From Acidobacteriaceae bacterium (GTDB taxonomy: Bacteria > Acidobacteriota > Terriglobia > Terriglobales > Acidobacteriaceae): DNA of 64,000 nucleotides. A program made the position numbers and the translations under genes. The notes under the pieces are model-generated. The model worked only from the letters and a program-made list of their open reading frames with translations. It had not been told where the DNA came from and did not search any database. Positions 1 to 64,000 of this stretch are shown piece by piece; position 1 is the stretch's first letter, and every line of letters starts with the position of its first letter. The stretch lies in contig JAOAPN010000004.1 of assembly GCA_025462885.1 (NCBI GenBank), positions 1 through 64,000 on the forward strand. The letters run 5' to 3'.

Positions 1-86
1 TCGCGATGGAAAAGGGCCTGCGCTTCGCCATCCGCGAAGGCGGACGCACCGTCGGAGCCGGTACCATCTCCGAGATCATCAAGTAG
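1..86 (+). CDS. tuf: elongation factor Tu, C-terminal end (partial)
   Basis: The window opens inside a gene whose last 27 codons encode a peptide ending in [14 protein letters not shown]. This is the nearly invariant C-terminus of elongation factor Tu, the GTPase that delivers aminoacyl-tRNA to the ribosome. The position directly before rpmG, tRNA-Trp, secE and nusG is the usual one for tuf in many bacteria. Only domain 3's last strands are visible, so nothing can be said about the GTPase domain. Confidence 0.95.
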
Positions 87-131
87 TCCTGCGCGGACGG
101 CGAGAGGATTTAGGTTGTTCCGATTCAAAAA

Positions 132-155
132 GACCGCCGGCTTACCCCGGCGGTC
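132..155. terminator. hairpin after tuf
   Basis: A perfect 9-bp GC-rich stem (132-140 with 147-155) with a 6-nt loop lies 46 bp after the tuf stop. It is preceded by an A-tract but not followed by a T-run on the plus strand. It may therefore be a weak terminator, an mRNA 3'-end stabiliser, or a terminator for antisense transcription. Confidence 0.5.
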
Positions 156-233
156 GGCTTCAAAATCAATGGTTTAGCCGCGCACTGCCTCACAGGCAGC
201 ATGGAATACGGCAAAATCGGTTAGGATAAAGAG

Positions 234-383
234 ATGCGCGAAATCATTACACTGCAATGCCCCGAATGCAAGAACAGGAACTACTCGACCACCAAGAACA
301 AAAAGACGACCACTGGCCGCCTCGAGTTCTCGAAGTTCTGTAACACCTGCCGCAAGCACACGGACCACAAAGAGACCAAGTAG
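234..383 (+). CDS. rpmG: 50S ribosomal protein L33
   Basis: This 49-residue reading frame encodes ribosomal protein L33 of the large subunit. It starts [12 protein letters not shown] and shows two CxxC pairs (CPEC near residues 9-12 and CNTC near 36-39), the zinc-ribbon form of L33. Length and basic composition fit the family. It sits between tuf and tRNA-Trp, its standard neighbourhood next to secE and nusG. The purine-rich stretch AGGATAAAGAG just before the ATG is a plausible ribosome-binding site. It is encoded far from any second copy, so paralogue use (zinc-containing versus zinc-free L33) cannot be judged here. Confidence 0.95.
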
Positions 384-392
384 TTCTCGGAT

Positions 393-465
393 GTCAGTTT
401 TCAGTTCTCCAGGATTTTCGACTCTCGAAGAAGAGCTTCAAGTCCTCTGATAACTGAGAACTGAC
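393..465. repeat. long hairpin between rpmG and tRNA-Trp
   Basis: Positions 393-409 and 449-465 can form a 17-bp stem with few mismatches or G-U pairs, enclosing a second small stem (GACT...AGTC). The hairpin ends 10 bp before the tRNA gene. There is no T-run. It could act as a processing signal that separates the rpmG message from the tRNA, or be a dispersed repeat. Confidence 0.45.
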
Positions 466-475
466 AGCTCCATCC

Positions 476-551
476 GGGGGAGTAAGCTCAACGGTTAAAC
501 TGTCGGTCTCCAAAACCGAACTTCTCGGTTCGAATCCGAGCTCCCCCGCCA
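476..551 (+). tRNA. tRNA-Trp (anticodon CCA)
   Basis: A 76-nt cloverleaf with acceptor stem GGGGGAG/CTCCCCC, anticodon stem TCGGT/ACCGA around the loop CTCCAAA (anticodon CCA), T-stem CTCGG/CCGAG with loop TTCGAAT, discriminator G and an encoded CCA end. The D-stem appears to hold one non-Watson-Crick pair. tRNA-Trp directly before secE-nusG is a very common bacterial arrangement, which supports the call. Confidence 0.97.
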
Positions 552-639
552 GTTTGCTTCGCGTTTGTTCATCCGCGCAGCAACCGTCTGGCTCGAGTTT
601 AGAATTTCAAGTTTTGCAACAACGAACGCAGAGGCAGCA

Positions 640-900
640 ATGGCTAAGACCGTAGCGATTGAACAAACCCCGAACATCGGCATCGAGAATCTGAAGGCCA
701 CTCCGGCACGCCTGGGCGCCTTTCTCAAAGACGTCCGCAGCGAGATGCGCAAGGTTATCAGCCCTTCTCGCGAAGAAGTGCAGGCGACCACTATCACCGT
801 GATCGTCACCGTGTTCGTCTTTGCCGCATACTTCTGGCTGGTCGATAACATCATCGGCCGCGGTATCGAAGCATTGCTCCATAAGCTGACCCAGCACTAG
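640..900 (+). CDS. secE: preprotein translocase subunit SecE
   Basis: This encodes the 86-residue SecE subunit of the SecYEG protein-conducting channel in the inner membrane. The C-terminal half has the family signature: an amphipathic stretch (FLKDVRSEMRKVISPSREEV, about residues 28-47) followed by one membrane span rich in V/T/F (about 50-75). The single-span form is usual outside enterobacteria. The ATG at 640 was chosen because it follows a GAGG-like site and gives the family length. An upstream in-frame ATG at 565 would add 25 residues overlapping the tRNA 3' region and is unlikely. The gene lies 57 bp before nusG, as in most bacteria. Confidence 0.95.
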   Translation: MAKTVAIEQTPNIGIENLKATPARLGAFLKDVRSEMRKVISPSREEVQATTITVIVTVFVFAAYFWLVDNIIGRGIEALLHKLTQH

Positions 901-957
901 GGTTCAGCGAGTTCTGAAATAACAGTTTGCAGTACGATTTACCAAAAAGGCATAACG

Positions 958-1575
958 ATGGCGGTAGAAGAGCAGAATCCGGAAGCAACGAACCCCGAGG
1001 GCGAGCCGTCCACGGAACAACTTGCTCCGCCGGTTAACGAGAACTTCAAGTGGTACATCATTCACGCTTATTCCGGCTTCGAACGGAAGGTGCGCGAATC
1101 ACTTGAGAGCCGCATCACGGCCTTTGGTTTGCAGAACCGTATCGGTCGCATCATGATCCCGACCGAGCCTGTCACCGAACTGCGCAACGGCAAGAAGTAC
1201 ACCATCGAGCGCGTCTTCCTGCCCGGTTATGTTCTGGTCGAGATGGAACTCGACAACGATCTCTGGCACGTCATCAAGAACACGCCGCGCGTCACAGGTT
1301 TCCTCGGTACCGGTGACAACCCGGTCGCCCTGTCCGAGCAGGAAGTCAGCTCCATCCTCTTCCGCTCCGAGGCCACCGGCAACAAGCCGTCGATGAAGGT
1401 CAAATTCGAGAAGGGCGAGCAGGTTCGCATCAACGAAGGCCCGTTCGCCAACTTCACCGGAACCGTCGACGACGTCAACGAAGACCGCCAGACTCTCAAG
1501 GTCATGGTCAGCATCTTCGGTCGTTCTACCCCGGTAGAGATCGAATTCTCGAAGGTCGATAAGGTCGAGGAATAG
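958..1575 (+). CDS. nusG: transcription termination/antitermination factor NusG
   Basis: This 205-residue protein has the NusG architecture: an NGN domain beginning near residue 30 (KWYIIHAYSGFERKVRESL) that binds the RNA polymerase clamp, and a C-terminal KOW domain (about 145-205, with GPFANFTGTV) that contacts Rho or ribosomal S10. An acidic, proline-rich N-terminal extension of about 28 residues precedes the NGN domain and is probably disordered. The gene is part of the secE-nusG-rplK run and ends 114 bp before rplK. NusG couples transcription to translation and suppresses or promotes pausing, so it belongs functionally with the rpo genes downstream. Confidence 0.96.
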   Translation: MAVEEQNPEATNPEGEPSTEQLAPPVNENFKWYIIHAYSGFERKVRESLESRITAFGLQNRIGRIMIPTEPVTELRNGKKYTIERVFLPGYVLVEMELDNDLWHVIKNTPRVTGFLGTGDNPVALSEQEVSSILFRSEATGNKPSMKVKFEKGEQVRINEGPFANFTGTVDDVNEDRQTLKVMVSIFGRSTPVEIEFSKVDKVEE

Positions 1576-1689
1576 GTTTACGTCTCATCCGCGCCGCCTA
1601 AACACAGCGTCGGGCAAAGTTTCAGAAGCACACAATCATAAGCAGGCAGGCACAGCCCGCCGCTGGAAGCATAAAGAGGATTTACCGCA

Positions 1690-2124
1690 ATGGCACCGAA
1701 GAAGATTACTGGATACGTCAAGCTTCAGATCATGGCCGGCAAGGCCACTCCTGCACCCCCCGTCGGCCCCGCCCTCGGTCAGGCCCAGGTCAACATCATG
1801 GAGTTCTGCAAGCAGTTCAACGAGCGCACCAAGGATCCAGCGCAGGCCGGACTCACCATCCCCGTCGTGATCTCGGTTTACGCGGACCGCACCTTCAGCT
1901 TCATCACCAAGACGCCTCCCGCTCCCGTGCTCCTGTTGAAGGCCGCGGGTATCGAAAAAGGCTCCGGTACGCCGAACAAGGACAAGAAGGGCAAGGTCAC
2001 CGAGAAGCAGATCATCGCCATCGCGACCCAGAAGATGCCCGACATGAACGCCGCCTCCGTTGAGGCAGCGGCCAAAAGCATCCGCGGTACCGCCCGTTCC
2101 ATGGGCATCGAAGTCGTAGCCTAA
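1690..2124 (+). CDS. rplK: 50S ribosomal protein L11
   Basis: The 144-residue product is L11, which builds the GTPase-associated centre at the base of the L7/L12 stalk and is needed for RelA-dependent stringent control. The N-terminal domain motif [24 protein letters not shown] and the C-terminal RNA-binding domain ending in [11 protein letters not shown] are both present. A run of A/G (AAAGAGGATTTACCGCA) just before the ATG serves as a ribosome-binding site. Unusually, rplA does not follow: a strong terminator begins 23 bp after the stop and the next gene is on the other strand. Confidence 0.97.
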
Positions 2125-2147
2125 ACGAATAGCTTCAGAAGCATCCA

Positions 2148-2201
2148 GCGAAGGACGAAGAGTGGCAGCAGCTAGCTGCCACTCTTCGTCCTTCGCTTTT
2201 T
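2148..2201 (+). terminator. strong intrinsic terminator after rplK
   Basis: A perfect 22-bp stem (2148-2169 with 2175-2196), a 5-nt loop AGCTA and a following run of five T (2197-2201) form a textbook rho-independent terminator. It starts 23 bp after the rplK stop and would prevent read-through into the antisense gene that occupies the place where rplA normally begins. Confidence 0.93.
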
Positions 2202-2237
2202 CGTTCACGCTATTCAATCGTACCCGGCATCTGGGCT

Positions 2238-3359
2238 CTATGCGAATAGTTTTTGTTGCTGCTGAGAGCGAACACTTTCCACTGCGCGTCGTGGAATCCC
2301 TGCATCCCGCGTCAGCAACGCGTCGCTCAACCGTTCTCGCAGGCCATATTTGCGGCACGCTTCGGTCACCATCGACGCCAGCTTTCGGCGATATTCGGGA
2401 GCGGCAAAGTCCCGCTCGGAAAAACGTACTGCATAGTCCGCCTCCAGGGCGGGGAAGTGCTCACGAACGAAGCTCAGATACGAAGGTCGTGAGCACGACT
2501 TCAAAAAAAGCGGCTGTGCGGCAAAGAAACTCGCCCCCACGGCCGCTGCCTGCTGCGCCATCTCTTCGAGCGCATTGGCAGAATCTGTAATTCCGGGCAA
2601 CAGCGGAGAGCACAGGATCCCCGTTACGATCCCCGCATCCCGCAAACGTTGCACTGCCGCAAGTCGCAGATCCGGCCGCGGAGCTCTTGGCTCCAGGATT
2701 CGCGCAAGCGCGGCATCTGCAGTCGTAATCGTCAGGTGAACCACCAGTCGGTTGCGTCGCGCGATCTCCTGCAGAAGGTCAACATCGTGCTCGATCAGCC
2801 TTGATTTCGTTATAATTCCGATCCGGTATCCCGACTTACGAGCGAATACCTCCAGGATGGAGCGAGTCACCCGCTCCCGCCGCTCGATCGGCTGGTACGG
2901 ATCGGTCGCTGTACCGATCGCGATCTCCTGCGCTGGATCGATCTTCTTCAGCTCCTGCTCCAACAGCCAAGCCGCATTCTGCTTGATAAAGATCCGCCGC
3001 TCAAAAGCCTCAGGATCACGGAAATTGATGCCGGAGGACGGATTAGAAGTAACACCGTCTGGATTTCCCTCCTGAGAGGTCTGATTTTCCGCTCTCACTG
3101 CCGGTGCCAAAAACTCGTGGGTGTATCTCGCATAGCAGTATTTGCAGCCGAATTCACAGCCGCGATACGGATTGATGCTGTATGCCAGTGAAAGCAGTCG
3201 CTTCGAGCTCGAGCGATTCAGGACGCTTCTTACCTGCATGGCCCGAAACTCGATCTGGTGCCCTTCATCTGCGTATTCGGCTTCCTCGGCCATCCGTGCG
3301 AGTCCAGTCAGCCTAACGGGCTGTGTTTGAAGGATCGGGAAGAGGAATGTGGTCGCCAT
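2238..3359 (-). CDS. radical SAM protein, spore-photolyase/Rv2578c-like
   Basis: This 373-residue protein belongs to the radical SAM superfamily, enzymes that use a [4Fe-4S] cluster and S-adenosylmethionine to start radical chemistry. The cluster motif CxxxCxxC (C68, C72, C75 in NPYRGCEFGCKYCYAR) and the following TDPYQPIE and LTKSRL-type segments resemble the SplB-like group often annotated as PA0069 or Rv2578c family; substrates of that group are unknown to me. The start is uncertain: an internal ATG at 3293 would remove 22 residues, and neither has a convincing ribosome-binding site. The gene runs opposite to the surrounding ribosomal operon and splits rplK from rplA. Confidence 0.88.
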   Translation of the reverse strand: MATTFLFPILQTQPVRLTGLARMAEEAEYADEGHQIEFRAMQVRSVLNRSSSKRLLSLAYSINPYRGCEFGCKYCYARYTHEFLAPAVRAENQTSQEGNPDGVTSNPSSGINFRDPEAFERRIFIKQNAAWLLEQELKKIDPAQEIAIGTATDPYQPIERRERVTRSILEVFARKSGYRIGIITKSRLIEHDVDLLQEIARRNRLVVHLTITTADAALARILEPRAPRPDLRLAAVQRLRDAGIVTGILCSPLLPGITDSANALEEMAQQAAAVGASFFAAQPLFLKSCSRPSYLSFVREHFPALEADYAVRFSERDFAAPEYRRKLASMVTEACRKYGLRERLSDALLTRDAGIPRRAVESVRSQQQQKLFA

Positions 3360-3756
3360 ATTTCGCTTTTTGTTCGCCTTTAGGGGTGAGAATATCCTTC
3401 GCGATGCAATACGTCAAGCGTTCTCTCAGTACAATTCATCCATGAATATCTCTTTGCCGGAGTTGTCGCTATAAATCCGACTGAACTGTCAGCCACTATC
3501 TATCTTCCGACTCGGTCCATGGTGATGGACTCATTGTGGATTCGCCCTTGTCATGGCAAGAATCTGGGCCTAGATCGAGGTTGACGCGTAGCTCATTTTC
3601 AGGCATACTTGTAAGAGCGTCTCAGCCCAAGGTTGAGACCAGTCACTTACCACGGCCGAACGGCTCATCCAGCCAGCAGTTGAGTAACAGCAATTCAGGA
3701 TGGGTTCAGCGCTAAACTGCGCTGCATGGTTCGAGCGGTGGGAGACGAGGGAACAA
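3360..3756. other. 397-bp gap holding the rplA promoter and leader
   Basis: No coding region is seen between the radical SAM gene and rplA; the two genes diverge from here. It contains the promoter listed at 3581-3609 and a ~140-nt leader, where an L1-binding autoregulatory structure would be expected from other bacteria, but I could not identify the L1 target fold with certainty. Confidence 0.7.
3581..3609 (+). promoter_or_regulatory. sigma-70-type promoter for rplA
   Basis: TTGACG (3581-3586), a 17-bp spacer and CATACT (3604-3609) match the housekeeping promoter consensus well. It lies about 150 bp before rplA and would give the detached rplAJL-rpoBC block its own promoter, which fits the terminator after rplK. 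Confidence 0.6.
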
Positions 3757-4467
3757 ATGGCAAGAAAGCTCTCCAAGAATCTAGTGAAGGCGCGCGCGCT
3801 CGTAGAGCCCCGCCCGTATGTCCTCGCGGATGCAGTTCCGCTCCTCCAGAAAGCCAAGTACGCGAAGTTCGACGAGACTGTCGATCTGACCATGCGTCTC
3901 GGTGTAGACCCCAAGCACGCTGACCAGATGGTTCGCGGCACGGTGGTTCTGCCCCACGGCCTCGGCAAGACCAAGATTGTGGCTGTTATCGCCTCGGGCG
4001 ACAAGATTAAGGACGCGGAAGCGGCCGGCGCTGAGTTCTTCGGCGGCGAAGAACTCGTCGAGAAGATCCAGAAAGAGGGTTGGACTGCATTCGACGCCCT
4101 GATCGCTACCCCGGACATGATGAAGTCTGTCGGCCGTCTCGGTAAGGTGCTCGGACCCAAGGGTCTCATGCCCAATCCGAAGACCGGTACCGTCACCACC
4201 GACGTTGCCTCGGCTGTCAAGGAAATTAAGGCCGGTAAGGTTGAATTCCGCACCGATAAGACTGCTCTGGTTCACGTTCCGGTAGGCAAGCTTTCGTTCG
4301 ATCCGCAGAAGCTGATCGACAATGCAATGACCGTGATCACCAGCGTCGTCAAGGCCAAGCCGTCCGCTGCCAAGGGCAAGTACATCAAGGGCGTTACGCT
4401 CAGTTCCACGATGGGCCCCGGCATCCAGCTCGACTACGCCGCTGCAGAACTCGCAGGCAAGTCCTAG
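3757..4467 (+). CDS. rplA: 50S ribosomal protein L1
   Basis: This encodes the 236-residue L1 protein, which forms the mobile L1 stalk that helps release E-site tRNA and represses its own operon by binding the leader mRNA. Recognisable parts are the N-terminal [12 protein letters not shown], the VVLPHGLGK strand and the signature [19 protein letters not shown]. The ATG at 3757 follows GAGGGAAC with good spacing; an in-frame ATG at 3700 would add 19 residues not typical of L1. It is 93 bp before rplJ, space enough for an L10-type leader. Confidence 0.96.
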
Positions 4468-4560
4468 TTCGGAATTCAGACTTCAGCAACTCTCCCGCGC
4501 CTGCGCGGAACAAACTTTCAAGCCAGCAGATCAGGGCTGGCAGCTAAAGGCTAAAACGTT

Positions 4561-5286
4561 ATGCCATTGACCAGAGCAAAAAAGACGGAGAAGATCGGCC
4601 AGCTCGCAGCCGAGCTTGAGCACTCCACCTCCGCGATTATCGGCACCTTCGCCGGTCTCACCGCTTCCAAGGACTTCGAGCTGCGCAAGGCTGTTCGTGG
4701 CGCCGGCGGAAGCTATCACGTCGTCAAGAACAAGCTCGCCGCAAAGGCCAGCGAGGGTACCAAGGTTGAAGCCGCTCTCAAGGGCCTCAAGGGCGTGTCG
4801 TCTGTCGCCTACACCTCGGGCGACCCCGTTGCGCTTGCCAAGGCTCTTTCCACCTGGGTTAAGGACAACGCAGAGTTCACCTTCAAGCTCGGCATTGTCG
4901 ACGGCAAGGTCATCACCGTCGCCGAGATCACCGAGCTCGCCAACATGCCTGGTAAGGAAGAGCTCTTCTCGAAGCTCCTCTTCCTTATCCAGTCTCCGGC
5001 ACAGCGTCTGGCTACGGTCATCAACGCTACCGGTCGCGATCTCGCCGTCGTCATCAACCAGGGTGTCGAGAAGGGCAAGTTCGCTGGTCCTGCTACTGCT
5101 CCCGTTGCAGAAGCTCCTGTTGCAGAGGCTCCCGCCGCTGAAGCTGCTCCGGCAGCCGAAGGCGCACTGGTTGCCGAGGCTCACGTTGTTGAGACCCCTG
5201 CCGCCGGTAGCGACGAAGCGCAGCCAGAGAATGGCACTGCGTCGCAGGCTGGTGAAGCTGCCACCTCGGAGCCGGTCGAAGGATAA
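4561..5286 (+). CDS. rplJ: 50S ribosomal protein L10 with long acidic Ala/Pro-rich tail
   Basis: Residues 1-173 are a normal L10, the stalk base that carries L7/L12 dimers: an N-terminal rRNA-binding domain (MPLTRAKKTEKIGQLAAEL, then VVKNKLA near 54-60) and the C-terminal helix that docks L12. At 241 residues the protein is about 65-70 residues longer than usual. The extra part (174-241) is an Ala/Pro/Glu/Val low-complexity tail with repeated VAEAP and AAEA units and no lysine or arginine. It directly follows the L12-binding helix. The gene is followed by rplL, 144 bp downstream. The tail could be a disordered extension of the stalk; it is in frame and has a single clean stop. Confidence 0.95.
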   Translation: MPLTRAKKTEKIGQLAAELEHSTSAIIGTFAGLTASKDFELRKAVRGAGGSYHVVKNKLAAKASEGTKVEAALKGLKGVSSVAYTSGDPVALAKALSTWVKDNAEFTFKLGIVDGKVITVAEITELANMPGKEELFSKLLFLIQSPAQRLATVINATGRDLAVVINQGVEKGKFAGPATAPVAEAPVAEAPAAEAAPAAEGALVAEAHVVETPAAGSDEAQPENGTASQAGEAATSEPVEG

Positions 5287-5430
5287 CCCAAGTTTCGCTT
5301 GACTCTGCCGGGTGCGCCAGTCTGGGCGCAGCGGAAACCCGGAAGAGCTCAGGCAGCCGAAGTTGCAGTAAGGCTTCGGATAAGCAATCGCACTATCAAG
5401 TTCAGACATCATTATCATTGGAGAAATAAA

Positions 5431-5802
5431 ATGGCAGACCTTCAGCAGTTGGAAGAATCAATCGTTAGCCTCAGCCTCCTCGAGGCTTCGGCCCTGGTCA
5501 AGAAGCTCGAAGAGCGTCTCGGCGTTTCCGCAGCGGCAGCAGTTGCAGCCCCGGCAGCCGGCGGCGGAGCAGTAGCCGCAGCGGTAGAAGAGAAGACCGA
5601 GTTCACCGTTATCCTCAAGGATGCCGGCGCGAACAAGATCAACACCATCAAGGCTGTACGTGAAGTTACCGCCCTCGGCTTGAAGGAAGCCAAGGATCTG
5701 GTAGACGGCGCGCCCAAGCCCTTGAAGGAGAACATCTCCAAGGACGATGCAGCTGCAATCGCCAAGAAGTTCGATGGCATCGCAACCGTAGAAATCAAGT
5801 AG
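5431..5802 (+). CDS. rplL: 50S ribosomal protein L7/L12
   Basis: The 123-residue product is the stalk protein L7/L12 that recruits translation GTPases. It has the N-terminal dimerisation domain (about 1-35), the Ala/Gly-rich hinge ([18 protein letters not shown], about 34-51) and the compact C-terminal domain with [20 protein letters not shown] and [14 protein letters not shown]. The ATG at 5431 follows GGAGAAATAAA, an excellent ribosome-binding site; an upstream in-frame ATG at 5299 would add 44 unrelated residues and is rejected. A hairpin follows 13 bp after the stop and may set the high L12-to-RNA-polymerase ratio. Confidence 0.97.
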
Positions 5803-5815
5803 TTAGCGCAAAAGT

Positions 5816-5884
5816 TGCACGCCGGGCCGGAACGCGATATTCTTTTTAGTGAAGAAGACTCGTTCCGCCTCGGCGTGCATTTTG
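5816..5884 (+). terminator. branched hairpin after rplL, probable attenuator
   Basis: An outer 9-bp stem (5816-5824 with 5871-5879) and an inner stem GGAACG/CGTTCC (5829-5834 with 5861-5866) stack into one long imperfect hairpin followed by ATTTT. In E. coli an attenuator sits in the same place between rplL and rpoB. Partial termination here is inferred from position and fold. Confidence 0.6.
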
Positions 5885-6539
5885 GCGGACGCTTTTTGAT
5901 CTCAACCAGCAGCAATACCCCGGTTCATCCTGCAAGTGCAGGCTAAGGAGCCGGCCATATCGCGTTTCGAGCGGCGGACGCGCGATATGTAACAGAAAGT
6001 ATAGAGCGCAGCAAATTTTGGGGCAGGGCGAGCCTCAAATGGCGGCAGGTATTCACACCATTACGACGGAAACAGTGCACAAGTCGATCTTTGCGCTCGC
6101 GGGACACGCTGTCCCTGTGGGCGCTTTTGCCGTGCTTGCAAGCAATTCGCCCAGATTCGCTCTATCGGCAGTTGGTACGCGTTCTTTATAGCAGCTTCCG
6201 GGCTGCCGAGGTAGCAAAAGTTTAAGCAATAAATGCATTTCCAGTTCACGACGAGTGGTTATCGCAGGATCGAGATAGAAGCAGAGTTTCAAGCGTCTCA
6301 ACTGAAATCGTTTCTCAGGTTCGTCCAATTGATACGCCGGAATATTTGATCCGGCTCGACATTTCGCGCAGGGTTCTACCGCACTCGAGGGCGGCAGTCC
6401 CCAAACAAGTTTTACCGCGCAATCAGAACCAAAACCCGGAGGGTCGTACCGCCCTCCACCTCTATGACGGACGACGCGACCTGCAACCACTTATCGGATG
6501 CAGGCAAGTCACCCCAGGAGGCCTCGAACGGTAAGTCTC
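5885..6539. other. 655 bp non-coding leader before rpoB
   Basis: I see no convincing gene between the rplL hairpin and the rpoB ribosome-binding site. Short frames on both strands lack family features and ribosome-binding sites. Small GC-rich inverted repeats are present, for example GAGGGCGG near 6388 with CCGCCCTC near 6450. The stretch may contain a second promoter or a structured leader; no single promoter stands out. Confidence 0.6.
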
Positions 6540-6549
6540 AGGAGAGAGC

Positions 6550-9500
6550 ATGTCCAGCGAAATGCGCGCGATCCGCAGCCGTCTTGATTTTTCGAAGATC
6601 CCCACTTCCATCCAGATTCCTAACCTCATCGAGGTCCAGCGCCGCAGCTACGAGCGCTTCCTGCAGATGGATAAGCTCCCGCAGGAGCGCGAAGACAATG
6701 GCCTCCAGTCGGTCTTCACCTCGGTCTTCCCGATCACCGACTTCCGCAACGTCTCGGAGCTTGAGTTCGTCGACTTCTCCATCGGTAACTGGGAGTGCAA
6801 GTGCGGTTACCTCAAGGGTCTGAACCACCTGCGTACCGCCTGCTCCAGCTGCGGTCACATGGTCATCACCGACCCCTTCCACCCGGGCGACGTTCTGTGT
6901 AACTTCTGCGGAACCTACAACAAGAACACCCCTGACTTCTGCACCAAGTGCGGCGACCCCGTCGGCCTGCAGCTGAAGTACGACCAGGCAGAGTGCGAAG
7001 AGCGCGGCATGACCTACTCCGCCCCACTCAAGGTCACCATTCGCCTGAAGATCTACGACAAGGACCCCGAGACCGGCGTCAAGAGCCTGCGCGACATGAA
7101 GGAGCAGGAAGTCTTCTTCGGCGATATCCCGCTGATGAGCCAGAACGGCACCTTCATCGTCAACGGCACCGAGCGCGTCATCGTCTCGCAGCTTCATCGT
7201 TCGCCCGGCGTCTTCTTCGAGACGGCGAACAACCGTACCTACTTCCTCGGCAAGATCATTCCGTACCGCGGTAGCTGGGTAGAGTTCGAGTACGACCAGA
7301 AGAACACCCTCTACGTCCGTATCGACCGTAAGCGCAAGTTCCTCGGAACCATCTTCCTGCGCGCTCTCGGCCTCCGCACCGACGAAGAGATTCTCAAGAC
7401 CTTCTACACGGTCGACACCATCAACGTGAAGGAAGGCAAGCTCACTTGGAACGTTGCCGAAGAGGGTAAGCCCAGCAACCTGCAGGGTACCCGTCCCGCC
7501 GGCGCGATCACCGCGAAGGGTGAAGAGATCGTCCCCGCCAGTCGCAAGATTTCGGCTCACTCTCTCAAGGCGCTGCGCGCTGCGAAGATCAGCGAGATCG
7601 AGGTCGAGACCAGCGAGTTCGACGGCGCGATGACCGCCTCGGACGTGGTTGATATGTCCACCGGCGAGCTGCTCTACGAAGCCAACCAGGAGTTGACCGC
7701 CGACAAGCTGCACAAGATCCTTCAGTCGGGCGTCAGCACCTTCGAGGTCTTCTTCCCTGAGCGCGACGACGTAGGCAACATCATCACCAACACCCTGCGC
7801 CGCGACTCCGTCCGCAAGCCTGAGGAAGCTCTCATCGAGATCTACCGCAAGCTGCGTCCGGGCGACCCACCGACGCTGGACACCGCAACTGCACTCTTCG
7901 AGGGCATGTTCTTCGACGCGCGCAAATACGACTTCTCTCGCGTGGGCCGCTTGAAGTTCAACATCAAGCTGTACGAGGACCAGTCGCCCGAGCACCTCGA
8001 CAAGCGCACCCTCACCCCCGAGGACTTCTACGGCACGATCCGCTACCTGCTCAAGCTGCGTAAGAACATCGGCAACGTCGATGACATCGACCACCTTGGC
8101 AACCGTCGCGTTCGCGCCGTCGGCGAATTGATGGAGAACCAGTTCCGCATCGGACTCGTCCGTATGGAGCGCGCCATCAAGGAAAAGATGTCGGTCTACC
8201 AGGAAATGTCGACCGCCATGCCGCACGATCTCATCAACGCCAAGCCTGTTATGGCCGCGATTCGTGAGTTCTTCGGCTCCTCGCAGCTTTCGCAGTTCAT
8301 GGACCAGACCAACCCCCTCTCGGAGATCACGCACAAGCGTCGCCTCTCCGCCCTTGGGCCTGGTGGTCTGTCGCGTGAGCGCGCCGGCTTCGAAGTCCGT
8401 GACGTGCACCCGACCCACTACGGACGCATCTGCCCGATTGAGACTCCTGAAGGCCCGAACATCGGTCTTATCAGCTCGCTCTCCTGCTTTGCGCGTATCA
8501 ATGAATACGGCTTCATCGAGTCGCCTTACCGTCGCGTCAAGGACGGCCGTGCGCTCGACTTCGTATCTGTCACCAATGCCGGCGAGTCCGGTCTGCGCCA
8601 GGGCGATTACCTCGAGATCGAAGAGGCCCGCAAGCAGAACGAGCAGTTGAAGAAGGACAAGAAGCGCACCATGGATCTTGCTCCCTTCAGCTTCTACCTC
8701 TCCGCATGGGAAGAGGATCGTCACACGATCGCACAGGCCAACATCGAACTCGATGAGAAGCTGAACATCGTGCAGGACATCGTCGATGCTCGCCGCCAGG
8801 GTAACTTCGTCCTCGTCAACAAAGCTGAAGTGGACTACGTCGACGTTTCGCCGAAGCAGCTCGTATCGGTCGCCGCCTCGCTCGTTCCGTTCCTTGAGCA
8901 TGACGACGCGAACCGCGCCCTGATGGGTGCCAACATGCAGCGCCAGTCTGTTCCTTTGCTCGTTGCCGAAGCTCCCTTCGTCGGTACGGGTATGGAAGGC
9001 GTCACTGCCCGCGACTCTGGCGCCGTCATTCTGGCCAAGCGTAACGGCATCATCGACTCTGTCGACTCCGAGCGCATCATCGTCCGCGTAGAAGGCGAGC
9101 ATCACCCCACGCAGCTCTCGCGTGAGGTCGGTTCGGACATCTATCAGTTAACGAAGTTCAAGCGCTCCAACCAGAACACCTGCATCAATCAGAAGCCGAT
9201 CGTCCGCAAGGGTGATCGCGTGATCAAGGGTCAGGTTATCGCTGACGGTCCTTGCACGGAGCAGGGCGAACTCGGTCTCGGCCGTAACGTTCTGGTCGCC
9301 TTCATGCCATGGCGCGGGTACAACTTCGAAGACGCCATCCTGATCTCGGAGAAGCTGGTCCGTGAGGACTACTACACCTCGATCCACATCGAGGAGTTCG
9401 AGATCGAAGCCCGCGACACGAAGCTTGGGCCGGAAGAGATCACGCGCGATATCCCCAACGTCAGCGAGCACGCTCTGCGCGATCTCGACGACTCGGGCAT

Positions 9501-11022
9501 CATCCGCATCGGCGCCAAGATCGGCCATAACGACATCCTTGTCGGCAAGGTAACGCCGAAGGGTGAAACGCAGCTGACGCCGGAAGAGAAGCTTCTCCGC
9601 GCCATCTTCGGTGAAAAGGCCGGTGACGTTCGCGATGCTTCTCTGACGTGCCCTCCGGGCATCGAAGGCACCGTCGTCGACGTCCGCATCTTCTCCCGCA
9701 AGGGACAGGAGAAAGACGAGCGCGCCAAGCAGATCGAACAGGAGATGATCGAGAAGCTGGAGCGTAACCTCGCTGACGAAATCCGCATTCTCACTGACGA
9801 GCGTCTGAAGCGCCTCGAAGCGATTCTTGGAGCCAAGGAAGTTCTTGCCGACCTGCACGACGAGCGCACCAACAAGAAGTTGCTCAACAAGGGCGACCTC
9901 CTCGACCGCGACACCATCGAGCTCATCAGCACCCGTAACCTCAAGCGCATTCGCTACGCTGACAAGGATCCCCGAGTCAACGAGCAGATCGATGAGATCG
10001 AGGAGATGACCTCACGTCAGATCGATGTTCTCCGCAAGATCACCAACGAGAAGATCGGCAAGATGCAGAAGGGCGACGAGCTTTCGCCCGGCGTCATCAA
10101 GATGGTTAAGGTCTATATCGCCATGAAGCGCAAGCTTTCGGTCGGTGACAAGATGGCCGGACGCCACGGTAACAAGGGTGTTATCGCCCGCATTCTGCCG
10201 GAAGAGGATATGCCGTACCTCCCCGACGGAACGCCGGTCGAGATCGTCCTGAACCCGCTCGGTGTGCCTTCGCGTATGAACGTCGGACAAATCCTCGAGA
10301 CGCACCTCGGTTGGGCGGCACACGAACTCGGCAGGCAGATCGCTGAGCTCGCAGCCAGCATGGAGTCGGCCAACGAAGTACGCGAGCTCTTCAAGGCGCG
10401 CTTCGCCGGTACCGCCGCTCTCAACCAGCTTCTGGATCTCGACGATGAGCAGACCATGCGCGTCGCCGCCGGCATGAAGCGCGGCATCTGGTTCGGCACT
10501 GCGGTCTTCGACGGCGCACGCGAGACGGAGATCAAGGCCCTGCTCAAGTCCGCTGGCCTGCCCAGTTCGGGCAAGACGCAGCTCTACGATGGCATGCTCG
10601 GCGATCCGTTCGAGCAGCCTGCCACCGTGGGCTACATCTACATGCTCAAGCTGTCGCACCTTGTCGACGACAAGATCCACGCTCGCTCGATCGGACCGTA
10701 CTCGCTCATCACTCAGCAGCCGCTGGGCGGTAAGGCGCAGTTCGGAGGACAGCGCTTCGGAGAGATGGAAGTCTGGGCCCTGGAAGCTTACGGCGCCGCT
10801 TACATCCTGCAGGAGCTGCTCACCGCCAAGTCCGACGACGTCTTCGGCCGTACCAAGATCTACGAAGCCATCGTCAAGGGTGAAGCTGCCATCGAGCCAG
10901 GTGTTCCCGAGTCGTTCAACGTTCTTATCCGCGAACTGCAGTCGCTCTGCCTCGACGTCGAACTGATCAAACAGGCCGACCAGAAAAAAGCGCCTCTGCC
11001 AGCCATCGCCGCAGCAGACTAG
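6550..11022 (+). CDS. rpoB: DNA-directed RNA polymerase subunit beta with zinc-module insert
   Basis: The 1490-residue product is the beta subunit of RNA polymerase. All conserved blocks are visible, including the [19 protein letters not shown] region, the rifampicin cluster ([22 protein letters not shown], wild-type at the usual resistance positions), and the C-terminal [24 protein letters not shown]. It is longer than E. coli RpoB (1342). One reason is an N-terminal insert at about residues 80-140 with eight cysteines in four pairs (C83/C85, C98/C101, C117/C120, C131/C134). Another is a charged helical insert around residues 1050-1160. The start is fixed by AGGAG at 6540-6544. rpoC follows after 199 bp. 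Confidence 0.98.
6790..6960 (+). other. zinc-binding insert within RpoB
   Basis: Codons 81-137 of rpoB encode a segment that E. coli RpoB lacks at this point. Its first half follows the pattern WEC-x-CG-x2-K-x3-H-x4-C-x2-CG, exactly the spacing of the RpoC N-terminal zinc site in the next gene (codons 67-88). Its second half has two more CxxC pairs. Flanking sequence resumes as normal RpoB ([19 protein letters not shown]). Zinc binding is inferred from the cysteine pattern. Confidence 0.8.
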
Positions 11023-11044
11023 TCGATACCGCTCCTCCCCGGCA

Positions 11045-11087
11045 CGGCCCCCTGAATGAGGCTCACGCTCAACATTCACCGGGGCCG
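11045..11087. repeat. hairpin between rpoB and rpoC
   Basis: CGGCCCC...TGAATG (11045-11058) pairs with CATTCA...GGGGCCG (11073-11087), with a small internal loop. There is no T-run, so a role in RNA processing or stability is more likely than termination. Confidence 0.4.
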
Positions 11088-11221
11088 GCCAACAGGGAAG
11101 CGAGCACAAAATAGAAGCAGGCGACGGCCTGACACTCGTCGCCCAGCAGAAGCAAGGCAGCAAGAATAACCAGCAGCTTGGCTAGAACCCATAGCCTGAA
11201 GCAGCACCGGAGACGCCCAAT

Positions 11222-15412
<4,191 letters not shown>

Positions 15413-15455
15413 GTCCTTCGCGGACGGCGATAGTCGCTTCGCGAAACAACTAAGA

Positions 15456-15489
15456 ACGGCAGGGCTTCGGCTCTGCCGTTTTTCTTTTT
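15456..15489 (+). terminator. rho-independent terminator of the rpoBC operon
   Basis: A 10-bp stem (15456-15465 with 15470-15479, one G-T pair) capped by a TTCG tetraloop is followed by a T-rich run to 15489. This is a classic intrinsic terminator 43 bp after rpoC. Confidence 0.92.
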
Positions 15490-15586
15490 GTGGGTACAGG
15501 AGTAGATCGAGGGACAGTGAGGTTTTTAGCTAGGTCCAGTCGAGCCAACCCCATGTATATTGAAATCTCGCAACTAAAGGAGTCTC

Positions 15587-15979
15587 ATGAAGCGCCTTCT
15601 ACCTTTGCTTCTCCTGTCCACGACAGTTCTCTCGACGACCGCCTTCGCCGCACCCCCAGCCGTTTCCGGAGCCTGGACAATCACCGGCGATGTCCAGGGC
15701 TACCCCATCAACGAAACCTGCAATTTTACGCAGGACGCCAAAGATAAGGACAAGCTCACCGGCACCTGCAAAAACGCCGAGGGCAAGACCTTCGACACCA
15801 CCGTCACGATCGTTGATCAAAAGGTAACCTTCGTCCACGCCGGCGAGTACGAAGGACAGCCCCTGACCCTCACCTACATCGGTAGCTACAGCGAAAAAGG
15901 CGAACTCAGCGGAGTCATCAACGTAGCGCCCCTCGGCTACGACGGCACCTTTACGGCGAAGAAGACAGAAGCAAAATAA
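15587..15979 (+). CDS. small secreted protein of unknown function
   Basis: I do not recognise this 130-residue protein. It has a clear Sec signal peptide (MKRLLPLLLLSTTVLSTTAFA, cleavage near residue 21) and a mature part of short alternating polar/hydrophobic strands (SGAWTITGDV, NETCNFTQDA, KLTGTCKNAEGK, YDGTFTAKK) with two cysteines that could form a disulfide. This pattern suggests a small all-beta exported protein. A strong ribosome-binding site AAAGGAG precedes the ATG. It is monocistronic, lying between the rpoC terminator and a convergent accessory gene. Confidence 0.85.
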   Translation: MKRLLPLLLLSTTVLSTTAFAAPPAVSGAWTITGDVQGYPINETCNFTQDAKDKDKLTGTCKNAEGKTFDTTVTIVDQKVTFVHAGEYEGQPLTLTYIGSYSEKGELSGVINVAPLGYDGTFTAKKTEAK

Positions 15980-16101
15980 ATACGCCCTCCAATCGTTCGC
16001 AGCGCCGCAGAGAAATCCGCTTCTCGCTCGTACTGTGCACGGATGCATCCAGAGTAGAGAGACACGGCTTCTGCTACGTCACAACATCCTATCCAGAACA
16101 C

Positions 16102-16134
16102 AAGCGGGCCGACTCGAAAGAGTCCGCCCGCTTT
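16102..16134. terminator. bidirectional terminator with GAAA tetraloop
   Basis: A 14-bp stem (16102-16115 with 16120-16133, one mismatch) closed by GAAA lies exactly between two convergent genes and is followed by TTTCT. It shares the core AAGCGGGC..GA.CTC with the hairpin at 21287-21329. Confidence 0.75.
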
Positions 16135-16698
16135 CTATGGTTTAGCAATGGCAACTATATGCTGAGCCTCGATTCTTGCAGCTTTTGCTTTTCTCAGGAG
16201 ATGTTGAGCAAAAACTAAGAGTTCTAAGGCAATCTCTTGATCATCAATCCAATTGAATTCATGAGTTACTGGATTGCGAATACCTAGCATCGCGCCTGAA
16301 TATAGCCGGTGATACCCCATCTGCTCGTCTTGCTCAGATTTACTTATTCGATCTGTCCACGCTAGGAGTGGAGATTTGGGGCTAAATACAAGATCCATTA
16401 GCGACGTGCCGGAGAGCAATTCTCCAGACTTATCACTAACGAATTTGTCGACGGCCTTGTACGCTTCTTGTACTGACAAAGAATAGTGCCCAGATGCGAA
16501 TAAATCACGAGAGACAGCTTCAATTTCCGGTTCCGTAACCGTTATAGCAAACACGTTGTTTACCCCTGCCTCTTCACCAGTCGAAGAGGGAAGAGCTAGC
16601 ATCCTTGGCGCGGGCAGTGCAAGAACAGACCTAGCTAATCCAACCTCGAAGATGTATTCCTGTAGCCTTCGAAGCGAGTCAACTATTCTGCTTGTCAT
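16135..16698 (-). CDS. TIGR02391 / Ymh family protein
   Basis: The 187-residue protein matches the Ymh (TIGR02391) family in its C-terminal two thirds: LFASGHYSLSVQEAYKAV, then LMDLVFSPKSPLL and the signature LYSGAMLGIRNPVTHE with conserved R, N, P and H, about residues 68-145. The family is all-helical, of unknown biochemistry, and is often found in plasmids, phages or beside restriction genes. The RNPxxH motif near the end recalls the Rx4-6H type motif of HEPN RNases, but that link is inference. The gene overlaps the upstream DUF5343-like gene by 20 bp, so the two are translated together. GC content is visibly lower than in flanking genes. Confidence 0.8.
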   Translation of the reverse strand: MTSRIVDSLRRLQEYIFEVGLARSVLALPAPRMLALPSSTGEEAGVNNVFAITVTEPEIEAVSRDLFASGHYSLSVQEAYKAVDKFVSDKSGELLSGTSLMDLVFSPKSPLLAWTDRISKSEQDEQMGYHRLYSGAMLGIRNPVTHEFNWIDDQEIALELLVFAQHLLRKAKAARIEAQHIVAIAKP

Positions 16699-17373
16699 AG
16701 AGGTAGCGCCTCATTGCTGAAAAAATCGACTCGATCTGGTCGGAACCGGCGTCCGCACTAATGTGAATCTGGACGTTCACGTTGAGTGGAATTGAGGTAT
16801 TGTCGCTTCTATTTTCTCCATTGTTGCCTCCCGGTGGATGCTGTACTTTCGAGGCATGCTCACGAACGGATTTCGTTCGTGCGGAGGTCTTTGTCTCGCG
16901 CGATGATGGCTTCGACTCGTCTACCGAAGTACGTCCGTTGTTACCACGAGCCGGAGCCTCATTCGGTACTCTACTGCCGAGCATCAAGTAAGTAGCTGCC
17001 TTATTTCCCGCAGTTCCTTGTCCAAGGCCCTCTTGAAGAAACCAGCTTATTGCCTTCTGACGGTCACCCTCACCGGGTGGAGCTAGGTCTATCAGACTCT
17101 GAGGGTAGACTTTCGAAATGAGCTCCTCTACCGCTACAGGATAAGTTGCATCGAGTCGCCACTTCATAGCCAGAGGAGTAGCTTTGAATTCTTCGTTGAG
17201 GATGCCGACAGAGATCAACTCGGTGATGTACTGTTTTGCGGCAGCCGGTTGAACGTTGAGCTGAATAGCCAAAAATCGCTCGTCCAGCGTCGCATTTGGT
17301 GTCTTATTCAAAATGGGTGAACGCCCCACCAGACCGTACTAGGAATTTGAGGATAACGGGCTTTGTCAGCCAT
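16679..17373 (-). pseudogene. DUF5343-like gene with apparent frameshift
   Basis: Most of the product is read from a GTG at 17329 (216 residues): a winged-helix-like part (TLDERFLAIQLNVQPAAAKQYITELISVGIL), the block KWRLDATYPVAVEELISKVYP, GLGQGTAGNKAATYLML, a Ser/Arg-rich linker, and a C-terminal tail VNVQIHISADAGSDQIESIF. That GTG lacks a ribosome-binding site. A better start, ATG at 17373 after AAAGG, opens another frame encoding MADKARYPQIPSTVWWG, which reads like the natural N-terminus of this family and stops at 17308. The frames would join if one base were restored in the GGTGGGGCG run at 17322-17330. It may be a true mutation, a sequencing error, or recoding. Function is unknown; the partner gene is the Ymh protein downstream. 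Confidence 0.65.
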
Positions 17374-17524
17374 TTAAATACCTTTCGGTTGCGCGTATAA
17401 GAGAAGGATAAGCGAATACTAGCAGATGGCCTCGATGTATCACCGTCAAATTAGGATCAGATGGCCTATCCACTGAATTCAATTTGGTGACTTCATATTC
17501 GCCTACCATTTAACCCAACCGCTT

Positions 17525-17540
17525 AGGATTATGCTATCCT
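17525..17540 (+). promoter_or_regulatory. inverted repeat at the DUF4160 start
   Basis: AGGAT-N6-ATCCT (17525-17540) lies 6 bp before the GTG start. TATCCT within it could be a -10 element, which would put the transcript start at the start codon (a leaderless message), and the symmetry could bind an autorepressor. No ribosome-binding site is seen. Both ideas are inference. Confidence 0.3.
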
Positions 17541-17546
17541 GCTCCT

Positions 17547-17807
17547 GTGCCGACCGTCCTGAGATTCACCGGTTATCGCGTCATGATGTACCCGAACGAC
17601 CACCCGCCGCCTCATGTACATGTTTTTGGTAACGGCGGCGAAGCACTGTTCTACCTGAACTGCCCGTTGGGACCGCCAACGCTCCGTGATCGCTATAGAT
17701 TGAGTGAGTCGCAAGTGAATCGGATACGTGAGGCGCTGTTATCGCACATTCCACAACTGTGCGCGGCTTGGGAGGAGATGCATGGAAAGCAATACGATAA
17801 GCCATAA
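17547..17807 (+). CDS. DUF4160 domain protein
   Basis: This 86-residue protein is a DUF4160 member. The family pattern is clear: PTVLRFTGYRVMMYPNDHPPPHVHVFG at the N-terminus with the conserved PPHVHV histidines, and a helical C-terminal half (SESQVNRIREALLSHIPQLCAAWEEMHG). It starts with GTG, chosen because family members begin at this PTV position. Its end overlaps the next gene by 26 bp. DUF4160 genes are regularly paired with DUF2442 genes, as here, and such pairs are often suggested to be toxin-antitoxin-like; the activity is not established. Confidence 0.85.
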   Translation: MPTVLRFTGYRVMMYPNDHPPPHVHVFGNGGEALFYLNCPLGPPTLRDRYRLSESQVNRIREALLSHIPQLCAAWEEMHGKQYDKP

Positions 17808-18207
17808 AGAATTCCTGGAAGCCACTCGTCATGGCAAAGAAATGCAGACCAACAACCCCATGGCTCTCGCTGCCTACTACAACCGCAAGGCTAAGCGAGT
17901 CGTAGTCAGCCTTTCCACAAAAGTTGAGGTCATGTTCAATCCGTCAGATGTGCAAGGGTTGGAGAATGCCAAACCTTCTCAGCTTGAAGAGATCGAGATT
18001 ACCCCATCTGGGTTCGGTCTCTACTTCCCCGAACTGGATGAAGGAATCAACGTCCTTACCCTTCTCGAAGGCACGATGGGCTCGCGTAAATGGATGGCCG
18101 CTCGCCTCGGCGCACAGGGCGGTAAAGCCAGCACCACTGCCAAAGCCTCTGCTGCCCGCGTCAACGGAGCGCTCGGCGGCCGCCCTCGCAAGTCTGTCGC
18201 CCGCTGA
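17782..18207 (+). CDS. DUF2442 domain protein
   Basis: The 141-residue protein contains a DUF2442 domain: KRVVVSLSTKVEVMFNPSDVQGLENAKPSQLEEIEITPSGFGLYFPELDEGINVLTLLEG (about residues 37-95). Its C-terminal third is a basic Ala/Lys-rich tail (GGKASTTAKASAARVNGALGGRPRK) resembling a DNA-binding AT-hook or ribbon-like extension. The ATG at 17782 follows GGAGGAG, an excellent ribosome-binding site inside the upstream gene, so the pair is translationally coupled. If the pair is a toxin-antitoxin module, the basic tail makes this the likelier DNA-binding partner. That role is inference. Confidence 0.82.
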   Translation: MESNTISHKEFLEATRHGKEMQTNNPMALAAYYNRKAKRVVVSLSTKVEVMFNPSDVQGLENAKPSQLEEIEITPSGFGLYFPELDEGINVLTLLEGTMGSRKWMAARLGAQGGKASTTAKASAARVNGALGGRPRKSVAR

Positions 18208-18221
18208 TGCAACAAACGAAA

Positions 18222-18249
18222 ACGCCAGAAACCTTTCGGCCTCTGGCGT
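18222..18249. terminator. hairpin after the DUF2442 gene
   Basis: An 8-bp stem ACGCCAGA/TCTGGCGT (18222-18229 with 18242-18249) follows 14 bp after the stop. A T-rich run exists only on the minus strand side, so it may work in both directions weakly. Confidence 0.5.
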
Positions 18250-18610
18250 CTTCATGATGAAGATCTCGCAGTTCAATTGGATATTGCATTCATCTGCACT
18301 GCTTTCCGATCAACGTTCCGACTTGCATCGGCGATCTATCGTCCAGCCCTGCTTTTGAACTAACCTCCAACTGTCATCGGCTGTTGCTTTCTCCGGCTCT
18401 GCCTTTGAATTACCCATCCGACTTTCGTCGACGATATACCCTTCGGCTTTGCCTTTGAATCAACCTCCGACTCTCTGCTCGGTCATCAGTTGAAGGAACA
18501 TTAGGACTGCCGTGCCTGTGGACGCAAGTGCAAATCGACTGACTTGTGTGGATATCTTCGAGTGGCTGGCTGAGCAACGTAGGTAGGAGTAATGCTATCA
18601 ATGGATAGCC
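18250..18610. other. gap with degenerate tandem repeat
   Basis: No gene is supported here. The stretch is dominated by the ~50-bp repeat described at 18317-18482. Confidence 0.6.
18317..18482. repeat. degenerate ~50-bp tandem repeat, 3.3 copies
   Basis: Units begin at 18317, 18366, 18417 and 18466 (periods 49, 51, 49). Each starts TCCRACT, passes through a TCGGC/TCGAC segment and ends in GCYTTTGAAYTAACC-like sequence. Copies differ at roughly a third of positions, so the array is old. Confidence 0.65.
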
Positions 18611-19567
18611 CTACGAAGCCGACCCCGAATCCCGCACGGGAAACCTGATCCTCTCGCCACCAACTCCCCGTAGAGAATCCGCCTCCAGGTAGATGTGCCG
18701 AACATCCGGATAGGCTTCCCGAATCGCGGTCTCGACCCGGTCTATACTCTCCTCCGTCTCACTCGCCGCCAGTCCTTTGCGGAACTGTACATTCATTGTC
18801 AGCAGTACCGAATGCGGTCCGAAGTACATCGTGAACGGGTAGCCCGCCTCATCAATATCCGTATCGGCCTGCGCGAGGCTGCGGATGGTGTGCAGCATCG
18901 TCTCATCTCCGCTCTCTCCGATCAGCAGCGTCTTGCACTTCACAATAAGCAGCACCGCCACCCCGATCAGCAAAGATCCAATTACCACTGAGGCGATCCC
19001 ATCGGCGCGCAGCCATCCAAACGTATGGCTTAGGAAGATTCCGACGAAGGCGGTGACAAGTCCCAGCAGCGCCGCGGCATCCTCAAAGATCACCGTGAAG
19101 CCGCTGGGATCTTTGCTGGCCTTCGTTCCTTCCAGCACCGTAAGGCCCGGATTGGCAAGTTTGAACTCCTTGATACTCACCACGAACGAGTAGGTCTCGA
19201 ACAGGATCGACACACCCAGAATCCCGTAGGCCCAGATTGCATCCTCGCCTGCCTTTGGATGCCGGATATGGTCGATCCCTTCCGCGATCGAGATCCCGCC
19301 ACCCAGCACGAAGATCATCAGCGCGACGATCAGGCTCCAGAAGTAGAGTTCCTTGCCGTACCCAAACGGGTGCGTCCGATCAGGCGGTCGACGGCTCAGG
19401 CGCTGGCCGAGCAGCAGCAGACCACCATTGCCACAGTCCACCAGCGAGTGGATTGCCTCGGACAACATCGCCGAAGAACCGGTAAAGACGAAACCCACAA
19501 TCTTCGCCGCAGCAATCCCCACATTCGCGAGGATTGCAATATAGATAGTCTTGCGCGATGTTGACAC
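18611..19567 (-). CDS. cation diffusion facilitator transporter, ZnT9-like
   Basis: The 318-residue protein is a CDF-family divalent-metal antiporter. It has six membrane spans and a cytoplasmic C-terminal domain with PDVRHIYLEAD at its end. The first metal-site pair is present in span 2 (H40 and D44 in SEAIHSLVD). In span 5 the usual HxxxD is replaced by FEDAAALLG (E162, D163), the form seen in the SLC30A9/ZnT9-like branch. Transport of Zn or a similar metal by this branch is therefore less certain. It is monocistronic and lies at the edge of the accessory island. Confidence 0.88.
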   Translation of the reverse strand: MSTSRKTIYIAILANVGIAAAKIVGFVFTGSSAMLSEAIHSLVDCGNGGLLLLGQRLSRRPPDRTHPFGYGKELYFWSLIVALMIFVLGGGISIAEGIDHIRHPKAGEDAIWAYGILGVSILFETYSFVVSIKEFKLANPGLTVLEGTKASKDPSGFTVIFEDAAALLGLVTAFVGIFLSHTFGWLRADGIASVVIGSLLIGVAVLLIVKCKTLLIGESGDETMLHTIRSLAQADTDIDEAGYPFTMYFGPHSVLLTMNVQFRKGLAASETEESIDRVETAIREAYPDVRHIYLEADSLRGVGGERIRFPVRDSGSAS

Positions 19568-19847
19568 CGGATCTCCTGATAGAACTCCAACAAGGATGGT
19601 GTCAGCTTACATCGAAGCCATCGCATGCACACTCCCCAACGCCTGCCGACAAAGGGCACATCCAAATCGTTTGCGGCACCACACCTGGTGGGAGCCGCAA
19701 ATGTTGTACCGTGTTGCCAGAGTGCATCACACAGATCCGTTCGGATTGTTATTTGAAAGGTGGGAAAAATGTTCAGCCTCTATCCATGCGTCGACCCTGA
19801 TAGTATGTCCCTGCACTCGGCCCCATTCCAATAGGAGCAACGAAGAC

Positions 19848-20375
19848 ATGTTCAAGCTCATTGGCATTCTTATCCTGGTAGCCGTAGTCGTTATCCTGAT
19901 CGTCGCTTGGTCCAAGCCGAACAGCTTCCGCGTTCAGCGCTCCGCCACCATCAACGCGTCGCCCCAGAAGATCGCTGCGCTCATCAACGACTTCCACAAC
20001 TGGAACGACTGGTCGCCCTGGGCGCACATCGACCCCGACATGAAGACCACCTACTCCGGTCCAGCCAGCGGTGTCGGATCTGTTTACCTGTGGGAAGGGA
20101 ACAGCAAGGTCGGGCAGGGCCGCATGGAAATCTTAGCCATCCAGCCCACCCAGACCACCGTCAAGCTCGACTTCCTCAAACCCTTCGAGGGCCATAACAC
20201 TACGGACTTCATCTTTCAGCCGCAGGGTTCCTCTACTCAGGTCGAATGGGTGATGTACGGCCCGATGACCTTCTTCCCCGGTAAACTCATGAGCGTCTTC
20301 ACTTCCATGGACAAGATGATCGGCGGTGACTTCGAGAAAGGCCTCGCCAACCTCAAGGTCGCGGCTGAGAAATAA
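19848..20375 (+). CDS. SRPBCC-family membrane-anchored protein
   Basis: The 175-residue protein has an N-terminal membrane anchor (LIGILILVAVVVILIVAWSKP, about residues 4-24) followed by a START/SRPBCC ligand-binding fold of the polyketide-cyclase type: SATINASPQKIAALINDFHNWNDWSPW, then strands to VEWVMYGPMTFFPGKLM and a C-terminal helix (GGDFEKGLANLKVAAE). Such domains bind hydrophobic ligands; no catalytic residues can be assigned. The ATG at 19848 was chosen because it follows AGGAG and starts at the anchor; the open frame continues upstream without similarity. Confidence 0.85.
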   Translation: MFKLIGILILVAVVVILIVAWSKPNSFRVQRSATINASPQKIAALINDFHNWNDWSPWAHIDPDMKTTYSGPASGVGSVYLWEGNSKVGQGRMEILAIQPTQTTVKLDFLKPFEGHNTTDFIFQPQGSSTQVEWVMYGPMTFFPGKLMSVFTSMDKMIGGDFEKGLANLKVAAEK

Positions 20376-20459
20376 AGCTCAGCAACAAAGCGAGAGCACG
20401 GCTGGCTCCAGCAGCGCCGACGGCAGCCAAATCATCCCTGACCGGCGTACCATCCCCGC

Positions 20460-20642
20460 ATGACAACCTCACCAGATCACCGCGCGAAATCATCCGACCG
20501 CTTCAGCCCGATCTTTTTCCTGGTTATCCTCGCGCTGATCGTGGGTTTCATCGCTGCCTTCCTTATCCTTCGCCCCGCTGGCGGCGGTACGAAACAGACT
20601 CCCACCACGACCCAACCCTCCGAGCCGCCCATGAGGAACTGA
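20460..20642 (+). CDS. small single-span membrane protein (1 of 3)
   Basis: I do not recognise a family. The 60-residue product has a polar N-terminus, one hydrophobic span (FFLVILALIVGFIAAFLILRP, about 19-39) and a Gly/Thr/Pro tail. It lies 84 bp after the SRPBCC gene. The span and following GGG motif closely match the next small gene, so the two look like a tandem duplication. Confidence 0.6.
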   Translation: MTTSPDHRAKSSDRFSPIFFLVILALIVGFIAAFLILRPAGGGTKQTPTTTQPSEPPMRN

Positions 20643-20711
20643 TCTGAAAATCCTCTCCACAAAGTCCAAAATTCGAAGCCGAACTCAACCCTGAAGCATC
20701 AAAAACGCACC

Positions 20712-20888
20712 ATGAAACGTCCGGCCGAACCACCCAGAGACTCCGCCGAAGCCACCAGTCGCATCATGTTCTTCACTATGCTGGGACTGATTGTCGCCTT
20801 CATCCTTGCCTTCCTTATTCTCCATCCAGATCCAGGTGGCGGTGGCCACAAGACCAGTGCCGCTCACGCGAAACCCGCAGAGAAGTAG
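20712..20888 (+). CDS. small single-span membrane protein (2 of 3)
   Basis: A 58-residue frame begins MKRPAEPPRDSAEA and has one span (MFFTMLGLIVAFILAFLILHP) followed by PDPGGGGHK and a charged tail. Span and glycine motif parallel those of the gene 70 bp upstream. It is too short for most gene finders. Similarity to its neighbour and conserved layout are the main support. Confidence 0.55.
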   Translation: MKRPAEPPRDSAEATSRIMFFTMLGLIVAFILAFLILHPDPGGGGHKTSAAHAKPAEK

Positions 20889-20966
20889 AGCCTGCAGCGG
20901 ATTGCAGACGAAATACAGCCAACTGGCTCGATAACCCCTGGCTATCTGTCCCGCATCTCAACGCAC

Positions 20967-21260
20967 ATGGATATCGGACACGAAGCACCCAGAAACGCAA
21001 ACGACCCCAACCGGGGCCTCAACGTCAAAGTCTTTCTCCTGATCGTTGCGGTCGCGGTAGTCGTGATTGCGATTGTGCTCGCGTTCGGCGTCCACACGGG
21101 AGATAAGGTGGTCCCCACTCCAACCAAGACGACGAGCCCAACCTCAAGTCTTGCTGTCCCCCACATAATTCACACCAAGCCGTCGCCCCTTCACTCCGGG
21201 CTTCAGGCATCCGTCAAATCCAAGCGCCTCCCCGGAATGCAAGTGAACGCTGGCCAATAG
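20967..21260 (+). CDS. small single-span membrane protein (3 of 3)
   Basis: The 97-residue product has a hydrophilic N-terminus (MDIGHEAPRNANDPNRG), one strong span (VFLLIVAVAVVVIAIVLAFGV, about 22-42) and an extracytosolic Pro/Thr/Ser-rich tail with several basic residues. It is not clearly homologous to the two preceding small genes but has the same topology. A perfect 20-bp hairpin ends the group. Confidence 0.55.
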   Translation: MDIGHEAPRNANDPNRGLNVKVFLLIVAVAVVVIAIVLAFGVHTGDKVVPTPTKTTSPTSSLAVPHIIHTKPSPLHSGLQASVKSKRLPGMQVNAGQ

Positions 21261-21286
21261 CAATTCGTTTCAGCAGGGAAGCAGGA

Positions 21287-21329
21287 GCAACGAAGCGGGC
21301 GAACTCATAGAGTTCGCCCGCTTCGTTGC
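21287..21329. terminator. perfect 20-bp hairpin between convergent genes
   Basis: Arms 21287-21306 and 21310-21329 are perfect reverse complements around a 3-nt ATA loop. It lies between the ends of two convergent genes. There is no T-run on either side, so it may block transcription or protect 3' ends for both. Core AAGCGGGC..GAACTC is shared with 16102-16134. Confidence 0.7.
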
Positions 21330-21355
21330 AGATAAAGTGATGCGCTACGAAAAGC

Positions 21356-21823
21356 TTAGAAGCCCTTCTGCAGCGTGATCTCGAGGTTCAACTCGATGGG
21401 GGTAGCCTCATTGTTCAACGTGCCCGGAGCAAAGCGGTACTGGCTGACAGCCGCCAGAACATTGCGGTCCAGGTTGTTTCCAACCGAGCGGACGATCTTC
21501 AAATCCTGCGGGGTGCCGGTCTTGTCCACAACCATCGAGACGATGACGATGGGGTTTACGCCAGGAGCGGTGAGAAGGGCAGCGCTGGTTGCCTCAACGT
21601 TCACGGACTTGATCAGTTTCGGGGCGATAACGCCAGTGGAGATGCGGAGCGGCTTCACGGAAGCAGCCGCGGCGTCCGAGGAGGAAGAGCCCAGCTTCTC
21701 CAGAGCAACCAGCTTCGACTGCATCGACGTCGCAGGGGATACCTTGGTTTGTGCAGGCGAGTTTGCCTGAGCGTTAAGCATCATCGGGGACAGGGCGAGA
21801 GCGGCCAAAATAACTTTACGCAT
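21356..21823 (-). CDS. secreted TonB C-terminal-domain protein
   Basis: The 155-residue protein has a signal peptide (MRKVILAALALSPMMLNAQA) and a C-terminal TonB-like domain: NPIVIVSMVVDKTGTPQDLKIVRSVGNNLDRNVLAAVSQYRFAPGTLN, about residues 85-140. It lacks the membrane anchor and proline-rich rod of true TonB, so it is a periplasmic stand-alone TonB_C protein, a type common in acidobacteria. The ATG at 21823 was preferred because AGGA lies 11 bp upstream; an ATG four codons earlier overlaps that site. A good promoter lies just upstream. Confidence 0.82.
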   Translation of the reverse strand: MRKVILAALALSPMMLNAQANSPAQTKVSPATSMQSKLVALEKLGSSSSDAAAASVKPLRISTGVIAPKLIKSVNVEATSAALLTAPGVNPIVIVSMVVDKTGTPQDLKIVRSVGNNLDRNVLAAVSQYRFAPGTLNNEATPIELNLEITLQKGF

Positions 21824-21861
21824 GGTGTAATCCATCCTGAGGGCAAGGTGCCCACCACCAA

Positions 21862-21889
21862 ATTAAATCGGCTGAACTACGATTGTCAA
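21862..21889 (-). promoter_or_regulatory. promoter for the TonB_C protein
   Basis: On the minus strand TTGACA (21889-21884) is separated by 16 bp from TTTAAT (21867-21862), within unusually AT-rich DNA. The transcript would start about 30 bp before the start codon. Confidence 0.65.
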
Positions 21890-22083
21890 CATTATTTTCG
21901 AATTAAAATATATCCCATAAGAATCAATAGTTTGAAAATGATTCATTTGCGTAATTCGTCCACGCCGAAACGGTAGAGTGGAAAATTGGAGCGGTAATCG
22001 GACAGGCAGAAGGAAGGAGCGATAAAAAATTCGCATGTCGCGGTGGAACGTCCCACAGCCTGTACGCGCTATCCTTACCCAAC

Positions 22084-22860
22084 ATGAAAGTCCTGGTCAT
22101 TGACATCGGCGGCACTCACATTAAGGTCGCTTCCACCGACACTCTCGTTCCCATCAAGATCGTCTCCGGTCCCACCATGGACGCCACCCAGATGGCGCAG
22201 CAGGTACTGGGCGCCACCGCTGCCTGGGAGTATGGCTGCATCTCCATTGGATATCCCGGCCCGGTCGCCCACGACCGTCCCCTCGCCGAGCCTCACAACC
22301 TTGCTCCGGGCTGGGTCGACTTTCCTTACCAGAAGGTCTTCGGCAAGCCGATTCGCTTTATCAACGATGCCGCCATGCAGGCTCTGGGGGGCTACCGTGG
22401 CGGCCGCATGCTCTTTCTCGGAACCGGCACCGGACTGGGTTCGGCACTCATCTTCGATGGAACTATCATTCCCCTCGAAGTAGCCCATCTGCCCTATAAG
22501 CACGGCCTCACCTACGAGGAGTACATCGGCCGCGCCGGCCTCGAACGTCGCGGCAAGAAGCGCTGGCGCAAGTCCGTCCTGGACGTCATCGCCTTGCTGC
22601 GTGCTGCCTTCGTCGCAGACTACGTCCTGCTCGGCGGCGGCAATGCCAAGCTGATGGAACATCTGCCGGAAGGCGTCATTCTGGGCGCGAACGCAAACGC
22701 CGTCACGGGCGGCCTCAAGCTATGGAATACCCCCGAAGCGCCGGCAGTTCCGGTTGAACACCTGCCCGCCACGAAGCCAGCGAAGGTTTCCGGGAAGTCC
22801 AAAGCCAAAAAATCTAAGGCTGAAAAATCCAAGCCGGCAAAGAAGGCCAAGAAGTCTTAG
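22084..22860 (+). CDS. ROK-family sugar kinase with lysine-rich tail
   Basis: The 258-residue protein is a ROK/actin-fold sugar kinase resembling polyphosphate glucokinases. Seen motifs: phosphate-1 loop VIDIGGTHIK (5-14), catalytic aspartate in FINDAAMQALGG, and LFLGTGTGLGSALI. The usual ROK zinc motif is absent, as in the ppgK group. The last 25 residues are almost only K, S, A and P (KSKAKKSKAEKSKPAKKAKK), a positively charged tail that could bind polyphosphate or nucleic acid; that is inference. It converges on the AsmA gene with 24 bp between stops. Confidence 0.8.
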   Translation: MKVLVIDIGGTHIKVASTDTLVPIKIVSGPTMDATQMAQQVLGATAAWEYGCISIGYPGPVAHDRPLAEPHNLAPGWVDFPYQKVFGKPIRFINDAAMQALGGYRGGRMLFLGTGTGLGSALIFDGTIIPLEVAHLPYKHGLTYEEYIGRAGLERRGKKRWRKSVLDVIALLRAAFVADYVLLGGGNAKLMEHLPEGVILGANANAVTGGLKLWNTPEAPAVPVEHLPATKPAKVSGKSKAKKSKAEKSKPAKKAKKS

Positions 22861-22884
22861 GCTTCATTTCTCCCTGGCCCAGAT

Positions 22885-24549
22885 CTATTTTCGCTTTCCG
22901 AACAGACTCGTAATCGCATCGACCGTCTTCTGGTTCTTTCCCTTGCCGAGCAGTTGACCACTCAGAATCGAGCCGGCGTTCTTCTGCAGCAACCCCTTCA
23001 TATCCGCTGTAATGACGGGATTGCTGGTGGTGCCTGTAACGGTCATGGGCACACCGTTCTTCGCTGCCGCGGAAGCCGCTCCGCCCGCAATCCCATTCAG
23101 AGCCGTCAGCATTCCAACCCCCGCCTGCCCGATTCCCTGGGTCGTCGAAAGCTTCACCGTCAACCGGAAGTCCAGCGCTCCACCCGGCGCGACCATGCCG
23201 CCACCGGTCGCCTCCCCCAGCGCTGGCAGCAGCGCATAAATATTATCTGCGCGAACGCCTCCGTTGGTGACCCGTATATTCGTCCGCATCGTCTGGATGC
23301 TGGTCGTGTCGCCGGTTTTAACGCCGCCCATTGCTGCCAACCCCGAGATTTTGGAACCCAGATTAAATCCCGCCAGGTGCGTCCCGTTCAACTCGACCGG
23401 GCCTGCGATAACGCTGTCCTTCGCTGATCCCGTAATTGCGAGCGTGGACGTCAATGTTCCTCCGCGAAGCGCGGACCCATTGGGCAGCTTCACCCCAACC
23501 GACGGCAACAAGGCCTGCAGCTCATCCAGAGGCAAGGACTGCGCCGTCAACTTCAGGTTTACCATCGGATCGGCCGTCGATACGTCGTAGGTACCGCTGA
23601 CGTGCGCAGCGACATTGCCCGTCTTCACTGCCAGATCCTGCACCTGCCCCAGGTTGGTCTTCAGGGTATGGACGACGTTGTAGGTCAACTCCACCGGCTT
23701 CGGGGCAGGGGAGCCGCCCTTCAGCAGTACCAGCCGCTCGGCATGCACCGTCCCCTGGCTCGTCAACGTCACGCCATTCGAGACGGCGTGTGCATCCACA
23801 TCGGCCAGCATGGAGACGCCAACCGTTGGATCCAGAAACCCAGCCACGACCGGGTTAAGATGCTTCACCGTAACCTGTGCTTCAAGCGCCGTTGCCGCGG
23901 CGTCCTGCGGATTCAGCGGTCCAGCCGTGCCTGCGACCCGGACTGTTCCATCCCCCGGGACGCTTGCGCTCAACACAAAGGGAAATGCCTTGAGAAAAGA
24001 AAACTGCTGCACCGAAACGCTCAGGTGTTCATAAACGCGTGGTTTTCCTTGCGCCGGAAGACTCTCGACGATCGCTCTCCCATCTTTGATCTCGATCGAG
24101 CCGACGCTCAGATCGGGGAACGCCGAGGGGCTGCCTGTCCGCTGCGTGCTCCCCGCACCAGCGTGTCCCAGGCTGGAGAAGTTCCACGTCCCATCCGAGG
24201 CCCGTACCAGGCGAATCTCCGGGCCGTCGGCCTCAAAGCTGCGAACCTGCAACTGCCGTTGCAGGAGCAGCGGCCTCATCTCCACGCCGATGCGTAACTG
24301 TTTTGCCGTGAGGAAGGGCGCAGCGCCGTAGTTAGGATCGCCCGCGATCGTCAAGTCCTTTGCTACCAGGCTGCCGGAGAACACCGACAAGCTCAGATCC
24401 CCGAGCGTCACCTTTTGCCCAAGCGCCGCTGTCAACTGCGTCTCCAGGACCGGCCGAAACGTATTTGCATTTACGAAGAGGGGAATCGCTACCACCCCGA
24501 CCACCAGCAGCCCCACAACCGCCGCACCAATCTTGACCCAAGGCTTCAT
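22885..24549 (-). CDS. AsmA-family protein
   Basis: This 554-residue protein belongs to the AsmA group of envelope proteins, thought to aid outer-membrane assembly or lipid transfer. It begins with one membrane anchor (VKIGAAVVGLLVVGVVAIPLFVNA, about 4-27), followed by the AsmA N-terminal block FRPVLETQLTAALGQKVTLGDLSLSVFSGSLVAKDLTIAGDP and then long stretches of beta strands. The C-terminus has GGAVDFRLTV-like strands and ends KNQKTVDAITSLFGKRK. Most of the chain would be periplasmic. No operon partner is evident. Confidence 0.85.
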   Translation of the reverse strand: MKPWVKIGAAVVGLLVVGVVAIPLFVNANTFRPVLETQLTAALGQKVTLGDLSLSVFSGSLVAKDLTIAGDPNYGAAPFLTAKQLRIGVEMRPLLLQRQLQVRSFEADGPEIRLVRASDGTWNFSSLGHAGAGSTQRTGSPSAFPDLSVGSIEIKDGRAIVESLPAQGKPRVYEHLSVSVQQFSFLKAFPFVLSASVPGDGTVRVAGTAGPLNPQDAAATALEAQVTVKHLNPVVAGFLDPTVGVSMLADVDAHAVSNGVTLTSQGTVHAERLVLLKGGSPAPKPVELTYNVVHTLKTNLGQVQDLAVKTGNVAAHVSGTYDVSTADPMVNLKLTAQSLPLDELQALLPSVGVKLPNGSALRGGTLTSTLAITGSAKDSVIAGPVELNGTHLAGFNLGSKISGLAAMGGVKTGDTTSIQTMRTNIRVTNGGVRADNIYALLPALGEATGGGMVAPGGALDFRLTVKLSTTQGIGQAGVGMLTALNGIAGGAASAAAKNGVPMTVTGTTSNPVITADMKGLLQKNAGSILSGQLLGKGKNQKTVDAITSLFGKRK

Positions 24550-24730
24550 GTAATTCCTCCTGATAGTTCGGATGCGCCGTTCCCGCCCCGCCGTCCAGAG
24601 TTCTCAATCCAGACTAGCTGATTGCATCACATCATACGATGCATGGAAACGGCATGAATCCGCCCGCCTGTCTTCCAGATGGCTTCCAACCCGGTAAGAT
24701 TCAGGAAGAGAAGAGAGAGAAGAATAGACC

Positions 24731-25120
24731 ATGGCAAATCGATACGGCGAAGCGGCGCTTCTGGCAGTACGGATGGAAACCTACGGAAAGGCGCTCAGCC
24801 CCATGGAGCGGTGGAACGACGCCGTTCAGAAGCTCTACCCCACCAGCCCCACCGCACAGCGCAAGGGAAGTCCCCGCAACGCATTCCTCAGCCTGTGCGA
24901 GGCCGGGCTGGTAAAGGGCATCAACCCTGGTCAGTACGCGCCGTCCAACAAGCACAAGGCCTACGCCACCCGCGCTGTCTCCTTGCTGGCTGCTGGTACC
25001 CATAAGACCGTCAACGCTCTGTGGGCCGAAGTCACCGACGGAGAGGATATCCCCCACGCCAGCCAGATGGATGTCGTTCTGGCACTGTGGAAGAATGACC
25101 TCATCCTGCGTCGCGCCTGA
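24731..25120 (+). CDS. conserved small protein, DUF6979-like
   Basis: The 129-residue cytoplasmic protein has the pattern MANRYGEAALLAVRM...SPMERWNDAVQKLYPTS, KGSPRNAFLSLCEAGLVKGI and SQMDVVLALWKNDLI. I believe this is the family called DUF6979, of unknown function, but the number is from memory. It appears all-alpha with invariant C, W and D positions. A GAAGAGAGAGAAG tract lies just before the ATG. A dispersed three-hairpin repeat starts 35 bp after the stop. Confidence 0.72.
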   Translation: MANRYGEAALLAVRMETYGKALSPMERWNDAVQKLYPTSPTAQRKGSPRNAFLSLCEAGLVKGINPGQYAPSNKHKAYATRAVSLLAAGTHKTVNALWAEVTDGEDIPHASQMDVVLALWKNDLILRRA

Positions 25121-25154
25121 TGCCACACGCTAGGTGCATCGACATATAGTGCTT

Positions 25155-25295
25155 GGAAGGGCATACCTTCAGGTATGCCAAACGCCACATCTTTTTGATT
25201 TGTTTCTTTTGTCGGTTTGCCTATGGCAAACCGACAAAAGAAACAAAGAATAGAGGAGAATGCTTCTTTCGGCACGGCTGAAGCCGTGCCCTTCC
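25155..25295. repeat. three-hairpin dispersed element, copy A
   Basis: 141 bp bounded by inverted ends GGAAGGGC (25155-25162) and GCCCTTCC (25288-25295). Inside are a small hairpin (25160-25179), a perfect 23-bp central stem (25199-25221 with 25225-25247, loop TAT) and a third hairpin (25271-25290). The same layout recurs at 44449-44579 and 55633-55772. No reading frame is inside. Confidence 0.85.
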
Positions 25296-25345
25296 GAATT
25301 CAACCACATCGGCGAAGATGAAACGCCGGTCTATGTCGATACTGC

Positions 25346-27838
25346 TTACCGCTTGCGAACCGCTACAAGCCGGGCAGGGACGCGTTCGTCTACTAACTTG
25401 ATGTCACTCGTCTTCGGTTGCGAATCCTTGAGGATCTCCAGATGCCGCGGTGGGACCAGGGCGGTCGGCGCCGCAGGCCGTGCCTCTCCTGCGAACTTCT
25501 GCAGGTTATTCTGCCACTCGCGCCGAACCGCGTCGACGATCCCTGGAAAATCCTCCGCCGAAACCGGTCTCGCAAAGAGGAACCCCTGCGCCTCATCGCA
25601 GCGCCGTCTCCGCAGAAACCGTAGTTGTTCCGCTGTCTCGACACCCTCAGCGACCACCTTGATGTTCAGGCCATGCGACATCGCCAGCACCGTGCGGACT
25701 ACGGCCGCTGCGTTTGAATCCACGACCGCGCGCCGGACGAAGCTCTGATCGATCTTCAACCGGTCCACGTGATACTCCAGCAGGTACGAGAAGCTGCAGA
25801 ACCCCGTGCCAAAGTCGTCGATGGCGATCCGCCCGCCCAACTCCCGAATCTTTTGCAACATCTCCAGGTTCGCGGCGGAGTTGATCATCAAGGTATTCTC
25901 CGTGATCTCGATCTCCAGGTTCCGAGCCGCCAGTCCGCTCTCGAGCAGCGCTCGTTCGATGACCTCCAGCAGATTCTTCTGCCGGAACTGCCGTGGCGAA
26001 AGGTTGATGGCAACGCTCAGCTCTCGCCCAACTGCATCCCCCATCCGCTTGCCTTCAAGGCACGCCTGACGGAAGACCCATTCACCAATCGGTACGATGA
26101 GACCGGTTTCCTCGGCCAGAGGAATAAACTCCCCGGGTGATACCTGCCCCAGCCGGCTGTTGTTCCACCGCAGCAACGCCTCGAGCCCCACCACGTCCCC
26201 TGTGCGCAAGTCGACCTGCGGTTGATAGACCAGGCTGAACTCATCGTTCTTCAACGCGAAGCGAAGCTCGTGTTCCATCTGCAGACGGTTGGAAGACTCC
26301 TTCAGCATCGCCGAATTGAAGATCAGGTGCTGGTTGCGTCCGCCTTCCTTCGACTCGTACATCGCCGCGTCCGCCCGCTCCAGCAGGCTGTCCGCGTCGT
26401 TCGCAAAGTCCGGGTAGATGCAGACTCCGACGCTGGCTGTGACGTTCAGTTCATATTGGTTGACGGTCATGGTGCGGCTGATGCGTTGCACCAGGGTCTG
26501 CGCAAACTGGTCAATATCTTCGATCGTCTGGATATCCGTCAGGATCACCACAAACTCATCGCCACCCATGCGTCCTACGATATCGGTGGATCGTACGGCG
26601 CTGCGAAGCTGCTGGGCTGCCTCCCGAATTACCTGGTCTCCCGCCTGGTGTCCCAGGGAGTCGTTCACCCGTTTGAAGTGATCGAGGTCCATCACGAACA
26701 CGGCCACCCGCCGCCCCGTCACCTTCGCCCGCTCCACCGCTACCTGCAATTTCTCACGCAACATAGCGCGTCCGGCGAGTCCGGTCAGTGGATCGTGCTT
26801 GGAAAGATGAGTGACGTACGACAACAGTTGGCGGCGGTCGGTAATGTCCGATGCGATCCCGATATATCCTTCCAACTCACCGGCATGCGAGCGGATGGCG
26901 CGCAGAGAGAGACTCACGGGTGCGCGTGTTCCGTCCTTCCGCACATAGGTCCACTCCCGCTCCTCCGTCTCTGCTGCTGTAGTTTCAGATGTCAAAAGAG
27001 CGAATGCATTCGGGGCCTCTTCCGGCCCCCCGCCTCGCTCCAGCCATTGGAGCTGCAGTTCGGAAACATCGTAGAGTGCGGCCATCGAGACGTTGCCGAT
27101 CAACTCGTCACGGGTGTATTGCGAAAGCCGCTCCGCTGCAGCATTCATCGACGTAATCAGCCCCTGGGGATCGGTCGCAATGATGCTGAACGGCGCACTC
27201 TCAAAGACAGACTCCGAAAAATTCGCCAAAACCTCATATTGCTTCTGGACCGCCTTGGCTTCAGTCAGATTGATCGATGTGATCGCAACGCCGTCACCCA
27301 GCTTCACCACACGCGACCGTAGCCACGAAGCTTTAACACGACCGGTCTTGACCGGGCTCTCCTCATCCATGGGATGGCCAGTTTCGACGACCTTGCAACA
27401 CCGTTCAAAAAAGCCAAATCGGTAATTGTCCGGCAACAACGCGTGAAACATCTGACCGACGATCTCGTCTCGCGTCAGTCCCATAATCTCTTCGGTCTTT
27501 GCGTTGACGTAGCGAAAGCGAAAATCGTGGATATACCCGCTCGTATCGCGTACCGCATCCATTAATGCGAAGGCGTCCAGTCCGTTCTCAGCGGCCGCGA
27601 TAAAGCGCTCGTCGGCTTCTGCCATCAATCTTTGTTCCAGCGCGCGTTCCCGTTCCCGCCACATCAGGCCCAGCGTCGTCATACCCAGCACCAGCGTCGC
27701 GACGCTGCCAACGCTCATGCCGGCGTGGGGTCGTGACGTAGTGGCGCTGATGGTCCAGAAGACCACCGCAGCCAGGGCAGCAGGTGCAATATATCGAACC
27801 GAGATGCCACGGGATTTAAACGGTGGAGAGGCCTGCAC
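25346..27838 (-). CDS. PAS-PAS-GGDEF-EAL cyclic di-GMP protein
   Basis: The 830-residue protein has one or two N-terminal membrane spans (about 14-57), a PAS domain (about 80-190), a second PAS with PAC motif (about 205-345), a GGDEF domain with intact GGDEF near 424 and an upstream RxxD inhibitory site (RSTD, five residues before it), and an EAL domain with EALLRW near 551 and DDFGTG near 673. Both synthesis and breakdown of c-di-GMP are therefore possible. It is a close relative of the protein at 28460-30421; they flank a GlsB/YeaQ gene. Confidence 0.93.
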   Translation of the reverse strand: MQASPPFKSRGISVRYIAPAALAAVVFWTISATTSRPHAGMSVGSVATLVLGMTTLGLMWRERERALEQRLMAEADERFIAAAENGLDAFALMDAVRDTSGYIHDFRFRYVNAKTEEIMGLTRDEIVGQMFHALLPDNYRFGFFERCCKVVETGHPMDEESPVKTGRVKASWLRSRVVKLGDGVAITSINLTEAKAVQKQYEVLANFSESVFESAPFSIIATDPQGLITSMNAAAERLSQYTRDELIGNVSMAALYDVSELQLQWLERGGGPEEAPNAFALLTSETTAAETEEREWTYVRKDGTRAPVSLSLRAIRSHAGELEGYIGIASDITDRRQLLSYVTHLSKHDPLTGLAGRAMLREKLQVAVERAKVTGRRVAVFVMDLDHFKRVNDSLGHQAGDQVIREAAQQLRSAVRSTDIVGRMGGDEFVVILTDIQTIEDIDQFAQTLVQRISRTMTVNQYELNVTASVGVCIYPDFANDADSLLERADAAMYESKEGGRNQHLIFNSAMLKESSNRLQMEHELRFALKNDEFSLVYQPQVDLRTGDVVGLEALLRWNNSRLGQVSPGEFIPLAEETGLIVPIGEWVFRQACLEGKRMGDAVGRELSVAINLSPRQFRQKNLLEVIERALLESGLAARNLEIEITENTLMINSAANLEMLQKIRELGGRIAIDDFGTGFCSFSYLLEYHVDRLKIDQSFVRRAVVDSNAAAVVRTVLAMSHGLNIKVVAEGVETAEQLRFLRRRRCDEAQGFLFARPVSAEDFPGIVDAVRREWQNNLQKFAGEARPAAPTALVPPRHLEILKDSQPKTSDIKLVDERVPARLVAVRKR

Positions 27839-28172
27839 TGGAAATACCTCGGTTATTCCTTAACCATGAATCGCATCGTGCGGACACGGACGTGTATCTC
27901 GCCCTCAGACGAAACCTACGTAATCAATCGTCTCCTAATTTGAAACCGAAAAGTGACCTAATTTACCCCTCTACAACTTTCGTCGTATCCATTTCCCGGT
28001 TCGGGTCATTACCTCGAATTCACGGACCGCCAGCCTTTTACAGAATCAAACTGATCCGCATATCGGCTTTGATTTCTATTCGCTTCACAGGAAAACCGGA
28101 GTATTCTGGTTCCGCATACCGCATCAGTTTTCGGGGCCCACGATCCAACGCCAACGTCATGGAGGAATTTCG
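27839..28172. other. divergent intergenic region
   Basis: 334 bp between the divergent PAS-GGDEF-EAL gene and the GlsB/YeaQ gene. I see no gene or hairpin. It must hold promoters in both directions, but no pair of -35/-10 boxes is clear enough to name. Confidence 0.5.
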
Positions 28173-28433
28173 ATGTTTCATCTGCTCTGGACTGCTCTTA
28201 TCGGTATCGTCGTCGGTGCACTGGCCAAGCTCATCATGCCCGGCAAAGATCCCGGAGGCATTATCGTCACGATGCTCATCGGAATCGCAGGTTCGTTCCT
28301 GGGAACTTATCTGGGACAACTGGTCGGCCATTATCAGGAGGGCCAGTCGGCTGGTTTTATCATGTCGCTGGTCGGAGCCCTCATCCTGCTGGGCATCTAC
28401 CACCTGATCCGTCGCAAAACCCAGTCGGTGTGA
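28173..28433 (+). CDS. GlsB/YeaQ/YmgE family membrane protein
   Basis: The 86-residue protein has three predicted spans and the family signature GIVVGALAKLIMPGKDPGGIIVTMLIGIAGSFLGTYLG. Members are small inner-membrane proteins, sometimes called transglycosylase-associated, induced by stress; their mechanism is unknown. The ATG follows GGAGGA. The gene is inserted between two homologous c-di-GMP genes that both point the opposite way, and ends 26 bp from the second one's stop. Confidence 0.9.
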   Translation: MFHLLWTALIGIVVGALAKLIMPGKDPGGIIVTMLIGIAGSFLGTYLGQLVGHYQEGQSAGFIMSLVGALILLGIYHLIRRKTQSV

Positions 28434-28459
28434 CCCAGGGCTGTTTCTGACCCAGACTC

Positions 28460-30421
28460 CTACAGTCGCTCGACCATCTGTATCCCCGGGGCGGAGGCGC
28501 CGATCGTCCGGACCGCCGCTCCAAACTCCGCTGCCGAGACCGGTCCGCTGAAGAAGCGCCCCTGCGCCTCATCGCACCGGCGCCGCAGTAGAAAACGCAA
28601 TTGCTCCTCCGTCTCCACGCCCTCGGCCACAACTTTCATATTCAGCCCATGCGACATGGCGATGATGGTGCGCACCACGGCTGCGGCGTTCGCGTCATAC
28701 ACCGCCTGCCGTATAAAGCTCTGATCGATCTTCAGCCGGTCCACCTGGTACTGCAGCAGGTAGGTAAAGCTGCAGAATCCCGTCCCGAAGTCATCAATGG
28801 CGATTCGCGCTCCCAGTCCCCGTATCTTCTCGAGCTTGTCCAGGTTCGCCTCCGAGTTCACCATCACCATGCTCTCGGTAATTTCGATCTCAAGATTTCG
28901 ACCCGGAAGGCCGCTGGCGGCCAACGCATCCTCGATCACCTCCAGCAGGTTCTTCTGCTGGAACTGCCGAGGGGAGAGGTTGACCGAGATCGTAAGGTCC
29001 ATCCCCAGATCTTCGCGCATCCGTACCGCGTCTCGACATGCCGTCTGAAACACCCACGCCCCGATCGGCACGATCAACCCCGTCTCCTCAGCCAGCGGGA
29101 TGAATACCGAGGGCGGCACCTGCCCGAGCTTTGGATGCTTCCAGCGTAACAACGCCTCCATTCCGATCACATGCCCGCCCGGAAGCGATACCTGCGGCTG
29201 ATAGTGCAGGCTCAACTCTCCATTCGCCAGAGCATGCCGCAGCACATGCTCCATCGAGAGACGGTCCGCCGTCTCCTTCAGCATGTCCTCCGTGAAGATC
29301 CGGCACTGGTTCCGGCCATCCTCTTTCGCCGCGTACATCGCCGAATCGGCCCGCTTCAGCAGATGCTTTGCGTCTGCCGCAAAATCCGGATAGACGCATG
29401 CCCCGACACTCGCTGTAACGTGAATCTCATGGTCTTCCACGCGGATGGCAGGAGCGATCTGTTGCACCAGGTTCAGTCCGCACTGCTCCACGTCCTCCAG
29501 GCTCAGGATGTCCGGCATCACCACGATGAACTCGTCGCCGCCTACCCGCGCCACGGTGTCCGAGCCACGCACTGCGCGCCGCAACCGTCCCGCCACTTCA
29601 ATCAGCACCTTGTCGCCGTTGCTATGGCCCAGCGAATCGTTGATCCGCTTCAACTGATCCAGATCGATTACGAAGACTGCCACCCGCGTTCCATAGCGTC
29701 GCGCCCGCTCCACCGCCTGCGCGGTATTTTCCTGCAGGAGTGCGCGTCCCGCCAGCTTGGTCAGATGATCGTGCGTGGCCATATGCGTGATGCGCGAGAG
29801 CATATGTTTGCGTTCCGTGACGTCCACCGCAATCCCGACGTAACCGCTCACCTCGCCGGTCTTAGCCGTCACGGCCTGCATCGCCAGGTTCACTGGAATG
29901 CCGCTTCCATCCCGCCGCACGTAGGTCCACTCGCGCTCTTCGATTCCCGTGTCCGATGTATTCGCAATCAGTACATCGAAGCCCTCCCGCACGGACGCTC
30001 GAGTCGCGTTCAGATCCAGTTCCAACGCCCGCGCTTCCAGCTCTTTCTCGTCGTGCAGAATCGTCATCGATGCGGATCCCACCAGCTCCGCACGGCTGTA
30101 TCCGCAGAGGCATTCCGCGGCGAGGTTCATTGCCGTAATCAAACCATCGCGGTCGGTAGCGATCATGCTTAGCGGCGCATTCTGAAAGATGGAATCGTTG
30201 AATTCAGCAACGCAACGACAACTATTTTCCGCCGCCGCCAAAGTTGCGTGCTCAAGCTTGACGGCTTCCGCCACGCGTCGCGCACGAGACCGGGATAGTC
30301 CCACGCCGCCCGCCAGTCCGGCCGAGGCTGCTGCACATAATGCCGTCATCGTTACAACGATGCTGCTCTCCATGTATCTCCACGCCAGTATGAGATCAGA
30401 GTCTGCATCTTTGGTACCCAA
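28460..30421 (-). CDS. PAS-GGDEF-EAL cyclic di-GMP protein
   Basis: The 653-residue protein has an N-terminal hydrophobic segment (VVTMTALCAAASAGLAGGVGL), one PAS/PAC domain (about 60-190), a GGDEF domain with an intact GGDEF near 292 and RGSD inhibitory site, and an EAL domain with EALLRW near 420 and DDFGTG. It resembles residues 205-830 of the neighbouring protein closely, so the two are probably a duplication. Two start codons are possible; ATG at 30373 (residue 17) would still leave the membrane segment. Confidence 0.92.
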   Translation of the reverse strand: MGTKDADSDLILAWRYMESSIVVTMTALCAAASAGLAGGVGLSRSRARRVAEAVKLEHATLAAAENSCRCVAEFNDSIFQNAPLSMIATDRDGLITAMNLAAECLCGYSRAELVGSASMTILHDEKELEARALELDLNATRASVREGFDVLIANTSDTGIEEREWTYVRRDGSGIPVNLAMQAVTAKTGEVSGYVGIAVDVTERKHMLSRITHMATHDHLTKLAGRALLQENTAQAVERARRYGTRVAVFVIDLDQLKRINDSLGHSNGDKVLIEVAGRLRRAVRGSDTVARVGGDEFIVVMPDILSLEDVEQCGLNLVQQIAPAIRVEDHEIHVTASVGACVYPDFAADAKHLLKRADSAMYAAKEDGRNQCRIFTEDMLKETADRLSMEHVLRHALANGELSLHYQPQVSLPGGHVIGMEALLRWKHPKLGQVPPSVFIPLAEETGLIVPIGAWVFQTACRDAVRMREDLGMDLTISVNLSPRQFQQKNLLEVIEDALAASGLPGRNLEIEITESMVMVNSEANLDKLEKIRGLGARIAIDDFGTGFCSFTYLLQYQVDRLKIDQSFIRQAVYDANAAAVVRTIIAMSHGLNMKVVAEGVETEEQLRFLLRRRCDEAQGRFFSGPVSAAEFGAAVRTIGASAPGIQMVERL

Positions 30422-30609
30422 GTAACCAAATCGAAACTTTGGTTATGCAACGCTAGCACCTCGTGCATCTCCGTGAAAAGCATTTGCTGTAGATGAGAAG
30501 AGCAAAGGGAGCCTTCTCGCGTACCGTGCCCCATTCCCGCCAACAGTGCGCTCGCCAGGATGGTTGCCGTCTCGATCCAGAAAGCTCAAACGCATGTATT
30601 ACAGGTGAC

Positions 30610-31587
30610 TCAATCTCCTGCCTTTGCGATCATCCAACCATGCATCTGCATCCAGTTTTCTACCAAGGTCGCAAATATGGAAAGCTCTGGCAGACCCTTC
30701 ACAGCCGTTCCCATTCCCGTGCCGTGCGGGCCACGTTCAAAGATGTGTAACTCCACCGGTGCGCCCGCTAGCTTCATGGCGTCGTAGAACGCCGTAGCGC
30801 TCATCGAGTTCACCGTCTGGTCCGCTGTCGTCGAATAAATCAGACTCGGCGCAGTGTCCTTCGTCACCAGCCGTTCAATGGATACCGACCGCAGCGCCTC
30901 CGGAGTCGGATGATCTCCCAGCAATCCTTCCAGGTTCGTCCCCCGCGGGATCGAAGGGTCCATGCTCAACCTTCCATAGGAAAGAATCGTAAAGTCGGGA
31001 CGATCGCTCACCCGTTCGATCAGATCCGCAGCCTTCGGGTCGCCCTTATCGTGCATCGCCGCCAGATAGCCTGCCAGGTGCGCTCCCGCTGAAAACCCCC
31101 ACACCCCAACCTTGTCCTTTGCCACTCCAAGCTCGTCTGCGTGGCTCCGCACATAGCGGATCGCCCGCGCCCCATCCTGCATCGGGGCAGGGAACTGATA
31201 CCGCAGCCCCAGCCGGTACTCCAGCACGAACGCCGTCACTCCATGCGCACTCAACCAGCGTGCCTCGGTCGCGCCTTCCTTCTCCATCATCAGGTTGCGA
31301 TAGCCTCCCCCCGGCATCACGATCACCGCGGAGCGCACCCCTCGCCCCTCGGCCGGATACTCATACATCTTGGGAACGTCGCCATCCTCGCGTCCAAGTG
31401 CTCCGGGAGCACCCGCCGGCCACAGGACCACGGTCTTCGTAAACCCAGCCGGAGCCTTGATCTTCACCGTCGGGCGCAACGCAGGCCTTGCTGCCAGTGA
31501 GGCAGGATGCCGCGGAGCGGCCAGCACACCAACACCAGCCCACGCCGGAACAAACAGGCCAGCCAGCAATAAAACTGAAAGTCTCAT
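30610..31587 (-). CDS. secreted alpha/beta-hydrolase (esterase, BD-FAE/xylan-esterase-like)
   Basis: The 325-residue product has a signal peptide (MRLSVLLLAGLFVPAWAGVGVLA) and an alpha/beta-hydrolase core with oxyanion motif MPGGGYRNL, nucleophile GFSAGAH, an acid residue near STTADQTV and the catalytic histidine in FERGPHGTG. This is the layout of acetyl-xylan or carbohydrate esterases of the BD-FAE type. The in-frame start at 31686 would put 33 charged residues before the signal peptide, so ATG at 31587 is preferred, though its ribosome-binding site is poor. Confidence 0.85.
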   Translation of the reverse strand: MRLSVLLLAGLFVPAWAGVGVLAAPRHPASLAARPALRPTVKIKAPAGFTKTVVLWPAGAPGALGREDGDVPKMYEYPAEGRGVRSAVIVMPGGGYRNLMMEKEGATEARWLSAHGVTAFVLEYRLGLRYQFPAPMQDGARAIRYVRSHADELGVAKDKVGVWGFSAGAHLAGYLAAMHDKGDPKAADLIERVSDRPDFTILSYGRLSMDPSIPRGTNLEGLLGDHPTPEALRSVSIERLVTKDTAPSLIYSTTADQTVNSMSATAFYDAMKLAGAPVELHIFERGPHGTGMGTAVKGLPELSIFATLVENWMQMHGWMIAKAGD

Positions 31588-31703
31588 GGAGCCGTCAGCA
31601 TACACCCAATACCGCTGCGGATATATCCTCAATTGCTCACGGTAACCCGTCACGAAATCCACTCCGACCGCAACTCCTCCGGACAACTCTCGTCTAAGCC
31701 ACT

Positions 31704-32945
31704 ATGAGTCCCACGAACGTCCAGCCAGCGACTGCTGTCCGCACTGTCCAGCCGTCTTTCCTTCCGCACCTCGCAGCGCTGGTCTTTGTCGCCTTTGCCC
31801 CAAGCCTCTTCGCGCAACAGACTCCCGTCCCAAAGCCCGAATCCGCGACCACGACCCTCTCCGTCGACGCCCGCCTCGTCAATCTCCCCGTAGTCGTCCG
31901 CGACAAAAAAGGCGCCCTCATCCAGAACCTCACCAAGGACGACTTCGTCCTCAAGGTCGACGGCCACGCCCAGACCATCCGTTACTTCGATCAGGACGCC
32001 AACCTTCCCCTCACCCTCGGTCTGCTCGTCGACACCAGCCAGTCCCAGCGGAGTGCCCTCGACGAAGAGCGCACCGCCAGCAGCGCGTTCCTCGATCAGA
32101 TGATCAATCCTCAAGGAAGTTCTGAGAAGCCGCCAGCGTCCGGCCGAATCCCCGACAAAGCCTTCGTCATCCAATTCTCCCGCACTGTCGAGCTCCTGCA
32201 GGACGTCACCTCCTCTCGCCCCAAACTTCAAGCCGCTCTCAAGGAGCTCGACACCACCAGCCCCAGCTCCCCTCCACCCGACGACTCCAATGATTCCAAC
32301 GACCGGAGTGGTGGCCGGAGTCGAGGCGACCACGGAGGAGGCACCGCCCTCTACGACGCCACCTTCCTCGCCGCCGACGAGATCATGGCCAAACAAAAGG
32401 GACGTAAAGCCCTCATACTCCTCACCGATGGCGTCGACAGTGGCAGCAAGGAGTCCCTCACCCAGGCCATCGAGTCCGCGCAGCGCGCCGACGTCATTGT
32501 CTACGCCATCTACTTCAAAGGCGAAGAGCCTCGCCACGACGACGACCGCCGCGGCAGTGGAGGCGGCGGCGGTCGCCAGGGCGGAGGCATCGGCTTTCCC
32601 GGCGGAGGCCGCTTCCCGGGTGGCGGCTCTCCCGGTGGTGGTAACGGCGGTGGCAGAGGTGGACAGCGCAGCCCATCCACCGACCGTGCCGACGGAAGAA
32701 AGACCCTCGACCGCATGGCACAGGAGACCGGCGGCCGCCTCTTCGAAGTCTCCAAAAAGCAGACCACCGCCCAGATCTACACCCAGATCGCGGAAGAACT
32801 GCGAGCCCAGTACCGTCTCGGCTACACCCCGGATAAAGAAACCGCCTCCGACGGCTATCACCAGATCGACCTCACCCTCCGCGACTCCGACAAACAAAAG
32901 AAGCTCACCATCCAGACCCGCGACGGCTACTACACCGGCAAGTAG
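31704..32945 (+). CDS. VWFA-related acidobacterial secreted protein
   Basis: The 413-residue protein has a signal peptide (about 1-38), then the acidobacterial VWFA-related domain (TIGR03436): LVNLPVVVRDKKGALIQNLTKDDFVLKVDGHAQTI followed by a von Willebrand A fold with LTLGLLVDTSQSQRS in the metal-site position. Between about 283 and 325 there is a Gly/Arg-rich insert (GGGGGRQGGGIGFPGGGRFPGG). The end, QYRLGYTPDKETASDGYHQIDLTL, is typical of the family. Its function is unknown; adhesion or envelope assembly is inferred from the fold. It starts 18 bp beyond the start region of the divergent esterase gene. Confidence 0.9.
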   Translation: MSPTNVQPATAVRTVQPSFLPHLAALVFVAFAPSLFAQQTPVPKPESATTTLSVDARLVNLPVVVRDKKGALIQNLTKDDFVLKVDGHAQTIRYFDQDANLPLTLGLLVDTSQSQRSALDEERTASSAFLDQMINPQGSSEKPPASGRIPDKAFVIQFSRTVELLQDVTSSRPKLQAALKELDTTSPSSPPPDDSNDSNDRSGGRSRGDHGGGTALYDATFLAADEIMAKQKGRKALILLTDGVDSGSKESLTQAIESAQRADVIVYAIYFKGEEPRHDDDRRGSGGGGGRQGGGIGFPGGGRFPGGGSPGGGNGGGRGGQRSPSTDRADGRKTLDRMAQETGGRLFEVSKKQTTAQIYTQIAEELRAQYRLGYTPDKETASDGYHQIDLTLRDSDKQKKLTIQTRDGYYTGK

Positions 32946-33018
32946 TCAGCGGCATCATCAACGCCCTCAACCTTCAATGCCGCCCTTAACCCTCAATAAC
33001 GCCCTTACCCTCGTTTTT

Positions 33019-33101
33019 GCAGGCTGAAGGCCTGCGATTCCCTAGCCCAGGGCAAAGCCCTGGGTTAGCAACAGTCAAGCCATTGCGGGCTGAAGGCCCG
33101 C
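33019..33101. repeat. cluster of three REP-like hairpins
   Basis: Three hairpins lie in the 289-bp gap between the VWFA and thioredoxin genes: GCAGGC-TGAAG-GCCTGC (33019-33035), a 12-bp stem with AAA loop (33042-33068) and GCGGGC-TGAAG-GCCCGC (33085-33101). The first and third share the loop TGAAG. Nothing else is seen in this gap. Confidence 0.65.
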
Positions 33102-33234
33102 GCTAACAGATTGTCCAATACGTCAAACCTCAACTCCCCAGCAAATCCCCAGGCAGAATAGGTCGATTCGCCCTGGCAATCTTTGCGTCTCTTGATGGCT
33201 TTCATGCATCATCTCTATTGAAACCAAGGACGCC

Positions 33235-33729
33235 ATGACTCTGCCATCGATCACCACCCTGCTCCGCACCGCGCTCCTCGCACTCGTCGTAGCACCCGCA
33301 GCAAATCTTGTCGCGCAAGGCCCCACCCCCATCGGCAAGAAACATATCTACCTCACCGAAGCCAATGCCAAAGCCGATATCGCCGCTGCCATTGCGAAGG
33401 CCCGCAAGGAACACAAGCGCATCATTCTGGACTTCGGTGGAGACTGGTGCGGCGACTGCCAGGTCCTCGACATCTACTTCCGCCAGTCGCCCAACGCGGA
33501 CCTCCTCGCCAAACACTTCGTCCTCGTTCACGTCGATATTGGCCGCTACGACAACAACACCGATGTAGCGAAGAAGTACAAGATCCCCCTCGAGAAAGGC
33601 GTTCCCGCCCTCGCCGTCCTGAACTCCAGCGGCACACTCCTCTACTCCCAGGAGAATAAAGAGTTTGAGCACATGGCCAGCATGACGCCCCAATCCGTCA
33701 CGGAGTTCCTGAACCGGTGGAAGTTTTAA
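33235..33729 (+). CDS. periplasmic thioredoxin-like protein
   Basis: The 164-residue protein has a signal peptide (about 1-28) and a thioredoxin fold. The active site is WCGDC (GGDWCGDCQVLD, about 64-75), and the cis-proline loop GVPALAVL is present. The Asp between the cysteines is unusual compared with WCGPC and is seen in thioredoxin-7-like or DUF953-type members; it should change the redox potential. It may reduce or form disulfides in exported proteins. The stop overlaps a potential start of the next gene. Confidence 0.87.
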   Translation: MTLPSITTLLRTALLALVVAPAANLVAQGPTPIGKKHIYLTEANAKADIAAAIAKARKEHKRIILDFGGDWCGDCQVLDIYFRQSPNADLLAKHFVLVHVDIGRYDNNTDVAKKYKIPLEKGVPALAVLNSSGTLLYSQENKEFEHMASMTPQSVTEFLNRWKF

Positions 33730-33761
33730 CCCGGCGTATCTTCCGTATCATCGCTACCCCC

Positions 33762-34649
33762 ATGGCGCGGAGTCACGCCGTGCGACAATTCCTGCGCTTT
33801 CCCGCCCTCCTGCATCGCATCTATCTTCGCGCTGCCGGACACGATCTTTTTAACCTCGCCCAATCCACCGCCTACTCTGCGATGGTTGCGATCTTTCCTG
33901 CCCTGATTGTCCTGGCTGCTGTCATCGGCGAACTCCCCGACACCGCTCCTCTCCGCTTTCAGATGGCCGAATTCTTTGATCGCATCCTTCCCTCCGACGT
34001 CAGCCCTCTCCTGCAGGGTTACTTCGTGGAAGCTCCCCACAACGCCCGCTCCGGTCGCGTCCTCATCCTCGCCGCCATCGTGAGCATCACAGGAGCCTCC
34101 AGCGTCATTGCCAAGCTCATGGAAGGCATCCGCCGCGCCCATCATCTGCCACCCGATTGCTGGTCCGTCTGGCGTCGCCGCGGACGAGCCTACCTGCTCG
34201 TGCCGCTGTCCCTGCTCCCATTCGTTATCACCAGCGCGCTCGTCGTCTTCGGCCAGATCATCACCACCTGGATCGCCATGCACGTCATGCTCTCCGCCCG
34301 AACCCCGGTCTATGTCATCGCGCTTATCATTCGCTGGACCGTCGCCCTTGCCGGCAGCGTCGGACTTCTCGCGCTGCTGTACCACATGGGAACTCCCCTG
34401 AAGCAATCCTGGAAGCGCACCCTGCCCGGAGCGACCGCCGCGACTGCCATGTGGTTCCTCACCACCCTGGTCTTCGGTTGGTACGTCACCCGCTTCGCCA
34501 ACTACTCCCAGGTCTACGGTTCCCTCGGTGCCGGCATCGCCCTTCTCTTCTGGCTGTATCTCATCGCACTCAGCATCCTCTGCGGCGCGGAATTCAACGC
34601 CCGCAGTACCATGCCGCCCCCAGTTCCGCCCTCTCCAGAAGCCACTTAG
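33762..34649 (+). CDS. YihY/BrkB-family inner-membrane protein
   Basis: This 295-residue protein has six membrane spans and the YihY motifs: AYSAMVAIFPALIVLAAV near the start and SYGSLGAGIALLFWLYLIALSILCGAEFNA near the end. The family was once called ribonuclease BN in error; its transport or structural role is unknown. The start is uncertain: GTG at 33717 overlaps the thioredoxin gene and adds 15 residues, ATG at 33762 is preferred on codon identity only. No clear ribosome-binding site is seen for either. Confidence 0.87.
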   Translation: MARSHAVRQFLRFPALLHRIYLRAAGHDLFNLAQSTAYSAMVAIFPALIVLAAVIGELPDTAPLRFQMAEFFDRILPSDVSPLLQGYFVEAPHNARSGRVLILAAIVSITGASSVIAKLMEGIRRAHHLPPDCWSVWRRRGRAYLLVPLSLLPFVITSALVVFGQIITTWIAMHVMLSARTPVYVIALIIRWTVALAGSVGLLALLYHMGTPLKQSWKRTLPGATAATAMWFLTTLVFGWYVTRFANYSQVYGSLGAGIALLFWLYLIALSILCGAEFNARSTMPPPVPPSPEAT

Positions 34650-34813
34650 GCTCCTCCGGCTCCAATTTCCGGCACACATCGCTTCCCCCAGTTAGAATTG
34701 CCTTCGGGCATCAAAACCCGAAACTGAAGTCACTTCATCACTCCAATTCAGTAAACCGCTCGATCCAACAGAAGTAACGCATACCAGTATCCTCAGCTCT
34801 ACCCGAAAACCTT

Positions 34814-36352
34814 ATGTCGATTGACACCCCGTTTCCAGAGTCGCAACGCACCCGCCGCGCCAAGATCGTAGCCACCCTTGGCCCCTCCTGCAGCACCCCG
34901 GAGGTCTTCCGTCAGCTCGTTCGCGCCGGCCTCGACGTCGCCCGCCTCAACTTCTCCCACGGTACCCACGCCCAGAAGGCCGAACTCATCCAGATGGTTC
35001 GGACTATCGCCCGCGAAGAGAACAAGCCCATCTGTATCCTCGCCGACCTGCAGGGGCCCAAGATCCGCACCGGCAAGCTCAAGGACCACAAGCCCGTCCA
35101 GCTCGTCGCCGGAAAGCGCCTCACCATCACCCCCCGCGAGATCGAAGGCACCGCCTCTCTCGTCGGAACTACATTCACGACGCTCGCCGAGAACCTCGAG
35201 CCCGGCTCCCGCATCCTGCTCTCCGACGGCCTGATCGAACTTCGCGTCGAAGCGGTCAAGGGGGTCGATGTGGTCTGCGAGATCATCAACGGCGGCACGC
35301 TCGGCGAGAACAAGGGCATCAACCTTCCCGGCATCGCCGTCAACGTCCCGTCGCTTACCGAAAAGGACGAGGAAGACCTCATCTTCGCCATCGGCCAGGG
35401 CGTCGACACCGTCGCCGTCTCCTTCGTCCGCACCGCCGACGACGTCCGCCACGTCAAGGGCCGCCTCGCCGCCCTCAAGTCCGACGCCTGGATCATCGCC
35501 AAGCTAGAGAAGCCCCAGGCCATCGAGCATCTCGACTCCATCCTTGAAGTCGCCGACGGCATCATGGTCGCCCGCGGAGACCTCGGCGTCGAAGTACCCC
35601 CCGAAAAAGTCCCCGCTATCCAGAAGCACATCATCCGTCGCGCTGCCGAGTACCGCAAGCCCGTCATCACCGCTACCCAGATGCTCGAGTCGATGATCGA
35701 GAACCCGCGCCCCACCCGCGCCGAGGCCTCCGACGTCGCCAACGCCATCTACGACGGTACCGACGCCGTCATGCTCTCGGGCGAGTCCGCCGCCGGAAAG
35801 TACCCCGTCGAGTCCGTCGCCATGATGGCCAAGATCGTCGTCGAGACGGAGCACCAGATCCGCATCGATCCCAGCCCGGCTCGGGTCACCCTCCGTGCGA
35901 CCAGCCTCTCCGTCGCCGAGACCATCTGCGAGTCCATGTCGCACGCTACGGAAGAGCTGGACATCGCAGCCATCGCCATCTTCACCGAGACCGGCATGAC
36001 CGCACGTCTGCTCTCCAAGTACCACCCCGACCCACCCATCTTTGCCCTCTCGCCCTTCGAGAGCGTCATCAACCGCTGCATGCTGCTCTGGGGAACCTTC
36101 CCCATCCTCTGCAAGCGTTTCCGCGATACCGACAAGCTCGTCGAGATGGCCGAAGTCCTGCTCGAGGACCTGGGCTACGTCCAGCGGCGTCAGATCGTAG
36201 GCATCGTCGCTGGAACCCGCACCAAGTCCGGCGCCACCAACTTCATGCGCCTCCACATGGTCGGCGACCGCGACCTGGAAGACAGCGCAAAGCCCACAAA
36301 GAAATCCCCTTCGGCCGCTTCGAAAGACAAGTCAAAGAAGAAAAAGAAGTAA
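34814..36352 (+). CDS. pyk: pyruvate kinase
   Basis: The 512-residue enzyme converts phosphoenolpyruvate and ADP to pyruvate and ATP. It shows the N-terminal KIVATLGPSCSTPEVFRQLVRAGLDVARLNFSHGTH, the substrate loop LQGPKIRTGKL, the active-site signature IIAKLEKPQAI with its catalytic lysine, and EASDVANAIYDGTDAVMLSGESA. The C-terminal regulatory domain is followed by a Lys-rich tail (KDKSKKKKK, last 25 residues) not usual for the family. A terminator follows 27 bp after the stop. Confidence 0.96.
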   Translation: MSIDTPFPESQRTRRAKIVATLGPSCSTPEVFRQLVRAGLDVARLNFSHGTHAQKAELIQMVRTIAREENKPICILADLQGPKIRTGKLKDHKPVQLVAGKRLTITPREIEGTASLVGTTFTTLAENLEPGSRILLSDGLIELRVEAVKGVDVVCEIINGGTLGENKGINLPGIAVNVPSLTEKDEEDLIFAIGQGVDTVAVSFVRTADDVRHVKGRLAALKSDAWIIAKLEKPQAIEHLDSILEVADGIMVARGDLGVEVPPEKVPAIQKHIIRRAAEYRKPVITATQMLESMIENPRPTRAEASDVANAIYDGTDAVMLSGESAAGKYPVESVAMMAKIVVETEHQIRIDPSPARVTLRATSLSVAETICESMSHATEELDIAAIAIFTETGMTARLLSKYHPDPPIFALSPFESVINRCMLLWGTFPILCKRFRDTDKLVEMAEVLLEDLGYVQRRQIVGIVAGTRTKSGATNFMRLHMVGDRDLEDSAKPTKKSPSAASKDKSKKKKK

Positions 36353-36379
36353 CCTGTTGCAGAACAGCTACGAACAAAA

Positions 36380-36407
36380 AGAGCCGCCTCGATTCCGAGG
36401 CGGCTCT
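36380..36407 (+). terminator. terminator after pyk
   Basis: A perfect 12-bp stem (36380-36391 with 36396-36407) and loop ATTC, followed by TAGTTT, ends the pyk transcript. Confidence 0.8.
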
Positions 36408-36508
36408 TAGTTTGAACCGATTCGCCAGCGGTCCCAAGCCGTTCAGCACAAAGGCCCCTGACCCATTCGGGTGATGGCTCGATCCGCACTCCTCTTTTAA
36501 CCTTCCAG

Positions 36509-38278
36509 ATGAAGCGTGATGCGACTTCCGGGTGGAGAAATGAGATCGCACAAATGAATAATCTTGGGCTCTACCGAGCAGTCTCGAGTCTGCTGCGAAT
36601 CAAGTACCGCACCAAGATCATGTTGATCGCCTTCGCAGGTACGCATGTCCCCCTGCTCGCGCTCATCTTCTATTTCGTTCAGAAGACCGTCCCCGGCGGC
36701 GTCGACTTCAAAATCCTTGTTATTGCCACCCTCGCCACGCTGGGCGGAACTGCCCTTACCTTGACCATTCTTAACTATCTGCTGCAACCGATCTTTCTCA
36801 CCGCTCGCAGCCTCAAGGAATACGCGCAGGAAGGCATCCTGCCCGATCTCCCCACCGGATTCACCGACGAAGCCGGCACCCTGATGGCCGACGCTCAGAG
36901 CGCCCTGCTCAAACTCGACGCCAGCCTCCGCCGTCTCACCGACTTCGATCAGGTCACCGCCCTCCCCACCCGCCACGCCTTCATGCGCGTTCTCGATACC
37001 GAGACGTCGGTCGAAGCCGGCCTCGCGCTCTGCGCCATGAACGTAAGCAATTACGACCGGATCGCCGCCGCCTTCGGCCAGTCAGCCGTCAACTCCGTCA
37101 TGGTCGGAATCGCAGCGCGATTCCGCGATCTCCTCGGTGATGAAGCTCCTCTCTCCCGCGTCGGAACCAACATCTTTGTCTTCACCCTCGATCTAAACCA
37201 GGCTGGCGATCTGGCCAGCCGCGTGGAGGCGATCCGTCTCGCCATCGAGAGCGAACTATTTCTGCCCGGCCTCAGTCTCCGCCTCGAAGTCAATGCGGGA
37301 GTATCACTGCATCCCGGCGGCCTCCTCGATGCTGAACGCCTCATCAACGAGGCCATCTCCGCGTTGGCCGAGACCCATGTCGAAAGCGCGATCCACACCA
37401 CCTTCTTCTCTCCCCAGCAGAACGAGCGCGCCCGCGACGTCTTCCTCCTTGAGCGTGATATCCGCCTCGCCATCGAGCAGGAAAACTTCTCCGTGCACTA
37501 CCAGCCCATCATCGACATCGCCGTCGGTCGCGTCGTCGGTGCCGAAGCGCTCGTCCGCTGGTCGCACCCCACCCGGGGCATGGTCTCTCCCCTCGCCTTT
37601 ATTCCCATCGCGGAGCAGAGCGGCCTGATGGATGCCATCGGCATGCGCGTCCTCCAGCAGGTCTGCCGTCAGATGGGCCGCTGGGTCGGCACCCCCCTCG
37701 AAAACGTCAAGGTCTCCATCAACCTCTCCGCCCGCCAGTTCCTCAACCCCGACGCTGTTCTCCAGATCAGTGACGCTCTCGAAGCGAACAAGGTCTCCCC
37801 GCACAACCTCGAAATCGAACTCACCGAGACTACTGTTATTCAGGACACCGAACGCACCCTGCTCATCCTGCAGGTTCTGCGCAAGATGGGCATCACCATC
37901 GCCATCGACGACTTCGGCACCGGCTACTCCGGCCTCAGCTACCTCAAGACGCTGCCCTTCGACCGCCTCAAGATCGATCGCGAGTTCATCCAGAATGTAG
38001 ACCAGACCATCACCAGCAAAGCCATCTGCAAGTCCCTCATCGAGCTCGCCAGCGGCCTCGGAATCGAAGTTCTCGCCGAAGGAACCGAGACTGCTGCTGA
38101 AGTCCGCATGATGCGCTCGCTCGGCTGCAGCCTTTATCAGGGCTACCACTTTGCCCGCCCCTTGCCCGCAGACAAATTCCTTGAGGCCGTACAGCTCATC
38201 GAAGCCGACCTCGCCTCTCAATTTGAGTCTGGGGAATGGATTCAGCCGACCGTGACCCCCTTCACGCTCTCTCTATAG
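36509..38278 (+). CDS. EAL phosphodiesterase with degenerate GGDEF
   Basis: The 589-residue membrane protein has two spans (about 37-58 and 68-90) and a HAMP-like stretch, then a GGDEF-type domain whose signature is changed to VGTNIF (about 218-223), so it cannot make c-di-GMP. The EAL domain is intact: AEALVRW near 345, ELTETTV, DDFGTGYSGL and LAEGTET. The protein is thus a likely c-di-GMP phosphodiesterase with a regulatory pseudo-GGDEF domain. ATG at 36554 is an alternative start. It is the third c-di-GMP protein within 13 kb. Confidence 0.9.
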   Translation: MKRDATSGWRNEIAQMNNLGLYRAVSSLLRIKYRTKIMLIAFAGTHVPLLALIFYFVQKTVPGGVDFKILVIATLATLGGTALTLTILNYLLQPIFLTARSLKEYAQEGILPDLPTGFTDEAGTLMADAQSALLKLDASLRRLTDFDQVTALPTRHAFMRVLDTETSVEAGLALCAMNVSNYDRIAAAFGQSAVNSVMVGIAARFRDLLGDEAPLSRVGTNIFVFTLDLNQAGDLASRVEAIRLAIESELFLPGLSLRLEVNAGVSLHPGGLLDAERLINEAISALAETHVESAIHTTFFSPQQNERARDVFLLERDIRLAIEQENFSVHYQPIIDIAVGRVVGAEALVRWSHPTRGMVSPLAFIPIAEQSGLMDAIGMRVLQQVCRQMGRWVGTPLENVKVSINLSARQFLNPDAVLQISDALEANKVSPHNLEIELTETTVIQDTERTLLILQVLRKMGITIAIDDFGTGYSGLSYLKTLPFDRLKIDREFIQNVDQTITSKAICKSLIELASGLGIEVLAEGTETAAEVRMMRSLGCSLYQGYHFARPLPADKFLEAVQLIEADLASQFESGEWIQPTVTPFTLSL

Positions 38279-38516
38279 AGACAAGGTTGGATAGGACCTC
38301 TCTTCTCTTCCGGACCCCACGAAGAGGTAAATAATTCCCATAGTTTAGATGTGTGTGAAATGTTTTGCCTATTCAATGGGGAAAACATTGTCCAAACAGT
38401 CATATGTTCTCTCAAAGGTGCCGTTTAGGCCCATGCCGGCTTTGGCACGTTAGGTGCTTACCTACAAGCAGAATCGATTGTTTCAATCTCTTTTAGATCT
38501 GCCTTGGGGAATCAAT

Positions 38517-39086
38517 ATGCTCTCGCTCATGAACTTACGCACTCTGCCCACTCTCAAGATGGCTCTCGTCGCCGTCGCTGCTGCCGTGCTCGCACTCGCC
38601 GCTCCCGCAAGCCTCCATGCCTCGCCGATCACCTACAACTTTGCGCTCACAGGGAACACCTCCAACGACTTCAGCGGCACCGGCACCTTCACCATTGAAG
38701 GCGCTCCCGTGACGAGCGGTGTCTCGACCTACTACCAGTCGAACCCCGCCACCATCGATGCGCTGACCTTCACCATCGGCGGTCAGACCTTCAGCCTCGC
38801 TGGGGCCTCCGGCACGCTGATCCAGTTCACCAACGGCCAACTGACAGACATCACCTTCGCAGAAGAGATCGGCGCAAACCCCTTCCGTTTCGCGCTCCAC
38901 ACCACCTCTGGATACGCGTTCTATTACAACAACGAGCAGAGCGCCTCCTACGGCACCTTCACCGCGGTGCAGGTGGCCTCTCCCTCGCCCGTTCCCGAGC
39001 CTGCTTCCATCGCAATGCTGGGAACTGGTCTGCTCGGCGGCGCAGCCGGACTCTATCGCCGCTTCGCATCGAAACGCCTCAGCTAA
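38517..39086 (+). CDS. PEP-CTERM sorted exported protein
   Basis: The 189-residue product has a long signal peptide (hydrophobic core LVAVAAAVLALAAPASLHA) and ends with a PEP-CTERM sorting signal: VPEPASIAML, a hydrophobic span (TGLLGGAAGLY) and RRFASKR. Exosortase would cut and anchor or release it, often with extracellular polysaccharide. The middle is a beta-rich Ser/Thr/Gly region of no known family. ATG at 38517 follows GGGGA; the frame is open from 38454 but earlier starts add no sensible signal. Confidence 0.9.
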   Translation: MLSLMNLRTLPTLKMALVAVAAAVLALAAPASLHASPITYNFALTGNTSNDFSGTGTFTIEGAPVTSGVSTYYQSNPATIDALTFTIGGQTFSLAGASGTLIQFTNGQLTDITFAEEIGANPFRFALHTTSGYAFYYNNEQSASYGTFTAVQVASPSPVPEPASIAMLGTGLLGGAAGLYRRFASKRLS

Positions 39087-39103
39087 CCGGATCGCGGCAC
39101 ATC

Positions 39104-39135
39104 AGCGGCAGAACTCCTTTCGGAGTTCTGCCGCT
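39104..39135. terminator. terminator after the PEP-CTERM gene
   Basis: A perfect 14-bp stem (39104-39117 with 39122-39135) with loop TTTC lies 17 bp after the stop and 31 bp before mutL. No long T-run follows. Confidence 0.7.
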
Positions 39136-39165
39136 TCGAGCGTCTGCTCCTCGTACAATCAGAGC

Positions 39166-41154
39166 ATGGGCCGCATCCGCATTTTGTCCGACGTCGTGGC
39201 GAACCAGATCGCCGCCGGTGAAGTCGTCGAGCGACCAGCCTCCGTCGTCAAGGAACTGCTCGAAAATTCCCTCGACGCCGGGGCGACCCGCATCCGCATC
39301 GAGGTCGAAGCCGGCGGACGCAAGCTCATCCGCATCATCGACAACGGCCACGGCATGGTCCAGGACGACGCCCTCCTCGCCTTCGAGCGCCATGCCACCT
39401 CCAAGCTCCGCACCTCCGACGACCTCCTCTCCATCGCCACCCTCGGCTTCCGCGGAGAAGCCCTCCCCTCGATTGCATCCGTCTCGCGCCTGACCCTCGA
39501 AACGCGTGCCCCCGAAGACGAGTCGGGAACCCTGGTCGAGATCGCCGGCGGCAACATCCTCCGCGTCGAGCCAGCCGGTCTTCCCGCCGGAACCACCATC
39601 ACCATCCGCGACCTCTTTTTCAACACCCCGGCCCGCCGCAAATTCCTAAAGTCCGAGCAGACTGAGCTCTCGCACATCGCCGCCCTCGTCACCCACTACG
39701 CTCTCGCGCATCCCACCCGCCACTTCGAACTGCACTCCGCGACGCAAGCCCTGCTCGTTGCCCCGGCTGTGGCCAATGCGGGCGACCGTCTCTTCCAGAT
39801 CTTTGGCCGCGACACCTTCCACCTCATGCTCCCGACCGCCGCCGAGATGGACTTCACCCGCGCCGGACTCCCCGAGCCCCCGCCCTGGAAGCGCGAGGCC
39901 GACTACGAACCCGCCGACCCCGGCTATCTCCGCATCACCGGCTTCGTCTCCAAGCCCGAGCTGCAGAAGCTCAATCGCAACTCCGTCTACGTCTTCGTCA
40001 ACCAGCGCCTCATCCGTGACAAGCTCATCCTCCACGCGCTCTCCGAGGCCTACCGCAACATTCTGCCTCCCACCAGCTTTCCCGTCGTCCTGCTCTTTCT
40101 CGAGATGCCACCGCAAGAGGTCGACGTCAACGTTCATCCTGCCAAGACCGAGGTCCGTTTCCGCCAGCCCAGCTTCGTCCACGACTTCGTCCGCGACACC
40201 GTCCGTACCACTCTCATTCAGGCGCGCCCCGCCGCCAGCTTCGTCAACGCCCTGTCTGGTGCCACCAACTCTGCGGCATCCTCCCTCCTGATCGACGTCA
40301 GTCCGCTTCCCGGCGCTCCGGATGATCCCATCTTCGACCCCACTCGGAAGCCGGACACTTTCTTCACCTCGGAGAACGATCCCTCGGCGCAGCAGTACCA
40401 GTCCGACTCTGCCCCGTTCCATCTCGCCGCGCCCATGGTTCCCGCCTCCCCCGGCCGCCTCGCCTTCAACGGCCACAGCATTTCGGTGGGCTATCCCGAC
40501 GCTAACGCCGATCCCTCTCTCGAAGATACGGTTCCAACTACCGGCAGCCCGCACGTCGCCGACACCCTCAACGCCCTCTCCACCCTGAAGCCGTTAGGCC
40601 AGCTCCGCGACTCCTTCATCCTCGCCGTCAACGAAGAAGGCCTCTGGATTATCGACCAGCACGTCGCCCACGAGCGCGTCCTCTTCGAGAAGGTCCTGCG
40701 CGAGCGCGACACCGAACAGGTCCAGCGCCAGCGTCTGCTGATGCCTCTGCTCATCGACCTCCTGCCGGCCCAAATGGTCGTCTTTGCCCGGCTCGCCGAC
40801 GAACTCGACCGCAACGGCTTTGAAGCCGAACCCTTTGGCCCCCGCACCCTCGCCATCAAAGCCGCCCCCGTAGGCCTCGAAGGCAGGGAACTCGAGATCA
40901 TGATCGAGGAACTTCTTGCCCTCCCCGACCCCACCCGCCAGACTGAGAACGCCGACACCCGCCGCCGCCGCATTGCAGCCAGCATCGCCTGCCACGCCGC
41001 CATCAAAATCAACCAGCCCCTCGACACCCAGAAGATCGCTTGGCTCCTCGACGCTCTCTCCAAGACCGAGCACCCGACTGCCTGCCCCCACGGCCGCCCC
41101 ATCGCTCTCCGCTACTCGCACAAAGACATCGCCAAAGCATTCCAACGCACCTAG
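39166..41154 (+). CDS. mutL: DNA mismatch repair endonuclease MutL
   Basis: The 662-residue protein couples MutS mismatch recognition to strand removal. The N-terminal GHKL ATPase has LLENSLDAGA, IDNGHGM and GFRGEALPSIASV; a proline-rich linker spans about 350-465. The C-terminal domain carries the endonuclease motif DQHxAHE-x4-E at about 497-508 (third A replaced by V) and CPHGRP at 640-645, so it is the nicking type found in bacteria without MutH. It is transcribed alone after a terminator. Confidence 0.96.
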   Translation: MGRIRILSDVVANQIAAGEVVERPASVVKELLENSLDAGATRIRIEVEAGGRKLIRIIDNGHGMVQDDALLAFERHATSKLRTSDDLLSIATLGFRGEALPSIASVSRLTLETRAPEDESGTLVEIAGGNILRVEPAGLPAGTTITIRDLFFNTPARRKFLKSEQTELSHIAALVTHYALAHPTRHFELHSATQALLVAPAVANAGDRLFQIFGRDTFHLMLPTAAEMDFTRAGLPEPPPWKREADYEPADPGYLRITGFVSKPELQKLNRNSVYVFVNQRLIRDKLILHALSEAYRNILPPTSFPVVLLFLEMPPQEVDVNVHPAKTEVRFRQPSFVHDFVRDTVRTTLIQARPAASFVNALSGATNSAASSLLIDVSPLPGAPDDPIFDPTRKPDTFFTSENDPSAQQYQSDSAPFHLAAPMVPASPGRLAFNGHSISVGYPDANADPSLEDTVPTTGSPHVADTLNALSTLKPLGQLRDSFILAVNEEGLWIIDQHVAHERVLFEKVLRERDTEQVQRQRLLMPLLIDLLPAQMVVFARLADELDRNGFEAEPFGPRTLAIKAAPVGLEGRELEIMIEELLALPDPTRQTENADTRRRRIAASIACHAAIKINQPLDTQKIAWLLDALSKTEHPTACPHGRPIALRYSHKDIAKAFQRT

Positions 41155-41404
41155 GCCAATGCCTCTGTTTTCGACTCGCACTCAATGGTCATCCTGAGCA
41201 AAGCGAGGGACCTGTTGTGCGCCTCAACAGGCAATACGCCTATCGCTGGTACCTAATACCGCACAACAAAATTGTCACTCGGCCAAAAAGCGATTGATAT
41301 GCGACTGAATCTGTCCTATAAAGAAATAGGACAGATTCAGTCGTAGTTCTATTCTTCTGATCCTGTAGTCCTATCCAGCGTTACCAACGTCAAGATCGGT
41401 GCTT
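41155..41404. other. intergenic region with dispersed repeat fragment
   Basis: 250 bp without a gene. GGTCATCCTGAGCAAAGCGAG at about 41188 resembles the CATTCTGAGCGCAGCGAAG segment at 45728, a fragment of a dispersed repeat. A perfect inverted repeat follows at 41302-41343. Confidence 0.5.
41302..41343. repeat. perfect 18-bp inverted repeat
   Basis: Arms 41302-41319 and 41326-41343 are exact reverse complements around AAAGAA. It lies 62 bp before the EF-hand operon. It could terminate mutL transcription or regulate the operon; no T-run follows. Confidence 0.6.
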
Positions 41405-42244
41405 ATGAACAATAAAACTCTGGTGGCTCTCTGCCTGCTCGCCTCTGCCTCACTCCATGCACAAGCTCCTCGCGGCCAAGGAGGTCCCGGTGGTCCCGGC
41501 GGCCCGCCTCAGCCGCCCCGCCCAACCGTAGTCGTGCTCGACACCGACAAGGACGGTACGATCTCCGCAGTCGAGATTCAGGCTGCCTCCAAATCCCTTC
41601 TGATCCTGGACAAGAACGGGGACGGCCAGTTGACTGCCGACGAATTCAGCGCACGCATGCCGATGAATGAGCCACCTTCTTCCGACGAGTTGCTGAACCG
41701 TCTGATGGCGTTCGACAAGAACGGCGACGGTATCCTGACCAAAGACGAAGTGCCGGAGCGGATGCAGCCTCTTTTTGATCGCGGGGACACGAACAAGGAC
41801 GGCAAGCTGACCGCAGAGGAGATCAAAGCCCTCTCGGGCGCGCAGCCCACCCCGGCCGGACCGCGCATTCGTCCCAACTCCACGCGTCAGGACCCGATTC
41901 TGCGGGCGCTCGATACCGATCAGGACGCAGTGATCTCCGCAGCCGAGATTGCGGCTGCTCCCACGACCCTGAAGACCCTGGACAAGAACGGCGACGGGCA
42001 ATTGACCGCGAACGAGTTCAATCCACCCCCGGCCACCCCCGCCTCGCGCGTCGAACACATGCTCGAGGAATGGGACACCAATAAAGACGGCAAGCTCTCC
42101 AAGGCGGAGTGCCCCGACCGCCTTCAGCCGCAGTTCGAATCCCTCGATAAGAACAGCGACGGCTTCCTCACCCCAGACGAACTCACCCTCTACTTCGCCA
42201 ACATGCCCACGCCCGGCGCGCGCCAGGAAGGACCTCGCCCGTAA
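41405..42244 (+). CDS. secreted protein with eight EF-hand loops
   Basis: The 279-residue protein has a signal peptide (MNNKTLVALCLLASASLHAQA), a Gly/Pro linker and eight EF-hand-type calcium loops, e.g. DTDKDGTISAVE, DKNGDGQLTADE, DKNGDGILTKDE, DTNKDGKLTAEE, then a second block DTDQDAVISAAE, DKNGDGQLTANE, DTNKDGKLSKAE, DKNSDGFLTPDE. The two blocks of four match each other in order, so the protein arose by internal duplication. The fifth loop (DQDA) has lost a glycine and may bind weakly. ATG at 41405 starts the signal peptide. The stop overlaps the next ATG by one base, so it heads a three-gene operon. Confidence 0.92.
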   Translation: MNNKTLVALCLLASASLHAQAPRGQGGPGGPGGPPQPPRPTVVVLDTDKDGTISAVEIQAASKSLLILDKNGDGQLTADEFSARMPMNEPPSSDELLNRLMAFDKNGDGILTKDEVPERMQPLFDRGDTNKDGKLTAEEIKALSGAQPTPAGPRIRPNSTRQDPILRALDTDQDAVISAAEIAAAPTTLKTLDKNGDGQLTANEFNPPPATPASRVEHMLEEWDTNKDGKLSKAECPDRLQPQFESLDKNSDGFLTPDELTLYFANMPTPGARQEGPRP

Positions 42245-43788
42245 TGACGACTCGCCTTCGATCCTCAGCCTCCAGATCCTTCGCCTCCATCGGTCTTTTG
42301 ATTGCATCCCTCAGCGCAGCCCCCTGCGTCTTTGCCGCAACTCCTCAGCAGCACCAGTATGTCTTCCACCACGAGAACGTCCTCGGCACTTCGCTGGAGC
42401 TGAAGATTCGCGCTACGTCTCCTGATGCTGCCAGCCGCGCCGAGTCCGGCGTCCTCGCCGAGATCGACCGCGAAAACCGCATCCTCAGCGCCTGGCAGCC
42501 CGATAGCGAGTTCTCCCGCTGGGCCGGCACGCAGGGAACCGCCGAGCATGTCTCGCCCGAGCTGTTCCAGGTCCTCAGCCTCTTCGACCTGTGGCGTGAG
42601 AAGACCGGCGGCGCCCTCGATGCTTCCGCCGAAGTCGCCGTCCGCGCGTGGAAGAAGGCGGCCGCTGAAAACCGCGCTCCCAATCCAACCGAGCTGCAGA
42701 CTGCTGTCGTGCAGATGCAGCAGCCGCACTGGAGACTCGACGCCGAGCACCAGACCGCGACCCATCTCGATCGCTCTCCGATTGCGCTAAACTCCTTCGC
42801 CAAAAGCTACATCGCCGGCAACGCCGCCAATGCAGCCCTCGCAAACGCACCTGAAGTTAGCGGCGTCCTGCTCAACGTAGGCGGCGACATCGTCCTCCGC
42901 GGCTCCATCGCCAGCAGCATCGACATCGCCAACCCGCAGGCCGACGCCGAGAACGACGTTCCCATGGACCGCGTCACCCTCAGCAACCGCGCCATCGCCA
43001 CCAGCGGAGGCTACCGTCGTGGCGTCGATATCAGCGGAGCGCACTTCTCGCACATCGTCGATCCCCGCACCGCGCTTCCGGTCAATCACGTCCTCAGCTC
43101 GACCGTCATCGCGCCAGATCCGTCGGAGGCCGGAGCCCTCTCGACTGCCTTCTCCGTGATGACCCCAGGCGAGAGTCAGCGCCTCGCCGCCCAGCTCCGC
43201 AACGTCGACTACATGATCCTCCTCAAGGACGGCACCCGCATCACCAGCCGCGGATGGAGCGCCCTTGAACTCCCGCGCCTCCAAACGGCAAGTTACGTCC
43301 CGCAGGCTAAATCCGCCGCTCCCGCAGTTGCCGGTGCGATGGACGTTACCATCTCCCTCGAACTGGCCCGCATGGACAACCCCCGCTACCGCCGTCCCTT
43401 CGTAGCCGTCTGGGTCGAAGATAAGGACCGCTTCCCGGTCCGCACTCTCGCGCTCTGGTTCGATAAGACTCGCTGGCTCCCCGATCTCAAGACCTGGTAC
43501 CGCGACGACCGCGTCCGTTCCATGGTCGAAGGCTCGGACGTTACCACCACCGTCTCCAGCGCCACCCGTCCCCCGGGCAAGTACACCCTCCGCTGGGACG
43601 GCAAGGATCAGGCCGGCAAGCCGGTGAAGCCCGGTAAGTACACCATCAGCATCGAAGCCGCGCGCGAGCACGGAACCTACCAGGTCGTCCGGCAGGAGAT
43701 CGACTTCGACGGCAAAACCCCCAGCCAGTTCACCATGCCCGGGAATACCGAGATAGCGGCGGCCAGCGTTGACTACCGTAAGAGATAA
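42244..43788 (+). CDS. ApbE FMN transferase fused to DUF2271
   Basis: The 514-residue exported protein starts with a signal peptide (about 1-32). Residues about 40-340 are an ApbE FAD:protein FMN transferase, which attaches FMN to threonines of extracytosolic redox proteins; seen are LGTSLELKI, LNVGGDIVLRG, AIATSGGYRR and HIVDPRTALPV with the Mg-binding region. Residues about 360-514 are a DUF2271 domain (VAVWVEDKDRFPVRTLALWFDKTRWLPDLKTWYR and PGKYTLRWDGKDQAGKPVKPGKYTI). It follows the EF-hand gene with an ATGA-type overlap and precedes a PepSY membrane protein, so the three genes likely act in one extracytosolic flavin pathway. Confidence 0.9.
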   Translation: MTTRLRSSASRSFASIGLLIASLSAAPCVFAATPQQHQYVFHHENVLGTSLELKIRATSPDAASRAESGVLAEIDRENRILSAWQPDSEFSRWAGTQGTAEHVSPELFQVLSLFDLWREKTGGALDASAEVAVRAWKKAAAENRAPNPTELQTAVVQMQQPHWRLDAEHQTATHLDRSPIALNSFAKSYIAGNAANAALANAPEVSGVLLNVGGDIVLRGSIASSIDIANPQADAENDVPMDRVTLSNRAIATSGGYRRGVDISGAHFSHIVDPRTALPVNHVLSSTVIAPDPSEAGALSTAFSVMTPGESQRLAAQLRNVDYMILLKDGTRITSRGWSALELPRLQTASYVPQAKSAAPAVAGAMDVTISLELARMDNPRYRRPFVAVWVEDKDRFPVRTLALWFDKTRWLPDLKTWYRDDRVRSMVEGSDVTTTVSSATRPPGKYTLRWDGKDQAGKPVKPGKYTISIEAAREHGTYQVVRQEIDFDGKTPSQFTMPGNTEIAAASVDYRKR

Positions 43789-44431
43789 AGAAGGCCTGCA
43801 AGAAAAATCCGTTCCTACACCCGCCAGCGCGAAGAAGCCGATGTCGTGGCGCGTGGCGCTGCGCCGCCGCACCGCCATCGTCTCGCGCTGGCTCCACATC
43901 TACCTATCGATGGTCAGCTTCGCGATCGTGCTGTTCTTTTCGGTCACGGGCTACACGCTGAATCACACCGACTGGTTCGCCGCGAAGGAGCAGACCGTTC
44001 GCTCCGTAGGCACCATGCCGCAGCAATGGCTCAAGGAGCCGGCGAAGCTGGAGATCGTCGAACAGCTTCGCAATCAGCACAAGATTCATGGAGCCATGAG
44101 CGACTTCCGCGTGGAAGACGCGCAGCTCTCCGTCTCCTTCAAGGGTCCCGGCTACACCGCAGATAGCTTCATCGACCGCGAAACCGGCAAGTACGAGGTC
44201 ATCGAAACCCGCAACGGCTTCGTCGCCGTCATCAACGACCTGCACAAGGGCCGCGACACCGGCAAGGTTTGGTCCGGCGTGATCGATGCCTCTGCTCTTC
44301 TGCTGGTGCTGGTCTCCTTCACTGGACTGGTCTTGATCTTCTTCGTCTACAAGCGGCGCACGGCTGGTCTTATCCTCGCAGCGTTTGGCGGGATCTTTTG
44401 CGTCGCGCTCTACAAAATCTTCGTTCCCTGA
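43769..44431 (+). CDS. PepSY-associated membrane protein
   Basis: The 220-residue protein has the layout of PepSY-associated TM proteins: a first span after RWLHIYLSM (VSFAIVLFFSVTGYTLNH), a large external PepSY-like loop (about 70-160, with HKIHGAMSDFRVED and KYEVIETRNGFVAVINDLHKGRDTG), a second span with SALLLVLVSFTGLVLIFF and a short third one. Histidines in the loop ends (LHIYL, NHT, DLHKG) could bind haem, as in related b-type cytochrome-like PepSY proteins; that is inference. The TTG start at 43769 overlaps the ApbE gene; ATG at 43841 is an alternative that keeps all spans. Confidence 0.83.
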   Translation: MTTVRDKEGLQEKSVPTPASAKKPMSWRVALRRRTAIVSRWLHIYLSMVSFAIVLFFSVTGYTLNHTDWFAAKEQTVRSVGTMPQQWLKEPAKLEIVEQLRNQHKIHGAMSDFRVEDAQLSVSFKGPGYTADSFIDRETGKYEVIETRNGFVAVINDLHKGRDTGKVWSGVIDASALLLVLVSFTGLVLIFFVYKRRTAGLILAAFGGIFCVALYKIFVP

Positions 44432-44448
44432 TTGAAAGGGCCCTGATT

Positions 44449-44579
44449 GGAAGGGCACCCCTTCAGGTGTGCCACAACCGCGCTCTTTGATTTATTTCTT
44501 TTACCGGTTCGCTCCTGGCGAACCGGTAAAAGAATAGAAGTGTGAACTTCTTTCGGCATGGCTAAAGCCATGCCCTTCC
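44449..44579. repeat. three-hairpin dispersed element, copy B
   Basis: 131 bp with the ends GGAAGGGC (44449-44456) and GCCCTTCC (44572-44579), a first hairpin with one mismatch, a central 17-bp stem (44496-44512 with 44518-44534) and a last hairpin (44555-44574). The central stem differs in sequence from copies A and C but keeps pairing, a sign that structure is maintained. The rest of the 319-bp gap (44432-44750) holds no gene. Confidence 0.83.
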
Positions 44580-44750
44580 GCAATCCTTCGAATTTATTCG
44601 AACCAACGAAAATGGATTGTCGGTATACGGGTCTATCGGTGTGCCTTGTTCCCCCAGTACCTGCAAGAGGAAAATTAGCGGTACCTCTCGCGTCATCTTC
44701 CGCAACCCAGTAGGATGGGTGCGCAGCAAAATAGCGCTTCTGGAGACCCC

Positions 44751-45632
44751 ATGCCATCGACCCGCCGAGACTTCCTCAAGACTTCAGCCGCCGCCCTTAC
44801 CCTGGCCGCGAACGCCCGTCTACTGCACGCCGCGCCGCCGAAGCTGCCTATCGCGATCCAACTCTACTCGGTCCGCGAAGACCTGGCCAAGTCCTTTGAG
44901 CCTACCCTCAAGACGCTTTCCTCTCTCGGCTATCAGGAAGTGGAAGCCGCCGGCTTCTTCAACCACTCCGCCGCAGAGGTCAAGACCGCGTTCAAGAACG
45001 CCAACCTCCGCTGCCCCAGCGCCCATTACAACTTCCAGCTCATGAGCACCCAGCTTGACCAGATCATCGAGTTTGGCCACGAACTGGGTTTGCAGTACAT
45101 CGTCTGCGCCAGCCCCGGCAAGGCTCCCGCCAACGCCCAGACCAAGGGACCCCACACCCTCGACGACTGGAAGTTCAACGCCGAAAACTTCAATCGCTTC
45201 GGCGAAAAGATCAAGGCCGCCGGCATGACCTTCGCCTATCACAATCACTACGTCGAATTTCACCCACTCCCCGACGGCAGCATCCCGATGGATCAGCTCA
45301 TGACCCTCACCGATCCCGCCAAGGTGCACTTCGAGATGGACTGCGGCTGGGTGGTTGTCGGAGGCGGCAACCCCGTCGAATTCCTCAAGAAGCACGGCCC
45401 CCGCATCTGCATGCTGCACATCAAGGACTTCGTCGCCGCGCATCCCAGCGCCGACGGTAAGACTCCCACTCCCACCGAACTCGGCCGCGGCGTCATCGAC
45501 TACCGCCCCATCTTCCAGGCCGCCAACCCCGCCTACATCAAGCACGCGTTCGTCGAGCAGGAGGGTTACGACATCCCCCAGGACCAGTCCCTCAAGGTTG
45601 ACGCAGACTACCTCAAAGCCCTCTACAAATAA
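44751..45632 (+). CDS. Tat-exported sugar phosphate isomerase/epimerase-like protein
   Basis: The 293-residue protein begins with a twin-arginine signal (MPSTRRDFLKTSAAALTLAANARLLHA) and continues as a xylose-isomerase-like TIM barrel: IAIQLYSVREDL, GYQEVEAAGFF, YIVCASPGKAP, TFAYHNHYVEF, FEMDCGWVVVGG and MLHIKDF. These supply the metal-binding E, D and H positions of the AP-endonuclease-2 superfamily. The substrate is unknown; relatives act on sugars or inositols. ATG at 44751 follows GGAG and matches the Tat motif; the frame opens 36 bp earlier. Confidence 0.9.
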   Translation: MPSTRRDFLKTSAAALTLAANARLLHAAPPKLPIAIQLYSVREDLAKSFEPTLKTLSSLGYQEVEAAGFFNHSAAEVKTAFKNANLRCPSAHYNFQLMSTQLDQIIEFGHELGLQYIVCASPGKAPANAQTKGPHTLDDWKFNAENFNRFGEKIKAAGMTFAYHNHYVEFHPLPDGSIPMDQLMTLTDPAKVHFEMDCGWVVVGGGNPVEFLKKHGPRICMLHIKDFVAAHPSADGKTPTPTELGRGVIDYRPIFQAANPAYIKHAFVEQEGYDIPQDQSLKVDADYLKALYK

Positions 45633-45747
45633 GCTCGCCCAACCTAAGGCGAAACAGGGAACACCTGCACCCTGTTTCGCTCACGCTCTCGTGCTCTCGT
45701 GCTTTAGAGCACCTGTAAACTTCCGTCATTCTGAGCGCAGCGAAGAA

Positions 45748-45870
45748 CCCCCGTATTCTTCAAATAGAGCGGACCAGCCCATAGCGCGGTACCCGTCAGC
45801 CCCCCGCATTTTGCTAAATGGAGCGGACCAGCTCGTAGCGCGGTATCCGTCAAAACCCCCGTATTTCGTC
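45748..45870. repeat. imperfect 53-55 bp tandem repeat
   Basis: Units begin at 45748, 45801 and 45856 (third truncated) with CCCCCGYATT and contain GAGCGGACCAGC and TAGCGCGGTAYCCGTCA. A CATTCTGAGCGCAGCGAAG segment just upstream belongs to a dispersed repeat. The 285-bp gap 45633-45917 has no gene. Confidence 0.65.
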
Positions 45871-45917
45871 TTTGCTATCGCACTTCTTCTTGCTCTATTC
45901 CATCTGCGAAAATTGCT

Positions 45918-46850
45918 CTACCCCTTCGCCGCGGCATAGTACTTATCCAGATCAATGACGTGCCGTCCGTAAGCGAACCCCACCAGGTCCCACACCGAAA
46001 GCTCCGCCGCGAACGCTTTACCGCTCGCCCCCTGCAGAAGATATTTCGGTGCAAGCACCATGTTCTTCGCGGCCCGCCCGATCATGTATCGCGGCACACC
46101 GAGCAAATAAGGCACTGGCTCACGAACCTCCCGCGCCAGGTACCCCTGCGACACCGCCCGCCAATACGCCCACTTGCGGTGATAGCTCCGCGTCAGCCGC
46201 GACTCCGGAATGTAATGCAGAATCAGCAGATCAGGAACGTGCAGCCCATGGATCTTAGCCGCCTTCAGCCGTCCATAAAACTCTGCATCTTCCTCCGAGA
46301 GCAGTCCCTTCCCGCTCCGGCCCAGCTTCGCGGAATAGAGTCCCACCTTGTCGAAGACGCTCCGCCGCATGACTGCATTGCCACCCATCAGATTTCCCTG
46401 GAATGCAGCATCCATAGGACCGCGTTGCTTGGCTGTGACGATCCCGATCGCTGCGTTGTATCCCGGCGGAAGCCAATTCGGCGAAGCTGCCGACCAGTTC
46501 GGAAGATACGGTCCACCGATAAACTGCACACTCGGATCTTGAAACTCGCGGTACACCACCTCGATCCAGTCTTTGGCCACCTCTTCATCGTCATCGATGA
46601 AGCCGATCAAGTCGCCCGTCCCTGCCGCAATGCCCCCATTGCGCGCAGACGACAGCCCCTGCATGCGCTCCCGCACATACTGCACCGGATACTCCCGCGC
46701 CACCTGCTCGGTGTCGTCGGAGCTGTTATTGTCCACCACGATGATCTGCACCTCCAGGCCATCCGGTACAGTCGCCGCGAGCAGGCTCGCAATGGTCTTT
46801 CGCAGCAATCCACTCCGGTTATACGTCGGCACCACAATATCCAGCTTCAA
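45918..46850 (-). CDS. family 2 glycosyltransferase
   Basis: The 310-residue protein has a GT-A fold: nucleotide-binding start LDIVVPTYNRSGLLRKTIASLL, VDNNSSDDT, the metal motif FIDDDEE (DxD type, near 85-91) and GGNAVMRRSVFDKVG, with EEDAEFYGRLK as the base region. It most likely transfers a sugar to a cell-surface glycan or lipid. The C-terminal part (about 235-300) has hydrophobic helices and may attach to the membrane. No other glycan genes lie beside it. Confidence 0.9.
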   Translation of the reverse strand: MKLDIVVPTYNRSGLLRKTIASLLAATVPDGLEVQIIVVDNNSSDDTEQVAREYPVQYVRERMQGLSSARNGGIAAGTGDLIGFIDDDEEVAKDWIEVVYREFQDPSVQFIGGPYLPNWSAASPNWLPPGYNAAIGIVTAKQRGPMDAAFQGNLMGGNAVMRRSVFDKVGLYSAKLGRSGKGLLSEEDAEFYGRLKAAKIHGLHVPDLLILHYIPESRLTRSYHRKWAYWRAVSQGYLAREVREPVPYLLGVPRYMIGRAAKNMVLAPKYLLQGASGKAFAAELSVWDLVGFAYGRHVIDLDKYYAAAKG

Positions 46851-46963
46851 GACAATTCCTTCCCAAAAAACAACACTGACAGCCGTAACTCAGCATAGTG
46901 CAGACCACGCGTAAACGGCGCTCAAAATCCATCACCCTTGGAGAGCGGCAACCCGGTCTCCCG

Positions 46964-47125
46964 AAACATCCACCAGGGAGAAGCGCGCGATGCTCCCCCA
47001 AAAGCCTCCCCAGCGGAAGCGTACGCGATGCTCCCCGAAAGCATCCCCAGCGGAGGAATGCGCGATGCCCCCCAAAAACATCCACCGGGAGAAGCACGCG
47101 ATGCCCCCAAAAACATCCACCACGG
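46964..47125. repeat. 37-bp tandem repeat, about 4.4 units
   Basis: Units start at 46964, 47001, 47038, 47076 and 47111 (lengths 37, 37, 38, 35, partial). Each begins AAACATCC or AAAGCMTCC, has CCRGCGGRRG/CCAGGGAGAAG in the middle and ends CGCGATGCYCCCC. Units are adjacent without unique spacers. Confidence 0.85.
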
Positions 47126-47207
47126 AAGGGCATACCTTCAGGTATGCCAAAAAAAGCCACGCCGAAGGCGTTTCCGCTCTGCCGAAGGCAAGCCTCTCAT
47201 CTTTCAC
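47124..47207. repeat. short hairpin element, copy 1
   Basis: 84 bp that starts GGAAGGGC with the same first hairpin as the three-hairpin elements, then small hairpins CGCC-GAA-GGCG (47160-47170) and TGCC-GAA-GGCA (47180-47190), ending CCTCTCATCTTTCAC. A second copy is at 50099-50183. Confidence 0.8.
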
Positions 47208-47442
47208 CGCCTCATCCCTGCCCGTATGCCACTGGGAAGCACAAATTTAGGAATCGGCCTTCTATTTCCGGCACTTGCCTCACTTTGCGGTATCCTAGTT
47301 ACTGGCAGGAAGGTGCAGCGCACCTCGAAGCGTCCGTCAGTCCGCGCTCCCCTCGAATACCGAAGATCAAAAGGTCCCGGATAGAAGCCATCAGTTCGGG
47401 ATTACCGTAGCTTTAGAAGTACCGCCATTCAACCCAGGTTGA

Positions 47443-49899
47443 ATGGTTGCTGTCGTGCGTACAACTACCACCCAGCAGGAAGGCAACACCTTGAGTAACC
47501 CAAGCACTCCCTCGGCCGATCAGCTCGCCGCCTCCCGTCTCAAACAATGGCACCAGGATGGCGAAGCCCTCCTCACCTTCGAGAACCTTCGCAGCTGGAT
47601 CAACGCCGCCGGACTCGCGCTCTTCGCCCCTCGCGCCGCGCAGATCCCCTCCCCCGCGCCCTCCATGGTGGAAGCCGTCCTCGGCGCACCCAACGCTACC
47701 CCCTCCCTCGCCGACACCGAACAAGCCCGTACCCTCCTCTCCCGCCTCATCGCGGAAGGCGCAGTCGTGCCGCTCAACCTGCTTGGCAACCCCGCCGGCG
47801 TAGGCACCGACACCCCGGACTTCATCGTCGCCACCGCAATCCTCCCCTACATCTTTACTCTCCGCGGCGACAAGTCCTGGAAGCTTCCCCCCGAGACCAG
47901 CGGAGCCAGCAAGGTCTCTCCCCTCGCTCTCGCCACCTACACCCTGCTCACCGAGCGCGCCAAAGATCCGATCCCCGGCCTCTCCGCTTACGACCTCGCC
48001 ACCCAGCTCGGCAAGGAAGTTACTGAGAACGCCGTTCTCCGTGGCCTGACCGAACTCTGGCAGCATCTCCGCGTCCTGCCCATTCCGCAGGAAGGCGCAG
48101 CAACCCTCTGGGAGCTGACGACCACCCGTTTCACCAAGCTGCTCAAGGCCGGTTCCAACGCCGGACAGCCCACCGCACTCTCCGCGCTCGTCACCCTCTA
48201 TCTCGGCCAGTCAATCGTCGCGACTGAAGAAGAGATCGAGACCTTCCTCTCTCCGTTGGCCGCACGCTCGCGCATCCGCGACGTCGTTCATGCCCTGATG
48301 TCCGCGCGTCAGCTTGAGACTATCGCCGTCGAAGGCCGTACCGTCCTGCACGTCAACGGCGATCTTCCCGCGTTCCTCGCTCCAGCGCCAGATCCGAATG
48401 CGGAGGCCGTGCCCGTCGACGACATCGGCGCCCTCGTCGTCACCACCGAAGGCGACGCGCCCACCTCGCAGTTCATCTCCGCAGACGGCCAGCCCAGCAT
48501 CAGGAAGTTCGTTTCTGCCCCCCGCAAGATCGGCACCGGCTTCGTCACCAAGCCCGGCTATGGCAAGGGAATTCGCAAGCCCTTTGCGGATCGGAACGCC
48601 GAACCCACCCGCCGTCCCTTCGCCCGCGAGTCCAACCGCGCCGACCGCCCCAGCTTCACCAAGCCCTGGGCCGAGGAGCAGGCCGACCGCCTCGCCGGAA
48701 CCATCGTCCCCTCCGCAACTCCCCAGGACTCGGGATCCAGCGAGAGCGGGGAAGCCACCGCTCGCCCAGCCTTCGAGAAGCGTCCGTCCTACGGAGACAG
48801 GCGTCCCAGCTACGGCAGCAAACCCAGCTACGGCAGCAAACCCAGTTACGGCAGCAAACCCAGCTACGGCAGCAAACCGGCGTACGGAAGTAAGCCATCC
48901 TTCGGCAGCCGCCCCAGCTTTGGTGGTGACCGTGGCGGCAGCCGTCCCAGCTTCGGCTCCCGTCCCAGCTTCGGCGGCGACCGCGGCAGTTCGCGCCCCA
49001 GCTTCGGCAGCGACCGTGGCGACTCCCGTCCACCGCGCCGCGAGTTCACCCCGCGTCCCGCGAGCGATACCGGCAACCCCGGCGACTTCGCTCCGCGCAA
49101 GACCTTCTCCAAGCCCGGAACCTTCGGCCGCAAGCGCGAAGGCGGCTTCTCGCCGCGTCCATCCTTCGGTGGCGACCGCGGCGACTCCCGTCCGCCGCGT
49201 CGCGAGTTCACCCCTCGCCCCGGCTCGGAAGGCCGCGACTCGCGTCCGTCCTTCGGAGGTCGTCCTGACCGTCCGTCGTTCAGCGGTCGCCCGGATCGCC
49301 CGTCCTTCGGGGCCCGCTCCGACCGTCCTTCCTTCGGAGGCCCCCGTGAGGGAGGCTTCAACAATCGCCCCAGCTATCCGCGTCGTGACGCAGACTCCGG
49401 TTCCGGCGAGTCCGCTGGCCCGCGCTTCCGCAAGTTCGACGCTCCCCGTGGCGATCGCCCCGCCCGTCCTTTCAACGCAGACCGTGGAGCCCGCGCTGAC
49501 TCCGGCGGCTACGCAGGAAAGCCCAGCGGAGGCTACGCCGGTAAGACGGGTGGCAGCTACGCCGGGAAATCCAGTGGTGGCTACGCAGGAAAATCCTCCA
49601 GCTACGGAGACAGGCCCAGCGGCGGTTACGCCGGGAAGTCTTCCAGCTTTGGCGACAAAAAGCCCTACGGCCAGTCCAGCGGCGGCTACGCCGGAAAAAG
49701 CAGCGGAGGCTACGCCGGAAAATCCGGTGGCAGCTACGCGGGTAAACCAAGCGGTGGCGGCTACGCAGGAAAATCGGCCGGCGGATTCCCCGGCAAACCA
49801 GCCGGAACCTTCGACAAGTTTAAGGGCAACAAGAAGCCCTTCGGTAACCGCCCACCCGCACGCAAATGGAAGCCGGACGAAGCCAAATCCGGAGAATAA
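47443..49899 (+). CDS. winged-helix-like protein with long S/Y/G/R low-complexity tail
   Basis: I do not recognise a named family for this 818-residue protein. Residues about 20-345 look globular and helical, with two winged-helix-like stretches (PLALATYTLLTERAKDPIPGLSAYDLATQLG and ALVTLYLGQSIVATEEEIETFLSPLAARSRIRDVVHALMSARQLETI). From about 360 to 818 the chain is low complexity: five SYGSKP units (456-485), then RPSFGGDRG and REFTPRP blocks, GRPDRPSFG units, and a GGYAGKS block (687 to about 795), ending in a basic KKPFGNRPPARKWKP. Such S/Y/G and RG-rich tails are typical of RNA-binding, condensate-forming proteins. TTG at 47491, with AGGAAGG 7 bp upstream, is an alternative start. A hairpin follows the stop. 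Confidence 0.8.
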   Translation: MVAVVRTTTTQQEGNTLSNPSTPSADQLAASRLKQWHQDGEALLTFENLRSWINAAGLALFAPRAAQIPSPAPSMVEAVLGAPNATPSLADTEQARTLLSRLIAEGAVVPLNLLGNPAGVGTDTPDFIVATAILPYIFTLRGDKSWKLPPETSGASKVSPLALATYTLLTERAKDPIPGLSAYDLATQLGKEVTENAVLRGLTELWQHLRVLPIPQEGAATLWELTTTRFTKLLKAGSNAGQPTALSALVTLYLGQSIVATEEEIETFLSPLAARSRIRDVVHALMSARQLETIAVEGRTVLHVNGDLPAFLAPAPDPNAEAVPVDDIGALVVTTEGDAPTSQFISADGQPSIRKFVSAPRKIGTGFVTKPGYGKGIRKPFADRNAEPTRRPFARESNRADRPSFTKPWAEEQADRLAGTIVPSATPQDSGSSESGEATARPAFEKRPSYGDRRPSYGSKPSYGSKPSYGSKPSYGSKPAYGSKPSFGSRPSFGGDRGGSRPSFGSRPSFGGDRGSSRPSFGSDRGDSRPPRREFTPRPASDTGNPGDFAPRKTFSKPGTFGRKREGGFSPRPSFGGDRGDSRPPRREFTPRPGSEGRDSRPSFGGRPDRPSFSGRPDRPSFGARSDRPSFGGPREGGFNNRPSYPRRDADSGSGESAGPRFRKFDAPRGDRPARPFNADRGARADSGGYAGKPSGGYAGKTGGSYAGKSSGGYAGKSSSYGDRPSGGYAGKSSSFGDKKPYGQSSGGYAGKSSGGYAGKSGGSYAGKPSGGGYAGKSAGGFPGKPAGTFDKFKGNKKPFGNRPPARKWKPDEAKSGE
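48808..48897 (+). repeat. 18-bp coding tandem repeat, five units
   Basis: The unit AGCTACGGCAGCAAACCC repeats from 48808, 48826, 48844 and 48862 almost without change, with a diverged fifth copy at 48880. It encodes SYGSKP. The near-identity at silent sites points to recent expansion. Confidence 0.9.
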
Positions 49900-49923
49900 C
49901 CAGTTTCGTTCCCTTCAAGAACC

Positions 49924-49949
49924 TCAGGCGTGCCGTAGGGCACGCCTGA
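49924..49949 (+). terminator. hairpin after the low-complexity protein gene
   Basis: An 11-bp stem (49924-49934 with 49939-49949) with loop GTAG begins 25 bp after the stop, followed by ACTGTTTGT. Confidence 0.65.
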
Positions 49950-50592
49950 ACTGTTTGTCCTATTCGTCCCACACTTCGAGTCTGCTACGCCATCCATACA
50001 TCTCTCCTGTCTTGTTTTCCGCCTACGGTCCAGAGCGAAGCGAAGGGACCAGAGGCCGTTCTAGGACGTTCTTCTTCGCCCCCAAAAAACCACCTCACGG
50101 AAGGGCATACCTTCAGGTATGCCATAACAAGCCTCGCCGCAGGCGGACTCCATTCTGCCGAAGGCAAGCCTCTCTTCTTTCACAACCCCTTCCTTACCTC
50201 AGAAGTTCCTGGAAGCTCCAGTCCTGAACAGGAGTCCCGAGACTCAAAACCAAAAACCCGCAAATTCCTGTCAAGCCCCCAAACCTCCAAAAAGTCCTCC
50301 GCTAAATCACTAAGCCAAACAAAAGAAGCAGCTTACACCCCAGGTAATAAATAAAAAAAAGTAGCATTTTACCCCACCTCAATCTTCTACAATAGAAACA
50401 GCAAGAAAACACGTCACAAAGCAAAGATCAGAGCCTGCCCGGCAAGCCCGTATCTCCTTTAGAATGACGATTTTGCTCGTAACTCCTTTGTTTGGAATAT
50501 TTTAGCGGGAACCACCTCCGGTACTCTTTCAAAAGAAGCGATTTACGCGCAGGTAACCCCGGGGGAGGGACCCCGCCTTTCAAGGAGCAGGG
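49950..50592. other. 643-bp gap before cmk
   Basis: No gene is supported. It holds the second short hairpin element (50099-50183), a dispersed-repeat-like GGTCCAGAGCGAAGCGAAGG at about 50029, and an A/C-rich stretch (50260-50440) with AATAAATAAAAAAAAG. A promoter for cmk should lie in the AT-rich part near 50480-50510, but no box pair is clear. Confidence 0.55.
50099..50183. repeat. short hairpin element, copy 2
   Basis: 85 bp parallel to 47124-47207: GGAAGGGC start, first hairpin, CGCC-GCA-GGCG (50135-50145), TGCC-GAA-GGCA (50156-50166) and CCTCTCTTCTTTCAC end. The preceding CCCCCAAAAAACCACCTCAC also resembles the last tandem unit before copy 1. Confidence 0.8.
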
Positions 50593-51387
50593 ATGCAGCA
50601 GCAGGAAACGACCAAGCGCCAACGTCCCGTCATCGCCATCGACGGCCCAGCGGGAGCCGGAAAAAGCACTCTCGCCGCCCACCTCGCGCGCCGCTTCGGT
50701 TTTCTGAACCTCGAGACCGGTGCCATGTACCGCGCTCTCGCTCTCAAAGCCATCGAACACGACCTCGCGTTCGATGAAGAAACGCCGCTTCTGGAGTTGG
50801 CCCACTACACCAGCATCGCGCTCGAATCGCAATCCGAAGGCAACCGGGTTCTGCTGGACGGAACCGACGTCTCCCGCCGTATCCGCGAGCAGGACGTCAC
50901 TTCCGGCGCTTCTCAAATCTCGGTCCACCCCGAACTCCGCGCCTGGATGGTCGATCTGCAGCGCAAGATGGGGGCCGCCGGTGGGGTCGTCATGGAAGGC
51001 CGCGACATCGGCACCGCCGTATTTCCCGACGCTGAGGTCAAAATCTTTCTTGATGCAGCTCCGGAAGTTCGCGGCAATCGACGTTTTCGCCAGGTAGCTC
51101 CCACGCCCGGGCCTCATAACAGCGAGCCTGCAAACTCCGATCGTCAGGCCCCTGACCCGGAGACTGCAGAAGAGCATCGGCTTGCCGAAGAAGCCATTAT
51201 CAAGGAGATGAAGGAGCGCGACTACCGGGATCGCCATCGCGCCCAGTCGCCTCTTCAACCTGCACCGGATGCCGTGATTCTCGATTCCACCGCCATGACG
51301 CTCCAGGAAGTGCTTGCAAAAGCCGAAGAGATCGTCCGCTCCCATCTCCCTCCTCCTCCCTCCGATCCAGGGCTTATTGCACAATAA
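50593..51387 (+). CDS. cmk: cytidylate kinase
   Basis: The 264-residue enzyme phosphorylates CMP and dCMP. It has the P-loop GPAGAGKST (about 18-26), NLETGAMYRALALKAI, LDGTDVSRRIR, VMEGRDIGTAVFPDAEVKIFLDA and the late RDYRDRHRAQSPLQPAPDAVILDST. It is about 35 residues longer than E. coli Cmk, partly from a Pro/Asn-rich stretch (PTPGPHNSEPANSDRQ) in the lid region and a proline tail. The ATG follows AAGGAG. Confidence 0.95.
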   Translation: MQQQETTKRQRPVIAIDGPAGAGKSTLAAHLARRFGFLNLETGAMYRALALKAIEHDLAFDEETPLLELAHYTSIALESQSEGNRVLLDGTDVSRRIREQDVTSGASQISVHPELRAWMVDLQRKMGAAGGVVMEGRDIGTAVFPDAEVKIFLDAAPEVRGNRRFRQVAPTPGPHNSEPANSDRQAPDPETAEEHRLAEEAIIKEMKERDYRDRHRAQSPLQPAPDAVILDSTAMTLQEVLAKAEEIVRSHLPPPPSDPGLIAQ

Positions 51388-51542
51388 ATGGTGCAGGCAA
51401 ATGGCTTCTAATTTTTTTCTAGCAAAATTTGCCAAACGTGCTAACCTTCACACATCGTTTGAAACAGATTGGTTTTCTGCACTGAGCTGTAAAGTCGAAC
51501 CCCGATCTAGATCTGGCGGCAAATTCACGCAATAAGGAAATA

Positions 51543-51749
51543 ATGGACATGGAACAGGGAACAGTGAAGTGGTTTAACGATGCCAAGGGGTTTGGTTTCA
51601 TCAGCCGTCAGAACGGCGAGGACGTGTTTGTTCACTACTCGGCGATCAATTCGAACGGTTTCAAGAGCCTTCAAGAGGGTCAGGCTGTGCAGTTCAACGT
51701 GGTAAAGGGACCCAAGGGTTGGCAGGCGTCTGACGTTCAGCCTCTCTAG
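51543..51749 (+). CDS. cold-shock protein (CspA family)
   Basis: The 68-residue protein is a single cold-shock domain that binds single-stranded RNA or DNA as a chaperone. RNP1 (KGFGFIS) and RNP2 (DVFVHYSAI) are intact, and the start [14 protein letters not shown] is typical. AAGGAA lies 6 bp before the ATG. The 155-nt untranslated region after cmk (51388-51542) is long enough for a thermosensing leader, but I cannot identify a fold. Confidence 0.95.
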
Positions 51750-51857
51750 TTCTAACCGCAGCACAGCACCAACAAGTTTTGCGAGAGGGATGGCCCAGGC
51801 TATCCCTCTGCGCCTTTAAGAACCGAACCAGCTCCGACCACACTCTATAGTGGAATC

Positions 51858-52817
51858 ATGCGGATACGTTCTGGTTCAGCCTTTGCAACTCGGTTTCTGG
51901 TGTTGGCGATAGCCTTCGGGACAGCAACCGTAACAAAAGCCCAGGAACCAACCACTTCCACCCCGACAACGCCCACCCCAACTATCGAGTCTCAGGAGCC
52001 GGAAAAGCCGCTTCCTGACATTTCCGCGTTGATGTATCAGGTAGAAGCCCATCAGAAGACGGCTGAAGCAGTCCGCAAAGACTATCTCTACCACTCTGTC
52101 GAAACCCAGCAGGACAGGGACGGCAGCGGGAAAGTCAAAAAGAAGGAGACGAAAGAGTACGACGTCTTCTGGGTTGGCGGAGTTCCAGTCGCCAAACTCG
52201 TCAAAAAAGACGGCAGGGCACTCACTCCCGACGAGCAGAAAAAAGAAGACGAGCGCATCGACAAGGACGTCAAGAAGGCCCAGGAGCGAAAAGAGAAGGG
52301 TGACTCGAAGGGCAAGGAGACCAGTCCGCGCGGCAACGACATGATCACCGTCTCGCGTTTTCTGGAGCTAGGCAGTTTCACGAATCCCAGGCGCGTTCAG
52401 TTCGAGGGGCGCGATACGATCGTCGTCGACTACTCCGGCAATCCCAAGGCGAAGACTCGGAACCGCGTCGAAGACGTCATCCGCGATCTGGTCGGGACTG
52501 TCTGGATCGACGAGCAGGATAAGGTAATACGAAAGATGGAAGGGCATTTTTTCAACGCCTTCAAGATCGGTGCCGGTCTCATCGTGAATGTTCGTAAAGA
52601 CACCAGCTTTGGGTTCGACCAGACCAAGGTCAACGGCGAAATCTGGCTTCCGAAGCAGATTCAAGGCCAGGGAGCAGCGAGAGCATTCCTCGTCGTCAAT
52701 TTCAACGGCAGCATCCTGATACAAATGTCGGATTACCGCAAGTTCAAGGCGACCTCGACCATCCTGCCGGACGTGAATAAGGTTGAAGAGAGGCCGGCGA
52801 CTGCCCCTCCCCAATAG
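51858..52817 (+). CDS. secreted protein of unknown function
   Basis: I do not recognise a family. The 319-residue product has a signal peptide (about 1-28), a Thr/Pro-rich stretch, a highly charged helical region (DEQKKEDERIDKDVKKAQERKEKGDSKGKE, about 130-160) and a C-terminal beta-rich half (VQFEGRDTIVVDYSGNP, GTVWIDEQDKVIRKMEGHFF, SFGFDQTKVNGEIWLPKQI) that recalls LolA-like or outer-membrane lipoprotein-sorting folds. That resemblance is weak. It lies alone between the cold-shock and sucA genes. Confidence 0.8.
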   Translation: MRIRSGSAFATRFLVLAIAFGTATVTKAQEPTTSTPTTPTPTIESQEPEKPLPDISALMYQVEAHQKTAEAVRKDYLYHSVETQQDRDGSGKVKKKETKEYDVFWVGGVPVAKLVKKDGRALTPDEQKKEDERIDKDVKKAQERKEKGDSKGKETSPRGNDMITVSRFLELGSFTNPRRVQFEGRDTIVVDYSGNPKAKTRNRVEDVIRDLVGTVWIDEQDKVIRKMEGHFFNAFKIGAGLIVNVRKDTSFGFDQTKVNGEIWLPKQIQGQGAARAFLVVNFNGSILIQMSDYRKFKATSTILPDVNKVEERPATAPPQ

Positions 52818-52974
52818 CGAGTGTGAGAAGTGTTCCGTTTCGGTTAACCGTTTCCTTGTGCGAACATCGCGCGAGTTGTCCGATCCTGTAGCCGATGCCA
52901 TAAAAGGTCTAGCATAATAATGGATGCGGGATGAAAATGCATTTCGCGCGAATCGAATTGAAATCGAGGAAGCA

Positions 52975-55455
52975 ATGGCCACGAAGGCAGGAACGATTAC
53001 CCCACCCGCACCAGCGATCGACAGCAATGAACGCGAGACAACTTTCGACATCTTTCGCCGTTGGGGATACCTTCAGGCCTCGCTCGATCCGTTAGGTCAG
53101 TACCTTCCGCCCGAGCCGTTTCCGACACCCGCGCCCGAGGGCGAAAGCGCGAAGCTGGCACGCAGCTTCTACTGCGGAACCATCGCGGCAGAGTTTATGC
53201 ACATCGCCGATCCGGACCGCCGCCAGTGGCTGCAGGAGCAGATGGAACAGGTCCCTGCGAAGCCCGACCAGAAGCACATTCTCACCCGGTTGATCCAGGC
53301 CGATCTGTTCGAGCAGGTCATCCAGTCGCGCTATCTCGGCACCAAGCGCTTCTCGCTCGAAGGACTCACGGTTCTCATTCCTTTTCTCGATCGCATCTTC
53401 GAGGTAAGTGCAACTCGCGGAGTTACAAAAGCAATTCTTGCCATGAGCCATCGCGGCCGTCTTAGCGTGATGACCAACACCATCGGCCGCAGCGCCGCTG
53501 AGATCTTTACCAAGTTCGAAGACGTCGATCCACGCAGCACGATGGGTGGCGGCGACGTGAAGTATCACATGGGCGCGACCGGTGATTACACCGGTCCGAA
53601 CGGCGAGAAGATCGCCCTGCATCTCGTCTCGAACCCCAGCCATCTTGAGGCAGTCGATCCCGTCGCTCTCGGCCGCGCACGCGCCAAGGCAGAGCGCATC
53701 GGCAAGGGCGGTTCGGCACAGGTGCTTCCGGTGGAAATGCACGGCGACGCGGCGTTTGCCGGTCAGGGTATTCTCGCCGAGACGCTCAACATGGCAACTC
53801 TGCCAGGCTACAACGTCGGCGGAACCATTCATGTGATCGTGAACAACCTGCTTGGATTCACGGCGGTTCCCGAGGAGTCGAACTCCTCGCGCTTCGCGAC
53901 GGATATTGCGAAGCGTCTTCCGATCCCGATCTTCCATGTGAATGCAGAGGACCCGGATGCTGTCATCCGCATCGCCGCGATTGCTGCGGAGTATCGTTAT
54001 CGCTTCCACTCAGACATCGTTGTGGATCTGGTTGGCTATCGGAAGCATGGTCACAGCGAGGTCGATGACCCGACCGTGACGCAGCCTCGGCGCTACGCGA
54101 TCATCAAGGATCGTGCTCCGCTGTACCAGCTTTACGCCAAGCAGATCGGCGTCGATCCAGCGGCTGAGGCGCAGGCGATCCAGGCGGGTCTTCTGGAAGA
54201 TCAGAAGACGGCATCCAAGGCCGACCACATCCCTCATCTCTCCAGCCTCCCGACCTATTGGGCTCCGTACCGCGGCGGCGAATTGAAGGCCGATGACAAC
54301 CCGACGACGGGCCTTCCGGCAGAGAAGATCGCCGCGCTGGTGCATGCGACCACTAAAACTCCAGAAGGATTTCATCTTCATCCGAAGCTCAAGAAACTGT
54401 TTGAGCAGCGCGAAGAGATGGGAGCCGGCACGCGTCCCTTCGACTATGGCATGGCCGAACTGGTGGCTTACGCGTCACTGCTCGAAACCGGTACGCCGAT
54501 TCGTCTGACCGGACAGGATTCGCAGCGCGGCACGTTCAACCAGCGTCATTCGGTGATCGTCGATACGGAGACTGAAGTCCGTTACACCCCGCTCGCCAAC
54601 ATGAGCGACAAGCAGGGCAAGTTCGAGGTGTATAACTCGCTGCTCTCCGAGGCCGCGGTGCTGGGCTTCGAGTACGGCTTCTCGCGCGACTTTCCCGAGG
54701 CACTTACGCTGTGGGAGGCGCAGTTCGGCGACTTCGCCAACGGCGCACAGATCATCATCGACCAGTTCATCGCGGCCAGCGAAGCGAAGTGGGGTTTGCT
54801 CTCCGGCCTCGTCATGCTGCTGCCGCACGGATACGAAGGCCAGGGCCCGGAGCACTCGAGCGCACGCATCGAGCGGTTCCTGCAGCTCGCGGCGTATGAC
54901 AATCTGCAGATCTGCCAGCCTTCGACCGCGGCGCAGTACTTCCACATGCTGCGCCGGCAGTCGATGCGGAAGTGGCGCAAGCCGTTGATCGTCTTCACGC
55001 CGAAGAGTATGCTGCGTCATCCGGATGCTTCCTCATCCCTGGCAGACTTCGCCAAGGACGCGTTCCAGAATGTGCTTCCGGACCACGAGGTGAAGTCGCC
55101 GCGGCGGCTGCTGGTGTGCAGCGGCAAGATCGGGCATAACCTGCGGGTCGAGCGCGAAAAGCGCAAGGACATGGGCGTCGCGATCATCTTCGTCGAACAG
55201 CTCTTCCCCTGGCCCGAAGAGGAGCTTCAGGCAGCGCTGGACGAACATCCCGAAGCCCAGGAGATCGTCTGGGTGCAGGAGGAGCCGGCCAACATGGGAG
55301 CCTTCTTCTACGTCATGCCGGAGCTTCGCCGCATGGCCGGACAGCGCGCCGTCCTGAGCGTGAAGCGCACAGCCAGCGCCAGCCCGGCGACCGGATCGGC
55401 GAAGGCGCACGAGATGGAAGAGAAGACCCTGATCGACCTGGCCTTCGGAGCTTAG
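52975..55455 (+). CDS. sucA: 2-oxoglutarate dehydrogenase E1 component
   Basis: The 826-residue thiamine-diphosphate enzyme carries out the decarboxylating step of the 2-oxoglutarate dehydrogenase complex in the TCA cycle. Motifs include MSHRGRLSVMTNTIG, HLVSNPSHLEAVDPVALGRARA, the ThDP-binding HGDAAFAGQGILAETLNM and GQDSQRGTFNQRHSV, and LLPHGYEGQGPEHSSARIERFLQL. It lacks part of the usual N-terminal E2-binding segment, being about 100 residues shorter than E. coli SucA. ATG at 52975 follows GAGGA. sucB and lpd are not adjacent, so E2 and E3 must be encoded elsewhere. Confidence 0.94.
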   Translation: MATKAGTITPPAPAIDSNERETTFDIFRRWGYLQASLDPLGQYLPPEPFPTPAPEGESAKLARSFYCGTIAAEFMHIADPDRRQWLQEQMEQVPAKPDQKHILTRLIQADLFEQVIQSRYLGTKRFSLEGLTVLIPFLDRIFEVSATRGVTKAILAMSHRGRLSVMTNTIGRSAAEIFTKFEDVDPRSTMGGGDVKYHMGATGDYTGPNGEKIALHLVSNPSHLEAVDPVALGRARAKAERIGKGGSAQVLPVEMHGDAAFAGQGILAETLNMATLPGYNVGGTIHVIVNNLLGFTAVPEESNSSRFATDIAKRLPIPIFHVNAEDPDAVIRIAAIAAEYRYRFHSDIVVDLVGYRKHGHSEVDDPTVTQPRRYAIIKDRAPLYQLYAKQIGVDPAAEAQAIQAGLLEDQKTASKADHIPHLSSLPTYWAPYRGGELKADDNPTTGLPAEKIAALVHATTKTPEGFHLHPKLKKLFEQREEMGAGTRPFDYGMAELVAYASLLETGTPIRLTGQDSQRGTFNQRHSVIVDTETEVRYTPLANMSDKQGKFEVYNSLLSEAAVLGFEYGFSRDFPEALTLWEAQFGDFANGAQIIIDQFIAASEAKWGLLSGLVMLLPHGYEGQGPEHSSARIERFLQLAAYDNLQICQPSTAAQYFHMLRRQSMRKWRKPLIVFTPKSMLRHPDASSSLADFAKDAFQNVLPDHEVKSPRRLLVCSGKIGHNLRVEREKRKDMGVAIIFVEQLFPWPEEELQAALDEHPEAQEIVWVQEEPANMGAFFYVMPELRRMAGQRAVLSVKRTASASPATGSAKAHEMEEKTLIDLAFGA

Positions 55456-55632
55456 AGCAAAGCCGTAAGAGGACGATAAATTGAAACCCTGATGGCACTA
55501 CACCCAATGTTGCTCTCTCATCGGATGATTCTCTCTTCGCCTCGGCGATGGCTTTGTACCGCATTGATCAAGACGAACTTCTCTCCCCCTCTCAGGGAGT
55601 ACAAGGCTAGGCAGTATCGGCAGATGGCCTTT

Positions 55633-55772
55633 GGAAGGGCATACCTTCAGATGTGTCAAATGCTACTCAGTTTGATTTGTTTCTTTTGTCGGTTTGCTAT
55701 AGGCAAACCGACAAAAGAAACAAAGGATAGAAGAGAACGCTTCTTTCGGCAGGGCTGAAGCCGTGCCCTTCC
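55633..55772. repeat. three-hairpin dispersed element, copy C
   Basis: 140 bp with ends GGAAGGGC (55633-55640) and GCCCTTCC (55765-55772) and a central 22-bp stem (55676-55697 with 55703-55724). The first hairpin is decayed. It is about 80% like copy A. Confidence 0.85.
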
Positions 55773-55966
55773 AAATATTCGCAAAATTCAACTACCTCGG
55801 CAAGTAGCTCCCGTGTGGCTCTCATCTGTGCGGCTGCTTCCTGGATGGCCTGCTCCGGCACTCTATGGGCCATCAGCCTCTGGCTGCACTCCTCGACGGT
55901 GCTGTCATTGGCGCGTTGCGCTGCCCGCTCGGTCGGCCCGTATTCGAATCGAGTCACGAGTGCCAA
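55697..55966 (-). CDS. doubtful small protein running into the repeat
   Basis: An 89-residue frame starting with TTG encodes a helical, charged peptide (ERAAQRANDSTVEECSQRLMAHRVPEQAIQEAAAQMRATRELLAEVVEFCEYLEGHGF) that looks protein-like, but its last ~20 codons lie inside the dispersed repeat. It could be a remnant whose end was replaced by the repeat. No ribosome-binding site is clear. Confidence 0.3.
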   Translation of the reverse strand: MALVTRFEYGPTERAAQRANDSTVEECSQRLMAHRVPEQAIQEAAAQMRATRELLAEVVEFCEYLEGHGFSPAERSVLFYPLFLLSVCL

Positions 55967-56033
55967 AAGCTATGGCGAGAGCACGTGCCAGCAAGCAGGA
56001 ATAAACACACATAGCGTTTTCTTAGAAAAATGC

Positions 56034-56062
56034 TTGACAGGGATACGCCTCGTCCGTATCTT
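56034..56062 (+). promoter_or_regulatory. strong promoter of the receptor locus
   Basis: TTGACA (56034-56039), 17-bp spacer, TATCTT (56057-56062) is close to the housekeeping consensus and is the best promoter in the window. It lies about 98 bp before the receptor start codon. Confidence 0.8.
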
Positions 56063-56065
56063 CTC

Positions 56066-56077
56066 TGTGCCGGTACA
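56066..56077. promoter_or_regulatory. possible operator at the transcript start
   Basis: TGTGCCGGTACA is a 12-bp palindrome with one mismatched pair and a central CCGG, located just after the -10 box. LacI-type sugar regulators often bind such sites there. A second half-site TGTACC is at 56091-56096. Regulation by a LacI-family protein is inference. Confidence 0.35.
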
Positions 56078-56159
56078 AAGGTCAGTCCAATGTACCTGTG
56101 ACGTAACCAGACGCTTGAGCGAGAAACTCACAACATTCAGGCGTGAAAGGACACTAGCA

Positions 56160-59100
56160 ATGATCTCTCGTCTTGCGAAAACGGTGTTTCTCGCCTTCTT
56201 CTGTATCGGTGCAAGCGCTTCGTTTGCTCAAACCTCGAGCGGAACCATCATCGGCGCGGTTGAAGATGGCTCGGGGGGTGCTTTGCCGAATGCCGATGTA
56301 ACGTTGGTGCAGGTAGCCACCGGCTTTACCCGAGCCACTCATACGAATGATGCAGGTATTTTTAATGCGCCGGTAATTCCGCCAGGCGAATACACGATTA
56401 CGGTTGCGGCTCCTGGATTCGCAACGCAGCGGCTTACGTCGATTGGTCTGCTGGTCGATCAGACATTGAATTTGCATATTGCATTGAAAGTGGGCGCCGT
56501 CGGCTCGTCGATTGAGGTCATCAGTTCCGAGCCGCTGGTTGACTCAGCGACATCCTCACTAGGGCAAGTCATCGAGAACAAGCAGATTCTCGATATGCCT
56601 TTGAATGGACGCAATCCTTTCGCGCTGGGGCTATTAGCGGGGAACACAACTCCGCTCTTCGGAGTGCAGTCGAACCTCCCTTTTATCGCAGGCGGCGGGC
56701 GGTTCACGGCGGTCGATGTTTCGCTGGATGGTGTGGATAACAATACGATCACGAACGCAGGCAACATCGGCCGCACGGGAATCGCGATCATTCCGTCGGT
56801 CGACGCTGTGCAGGAGTTCAAGGTCAAGACGAATAACTTCTCTGCAGAGTTCGGACATGCGGCTGGCTCGGTTGTGAACACAACGTTGAAGAGCGGAACG
56901 AACCAGTTTCACGGCGCGGTCTTTGAATTTATTCGCAATAACATCCTCGATGCGAACAACTACTTTACAAACCTGGTGGGGAATCCGCGACCGCCGTTCC
57001 ATCAGAATCAATTTGGTGGAACCGTGGGAGGCCCGATCCTTCACGGCAAGACATTCTTCTTCGCGGATTATCAGGGCACGAGACAGAGCAGTGTGTCGGG
57101 AAGCTCTATTGCGAATGTTCCGACGGCGGCGTTTCGGGCGGGCGATTTCTCCGGAGTCACGACCCCCATTTACGATCCGGCAACGCGACGGATCGGGCCT
57201 GCCGGAACGGTTATCGCGACAGCGTTTCCTGGGAATAAAATTCCGCAGAGCCGATTGAATGCGACGTCGGTTGCGATTACATCTCTGGTGCCGCAACCAA
57301 ACTTTGGTGCGGCTGGAATTGTGGCTAGAAATTTTTTCTACCAGGCTCCGCGGTTCTCAAATACGGACCAGGGAGATGTGCGGATCGACACCACAATTAC
57401 GGCGAAGAATACGCTGTTCGGCAGCTTCTCGATCAGCCAGAATTCGCAACCGTCCATAGGGGTCTTCGCCGGGTTTATTGGAGGGGGAGCGTCAGCGGTG
57501 GACAATTCGGCCCAGGCCGCGCTCACGGATGTGCAGATCTTCACCCCATCCCTGATCAATGAGTTCCGCTTTGGATTGATCCGACACAATGGAAGCCTTA
57601 TTGGCGTGGGGCAGACTGGCGCGGACTTCGCAAACAAGGCAGGGTTGGCGATGTTCCCAGGGCCGGTGAAGGGTTTCTCTCAAATTTTGTTCAACTATTC
57701 GGGCGTACAAGCGGGCTCGCAGGAGTTCACGAGCTGGGGCGGTGGCGATACGAATCAGAATGTTGAAACACGCGGGCAACTTGCCGATAGTGTGAGCTGG
57801 AATCACAGAAAGCACGCTGTCAAATTTGGAATAGATCTTCGCAATGCGCGGCTTATGACGTTGCGCGGCTCGCCGTTCTTTGGACAGGATTACTTTGGAG
57901 CAGTGTTTACATCAAGCTCCGATTCGCCAGGTTCCGGCCTACCGTTTGCGGACTTCATGCTTGGCTATCCGACGAGTATTCTGGGCGCTCCCATGCTGCA
58001 GCGCGGGCATCAGCGGGACAGTTATTTCGGTGGATTCGTACAGGATGACTGGAAGATCAGCGACAAACTCACCCTTAACTACGGGGTGAGATACGAACTT
58101 TATACGCAGCCAATCGACAAGAATAATCTTGGCAGCCTCTTCAATATCACGACCGGACAGTTTGTGATTCCCGGAAGTCAGGGCTTCAGTCGGGCGATGG
58201 TGCAGGGCGATCATAATAACTGGGGTCCTCGTTTTGGTGCTGCATACCAGGTCTCGCGCGCACTTGTAGTGCGTGGCGGCTACGGCATCTTCTATGGATT
58301 GAAAGACCAGAATCAGCAGATAACGCAGTTCTCCGGAAACGCGCCGAATATCCCGACGATCTCGCTGCCGAATATTTCTGCGACACAGACTGTATCCCCT
58401 CCCTTCACTATCAATACGCCCATCGTCGCACTGCCGGCAGGGACGTCGCTCAGTTCCTTCACGGCAGCAAATCCGATCGCATCCTCATTCCGGACACAGA
58501 GCTTCACGAATGGGCGCAACCCGATGTTGATGCAGTACAACCTGGACTTCCAGTATCAATTGTCGAAGACGATCGTTCTTGAGGCTTCCTACAGTGGTGC
58601 AAAAGGAACAGATCTGGCGACGTTATTTATCGATCAGAACCAGATTCCGTTCTCGCAAGCGTTGGCAGGACTCAATAAACAGGCGAATCGTCCCTTCCCG
58701 AATATCAATGGCCAGGTGCTAGCTGTCTTCTCGACTGCGACGTCCAATTACAACGCCATGAACTTGAAGTTCGAGAAGCGGCAGTCACACGGAGTGAGTG
58801 TACTGGCGAACTACACCTGGCAGAAGAATCTGGAGACGGGCGGAAGCGGGCCGAATGCCTTCTCGCAGAATGGTGGGACTTCGATCGCTATCAGTACTTA
58901 TGAACCGGGCCGCGAGAACGGTGTCGCACCTATCAATATTGCCCACAATGCGACCGCCAGCGTGAGTTATGCATTGCCCTTCGGAAAGGATAAGCGCTTC
59001 CTCTCGCATTCCAGAGTTCTGTCTGCTGTGGTTGGTGGTTGGGTAATCAATGGGATAGGAACGCTGCGTACCGGCTTTCCAACAGATATTCGAACCAGTC

Positions 59101-59546
59101 TTCTTCCACCTGTCTTCAATACCTATAACGTGGCGAGCTGTGTTCCGGGTGTGCCACGTAAGCTACCGAACGCGGGGGTAAACGGCTACTTCAATCCGGC
59201 TGCTTTTACGGTCCCGATAACAGTAACTGGAGCCACGGGCGGACCGGTTCAAACGTTCGGCAACTGCGGCCATTTCCTTACTACAGGACCGGGCTCGAAA
59301 AATCTGGACTCGTCGATCTTCAAGGACTTTCATTACTCTGACAGGACGTATCTGGAGTTCCGGACAGAGTTCTTCAACACTACGAATACCCCGACCTTCT
59401 TTCTTCCTCCGGCAAACGATCCCACGCTCACCTGCCAAGGAGCACCGGGTGCAATCTGCAACTCCACGAATCCGAGCTTCGGCAAGCTTTCAAGCGGTAC
59501 GGCGACGGGAAGGCAGATACAGTTCTCCCTGAAAATCTATTACTAA
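56160..59546 (+). CDS. TonB-dependent receptor with carboxypeptidase regulatory-like domain
   Basis: The 1128-residue outer-membrane protein has a signal peptide (about 1-23), a CarboxypepD_reg-type Ig-like domain (SSGTIIGAVEDGSGGALPNADVTLVQ to TLNLHIALKVGAVGSSIEVIS, about 26-115), a plug-like region (PLNGRNPFALGLLAG, VDVSLDGVDNNTITNAG, EFKVKTNNFSAEFGHAAGSVVNTTLKSGTN) and a long beta-barrel ending in QFSLKIYY. This Oar-like class is greatly expanded in acidobacteria. ATG at 56160 follows AAAGGA; the frame is open further upstream through a non-coding region. It heads a locus with two glycoside hydrolases, so a glycan fragment is the likely ligand. Confidence 0.93.
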   Translation: MISRLAKTVFLAFFCIGASASFAQTSSGTIIGAVEDGSGGALPNADVTLVQVATGFTRATHTNDAGIFNAPVIPPGEYTITVAAPGFATQRLTSIGLLVDQTLNLHIALKVGAVGSSIEVISSEPLVDSATSSLGQVIENKQILDMPLNGRNPFALGLLAGNTTPLFGVQSNLPFIAGGGRFTAVDVSLDGVDNNTITNAGNIGRTGIAIIPSVDAVQEFKVKTNNFSAEFGHAAGSVVNTTLKSGTNQFHGAVFEFIRNNILDANNYFTNLVGNPRPPFHQNQFGGTVGGPILHGKTFFFADYQGTRQSSVSGSSIANVPTAAFRAGDFSGVTTPIYDPATRRIGPAGTVIATAFPGNKIPQSRLNATSVAITSLVPQPNFGAAGIVARNFFYQAPRFSNTDQGDVRIDTTITAKNTLFGSFSISQNSQPSIGVFAGFIGGGASAVDNSAQAALTDVQIFTPSLINEFRFGLIRHNGSLIGVGQTGADFANKAGLAMFPGPVKGFSQILFNYSGVQAGSQEFTSWGGGDTNQNVETRGQLADSVSWNHRKHAVKFGIDLRNARLMTLRGSPFFGQDYFGAVFTSSSDSPGSGLPFADFMLGYPTSILGAPMLQRGHQRDSYFGGFVQDDWKISDKLTLNYGVRYELYTQPIDKNNLGSLFNITTGQFVIPGSQGFSRAMVQGDHNNWGPRFGAAYQVSRALVVRGGYGIFYGLKDQNQQITQFSGNAPNIPTISLPNISATQTVSPPFTINTPIVALPAGTSLSSFTAANPIASSFRTQSFTNGRNPMLMQYNLDFQYQLSKTIVLEASYSGAKGTDLATLFIDQNQIPFSQALAGLNKQANRPFPNINGQVLAVFSTATSNYNAMNLKFEKRQSHGVSVLANYTWQKNLETGGSGPNAFSQNGGTSIAISTYEPGRENGVAPINIAHNATASVSYALPFGKDKRFLSHSRVLSAVVGGWVINGIGTLRTGFPTDIRTSLLPPVFNTYNVASCVPGVPRKLPNAGVNGYFNPAAFTVPITVTGATGGPVQTFGNCGHFLTTGPGSKNLDSSIFKDFHYSDRTYLEFRTEFFNTTNTPTFFLPPANDPTLTCQGAPGAICNSTNPSFGKLSSGTATGRQIQFSLKIYY

Positions 59547-59594
59547 TCCGGACAATGCAGACTATTCCAGGAACTCCGAAGTGAGGACATTACG

Positions 59595-61844
59595 ATGAGT
59601 GAGACGAATGAAGTTACACGCCGGGAGTTTTTGTATACCACTGCAATGCTCGCCGCCTCGACTGCGGTGGCCCATGCCTCTCCGGTCGGCGCCGCCGGGT
59701 TGCCGCCTGATCAGGCGACAGCGACGGCAACTGGAGGAGCCCTGGAACCAGCGATGGGTTCCGTCTTCCCGGCGGGCGCGGTTTACTTTCGAAAATCGAA
59801 TCCGCCGGACTCAGACTGGGCGAAGGATCACAAGACTGCCTCGCAGATCGGTATGAACACCTTTCGGCACTGGTTCATGTGGTCCGCCGTAGAGGTTAGC
59901 CCTGGAATATATGACTGGGCTGACTATGACCAGATGATGGATCTTGCCGCACAGAATGGCATCAAGGTAATCATCGCGGAGCTTGTAACCGCTGCGCCCG
60001 AATGGACCTTCCGAAAGCACGCCTCCGCCCGTTACCACGGCAGTGATGACAGCTTCATCTACAGCACGATCTCCGGAAGCAGCGACACGGGAGGTTTTCC
60101 GGGGCTATGTCTGGACAACGCAGAGGTGAAGCAACTTGCGGAACGCTTTCTCACGACTCTCATCGAGCGCTATAGAAATCATCCAGCCCTGCTGGGGTGG
60201 GATCTCTGGAATGAGACTACGGCGGAAGGTGGAAGTCCGCAGAAGATGTACTGCTTCTGCGAGGCCAGCAAGACGAAGCTGAGGGAATGGTTGAAAGGCA
60301 AGTACGGATCGATCGAGAAGGTACGAAAGACGTGGCAGCGATACAGTCTCGCGACGTGGGAGGATCTGGAGCCACCGCGAAATTTTTCCGGATATTCGGA
60401 GAGTCTGGATTGGCTACAGTTTCGCGTGGATAATGCGTACGAACTCTTCGACTGGCGTATCAAGCTTTTTCGACGGCTTGATCCAAAGCATCTCGTGACG
60501 TGTCACGGAGTGGCTGGAACGCTGGAGAGCTACGCATCACAGGCACACAACGAGTGGATGGCCGCGTCGCGAGTGGATGTGTATGGGTTGACATGGGTCG
60601 CGTCGCGTCACGGAACCGAACCCTGGAGGCAGTATCAGGCACTGGATCTGACACGCGCCGGCGCCCGGGGCAAGCCATTCTGGCACGCGGAGGCGCAAGG
60701 CGGCCCGTTGTGGATGCAGCCGCAAGTAATCGGTCGGCCGAAGGAAGACGGACGTGTCACCGAACCGGAAGATATACGGGTCTGGAATATGATCTCCTGT
60801 GCCGGAGGCGCGCGCGGCATTCTTTACTGTCGATGGCGTCCCTTGCTGGATGGGCCGCTGTTCGGCGCCTTCGGAGCATTCGGGATGGATGGATCAGTGA
60901 CCCCGCGAGCAGAGATGGCTGGCAAGACTCTGCGTTGGGCGAACGAGCATCCTGAGCTTTGGCAGTCGCGGCCTGTTCGAGGGAGCGTTGGATTGCTGGT
61001 CGCGCCAGAGTCCGAACTCTTCAACTATGTGCAGCAGGGCTCGACCGATTTTTATGCACGGTCTCTGCAGGGGGCATATCAGGCATTCTTCGACTCGAAT
61101 ATTCAAGCCGATTTTGTAGCGGTTGCCGACATCGAGGAGTACAAGCTTCTCTATGTTGCGTATCCGGTGATGCTGAAGTCGGAGACCGTGGCCCTGCTGA
61201 AAAAGTATGTCGCCCAGGGTGGCACACTCATCTGCGAAGGACTGCCGGCCTACTTCGGAGATCACGGACATGTAGGAACCACGCAGCCGAACTACGGGTT
61301 GGACGATGTTTTTGGAGCGCAGGAGAGCTACGTAGAATTCAATCCGGATATCTCGGAGAAGCTGATGTTTGAGGTAAACGGGAGCAAGATTTACGGGCGC
61401 TACTTCCGGCAGGAGTACACCTTGAAAGGCGGTAAAGCCGTTGGCAGTTTCAGCAATGGAGCGATCGCCGCTGTGGAGAATAAAACTGGCAGTGGCCGGA
61501 CGCTCTTACTCGGATCTTTTCCGGGTGCAGGCTACTATCTTCATCACGGAGCCGAGACCAAAGCTTTGTTCGCCAGCTTCTTAAAGATGGCGGGACTCGC
61601 TCCGCAGCTCACACTGAATGACAACGCTGTTCAGGCGCGGCTGCATGCGGGTCAAGGTGGAACGCATCTCTGGATCACGAATCCTACGACTGAGTCACGA
61701 ACGATCAAGGTGTCACTCGATCCAGGGGCAGGCAGCTTTATCGGAGGCGAAGATCTGTGGGCCAAGAAGCCAATCAAGTTCGAAGGTAAGCAGATCAGCG
61801 TGGTCGTGGCCGCGAAGGACGCTGCCGTCATCGCCTTGCGGTAG
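59595..61844 (+). CDS. Tat-exported GH42-type beta-galactosidase
   Basis: The 749-residue enzyme has a twin-arginine signal (TRREFLYTTAMLAAS) and a GH42 TIM barrel. The acid/base glutamate is in LWNETT (E207), the nucleophile in FWHAEAQGG (E366). A trimerisation-like domain (VGLLVAPESELFNYVQ to GTLICEGLPAYFGD, about 460-560) and a C-terminal beta domain follow. GH42 enzymes cleave beta-galactosides, some arabinosides. It starts 48 bp after the receptor stop, so they probably form one transcript. Tat export implies folding in the cytoplasm before export. Confidence 0.9.
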   Translation: MSETNEVTRREFLYTTAMLAASTAVAHASPVGAAGLPPDQATATATGGALEPAMGSVFPAGAVYFRKSNPPDSDWAKDHKTASQIGMNTFRHWFMWSAVEVSPGIYDWADYDQMMDLAAQNGIKVIIAELVTAAPEWTFRKHASARYHGSDDSFIYSTISGSSDTGGFPGLCLDNAEVKQLAERFLTTLIERYRNHPALLGWDLWNETTAEGGSPQKMYCFCEASKTKLREWLKGKYGSIEKVRKTWQRYSLATWEDLEPPRNFSGYSESLDWLQFRVDNAYELFDWRIKLFRRLDPKHLVTCHGVAGTLESYASQAHNEWMAASRVDVYGLTWVASRHGTEPWRQYQALDLTRAGARGKPFWHAEAQGGPLWMQPQVIGRPKEDGRVTEPEDIRVWNMISCAGGARGILYCRWRPLLDGPLFGAFGAFGMDGSVTPRAEMAGKTLRWANEHPELWQSRPVRGSVGLLVAPESELFNYVQQGSTDFYARSLQGAYQAFFDSNIQADFVAVADIEEYKLLYVAYPVMLKSETVALLKKYVAQGGTLICEGLPAYFGDHGHVGTTQPNYGLDDVFGAQESYVEFNPDISEKLMFEVNGSKIYGRYFRQEYTLKGGKAVGSFSNGAIAAVENKTGSGRTLLLGSFPGAGYYLHHGAETKALFASFLKMAGLAPQLTLNDNAVQARLHAGQGGTHLWITNPTTESRTIKVSLDPGAGSFIGGEDLWAKKPIKFEGKQISVVVAAKDAAVIALR

Positions 61845-61894
61845 TAAATCAAGAGTCTACGAATGAAGGCTACGAACGAAGGGGTTTACCGACT

Positions 61895-64000
61895 ATGAGC
61901 ACCCGCAGATCATTTGTGAAACAAACCGCAGGACTAACAGTCGCTTGTTTCGTGGGCTCGGGTTCCAAGCTCTGGGGTCTGGCTGCGAGTGAGGTGCAAG
62001 AAGGTTCCGGTAAGGTGGCAGGCTGGTATGACCGTCCCATGCGCTGGGCCCAGGTCGGCTTTGCTGAAGATGATCCGGGTAACTACGATCCAAAGTTTTG
62101 GGTGGACTACTTCAAGCGTCTTCATATCGACGCTGTGACCTTGAATGCTGGCGGGGCAGTAGCCTTCTACCCCACAAAGATCCCGATGCACTATCGCAGC
62201 AAGTGGCTCGGCAACATGGACACGTTCGGCGATCTTGCTAAGAGTTGCCGAGCGCTGGGTATGAATGTAGTCGCGCGAACCGATGCTCACGCCTGCCATC
62301 AGGACGTGTACGACGCCCATCCGGACTGGATTGCCGTTGACGAACATGGAAAGAAGCGCAAACATCCATCGGACCCTGACTACTGGATCACCTGCGCTCT
62401 CGGCCCGTATAACTTCGAGTTCATGACCTCGGTGCACGAAGAGATCATGAAGATGTATATGCCCGATGGAATCTTTACCAATCGCTGGGCCGGATCTGGA
62501 ATGTGCTTCTGCGAGCATTGTGAGAAGAATTTTCATGAGTTCAGCGGGATGGCATTGCCTCATACTCTCAACCCGCAGGATCCCGCTCGGCGACAGTATC
62601 TCGTCTGGCACCAGAAGCGACTCTTTGAGTTGTGGACTTTATGGAATGACCGTATTCAAAAGATCAATCCAAACGCCAGTTACATCGCGAATGCGGGTGG
62701 CGGTGCGCTGAGTGATCTGGATATGAAGACGGTGGGTGAACTTGCGCCTACGCTCTTTGCCGATCGGCAGGGAAGAACAGGCGTTATGGCTCCATGGGCC
62801 AACGGCAAGAACGGCAAAGAGTATCGCGCGACGATGGGGAGTAAGGCGATCGTCGGCATCTTCAGCATGGGCCTGGAAGACAAAAATCGCTGGAAAGACT
62901 CAGTGACGAGCGACGATGAGATCCGCTTATGGGTGATGGATGGAGTGGCTCAGGGGCTGAGGCCGTGGTTCACAAAGTTCGACGCGAAGGTGATCGACCC
63001 GCGCTGGATGCCGGTGGTGGAGGAACTCTACAAATGGCATGCAGCAAACGAAGTCTATCTTCGCAACGATCGTCCATTGGCGCGAGTAGGTCTGGTCTAT
63101 TCGCAGCAGACAGCCACTTACTACGGTGGTGAGAATGCACATCTCAAGGTAGAGGATCCAAGTCTCGGCTACTACCAGGCTTTGGTCGAAGCGAGGATCC
63201 CATTCGAGATGGTGCATGATCATCTCCTGGACAAAGAACACATCAGCCAGTTCAAGACTCTGATCCTGCCAAATATTGCTGCCTTATCTACGACACAGTG
63301 CAAGCGGCTTGAAGAATTTGTAGAGGCCGGAGGCGGTCTGGTCGCGACGTACGAGACGTCTCTCTACGATGAATGGGGAGTTCGCCGGAATGACTTCGGC
63401 CTTTCGGCACTGTTCGGGGTTCACTACGGAGGCAAGACAGAGGGGCCGATGATGAACTCCTACTTGAGCCTCAACAAGGATTCATCCGGCAAGTATCATC
63501 CCTTGCTGGATGGGATCGAAGACTCCGTCCGCATCATTAATGGAATTAACCAGACGGTCGTGACCCCCGTTGGCGAGGGAGTTTATCCGCTGCAGGTGGT
63601 ACCGACTTATCCGGATCTGCCTATGGAAGAGGTCTTTCCACGGGCGGGATCGCATGGCCAGGTCGGGGCAGTTGTACGCCAGGTTGGTAAAGGAAGAGTC
63701 GTGTATTTGTCTGGAGATGTTGATCGCACCTTCTGGGACACGCTGAATTTCGACCAGTCAAAGCTTCTGCGTAACGCAGTTCTCTGGACGACCAATGAAG
63801 CTGCTCCGCTGGTTGTGAAGGGTAAGGGCGTTTTGGACGTATCGATCTGGAGCCAACAGAACTCCATGACCGCGCATCTTGTGAATCTGACAAATCCAAT
63901 GATGATGAAAGGGCCAGTTCGTGAGTTGATCCCGATCAGCAGACAAGAGGTAAGTATCTCTTTGCCGAGTACTCGACGGGTGAAGAGAGTTCATTTGCTG
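61895..64000 (+). CDS. Tat-exported glycoside hydrolase, GHL6/GH42M-like (partial)
   Basis: The frame is open for 702 codons to the window end and is therefore cut. It starts MSTRRSFVKQTAGL, a Tat signal. Then comes a TIM barrel of the hypothetical glycosyl hydrolase 6 type (MRWAQVGFAEDDPGNYDP, HIDAVTLNAGGAVAFYP, GMNVVARTDAHACHQDV, DGIFTNRWAGSGMCFCEHCEKNF), and a GH42 trimerisation-like domain (RVGLVYSQQTATYYGG, KTLILPNIAALSTTQCKRLEEFVEAGGGLVATYETS). A catalytic pair cannot be named with certainty. It lies 50 bp after the GH42 gene, with AAGGGG upstream of the ATG, and likely completes the same operon. Substrate unknown. Confidence 0.88.
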   Translation, partial: MSTRRSFVKQTAGLTVACFVGSGSKLWGLAASEVQEGSGKVAGWYDRPMRWAQVGFAEDDPGNYDPKFWVDYFKRLHIDAVTLNAGGAVAFYPTKIPMHYRSKWLGNMDTFGDLAKSCRALGMNVVARTDAHACHQDVYDAHPDWIAVDEHGKKRKHPSDPDYWITCALGPYNFEFMTSVHEEIMKMYMPDGIFTNRWAGSGMCFCEHCEKNFHEFSGMALPHTLNPQDPARRQYLVWHQKRLFELWTLWNDRIQKINPNASYIANAGGGALSDLDMKTVGELAPTLFADRQGRTGVMAPWANGKNGKEYRATMGSKAIVGIFSMGLEDKNRWKDSVTSDDEIRLWVMDGVAQGLRPWFTKFDAKVIDPRWMPVVEELYKWHAANEVYLRNDRPLARVGLVYSQQTATYYGGENAHLKVEDPSLGYYQALVEARIPFEMVHDHLLDKEHISQFKTLILPNIAALSTTQCKRLEEFVEAGGGLVATYETSLYDEWGVRRNDFGLSALFGVHYGGKTEGPMMNSYLSLNKDSSGKYHPLLDGIEDSVRIINGINQTVVTPVGEGVYPLQVVPTYPDLPMEEVFPRAGSHGQVGAVVRQVGKGRVVYLSGDVDRTFWDTLNFDQSKLLRNAVLWTTNEAAPLVVKGKGVLDVSIWSQQNSMTAHLVNLTNPMMMKGPVRELIPISRQEVSISLPSTRRVKRVHLL

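Follow-up and report, generated by a model that had tools for sequence, protein, structure and literature searches.

The winged-helix DNA glycosylases AlkX/YcaQ and AlkZ belong to the HTH_42 family (PF06224), for which a catalytic motif of the form (Q/H)-aliphatic-(D/Q) has been described (PMC9040887). AlkX is described as having three winged helices followed by a C-terminal beta-sheet subdomain with a DNA-binding loop (PMC13303869). The large helicase Lhr of Escherichia coli carries at its C-terminus an AlkZ-like part that lacks the QxQ motif and for which uracil-DNA glycosylase activity, dependent on Asp1536, is nevertheless reported (PMC10953399). Long charged disordered regions are also described on nucleic-acid-binding bacterial proteins, an example being Bacteroides Rho, where the region is made up of KE-rich, BCD and PLD subdomains and its short charged motifs are reported to drive RNA-dependent condensation (PMC13269538).

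Here we describe a protein that joins a winged-helix head to a long disordered tail, encoded in a 64,000-nucleotide stretch of DNA from an Acidobacteriaceae bacterium (the window). It shares with AlkX/YcaQ and AlkZ a winged-helix architecture, a sequence match over the second and third winged helices (WH2 and WH3) and the best Foldseek match, but heads of this type have no catalytic Q/H (73/73), no detected C-terminal domain and no positive charge, and they are linked to mutL and may bear the tail. Pfam AlkZ-rel (PF24741) is the closest profile and likewise ends past the last winged helix, but 29 of the 30 sampled AlkZ-rel proteins are tail-less (the thirtieth, L104, was read in the wrong frame). 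Lhr resembles the protein in having AlkZ-like winged helices without QxQ, as described in PMC10953399, but no helicase domain was found by Pfam in the ORF studied here. The likeness to Bacteroides Rho lies in the long charged disordered region, borne here by a putative nucleic-acid-binding protein; the difference is that here RP/KP and F/Y-G units follow winged helices. With RG/RGG condensate proteins the tail has in common a disordered composition and regularly placed aromatics (the repeats confound the latter) but not the RG/RGG repeats. The fold family is a known one, and its mutL-linked, tailed form is a new variant. Searches of open-licence PMC papers, with terms other than AlkZ-rel or PF24741, brought up no report of this protein or of any AlkZ relative encoded beside mutL. 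With moderate confidence we propose a core, mutL-linked nucleic-acid-binding protein, in which a probably non-glycosylase winged-helix head is joined to a tail that would serve multivalent DNA/RNA binding and perhaps condensation.

The ORF (47443-49899, plus strand) is open throughout its 818 codons, the length given in the initial annotation, from an ATG at 47443, and is real and conserved, not an artefact. Translation probably starts at the TTG at 47491 rather than at this ATG, giving a product of about 802 aa, because AGGAAGG precedes the TTG and because the frame is closed by a stop ahead of this TTG in the relatives L002 and L005. The features of the locus are collected in Table 1.

Table 1. 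Features of the head-and-tail gene and its surroundings, in window positions.
Feature	Position	Strand	Evidence or remark
mutL, usual upstream neighbour	39166..41154	+	Pfam MutL_C 2.3e-35, DNA_mis_repair 2.6e-34
Five genes between mutL and the ORF: EF-hand protein, ApbE+DUF2271, PepSY_TM-like, AP_endonuc_2 TIM barrel, glycosyltransferase 2 (minus strand)	41399..46850
Shine-Dalgarno AGGAAGG	47477..47483	+	sequence; identical letters in 8/9 other genus relatives shown
Gene from likely TTG start	47491..49899	+	ORF from ATG 47443
Head domain, AlkZ-related (~300 aa)	47515..48393	+	family profile match 417.6 bits; PF06224 28.2 bits
N-terminal head part, aligned via AlkZ-rel to AlkX WH1	47515..47874	+
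Two winged helices, aligned to AlkX WH2 and WH3	47875..48393	+	AF2, Foldseek
Basic tail, 502 aa, net charge +42	48391..49896	+	composition; begins at residue 317
18-bp tandem repeat coding SYGSKP	48805..48878	+	4.1 copies, 96% match
51-bp repeat coding RPSFGGDRG-type units	48900..49009	+
27-bp repeat coding RPSFGGRPD-type units	49243..49340	+
Conserved tail block RKFDAPR	49429..49449	+	every letter shared by 81% or more of the 31 genus tails compared
24-bp repeat coding GGYAGKSS, block 1	49507..49596	+
24-bp repeat coding GGYAGKSS, block 2	49677..49775	+
Perfect 11-bp hairpin, terminator-like, just 3' of stop	49924..49949	+	sequence
cmk, usual downstream neighbour	50593..51387	+	Pfam Cytidylate_kin 5.1e-66

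Ancestry and distribution of the head

The head is distantly related to the AlkZ/AlkX (HTH_42) winged-helix DNA glycosylases, AlkZ-rel being its nearest relative. Pfam AlkZ-like PF06224 matched residues 181-319 of the window protein above its cut-off (28.2 against 25.9 bits), and the earlier statement that the protein has no named family did not hold. PF24741 was not among the Pfam matches listed for the window protein; across 73 heads from the genus and the family, at E <= 1, PF24741 matched 31 and PF06224 matched 28. In profile-profile comparison the heads matched an AlkZ-rel profile, built from 27 of the 30 fetched phylum proteins with the longest three omitted, over 210 columns (prob 98.4, E 8.6e-15). 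They matched full-length AlkX/AlkZ-like proteins over the winged-helix part (prob 73, E 3e-5), and AlkZ-rel in turn matched AlkX with the N-terminal part included (prob 82, E 1.1e-5). Searches of PDB sequences with phmmer and with profiles gave no match, nor did NCBIfam, PADLOC and PHROGs when searched with the whole protein; NCBIfam gave only weak scattered matches to the 73 heads (best E 0.015).

A predicted structure of the whole head from 11 sequences was poor (AF2, pLDDT 44.8), its N-terminal part included, whereas the WH2-WH3 construct gave two winged-helix-like units (pLDDT 68.3). With this second model the top Foldseek match was DNA-bound AlkX (9zd6, E 2.2e-4; TM only 0.35, rmsd 12.2), with winged-helix proteins of ESCRT-II and RNA polymerase III close behind. 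The top VIA-align matches were individual winged helices from diverse proteins, with Z reaching 9.9 across 64-69 residues, and AlkX was not within the best 50. Judged from predicted models, the fold searches confirm winged helices and are consistent with AlkX, and go no further. Together PF06224, the profile-profile matches, AF2 and Foldseek bear out the suspicion, raised when the sequence was first read, of a winged-helix-like head related to glycosylases.

The head gene is near-universal, and so core, in the family, which is Acidobacteriaceae as judged by the named relatives Granulicella, Edaphobacter and Acidipila. It was present in 143 of 150 family genomes, in 109 of the 110 of high quality and in 76 of 79 genera. 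A set of 61 relatives yielded 49 heads, including all 14 sister-family genomes (at 23-33% identity), and across the phylum the head was found in 35 of 297 genomes, 31 of them of the same family.

Gene neighbourhood and the likely process

Gene order was compared in 106 of the 143 family matches, hand-picked over both size classes, together with 12 of the 14 sister-family genomes and the genus loci; the window, the duplicates L034, L036 and L186, and the distant L251 and L252 were excluded. A locus was taken as tailed if its tail reached at least 70 aa or its frame was cut by a contig end, and loci were required to have at least 900 bp upstream for the mutL counts and at least 900 bp downstream for the cmk counts. 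On this basis a same-strand mutL lay within 800 bp upstream at 67/85 tailed, 45/46 untailed and 7/12 sister-family loci, and cmk lay downstream at 54/56, 38/46 and 0/11, respectively. Eight loci had mutL and the head gene touching or overlapping, with starts placed at the nearest upstream start codon. The upstream flank was only about 1.5 kb in 13 of the 18 tailed loci without a nearby mutL. No AlkZ-rel gene from other families of the phylum was found beside mutL or cmk (0/30, flanks of about 1.5 kb). The mutL link seems older than both the tail and the cmk link, because it is present at tailed, untailed and sister-family loci. As observations that speak against the link, besides the AlkZ-rel loci, 5 of the 12 sister-family loci had no mutL nearby and in the window mutL stands 6.3 kb from the ORF. 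There the link is hardly visible, since five unrelated genes lie in between; some of these five genes are also present in L031 and L037.

ScpB is a winged-helix protein and a cmk neighbour in other bacteria. This identity was rejected for the present protein: PF04079 was absent up to E 10, and the ScpB of the genome lies elsewhere (C8, E 3.3e-43).

The mutL neighbourhood points to DNA repair as the likeliest process, ahead of RNA metabolism. Since both mutL and cmk have housekeeping functions, adjacency may mean co-expression only. A tentative alternative is a protein of the RNA side, whose head and basic F/Y tail would act on rRNA, mRNA or a degradosome-like body and whose linkage to mutL and cmk would reflect a shared housekeeping operon. 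Tails of this type also occur on RNA-acting bacterial proteins. The basic G/S/P/F/Y chemistry of the tail resembles that of RNA-dependent condensing tails, for which the Rho report offers a precedent (PMC13269538), and cmk adjoins almost every tailed locus. The homology of the head is nevertheless to a DNA-repair family, the sister family has the mutL linkage at 7/12 loci and the cmk linkage at none, and no RNA-binding domain was found among the Pfam and NCBIfam matches. We consider an RNA-side role possible but unlikely, and continue with a DNA-binding, mutL-linked protein as the preferred reading.

The catalytic column and the missing C-terminal domain

The conserved G-aromatic-V-Q-x-D of AlkX aligns, by way of AlkZ-rel, to a GLALFA-type sequence in the heads. 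At the aligned catalytic column, in an alignment that runs through AlkZ-rel, none of the 73 heads had Q or H; the residues there were 54 L, 9 F, 5 A, 2 I, 2 T and 1 S. No column anywhere in these heads had Q/H in at least 80% of them. The C-terminal DNA-binding domain of AlkX was not found either: the PF06224 match stops at profile position 239 of 329, the profile-profile match to AlkX stops at AlkX residue 275 of 405, and 49 untailed proteins terminate 3-66 residues past the head. A head without QxD/QxQ and without the C-terminal domain most likely binds DNA or a DNA-bound partner and does not excise bases.

Absence of the motif still leaves room for catalysis, because the AlkZ-like part of Lhr, without QxQ, is reported as a glycosylase (PMC10953399). 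The protein could accordingly be a working DNA glycosylase with another catalytic residue, in the way that Asp1536 is reported to serve Lhr, and with the tail as an aid. Six head columns are at least 90% D/E (positions 101, 121, 182, 242, 244 and 258). A PF06224 search of the organism's own genome gave a frame of Lhr length as its sole listed match, with neither this ORF nor a stand-alone AlkX among the matches listed. The absence of Q/H at the catalytic column, the lack of any other column rich in Q/H and the missing domain with its DNA-binding loop make such an enzyme improbable, and we prefer a head that binds without excising.

Composition, history and proposed role of the tail

The tail is rich in RP, KP and [FY]G but not in RG. 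Of its 502 residues 72% are G/S/P/R/K/D/E and 10% F or Y, and dipeptide counts gave RP 25, KP 15, FG 12, YG 9 and RG 6, with RGG occurring once; the initial annotation had called the tail RG-rich, which these counts contradict. It had also called for a prediction of disorder, and by charge and hydropathy the head plots as ordered and the last ~458 aa, from residue ~361 onwards, as disordered. All 87 tails of at least 200 aa, duplicates included, had disordered-side composition and were net positive. The even spacing of Y and F that had been noticed is real in numerical terms: in the window tail F/Y/W spacing had a CV of 0.53 against 0.91 +- 0.11 for shuffled sequences (z -3.5). Across 75 complete tails of at least 290 aa, two genomes being counted twice, 53 had z < -2, 22 were not significant and none had z > 2. 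Tandem repetition by itself yields evenness, however, and could account for much of this.

Tandem DNA repeats with periods of 18, 24, 27 and 51-54 bp run through the tail. The near-identity of the 18-bp units stood up to measurement (Table 1), and the suggestion that the tail is changing in length was substantiated by comparing relatives: 32 complete genus loci, one genome being counted twice, had tails of 371-532 aa with 0-7 units of the form [ST][YF]G[SNG][KR]P. Conserved islands were also present in 31 genus tails, for example RERRPF, RPPRR and RKFDAPR (at least 75% per letter), with less conserved ones near the end (RktFSkpgtFgRKRegF and tFdKFkgnkKPFg). A search of the own genome with the tail found no match besides itself at E <= 0.01. 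A strict RPSFGxRP-type DNA pattern matched once in that genome, within this gene; the evidence is weak, since most units of the gene itself escape the pattern. Plasmid records were searched with both the tail and the head, and neither was found.

The history of the tail was read from a quick IQ-TREE tree of 126 heads with five untailed sister-family rows as outgroup; 17 genus loci (thinned or duplicate), partial heads, L173, L174, L178, L186, L251 and L252 were left out, and four rows whose tails measure 76-139 aa were scored as tailed. Tailed rows formed one clade of 68 (support 99), a group L231-L233 (support 96) and the single row L077, the last two being nested among untailed rows. Parsimony required three tail gains, as against 14 losses under a single origin, at least nine of these on supported branches, and the tail was apparently gained more than once. 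The tree has some long branches, that of L077 included. The tails of L231-L233 resemble those of L030/L043, with best scores of 171, 170 and 102 bits (the best of L233 being to L043) against shuffled maxima of 26-29; for L077 the best score was only 42 bits (shuffled maximum 27). Such likeness between lineages reflects either transfer or convergence.

Purifying selection on the tail is seen in a hand-picked set of 12 pairs of relatives: dN/dS was 0.07-0.30 in 11 of them and could not be estimated in the other (dS saturated), with alignment inside the repeats uncertain; heads in the same pairs gave 0.05-0.13. Purifying selection and apparent repeated gain together make a purely accidental tail unlikely. 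A tail formed by neutral expansion of repeats, on a conserved protein of which only the head matters, would suit the 49 untailed loci, the tandem repeats and length changes, and the tails of only 76-139 aa in the tailed-clade members L056, L057, L196 and L199, but is very improbable given the dN/dS values, conserved blocks such as RKFDAPR, the uniformly positive and disordered-side long tails and the repeated appearance on the tree.

Charge offers a further comparison between tailed and untailed forms, one that takes no account of shared ancestry and is sensitive to where the profile places the end of the head. Mean net charge was -6.0 for the heads of tailed proteins (n=80) and -1.4 for untailed ones (n=49; +3.0 with their own short C-termini), and it was +6.4 for AlkZ-rel, +13.6 for AlkX-type and +43.6 for whole tailed proteins. 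The kind of positive charge that AlkX has on its fold is thus found, in tailed proteins, on the tail. Since untailed heads are themselves near neutral, not every member needs the tail charge.

Returning to the preferred reading of a mutL-linked, nucleic-acid-binding protein, we suggest that the head most likely attaches to DNA, or to a DNA-bound repair partner, without base excision, and that one large clade and two other lineages acquired, at the place of the C-terminal domain of AlkX, a polycationic [KR]P/[FY]G tail of 200-600 residues. The tail supplies strong positive charge, and its many weak charge and aromatic contacts would hold nucleic acid. In mismatch repair or other DNA repair it may also bring copies of the protein together, perhaps along with MutL, in assemblies rich in nucleic acid. 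Condensation is a plausible idea; the operon context tells more, and it is from this context that we propose a partnership with MutL. A narrower proposal, which we advance as doubtful, is that the protein is a hitherto undescribed accessory mismatch-repair factor of the Acidobacteriaceae, a DNA-binding MutL partner with a glycosylase fold, whose independently gained polycationic F/Y-G tails would concentrate repair proteins on DNA in a condensate-like manner.

If the protein does work with MutL, mismatch repair in a major phylum of soil bacteria would have one more conserved partner. One kind of tail has apparently been joined repeatedly to one kind of head, which amounts to a natural experiment: with orthologues that have the tail and others that do not, all occupying an equivalent gene position, the contribution of a disordered sticker-spacer tail to a nucleic-acid protein of bacteria could be tested directly.

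Repeat flanking the gene

The gene encoding the AlkZ-related head and its tail is flanked by an intergenic repeat (identity 82-86%), which contains the palindrome GGGCATACCTTCAGGTATGCC. Genome-wide there were 29 matches to this repeat, many of which covered just a core of ~30 bp, and it is REP-like.

Copies of the intergenic repeat in the window
Feature	Window coordinates	Position
Intergenic repeat, copy 1	47103-47222	one side of the gene
Intergenic repeat, copy 2	50078-50198	other side of the gene

MutL and PF06224 matches in the same genome

The endonuclease motif is DQHA(X)2E(X)4E. As the MutL of the window (39166-41154) has DQHVAHERVLFE, which is close to this motif, it may be of the nicking, MutH-less type. 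The PF06224 matches listed for the genome itself included no stand-alone AlkX/AlkZ; the only match listed (L081; contig C10, 51166-51708) sits within a 1644-aa frame, Lhr-like in length.

Heads and tails of the homologues

Two homologues from genus g48 (L188 and L190, genomes G091 and G155) have heads interrupted by an internal insertion: the head match of each is split into two pieces separated by about 85-100 residues; in two further g48 genomes (G187 and G206) the head was matched as a single piece.

Within the tailed clade, the tails of L056, L057, L196 and L199 are just 76-139 aa, possibly through tail loss. At the Acidipila rosea locus (L040) the tail repeats are broken by a run of unknown bases, which makes the length of this tail uncertain. 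The tails of the separate three-genome group (L231, L232 and L233) are of the ERKPFGERKSFGDRKPFG type and strongly resemble the tails that L030 and L043 carry, both of which are distant from this group, a likeness in sequence that would reflect either transfer or convergence.
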